In this document: positions 1 through 10,433 of the stretch, piece by piece
How positions within the stretch are numbered: position 1 is the first letter of the stretch
Layout of the letters: each line of letters starts with the position of its first letter
Program-made: the position numbers and the translations under genes
NCBI RefSeq assembly: GCF_009711165.2
Contig: NZ_WMID02000061.1
Span: 1-10,433 of the forward strand
DNA length: 10,433 nucleotides
Reading direction: 5' to 3'
Origin: Flavobacterium sp. MC2016-06
GTDB lineage: Bacteria; Bacteroidota; Bacteroidia; Flavobacteriales; Flavobacteriaceae
The notes under the pieces: model-generated
Databases searched by the model: none
Seen by the model: the letters and a program-made list of their open reading frames with translations, nothing else
Told to the model about the DNA's origin: nothing

Positions 1-225
1 GCAGGAAAAATGAATGCATCAGATATTGCAAAAGCAATTAAAATGGGTAAAGGCAAAGCTTCACTAAAAACAGTAAGTGGCGGTACGCTGACAGCTTGGA
101 TGAAAGGAAAAGATTTATACCTTACTGATGAAAACGGTAACAGCTCTAAAGTTACAATTGCAGATGTAAACCAGTCTAATGGAGTTATACATGTAGTTGA
201 TACTGTTTTATTACCAAAAAAATAA
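1..225 (+). CDS. Fasciclin (FAS1) domain protein, C-terminal fragment
   Basis: The reading frame is open from the first base of the window, so the gene starts upstream and only about 74 residues are visible. The ATG at position 10 is probably internal. The end of the fragment, with VTIADVNQSNGVIHVVDTVL followed by LPKK and the stop, is the signature C-terminal strand and H2-box region of FAS1 domains. This fold occurs in secreted or surface adhesion-type proteins in bacteria. The preceding GGTLTAWMKGKDLYLTDENG segment fits the family's beta-strand pair before that motif. Nothing follows the domain, so it is the last one in the protein. A strong hairpin terminator begins 20 bases after the stop. 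Family assignment is firm; the number of FAS1 domains, the signal peptide and the ligand cannot be seen. Confidence 0.9.
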   Translation, partial: AGKMNASDIAKAIKMGKGKASLKTVSGGTLTAWMKGKDLYLTDENGNSSKVTIADVNQSNGVIHVVDTVLLPKK

Positions 226-244
226 ACCGAATTTACTATAGTAT

Positions 245-274
245 AAAAAGTCCTGTATTATTACAGGACTTTTT
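245..274 (+). terminator. Intrinsic terminator of the FAS1 gene
   Basis: A 13-bp perfect inverted repeat (AAAAAGTCCTGTA at 245-257, TACAGGACTTTTT at 262-274) encloses a four-base loop. The right arm ends in a run of T, as expected for a rho-independent terminator on the plus strand. It lies just after the FAS1 stop codon. The A/T flanks would also let it act from the other side on the minus-strand small gene at 433-573. Confidence 0.85.
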
Positions 275-432
275 AAGTTTTAAATAGTGTTAGAAAATTA
301 TCATTTAGAAGTTAAAGTTAATACTACTGAAACTGTGACAGTACAGACGTAAGAAGAATGTTTTTAAAACCCCTCAAGTTTTCACACTTATATAATTTTT
401 ATTATTTTTTTAGAAAAGAATAGTATAGAAAA
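275..432. other. Intergenic stretch with no recognised feature
   Basis: These roughly 160 AT-rich bases lie between the FAS1 terminator and the end of the small minus-strand gene. I see no convincing reading frame, promoter pair or stable hairpin. A 22-codon frame beginning at 358 has nothing to support it. Confidence 0.5.
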
Positions 433-573
433 TTAATCTAAAGCACGTTTAGTTACAAAATAGCGGTAGCCAATAAGCGCCATCTGCCATTTTTTTGCTT
501 TAGTAATATCCAAACCTTGTTTAGTAAAACTGGGTAAAAGGACTTTGTTTATTTTGGCTAAAATTTTATACAT
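433..573 (-). CDS. Small conserved-looking hypothetical protein, 46 aa
   Basis: The minus strand carries an ATG (573-571) followed by 46 sense codons and TAA (435-433). The product begins MYKILAKINKVLLPSF and ends IGYRYFVTKRALD. It is basic, has an amphipathic N-terminus and no signal peptide, and its composition looks like a real protein rather than an antisense shadow. It sits between two terminators. A Bacteroidota -7-like TATCTTTG (598-591) lies 17 bases upstream of the ATG, which supports separate transcription. I have a weak recollection of similar 45-50 residue proteins across Flavobacteriia that carry unreliable labels such as SsrA-binding protein. It is far too short to be SmpB and I assign no function. 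Conservation of the YRY(F/W)VT-type ending in relatives would confirm it. Confidence 0.65.
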   Translation of the reverse strand: MYKILAKINKVLLPSFTKQGLDITKAKKWQMALIGYRYFVTKRALD

Positions 574-590
574 AGTAGGTTAATTTTTTT

Positions 591-598
591 CAAAGATA
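591..598 (-). promoter_or_regulatory. Possible -7 element for the 46-aa gene
   Basis: On the minus strand TATCTTTG matches the Bacteroidota -7 consensus TAnnTTTG. The only TTTG upstream (625-622) is 23 bases away, at the upper limit of accepted spacing, and it lies inside the terminator hairpin of the preceding operon. The predicted leader would be only about ten bases. This is a weak prediction. Confidence 0.3.
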
Positions 599-599
599 T

Positions 600-632
600 A
601 AAAAAAGACTTTGCAGTTTGGCAAAGTCTTTT
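600..632 (-). terminator. Terminator of the duplicated BlaI/M56 operon
   Basis: AAAAGACTTTGC (603-614) and GCAAAGTCTTTT (621-632) form a perfect 12-bp stem with a six-base loop. On the minus strand the stem is followed by seven T (606-600). It begins 30 bases after the stop codon of the last operon gene and is a good rho-independent terminator for leftward transcription. Confidence 0.85.
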
Positions 633-661
633 ATCGTGTTAAATAGATCGTATTTAGTTTA

Positions 662-2452
662 TTAGCTCCTTCTGGTCTCTTTTTGATACAGTATTATTTC
701 TTTTTGATGCTGTTTCATCTCTTTTTCGTGCTGCTTCATTTCTTTCTCATATTGTTTCATTTCTTTTTCACGAAGCTTCATATCAATCTGGTATCGTCTC
801 ATGTTTTTTTCATATTCTCGAGTATCACCAGATTTTTGATAAGTATCTTGACTGTATTTTTCCATATCAGCACTGTATTTATCCATTGCCAATTCGTACT
901 TTTTCATTTCTTCACCATAAACGATTTCACGCTGAGACATGATTTCATCCACTTGTTTTTCGTATGCAGTCATATCCGGTTCGTAAGCCTTCATTTTTTT
1001 CTCAAATTCAGACATTTCTTTTTCAAAATTTTTCATGGCCGTTTTGTCCTTTGGGTTTGCAGGTACAACAGGAGGTTTTGGCATTTTAGACCTATTCATT
1101 GCAGGCGGTGCTGGTAAAGCTCCTGACGGAAATGCTGGCGGCGTTGGTGGTGTTGGCGGTACTGGAGATGCTGTAGGATCTTCCTGATCTTCCGCTTGAA
1201 CATCTCTAACAATTATTCGATGATTTTCCATAACCATTGGCTCTTTAGGTTCTCTAGGTCCTCCATCTGTAGTTAAATTGATATTTTTAGATCCATCGTC
1301 CTCTGTTGTAATTACAATACCACAGTCTTTAATAGCTTCATTACCTTCAACTTGAATAGTTTGAGCTTCGTTATCGTCTTTTTTAATAGCTACTTTAATG
1401 CTGATTAATTCATTAGCAGCGTTTCTTTTTACATCAGAAATTACAGCATCGATATTATGATCTGCTTTTAATTTTTCTACAATAGCAGCAAGGTCTTGGT
1501 CTGAGCTGTTTTTATGAATTTTATAAATTTCTTTAAGTTTAATGTCTTTTTTAGCGATTTCCTTCTGACTTTGCTTTTTCTCTTGTGCTATGGTTTTAAT
1601 TTGAAATAAAACCACAAAGACTACAAGTGCTGGAACTATAGCATAATACTTCCAATAGTTTCTCTTTTTTGATTGATTTTTGTTTAACATGACGATTCGT
1701 TTTTTGATTAATGATTGATAAAAATGATTGGTGATTGAAACACAGCTTTCATGCGTTGTAATTTTTAAAAGCGTGTATTGATACGCTTTTTTGTCTGAAA
1801 GTTTTTTGGCAGCTTCGCAGTCGGCAATAAATTCCAGGTTTTGAATAATGGCTTTTTTGTAAAACCAGATTATAGGATTGAACCAAAATAGAATACAAAA
1901 TAATCTGGAAATCAATACATCTATCGTATGATTCTGATCACTGTGTACTTTTTCATGTTCAATAATATTCTCTAATTCTGTGGCACTGTACATTGATGAG
2001 TTGTACACGATATAATCAAAATAAGAGAATGGAGCGATATTTTCGTTAATATCAATAAATTTAAAATCAGCTTGCTGTTGTACTTTCTGTCCTTTTAAAA
2101 CGGAACTTAAACTATAAAAATCAAGAGCAAATTTTATTAGAAATGCACTAAAGCCAATAATATAAACAGCGATTAAAACTAAATTCCAATTGATTTCAAA
2201 TGTTTCTTCTAACGCAATAGTATTTGGTAGGTAAGCCGATGAATAACTAATATTTTGAATTGGAGCAGGATCAACCCAGACAATTTTAGTGTATACTAAT
2301 AAAGGCAGTAGAACCGAGGTTACTAAGCCTAGTAATAAAAACCATCTGTTGCTGTTAAAAAAGGTTTCTTTGCGCAATAATAAAAAATAAGCAAAGTAGA
2401 ACAAAACGATTAAGCCGCTTGATTTTGCGATAAAAATGAAAAGTGCTTCCAT
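662..2452 (-). CDS. BlaR1-like M56 membrane metallopeptidase, copy B (heptad-repeat tail)
   Basis: This 596-residue sensor protease belongs to the BlaR1/MecR1 (M56) family. Such proteins sense an extracytoplasmic signal and trigger inactivation of a partner BlaI repressor. Hydrophobic segments lie near residues 5-27, 36-56, 90-112, 180-198 and 270-286. The zinc site HEKVH is at 166-170, with the likely third ligand E207 in EFIAD. The residue after that motif is Cys212, where copy A has Arg. After the last membrane segment, residues 300-395 match copy A. The tail then differs completely: a Pro-rich stretch (about 426-466), then heptads with an aromatic or His residue and a Met three to four positions apart (476-595), including three near-perfect EKEMKQ(Y/H) units. 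No penicillin-binding sensor domain is visible. The ATG lies six bases after the stop of its BlaI partner. The signal sensed is unknown. Confidence 0.88.
   Translation of the reverse strand: MEALFIFIAKSSGLIVLFYFAYFLLLRKETFFNSNRWFLLLGLVTSVLLPLLVYTKIVWVDPAPIQNISYSSAYLPNTIALEETFEINWNLVLIAVYIIGFSAFLIKFALDFYSLSSVLKGQKVQQQADFKFIDINENIAPFSYFDYIVYNSSMYSATELENIIEHEKVHSDQNHTIDVLISRLFCILFWFNPIIWFYKKAIIQNLEFIADCEAAKKLSDKKAYQYTLLKITTHESCVSITNHFYQSLIKKRIVMLNKNQSKKRNYWKYYAIVPALVVFVVLFQIKTIAQEKKQSQKEIAKKDIKLKEIYKIHKNSSDQDLAAIVEKLKADHNIDAVISDVKRNAANELISIKVAIKKDDNEAQTIQVEGNEAIKDCGIVITTEDDGSKNINLTTDGGPREPKEPMVMENHRIIVRDVQAEDQEDPTASPVPPTPPTPPAFPSGALPAPPAMNRSKMPKPPVVPANPKDKTAMKNFEKEMSEFEKKMKAYEPDMTAYEKQVDEIMSQREIVYGEEMKKYELAMDKYSADMEKYSQDTYQKSGDTREYEKNMRRYQIDMKLREKEMKQYEKEMKQHEKEMKQHQKEIILYQKETRRS
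668..1027 (-). repeat. Heptad-repeat coding region in M56 copy B
   Basis: This stretch encodes residues 476-595, an irregular array of seven-residue units of the form (Y/F/H)-E-K-x-M-K-x. The aromatic position recurs at 476, 483, 490 and 497. After a one-residue slip it recurs at 512, 519, 526, 533, 547, 554, 568, 575, 582 and 589. The most recent-looking units are three 21-bp repeats at 707-769. The period suggests a charged helical or coiled-coil stalk built by tandem duplication. Confidence 0.8.
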
Positions 2453-2458
2453 AAACGA

Positions 2459-2830
2459 TTATTTTATTACTTCTTTTGGATTTTCGATCATAGCTAATAT
2501 TTCGCGTAATTCGGCTGCAGAGATTTTTTCTTCTTTAGCAAAAAACGAAACCATACTTTTATAAGAACTATTAAAATAGTTGTCAATTGCAGTATTCATA
2601 AAGCCATTTCTATACTCTTCAATACTCACAATCGGGTAATATTGATGCGTGTTTCCAAAAGCGTTATGACTCACATATTCTTTCTCCTCAAGATTACGCA
2701 CAATAGTAGAAAGCGTGTTATAATGAGGCTGATCTTCTGTAATCTCTGCCTGAATTTCTTTTACAAAAGCTTTTTTAAGCTTCCATAAAATGTGCATGAT
2801 TTCTTCTTCTTTGTTGGTTAGCTTTTGCAT
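2459..2830 (-). CDS. BlaI/MecI-family repressor, copy B
   Basis: This 123-residue protein is a full-length BlaI/MecI/CopY-type winged-helix repressor. Residues 1-70 form the DNA-binding domain, with the family pattern LTNKEEEIMHILWKLKKAFV and then YNTLSTIVRNLEEKEYV. Residues 80-120 form the dimerisation helices that the cognate protease pathway disrupts. It differs from copy A at only seven of the first 120 residues (26, 51, 54, 68, 72, 75 and 79), then has a different last few residues. The recognition-helix region around 36-48 is identical, so both copies should bind the same operators. Only 26 bases separate it from the upstream M56 gene, with no promoter or operator in the gap, so it is the third gene of one transcript. 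It precedes its M56 partner by six bases. Confidence 0.92.
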   Translation of the reverse strand: MQKLTNKEEEIMHILWKLKKAFVKEIQAEITEDQPHYNTLSTIVRNLEEKEYVSHNAFGNTHQYYPIVSIEEYRNGFMNTAIDNYFNSSYKSMVSFFAKEEKISAAELREILAMIENPKEVIK

Positions 2831-2856
2831 GATTAAAGAGATTTAATTTCTAAAGC

Positions 2857-4488
2857 TTATTTTCTAGTTATAATTTCAATTACACCATTCTTACCTTCAT
2901 CACCATATTTTGCAATTGCATTAGCACCTTTTAATACATTCATGCTTTCAATATCTAGTGATTCAAGATCATCAGTTGTAGTATAATTTGGTAAAACCAC
3001 ACCATCAACGATAATCAACTGTTTCCCAGTATTTTTTTTGTTAGATCTAATTATAACTTTTGGTTTCGCTTCATTATTAGCTATTACAGTAGTAACTTCA
3101 TCACCATTTACATTTGTATTTATACTTATATTAGTATTTACATTACTTTTTACAGTAGTGTTAGAAGTACCATTTACAGTAGTATTTGTTGCAGTGTTTG
3201 TAGTAGTACTTGTATTGTTAGTATCATTAATTTTAGCATCGGTAGTAGTTTTTTGAATTTTTCTAATTTTTACGATTTTTTCTTCTGTGTTCTCGCTATT
3301 ATCATCTGTAACTAAGCTGATTTTTTTAGTTCCATCTTCCTCTGTAGAAACAAGAATACTGCAGCCTTTAATAGCTGTAGAACCTTCTACCTGCATTGCT
3401 TTAGACTGAGTTGTACCATTTTTGATATCAAGTTTAATAGCAGTCAATTCGTTTTCAGAATTTCTTTTTACATCAGAAACAACCAAATCTACATTGTGAT
3501 TTAATTTTAAAGTTTCGGCGATTTGTTTTAATTCTTGATCTGTAGTAGATTTTAGAATTTTAAAAACATCCATTGACTTCATTTTTTCTGAGGTAACTCC
3601 TTTTTCAGCTACCTTTTTTTCGTGTGCAATAACTTCTACTTGAAATAAAAGTACAAATGCAATAAGTGCAGGAATTACTGTATAATACTTCCAGGAATTT
3701 CTCTTTTTTGATTGATTTTTGTTTAACATAATGATTCGTTTTTTGATTAATGATTGATAAAAATGATTGGTAATGGCAACACAATTTTCATGTGTTGTTA
3801 TTTTTAAAAGCGTGTATTGATAGGCTTTTTTATCGGATAACTTTTTAGCAGCTTCGCGGTCTGCAATAAATTCTAAGTTTTGGGAAATTGCTTTTTTATA
3901 AAGCCACACAACCGGATTGAACCAAAACAACATGCAGAATATTCTAGAAATCAATACATCTACCGTATGATTTTGGTCGCTGTGTACTTTTTCGTGCTCA
4001 ATAATATTCTCTAATTCATCTGCTGTGTAAAGTGATGAGTTGTACACTATATAATCAAAATAGGAGAAAGGAGCAATGTTTTCATTAACATCTACAAATT
4101 TAAAATCGGCCTGCTGTTTGATTTTCTGTCCTTTTAAAACCGAATTTAGCTTATAAAAATCCATTGCGAATTTTATTAATAATCCTAACAAAACAATACT
4201 GTAAACAGCCAGAGTTAGATAAAACCAATTGATTTCAAAAGATTCTTTTGCAATGGGCTGGGGAATATAAGTCTGCTGTAAATTTATATTTAGCGATGCC
4301 TCAGAATCAACCCAGATTGTTTTGGTATAAACCCAGAAAGGTAATGCCAAAGAAGTTCCTAAACCAGCTAGTAAAAACCATCTGTTGCTGGTAAAGAACG
4401 TTTCTTTGCGTAATAAAAAATAATAAGCAAAATAAAACACGATTAATAAGCCACTTGATTTTGCGATATAAATGAAAAGTGTTTCCAT
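2857..4488 (-). CDS. BlaR1-like M56 membrane metallopeptidase, copy A (TonB-plug-like tail)
   Basis: This 543-residue protein is the paralogue of copy B and is roughly 80% identical to it by eye from about residue 115 to 290. The start is ATG at 4488. A TTG two codons upstream is possible, but METLF aligns with MEALF of copy B and gives the same six-base gap after blaI. Membrane segments match copy B. The zinc motif HEKVH is at 165-169 with E206 in EFIADREA, the usual arrangement. After a shared domain (about 300-395), an Asn/Thr/Ser-rich linker (about 413-462) leads to a tail containing LIIVDGVVLP, IESMNVLKGANAIAKYGD and GVIEIITRK. That pattern matches TonB-dependent receptor plug domains, here without any barrel. 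I infer that the tail is periplasmic and mediates protein contacts or sensing. The cognate repressor is encoded immediately upstream. Confidence 0.88.
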   Translation of the reverse strand: METLFIYIAKSSGLLIVFYFAYYFLLRKETFFTSNRWFLLAGLGTSLALPFWVYTKTIWVDSEASLNINLQQTYIPQPIAKESFEINWFYLTLAVYSIVLLGLLIKFAMDFYKLNSVLKGQKIKQQADFKFVDVNENIAPFSYFDYIVYNSSLYTADELENIIEHEKVHSDQNHTVDVLISRIFCMLFWFNPVVWLYKKAISQNLEFIADREAAKKLSDKKAYQYTLLKITTHENCVAITNHFYQSLIKKRIIMLNKNQSKKRNSWKYYTVIPALIAFVLLFQVEVIAHEKKVAEKGVTSEKMKSMDVFKILKSTTDQELKQIAETLKLNHNVDLVVSDVKRNSENELTAIKLDIKNGTTQSKAMQVEGSTAIKGCSILVSTEEDGTKKISLVTDDNSENTEEKIVKIRKIQKTTTDAKINDTNNTSTTTNTATNTTVNGTSNTTVKSNVNTNISINTNVNGDEVTTVIANNEAKPKVIIRSNKKNTGKQLIIVDGVVLPNYTTTDDLESLDIESMNVLKGANAIAKYGDEGKNGVIEIITRK

Positions 4489-4494
4489 AGCCAA

Positions 4495-4863
4495 TTATTT
4501 ATCTTCTTTTGGATTTTCGATCATAGCCAGGATTTCGCGTAATTCTGCGGCAGAGATTTTTTCTTCTTTGGCAAAAAACGAAACCATACTTTTATAAGAA
4601 CTATTAAAATAATTATCAATAGCAGTACTCATAAATCCTTTTCTATAATCTTCGATGCTTATAATCGGGTAATATTGATGTGTGTTACCAAAAGCATTAT
4701 GATTTACATATCCTTTTTCTTCAAGATTGCGCACAATTGTAGAAAGTGTATTATAATGCGGTTGATCTTCTGTAATTTCTGCCTGAACTTCTTTTACAAA
4801 AGCTTTTTTTAGCTTCCATAAAATATGCATGATTTCCTCTTCTTTGTTCGTTAGCTTTTGCAT
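4495..4863 (-). CDS. BlaI/MecI-family repressor, copy A
   Basis: This 122-residue winged-helix repressor is the first gene of the four-gene leftward operon. The N-terminal domain carries LTNKEEEIMHILWKLKKAFV and the recognition-helix segment YNTLSTIVRNLEEKGYV. The C-terminal dimerisation region includes NYFNSSYKSMVSFFAKEEKI. In the family, such repressors bind operators as dimers and are inactivated when the BlaR1 partner is activated. The stop codon is six bases before the M56 ATG, the same spacing as in the second cassette. A promoter and three candidate operator boxes lie directly upstream, so autoregulation is likely. It is nearly identical to copy B. Gly51, where copy B has Glu, is the common residue after the recognition helix. 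Target genes outside this operon cannot be seen. Confidence 0.93.
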   Translation of the reverse strand: MQKLTNKEEEIMHILWKLKKAFVKEVQAEITEDQPHYNTLSTIVRNLEEKGYVNHNAFGNTHQYYPIISIEDYRKGFMSTAIDNYFNSSYKSMVSFFAKEEKISAAELREILAMIENPKEDK

Positions 4864-4880
4864 GTTTTCTAATTTTAATT

Positions 4881-4911
4881 CAAACCTACAACTATTTTTT
4901 TAGTTACACAA
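4881..4911 (-). promoter_or_regulatory. Promoter of the BlaI/M56 operon
   Basis: On the minus strand, TTG (4911-4909), a 20-base spacer and TAGGTTTG (4888-4881) match the Bacteroidota promoter consensus TTG-N(17-23)-TAnnTTTG. Transcription should start near 4875, leaving a leader of about 12 bases before the BlaI ATG at 4863. Candidate operator box 1 fills the spacer and box 2 covers the -33 element, so a bound repressor would block the polymerase. Confidence 0.7.
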
Positions 4912-4945
4912 CTATAAAAGCAGTTTGTTAACTAAATTTTTAGTT
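4890..4945. promoter_or_regulatory. Triple phased operator array, probable BlaI sites
   Basis: Three 16-bp boxes of the form AACTA-N6-(T/C)AGTT lie at 4890-4905, 4910-4925 and 4930-4945. Their starts are exactly 20 bp apart, with four-base linkers. Boxes 1 and 3 are perfect inverted half-sites; box 2 has CAGTT in place of TAGTT. Box 3 is the most symmetrical, with AACTAAA and TTTAGTT around a central TT. The spacing is close to two helical turns, so bound dimers would lie on about the same face of the DNA. The link to BlaI is inferred from position over the blaI promoter and from the dyad form of known BlaI-family operators. The half-site differs from the classic TACA/TGTA type. Confidence 0.7.
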
Positions 4946-4992
4946 TTGAAATGATTTTATTGGGCTTTTAGAGTTTGTTTTCTTTTTTTTTT

Positions 4993-5117
4993 GCGTGAGT
5001 GATAGGAGCAAGCTACCAAAGTAGCGCGTATAGCACGACAGCATCCTGATAAAAGGGCGAATATTCATAAAGAGAATAAGCCCTTTTATCAGGATGCTGG
5101 CACGCCCTAATAGGGAT
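4993..5117. repeat. Structured intergenic element, probably a dispersed repeat
   Basis: This GC-richer block contains three palindromic units. A small hairpin, GCTAC-CAAA-GTAGC, lies at 5012-5025. A perfect 20-bp stem is formed by CAGCATCCTGATAAAAGGGC (5039-5058) and its reverse complement (5080-5099), around a 21-base loop that can form a further 5-bp stem (5062-5066 with 5074-5078). A short palindrome, CCCTAATAGGG, lies at 5105-5115. It is downstream of the MFS gene, but neither strand has a T-run after the long stem, so it is not a standard terminator. The architecture resembles REP or MITE-like elements, and the motifs look like repeats I associate with Flavobacterium genomes. Copy number cannot be judged from one window. 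Confidence 0.6.
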
Positions 5118-5122
5118 TGAAA

Positions 5123-6340
5123 TTATTTTTGTACGGTGTGAATCATTTTATTGAGCCAAAAACAGCAAATCAATGAAAATGCGGCTAAAGTTCCCATAAT
5201 AATCCAATTGACTTGATAGTTGTAATGGTCAATGATTTCAAGTCCTGTTTTAGAACTTACTATATGAGCAAGGCTGAAACTCATCGTGTACAACCCCATA
5301 TATTGTCCTTCTTGGCCTTTTGGTGCACGACTTAGGGCAACTGCATTGACAAAAGGGAAAGAAAAGATTTCTCCGAAAGTGAGTAATACAATGCTGATTA
5401 CAAGAATTCCCACCCAGGAATCTAATAGTAAAATATAATATCCTGCAGCAATAAAAAATGATCCTAAAGCAATGTTTTTTATTTTATTAACTCCTTTACG
5501 TTCCAGCATACTAACAATAGGCATCTCTAAAAGAAAAACCAATAAACCGTTTATAGAAAGCAGCATTCCGGTTTGAAATTCACTCAGCCCAAATTTTTCA
5601 TTGTGATATAAAGGTAAAGTTGAAAATATTTGTAGGAAAACCATAAAAGTAATGAAGCTGATAAAAAGCAGTAGCCAAAATGGTTTGTCTTTGTAGATTG
5701 ATTTTGGTAAATCGGCTGCTATAATATTTTCAGGATCTACTGGTTCTTTCTTTTTTTCTTTTATACAAAATGCAAATATTGATATGGCAATCATGCACGT
5801 AATTCCGTCAACCCAAAATAAACCTTGATACCCCATTCCGATGATTATTAATCCACCCAATGCCGGTCCGGCGGTGAATCCTAAATTTACTGCCAGACGA
5901 ACAAGAGATAACGCACGAACTCGGTTTTCGGGTTTAGCGTAAACACTTAAGGAAACAAACATTGCAGGGCGAAACATGTCGGAGATTGCCATAATAACAA
6001 ACATTCCAATACATAATCCCCAGAAGGTAGTAATATATTGCAGTAAGATAAACAGGATTCCGCTCGTAAAAAGACTGAAAATCATTATTTTATAAAATCC
6101 TATTTTATCACTCAATTTGCCTCCAATCCATGAACCTAACATAGACCCAAGACCGAAGAAAACCATAATCCATCCTACTTCGCCATAAGAAAAATGCAAA
6201 TCTTCTTTTAGATATTTAGACAAAAAAGGCAGAACCATAGTTCCAGCCCTATTGATAAAAGTAATTAAAGCAAGAATCCAAACTTCGTGCGTGAATCCTT
6301 TAAAATTATTAATGTAGCGACCTAGAGTAGTTTTTAACAT
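5123..6340 (-). CDS. MFS transporter, DHA1-like drug/solute exporter family
   Basis: This 405-residue protein has about twelve hydrophobic segments in two halves joined by a charged cytoplasmic loop (about 192-218, KEKKKEPVDPENII), typical of major facilitator transporters. The family's motif A is clear between helices 2 and 3 at residues 73-84 (GGKLSDKIGFYK, with Asp78). RAL(S)LVRLAVNLGFTAGPALGG at about 143-164 matches the helix-5 motif C region found in antiporter-type exporters. It acts in the inner membrane, probably as a proton-coupled exporter; the substrate is not predictable. The ATG is preceded by an AT-rich divergent region shared with the DUF1684 gene. It points the same way as the BlaI operon but is separated from it by about 260 bases of promoter and repeat, so it is probably not co-transcribed. 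Confidence 0.88.
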   Translation of the reverse strand: MLKTTLGRYINNFKGFTHEVWILALITFINRAGTMVLPFLSKYLKEDLHFSYGEVGWIMVFFGLGSMLGSWIGGKLSDKIGFYKIMIFSLFTSGILFILLQYITTFWGLCIGMFVIMAISDMFRPAMFVSLSVYAKPENRVRALSLVRLAVNLGFTAGPALGGLIIIGMGYQGLFWVDGITCMIAISIFAFCIKEKKKEPVDPENIIAADLPKSIYKDKPFWLLLFISFITFMVFLQIFSTLPLYHNEKFGLSEFQTGMLLSINGLLVFLLEMPIVSMLERKGVNKIKNIALGSFFIAAGYYILLLDSWVGILVISIVLLTFGEIFSFPFVNAVALSRAPKGQEGQYMGLYTMSFSLAHIVSSKTGLEIIDHYNYQVNWIIMGTLAAFSLICCFWLNKMIHTVQK

Positions 6341-6391
6341 TAGAAATATATTTTTTGATGTAAAGTTAGAAAACTTTGTAAGCTTATGCGG

Positions 6392-6422
6392 TTGTCATTT
6401 TGTTAGTTTTGAACTATTTTTG
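6392..6422 (+). promoter_or_regulatory. Promoter of the DUF1684-TatD-TcdA-HAD gene run
   Basis: TTG (6392-6394), a 20-base spacer and TATTTTTG (6415-6422) match the Bacteroidota consensus exactly. Transcription would start near 6428, about ten bases before the ATG at 6438. This rules out the in-frame TTG at 6420 as a start, since it lies inside the -7 element. A 13-bp palindrome (6404-6416) sits between the two elements. Confidence 0.65.
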
Positions 6423-6437
6423 CTGAAAATTTTTAAG

Positions 6438-7037
6438 ATGAAAACTGTAACTGCCCTTGTTTTATTGCTGGCTTTTAATTTTGGCTTTAGTCAAAAAAAA
6501 TTTAAGCAAAGTGATGTCGAAAAATTTCAGAAGAAAATAAACTCAGAATATGCTGATGCTAAGACAAGTCCGTTAATGGAGGAAGATTTAAAAACGTTTA
6601 AAAGCTTAGAATTTTTTCCAATAAATGAAACTTTTTTTGTGAATGCTGTACTTGAAAAGGCAACGAATGAAAAGGTTTTTGAGATGAAAACTACCGGAAC
6701 AAGAACTCCTAAATATATTAAATACGGAACGGTTACTTTTAAAATTAACGGAACAGATTATCATTTAAATGTATATAGAAACATCGAACTTTCTAAAACT
6801 GCCGAATATAAAAACCATTTATTTCTGCCATTTTCAGATTTAACCTCTGGAAAAGAAAGTTATATTGGCGGTAGATATATAGATTTAGAAATTCCGAAAG
6901 GAAATACAATCGTCATCGATTTTAATCAAGCATATAACCCTTATTGCGCTTATAATCATAAATATTCTTGTCCGCTTGTGCCAATGGAAAATGATTTGAA
7001 AGTAGCTATAAAAGCCGGAGTTAAAACATTTCATTAA
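6438..7037 (+). CDS. Secreted DUF1684 domain protein
   Basis: The product has 199 residues counted from ATG 6438. That start gives a clean signal peptide, MKTVTALVLLLAFNFGFS followed by QKKF, and follows the promoter closely. The body is a DUF1684 domain. Family hallmarks are the FFPI segment near residue 50, then YGTVTFKINGTDYHLNVYRN, and near the end GGRYIDLEIPKGNTIVIDF and NQAYNPYCAYNHKYSCPLVP, with a terminal AGVKTFH. Proteins of this family are widespread in Bacteroidota and often exported; their biochemical role is unknown. The conserved NPYC...YSCP cysteines are both present. There is no lipobox cysteine, so it is probably periplasmic rather than a lipoprotein. The stop codon overlaps the next ATG by one base (A7037), which suggests translational coupling to the TatD-like gene. 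Confidence 0.88.
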   Translation: MKTVTALVLLLAFNFGFSQKKFKQSDVEKFQKKINSEYADAKTSPLMEEDLKTFKSLEFFPINETFFVNAVLEKATNEKVFEMKTTGTRTPKYIKYGTVTFKINGTDYHLNVYRNIELSKTAEYKNHLFLPFSDLTSGKESYIGGRYIDLEIPKGNTIVIDFNQAYNPYCAYNHKYSCPLVPMENDLKVAIKAGVKTFH

Positions 7038-7681
7038 TGGAATTCTTTAATTTTCATACCCATAAATTTACCAATCAGACGAATGTTTTGGAACTGGTAA
7101 ATCAGTATCCAAAAGAGTTTGATGCTTCGATACCGTTTTATTCTATGGGAATTCATCCTTGGTATATAAAAGAAGAAAGTATTGACTTTGAATTGAAAAT
7201 TATAGAAGAAAAATTACAGACCGAAAATTGTCTGGCAATTGGAGAATGTGGTTTAGATAAACGTATAGAACTCCCTTTAGAACTGCAAGTTACCGTTTTT
7301 GAAAAACAATTGGCTTTGGCCGAAAAATTTAAAAAACCAGTCGTAATTCATTGCGTTGCTGCTTTTCAGGAAGTAATAGCAATTAAAAAGAAATTAAAAA
7401 TTTCAGTTCCGATGATTGTTCATGGTTTTTCTAAAAACAATCAAATTGCAGAGCAGCTTGTAAAAGAAGGATTTTATATTTCGTTTGGAAAATACCTGCT
7501 TAAAAATCCAGATTTAAAAACCGTTTTTCAGAACATTCCAAACGATCGATTTTTCTTAGAAACAGACACAATCGAAGAAACAATTCAAGAAGTTTACAAT
7601 TTAGTATCAGAATATAAAAGTATTAACAACAAAGAATTACAAGAGATTATTTCAAGTAATTATAAAAGAGTGTTTGATTAA
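7037..7681 (+). CDS. TatD-family metal-dependent hydrolase
   Basis: This 214-residue protein belongs to the amidohydrolase superfamily group of TatD, which includes metal-dependent 3'-5' DNases. All expected metal ligands are visible: HTH at residues 7-9, Glu70 in AIGECGLD, His105 in PVVIHC, His129 in IVHGF and Asp177 in FLETD. The SMGIHPWY segment at 36-43 is also family-typical. It is about 45 residues shorter than classical TatD (near 260), with contracted loops between the motifs but no missing motif, so it looks like a complete member of the short Bacteroidota subgroup. The product is cytoplasmic. It overlaps the DUF1684 stop by one base and is followed by a heptamer repeat and TcdA. DNase activity is inferred from the family; the exact substrate is uncertain. 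Confidence 0.88.
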   Translation: MEFFNFHTHKFTNQTNVLELVNQYPKEFDASIPFYSMGIHPWYIKEESIDFELKIIEEKLQTENCLAIGECGLDKRIELPLELQVTVFEKQLALAEKFKKPVVIHCVAAFQEVIAIKKKLKISVPMIVHGFSKNNQIAEQLVKEGFYISFGKYLLKNPDLKTVFQNIPNDRFFLETDTIEETIQEVYNLVSEYKSINNKELQEIISSNYKRVFD

Positions 7682-7684
7682 AAA

Positions 7685-7737
7685 GTTTCAAGTTTTAGGT
7701 TTCAGGTTTCAAGTTGTTGGAACCTGAAACTTGAAAC
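7685..7737. repeat. Heptamer inverted repeat array, copy 1
   Basis: Four seven-base units of the TTTCARG type (7686-7713, one of them TTTTAGG) are followed after nine bases by two units of the complementary CYTGAAA type (7723-7736). The outer parts pair as a 17-bp stem (7685-7701 with 7721-7737) with one mismatch. It fills most of the gap between the TatD-like and TcdA genes. The same units recur after TcdA. A following A-rich rather than T-rich run makes it a poor plus-strand terminator. Confidence 0.8.
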
Positions 7738-7776
7738 AAAAAAAACAAAAAGAACAAAAATTAAAACATAGATTAT

Positions 7777-8493
7777 ATGGCAGAGTGGACAGAAAGAGCT
7801 GAGCTTTTATTTACAAAAGAAGGATTAAAAAACCTGCAAAACTCAAATGTTTTGGTAGTAGGTTTAGGTGGAGTAGGATCGTTTGCCGCTGAATTTTTGG
7901 CAAGAGCTGGAGTAGGAAATATGACAATTGTAGATGGTGATGTGGTTGATATTACCAATATCAACAGACAATTGCCCGCTTTGCATTCTACTGTTGGCGA
8001 ACCAAAAATTAAAATTGTCGGTGATCGTTTGATGGATATTAATCCAGAATTAAAACTAACTCGTGTACAGGAATTTTTATCTCCAGAGCGTGCTTTTGAG
8101 ATTGTTACTCCAGAGTTTGATTATGTTTTAGACTGCATTGACAGCATTACGCCAAAACTGAATTTAATTATTGCAGCAAAACGTAAAAGAGTAAAAATTA
8201 TGAGCAGTATGGGCGCTGGTGGAAAAATGCTGGCTTCTAAAGTAAAAGTTACAGATATTTCTAAAACTATAAACTGCTATTTCTCAAAAACGATTCGTAA
8301 ACGTTTAAAAGAAGTAAAAATCAATAAATTGAAAGTAGTTTTTTCTTCTGAAATTCAAGATGAAAAAAGTTTAAAACTAACCGACGGAAAGAATTACAAA
8401 AAATCATTCTACGGAACCAACAGCTATATGCCAGGATTATTTGGTCTTCATGCAGCAGAAACAGTAATTAGATATTTGCTTAAGAAAGAATAG
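7777..8493 (+). CDS. tcdA: tRNA threonylcarbamoyladenosine dehydratase (TcdA/CsdL)
   Basis: This 238-residue protein is an E1/ThiF-fold enzyme. TcdA uses ATP to cyclise the t6A base at position 37 of ANN-decoding tRNAs to ct6A. Visible signatures are the N-terminal ERAELLFTKEGLKNL, the nucleotide-binding GLGGVGS at 29-35 with the acidic IVDGD at 51-55, NINRQ at 61-65 (ThiF/MoeB-type Arg), DCID at 119-122 and SMGAGGKM at 144-151. The C-terminal end, SYMPGLFGLHAAETVIRYLL, is the usual TcdA ending. No rhodanese domain or zinc-binding CxxC pairs are present, which argues against MoeB and ThiF. The length fits the shorter TcdA forms. It lies between two heptamer repeat arrays with no promoter pair of its own, so it is probably read from the DUF1684 promoter. 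Confidence 0.9.
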   Translation: MAEWTERAELLFTKEGLKNLQNSNVLVVGLGGVGSFAAEFLARAGVGNMTIVDGDVVDITNINRQLPALHSTVGEPKIKIVGDRLMDINPELKLTRVQEFLSPERAFEIVTPEFDYVLDCIDSITPKLNLIIAAKRKRVKIMSSMGAGGKMLASKVKVTDISKTINCYFSKTIRKRLKEVKINKLKVVFSSEIQDEKSLKLTDGKNYKKSFYGTNSYMPGLFGLHAAETVIRYLLKKE

Positions 8494-8498
8494 ATTTT

Positions 8499-8569
8499 GG
8501 TTTCAAGTTTCAAGTTTCAAGTTCAACCTGAAACTTGAAACCTGAAACCTGAAACCTGAAACTTGAAAC
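8499..8569. repeat. Heptamer inverted repeat array, copy 2
   Basis: Three TTTCAAG units (8501-8521), a five-base spacer and six CYTGAAA units (8527-8568; order CCT, CTT, CCT, CCT, CCT, CTT) keep a strict seven-base period. The arms can pair in several registers, giving a hairpin of about 20 bp. It uses the same units as the array at 7685-7737 but with different copy numbers (3+6 here, 4+2 there). That suggests slippage or repeated insertion of one repeat family. Confidence 0.85.
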
Positions 8570-8585
8570 AAAAACACACAAATCA

Positions 8586-9248
8586 ATGATAAAAACAGTA
8601 ATTTTTGACATGGACGGCGTTATTGTCGACACAGAACCCGTACATCGTTATGCGTATTACCTTCAATTTTCAGAATTAAATATTGAAGTGCCCGAAGAAA
8701 TGTACACTTCGTTTACAGGATTTTCGACTCGTAATACTTTTCAAACGCTAAAGGGATTTTTCCCGACAATAGAGCAGGAAGTAGAAGATTTGATTCAGAG
8801 AAAAAGAAATATTTTTAATGAAGCTTTTGATACCAAGGAAGATTTGTTTTTACTAGAAGGCGTAGAAGATTTAATTAAAGATTTGTATGCAGCCGGAATC
8901 CAATTAATTTTGGCATCATCTGCATCAAAAGTTACAATTGATCGTGTTTTTAAGAGATTTAAACTGCATCAATATTTTACAGATATTGTAAGTGGAGAAG
9001 ATTTTCCGCAGTCAAAACCAAATCCAGCAATTTTTCTTCACGCAGCTTCATTATCTAAAGCACCAAAAGAAAATTGTATTGTAATTGAAGACAGTACAAA
9101 TGGAGTAAAAGCGGCTAAAGCTGCCGGCATATTTTGTGTGGGTTACAACAGTCATCATTCTAAAATGCAAGATTTAGCAGATGCCGATTTGATTATCAAT
9201 CATTTTAACGAATTAAACGCACAAAAAATATCACAGTTAGGCGCTTGA
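8586..9248 (+). CDS. HAD-superfamily hydrolase, beta-phosphoglucomutase-like
   Basis: This 220-residue cytoplasmic enzyme has the complete HAD catalytic set. Motif I is FDMDG, with nucleophile Asp8 and acid/base Asp10. Motif II is LILASSAS, with Ser111. Motif III is Lys144 in SKPNP, and motif IV is Glu168-Asp169 in VIEDSTNG. The helical cap lies between residues 15 and 90 after VDTEPVH, as in subfamily IA (PgmB, GPH and similar). The SSAS, KPNPAIF and EDSTNGVKAAKAAG patterns are closest to the beta-phosphoglucomutase/phosphatase branch. That branch also holds many small sugar-phosphate phosphatases, so the substrate is not settled. No maltose phosphorylase or other sugar gene is adjacent to support a true phosphoglucomutase. 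The ATG lies 16 bases after a heptamer repeat array. No terminator is seen before the next promoter. Confidence 0.87.
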   Translation: MIKTVIFDMDGVIVDTEPVHRYAYYLQFSELNIEVPEEMYTSFTGFSTRNTFQTLKGFFPTIEQEVEDLIQRKRNIFNEAFDTKEDLFLLEGVEDLIKDLYAAGIQLILASSASKVTIDRVFKRFKLHQYFTDIVSGEDFPQSKPNPAIFLHAASLSKAPKENCIVIEDSTNGVKAAKAAGIFCVGYNSHHSKMQDLADADLIINHFNELNAQKISQLGA

Positions 9249-9267
9249 ATTATATAAAATTTAACAT

Positions 9268-9295
9268 TTGTTACCTAATTGAATTTGTAAATTTG
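9268..9295 (+). promoter_or_regulatory. Promoter of the DUF2911 gene
   Basis: TTG (9268-9270, within CATTTG), a 17-base spacer and TAAATTTG (9288-9295) match the Bacteroidota consensus at the lower end of accepted spacing. The expected start near 9302 leaves a leader of roughly 17 bases before the ATG at 9319. This suggests that DUF2911 can be expressed independently of the upstream run. Confidence 0.6.
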
Positions 9296-9318
9296 AACAA
9301 AACAAATAAACTGAGAAA

Positions 9319-10161
9319 ATGAAAAAATTACTTATTGCATTGGCCATTGTTTTGGCTCCCTTTGCTGCAGAAGCACAAATAAAAACACCACAGGCCAGTC
9401 CTAAAGCATATATCAAACAAACTGTTGGATTAACAGACGTTGAAGTTACTTATTCTAGACCGGGCGCAAGAGGCAGAGCGGTTTTTGGAAACTTAGTTCC
9501 GTTTGGTAAATTATGGAGAACTGGTGCTAACGAAAATACGATCATTAATTTTAGCGATGATGTTGTAATTGATGGTAAAACTTTGAAAAAAGGAAAATAT
9601 GCAATTTATACAATCCCAAAAATTGAAAGCTGGGAAGTGATTTTTTACCTTTCTACAGACAACTGGGGATTGCCAGAAAATTGGAGCGATGCTTATGTTG
9701 CTTTAAGAACTACTGTAAAAGAAGAAGCTTTACCGACTCCTATAGAGACTTTTACAATAGGAATTAATGGTTTAGATCCAAACTTTGCTTTTTTAGATAT
9801 GGCTTGGGAAAACTCTCATGTAGCTTTAAAATTTGAAGTTCCAACTGCTAAAACAGCAACAGCAAGTATCCAAAAAACATTAGCTGGAGCAACTTCTAAT
9901 GATTATTTTGCTGCAGCTCAATATTTATTCCAATCAAACGGAAACATTGTTGATGCTAAAACTTATGTAGATAAAGCTTTAGAAATGAGCACTGATAAAC
10001 CTTATTTTATGACAAGATTAAAATCTTTGATTCAAGCAAAACAAGGCGATAAAAAAGGAGCAATCGAAACTGCAAAAGTTTCATTAACTGCTGCTGAAAC
10101 AGCTAATAATCAAGATTACGTAAAAATGAATAAAGACAGCATTGCTGAGTGGGGCAGATAA
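9319..10161 (+). CDS. Secreted DUF2911 domain protein with TPR-like C-terminus
   Basis: The 280-residue product begins with a signal peptide, MKKLLIALAIVLAPFAAEA, with cleavage expected before QIKTP. Residues 25-170 form a DUF2911 domain. Its hallmarks are VEVTYSRPGARGRAVFG, LVPFGKLWRTGANENT, then KTLKKGKYAIYTIP and WEVIFYL, with NWSDAYVALR further on. DUF2911 proteins are common in Bacteroidota; they are exported and their function is unknown. Residues 185-270 are helical, and the QYLFQSNGNIVDAKTYVDKA and KGAIETAKVSL segments resemble TPR repeats, suggesting protein-protein contacts. The gene has its own promoter and a strong terminator after the stop. No cysteine follows the signal peptide, so a soluble periplasmic location is most likely. 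Confidence 0.9.
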   Translation: MKKLLIALAIVLAPFAAEAQIKTPQASPKAYIKQTVGLTDVEVTYSRPGARGRAVFGNLVPFGKLWRTGANENTIINFSDDVVIDGKTLKKGKYAIYTIPKIESWEVIFYLSTDNWGLPENWSDAYVALRTTVKEEALPTPIETFTIGINGLDPNFAFLDMAWENSHVALKFEVPTAKTATASIQKTLAGATSNDYFAAAQYLFQSNGNIVDAKTYVDKALEMSTDKPYFMTRLKSLIQAKQGDKKGAIETAKVSLTAAETANNQDYVKMNKDSIAEWGR

Positions 10162-10196
10162 AAAAATCTTTGATTTTTTAAAATTCCAAAATTTTT

Positions 10197-10241
10197 AAAA
10201 TCCCAAATTCCAAGCTTTAATTGGAATTTGGGATTTTTTTT
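10197..10241 (+). terminator. Intrinsic terminator of the DUF2911 gene
   Basis: A perfect 17-bp stem (AAAATCCCAAATTCCAA at 10197-10213 and its complement at 10221-10237) encloses a seven-base loop and ends in a run of eight T (10234-10241). It begins 35 bases after the stop codon. An additional AT-only 8-bp hairpin (10161-10168 with 10172-10179) overlaps the stop. The left arm repeats AAATTCCAA, also present just upstream at 10181-10189 in near form. Confidence 0.88.
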
Positions 10242-10254
10242 ATCTTTTTTGGTC

Positions 10255-10285
10255 GCTTTGTCAAAGTTTTAAACTTTGACAAAGC
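10255..10285. repeat. 31-bp near-perfect palindrome
   Basis: GCTTTGTCAAAGTTT (10255-10269) and its exact reverse complement (10271-10285) are separated by a single base. It follows the DUF2911 terminator and belongs to no gene. The TTTGTCAAAG core resembles palindromes often dispersed between genes in Flavobacterium, but that comparison is from memory. Confidence 0.75.
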
Positions 10286-10433
10286 TTACTGTTGTATGAA
10301 CTTTGAGGGTGAAAAAAAGTTTCAAGTTAGCTTGGTTTGCGTTTAGTTTGTCATCTTGTAAAGGTTACTTATTTCGGTAACGAATATTTCGCACCCATTT
10401 TCCAGAATCTTGTCATTTCGACGAAGGAGAAAT
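10286..10433. other. Intergenic right edge, possible start of a dispersed repeat
   Basis: No reading frame of useful size is present on either strand. The last 23 bases (10411-10433, TGTCATTTCGACGAAGGAG and onward) resemble a widely dispersed Flavobacterium intergenic repeat that would continue past the window. The rest shows no promoter pair or strong hairpin. Confidence 0.4.

Follow-up and report, generated by a model that had tools for sequence, protein, structure and literature searches.

Three 16-bp boxes of the form AACTA-N6-TAGTT, repeated at a step of exactly 20 bp, were found over the promoter of a blaI-M56-blaI-M56 operon of Flavobacterium sp. MC2016-06. Because this array is conserved across the genus, the family and the class and is tied to blaI, it very likely represents, on comparative sequence grounds, a BlaI autoregulatory operator in a large part of the class Bacteroidia. 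The same layout recurs in more than 200 related genomes searched, and BlaI-M56 pairs were often encountered among the Bacteroidota genomes covered. Hereafter, the window designates the whole stretch of DNA that was analyzed, i.e., 10,433 nucleotides of contig NZ_WMID02000061.1.

Direct reading of the + strand of the window gave AACTATTTTTTTAGTT for box 1, AACTATAAAAGCAGTT for box 2 and AACTAAATTTTTAGTT for box 3, with a single mismatch to the 16-bp unit, located in box 2, and with the 4-bp linkers ACAC and TGTT (Table 1). The box starts at 4890, 4910 and 4930 and the 20-bp step, announced in an earlier note on this DNA, are borne out by this reading. On the - strand, the -33 TTG is followed by a 20-bp spacer (4908-4889), by TAGGTTTG and by the ATG of blaI (4863-4861). 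The Bacteroidetes -7/-33 consensus is TAnnTTTG/TTTG, as quoted in an excerpt of PMC2483708. As the earlier note had it, box 1 lies within the spacer and box 3 directly upstream of box 2 and the -33 region; box 2, which it placed over the -33 TTG, covers the TT only, the G being a linker base. The promoter of this repressor operon is associated with a dyad-symmetric site of about 16 bp, as expected of a BlaI/MecI/CopY-type operator.

Table 1. Positions in the window of the promoter elements, boxes and genes of the blaI-M56 operon
Feature	Position	Strand	Basis
-7 element TAGGTTTG, begins 1 bp past box 1	4881..4888	-	direct reading
Box 1, AACTA-N6-TAGTT, within the -33/-7 spacer	4890..4905	-	direct reading
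-33 element TTG, Bacteroidetes-type promoter	4909..4911	-	direct reading
Box 2, overlapping the -33 TTG, one mismatch, AACTGcttttaTAGTT on the - strand	4910..4925	-	direct reading
Box 3, upstream box	4930..4945	-	direct reading and motif scan
blaI copy B, 122 aa, Penicillinase_R PF03965 (E 1.5e-30)	4495..4863	-	domain scan
BlaR-like M56 metallopeptidase, HEKVH, weak TonB-plug match	2857..4494	-	domain scan
blaI copy A, tandem duplicate	2459..2830	-	domain scan
Second M56 metallopeptidase of the duplicated unit	662..2452	-	domain scan

The genes of the operon follow in the order blaI copy B, M56 peptidase, blaI copy A and M56 peptidase. The repressor is a MecI/BlaI homologue (match to the MecI chain 1sd6, E 1.5e-8) whose BlaI fold and family are not in doubt, and the recognition-helix segment HYNTLSTIV is common to copies A and B. 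Both M56 proteins contain PF05569 and, as in the classical BlaI-BlaR1 system, an M56 gene adjoins blaI. A penicillin-sensor domain was not detected on the M56 protein at E values up to 0.001, where the M56 domain and a plug match below cut-off were the only matches; hence, the classical induction route may not apply. No beta-lactamase or PBP gene was seen among the ORFs of the window, five of which were domain-scanned. In the region 662-4863, the blaI-M56 unit is duplicated in tandem and preceded by a single putative operator, and no boxes were found in the 26 bp preceding copy A. Unlike classical BlaR1, the first M56 protein (2857-4494) carries a C-terminal stretch weakly resembling a TonB plug (E 0.00047, below the Pfam cut-off).

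A BlaI protein search matched 77 of 101 Flavobacterium genomes. From the 115 listed genus matches that were used (100 and 15 more), second copies of tandem blaI-M56 units, which made up 17 of the 100 matches first taken, were set aside and 98 upstream regions were fetched: 74 orthologue-like ones (52-100% identity, L046-L119), 8 of the C10 type (L120-L127) and 16 more distant ones (L128-L143). With a threshold of at most 4 mismatches over the 20 half-site letters of the proximal pair, boxes 1 and 2 were kept at 20 bp in 72 of the 74 orthologue upstreams; the two missing the pair (L088 and L106) are both close to contig ends and offered 43 and 105 bp of upstream sequence. Among these 72 upstreams, the left and right half-sites were exact in 70 and 72 for box 1, in 68 each for box 2, and in 28 and 62 for box 3, the latter being recovered in 63 with no more than 2 mismatches. 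A -7 element TAnnTT(T/G), 1 bp after box 1, was present in 66/72. In boxes 1 and 2, the C and G form the most conserved columns of the array; the A-rich N6 of box 1 and the linker AAAT between boxes 3 and 2 (77-85% per column) are fairly conserved, the N6 segments are about 96% A+T, and the flank upstream of box 3 drifts. When spacing was left free in the 74 upstreams, the distance between boxes was 20 bp in 126 cases, 40 bp in 54 and another value in 3, and the reversed sequences gave none. At the scale of the genus genomes, 95 exact 20-bp pairs were found in 66/101 genomes against 1 for the reversed pattern, and pairs with any gap from 0 to 30 numbered 107 against 33 reversed (hand-summed counts). 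Of the 12 pairs added by the free gap, 10 were listed, six being 40-bp spans over a degenerate middle box and four falling at other distances. The triple is also carried by all 76 named close relatives (87-99% identity), which are partly the same genomes as the genus set.

Because pattern searches select their own hits, family loci were also chosen by protein match. This search matched 47 of 60 genomes, and its best 29 matches outside the own genome (29 genera, 63-80% identity) were retained. The pair was present in 26 of them (at most 3 mismatches of 20) and a third box in 22. In two of the three misses (L324 and L330), blaI stands behind a PF00144 gene; in L330 the pair lies in front of this gene, at 3314, and the L324 stretch ends before that region. 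The third miss, L346, has blaI and no clear array. The alignment check that the earlier note had proposed thus returned conserved boxes and a conserved 20-bp period in both the genus (72/74) and the family (26/29), and loss of the boxes beside a retained gene, which that note held to be damaging, was not the pattern found in these two sets. Such conservation supports its proposal of a variant BlaI operator whose boxes are phased at a fixed 20 bp; its suggestion that the variant may be proper to Flavobacterium is contradicted by the distribution of the exact pair: among 154 genomes of the class that belong to other orders, 21 carry it, from 13 further families (counted from rows).

In the family, the exact tandem pair was detected in 134 of 299 genomes, corresponding to 115 of 236 genera, while 165 genomes were without it and the reversed pattern gave 0. 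The class draw yielded 23 genomes with an exact pair and 136 without, out of 159, the reversed pattern being found once. In a phylum draw of 80 genomes, the 7 with a pair were all inside the class, and none of the 61 outside the class had one (counted from rows). All 22 pair loci fetched from the class sample were at blaI, one being Flavobacterium and one (L303) having an intervening gene. By eye, the promoters of the class sample are mostly two-box; hence, the common form seems to consist of two phased boxes on the core promoter, to which a third would have been added in Flavobacteriaceae, as a proposed order of events.

The genes behind the pair were then considered. Among the best-scoring 60 pair loci of the genus and family, 57 were at blaI-M56 genes, one small gene being intercalated in L183 and L189. 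Together with the 22/22 of the class sample, the pair was at blaI in 79 of the 82 best-scoring loci examined, which suggests a mainly self-regulating system here. In L174 the pair precedes a putative esterase gene, which may be a true extra target. L176 was discarded as a target, being a perfect hairpin between two genes that was read by eye as a terminator. L187 is the front of an operon in which a gene of the PF00144 beta-lactamase family comes first, an unknown gene second, and blaI and M56 last; three boxes stand ahead of the PF00144 gene. In G255, G108 and G138, three genomes from other genera, blaI is preceded by a PF00144 gene, which has the pair in front of it in G255 and G108. PF00144 genes before blaI-M56 or behind phased boxes were noticed in L312, L319, L324 and L330, all from other genera. 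The simplest reading of these targets is autoregulation with the occasional capture of a hydrolase gene. In practice, the 34-bp pair pattern makes such blaI promoters easy to find and flags extra targets, such as the PF00144 serine-hydrolase genes of other genera.

Single boxes with at most 2 mismatches were not enriched in the window (39 found vs. 35.95 expected in shuffles), and the 20-bp pair with at most 1 mismatch per box appeared in 0/500 dinucleotide shuffles of the window: it is the phased array, not the single boxes, that exceeds chance. In the 6.17-Mb own genome, a tandem pair with at most 1 mismatch was found only at the promoter of the window and at the blaI paralogue on contig C10, and pairs with at most 3 mismatches were not enriched (29 vs. 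48 for the reversed pattern). This genome contains nine perfect AACTA-N6-TAGTT sites, the reversed pattern reaching 44. Three of the nine are in the window, two in the promoter and one inside blaI copy A. The six others, five within ORFs and one at an ORF end, were rejected as targets. The genome scan by which the earlier note had hoped to find a regulon hence gave no wider regulon, and neither the pair scan nor the perfect single-box scan found further targets in the own genome. The perfect site in the coding region of copy A (2566-2581) was read as a coding coincidence, and its counterpart in copy B (4599-4614) has one mismatch.

The boxes, promoter register, conservation and close blaI link observed here would be well explained if the array were the autoregulatory operator of the blaI-M56-blaI-M56 operon, acting through occlusion by dimers and release by M56, a reading of binding, repression and dimer contact that we consider highly probable. 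Each 16-bp box would bind one BlaI dimer, which could consist of copy A, of copy B or of both since the DNA-reading segment is identical in the two copies. Two dimers would cover the core promoter, one on box 1 between -33 and -7 and the other on box 2 at the -33 element, thereby barring RNA polymerase from the promoter, and a third dimer on box 3 would strengthen the block. With a 20-bp step of about 1.9 helical turns, the dimers would sit side by side on nearly one face of the DNA, probably touching. Cooperative binding of three dimers may occur and would fit the invariant spacing; the independent binding of CopY to its paired sites is a warning against assuming it. On a signal, the membrane M56 protease would be expected to inactivate BlaI, presumably by proteolysis, and to open the promoter. 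The best-supported account is one in which two dimers would occlude the core promoter, a third would help them and M56 would bring about release. The poor retention of the distal half of box 3 (28/72 exact) counts against it, as do the 165 family and 136 class-draw genomes lacking an exact pair, the L346 locus, and the M56 protein in which no penicillin-sensor domain was detected.

This asymmetry of box 3 bears on an alternative that we regard as unlikely, in which the true dimer site would be a 14-bp dyad across the linkers, TAGTT-N4-AACTA, the AACTA-N6-TAGTT boxes being only apparent units. Indeed, this dyad is perfect in the window (TAGTT-ACAC-AACTA), the linker-side half of box 3 is kept in 62/72 upstreams against 28/72 for the outer half, and the linker between boxes 3 and 2 is among the fairly conserved parts of the array. 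However, the best kept half-site, the right half of box 1 (72/72), is without an N4 partner, even if it also abuts the -7 element; moreover, apart from a few, the two-box promoters of the class sample open on AACTA and close on TAGTT (by eye), and the 16-bp frame is that of the CopY site RNYKACANNTGTMRNY given in the consulted section of PMC7253601.

As BlaI binding is deduced here from sequence, a transcription factor other than BlaI might instead bind the array. The location of 79/82 of the best-scoring pair loci examined at blaI genes, together with the changed boxes of paralogous blaI genes at the same 20-bp step, makes this very improbable. Hardly credible at all is an A-tract or curvature element, or low-complexity chance, in place of a protein site: the A+T content of the N6 segments, the conserved A-rich N6 of box 1 and a step near two helical turns would suit such an element, but in boxes 1 and 2 it is the C and G that are most conserved, and the flank upstream of box 3 drifts, while chance is countered by the absence of the pair from 500 shuffles and of the reversed pattern from the family. 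Conservation can thus be taken to have largely refuted this reading already. An RNA hairpin was rejected because the boxes are upstream of the transcript start expected from the -7 element; an Rfam scan of the window gave no matches at gathering scores.

The proposed BlaI operator shares features with several known operators. The MecI/BlaI consensus of staphylococci and Bacillus, [A/G]NATTACA[A/T]NTGTA[A/G][T/G]NT (quoted in an extract of PMC5341023), is likewise a dyad site of a PF03965-type repressor overlapping the promoters of its own regulatory operon, and its outer positions agree in one 16-bp frame with those of the AACTA boxes (by eye), which lack the inner CA/TG. The OP1 oligo and the OP1-OP3 operators are given in the portion of PMC3305447 consulted, according to which B. 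licheniformis also has three operators; these lie between two divergent operons, whereas here three tandem boxes at exactly 20 bp serve one promoter. A common 16-bp frame is also found with the CopY/CopR cop operator, RNYKACANNTGTMRNY, whose outer five positions per side are satisfied by AACTA and TAGTT. Of its 12 specified positions, boxes 1, 2 and 3 agree at 9, 9 and 10, position 6 (C) being matched in none (by eye). However, its ACA/TGT core is absent from the AACTA boxes, as is the inner TACANNTGTA core from all three boxes, and CopY spacing is wider: two operators are usual (67/88 sequences), sites are mostly 24-39 bases apart with a mode of 26, and pneumococcal CopY binds two sites without cooperativity (same section of PMC7253601). 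The half-site, which had been described as different from the classical TACA/TGTA type, does lack the inner CA/TG but keeps the outer RNYKACANNTGTMRNY positions.

Half-sites resembling AACTA are found in Clostridium thermocellum, where, in the accessible text of PMC8457756, BlaI_1845 and BlaI_0696 have GACTAT/GTCTAT half-sites in ordered inverted-repeat pairs, two of them upstream of the blaI operon, and small regulons with self-regulation. This organism belongs to another phylum, its half-sites have another outer base and form two pairs instead of three, those of BlaI_0696 are five apart, and no 20-bp step was found in that text. ACTA-type half-sites therefore have a precedent; a strict 20-bp array and its class-wide use were not found described. 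Within the accessible part of the open-licence literature, no described operator was found for Bacteroidota BlaI-M56 pairs, the available text of PMC2658668 contained no MecI operator sequence and a term search of that of PMC12596196 did not return BlaI.

Other BlaI systems of the own genome are preceded by different boxes. The paralogue on contig C10 (43% identity) has TACTA/CACTA-type boxes at the same 20-bp step, and at least two boxes were present in 8/8 C10-type upstreams. The operon of the C2 paralogue begins behind CTCTACATTTGTAGAA and an imperfect copy of it (by eye), of the classical type. In this third BlaI-M56 system (L004, 820-1000), a classical CTACATTTGTAG site is seen by eye before a small lipoprotein-like gene that precedes blaI. 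The other boxes (TACTA-type; CTACATTTGTAG) and other recognition helices of these paralogues suggest insulated regulators, and such paralogues within one genome lend themselves naturally to testing how DNA is read by a helix of the MecI type. Among the 16 more distant upstreams (320 bp taken from each), exact ACTA-N6-TAGT occurred in none, two TCTACATTTGTAGA sites were found in one (L141), and no operator was found in the remaining ones.

A table was drawn up of 133 distinct promoter-protein pairs. Where helix position 41 is S, the outer base is A in 127 and the box mixed in 1; where this position is A, the outer base is T in 4 and the box again mixed in 1. Left out of this table were 64 BlaI-like ORFs (63 having S and 1 having A) whose 260 bp of upstream sequence contained no pair; many of them should be second tandem copies. 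In the HMMER alignment, S41 of the window is opposite the arginine of MecI KTIRT. The link was noticed post hoc, was not planned and concerns few lineages; because the A type comes from few lineages and the C2 type has A without TACTA boxes, it is a lead and not a proof. Insulated BlaI codes in Bacteroidia, in which the helix would set the outer base (S for AACTA, A for TACTA), a third paralogue would keep the classical CTACANNTGTAG and cross-talk would be avoided, are accordingly a tentative idea, with chances somewhat below even. If true, several BlaI-M56 systems could operate side by side in a single cell. Only 3/120 family genomes contain the exact TACTA-type pair, which is rare. A TACTA-type pair also precedes a TonB_C gene near blaI in G159, and a TonB_C gene followed by a PF00144 gene in G177. 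Weak PF03965 matches were obtained on contigs C15 and C30 of the own genome (28 and 30 bits). The C15 gene was rejected as BlaI, since it looks by eye like a MarR-type OhrR beside an OsmC-like gene.

Finally, the region 4990-5125 of the window holds a REP-like element with a perfect 20-nt inverted repeat (5039-5058/5080-5099), and related copies with 72-87% identity recur at five further sites in the genome (C20, C39, C2, C13, where it is partial, and C4). By eye, the element of the window is related to one of the GCGTTA(A/G)GG...AACGCCC type that separates the blaI array from the ATG in 6 of the 74 genus upstreams (L067, L071, L074, L075, L079 and L084) and in L179 outside the genus; in this position, the element would be part of the mRNA leader.
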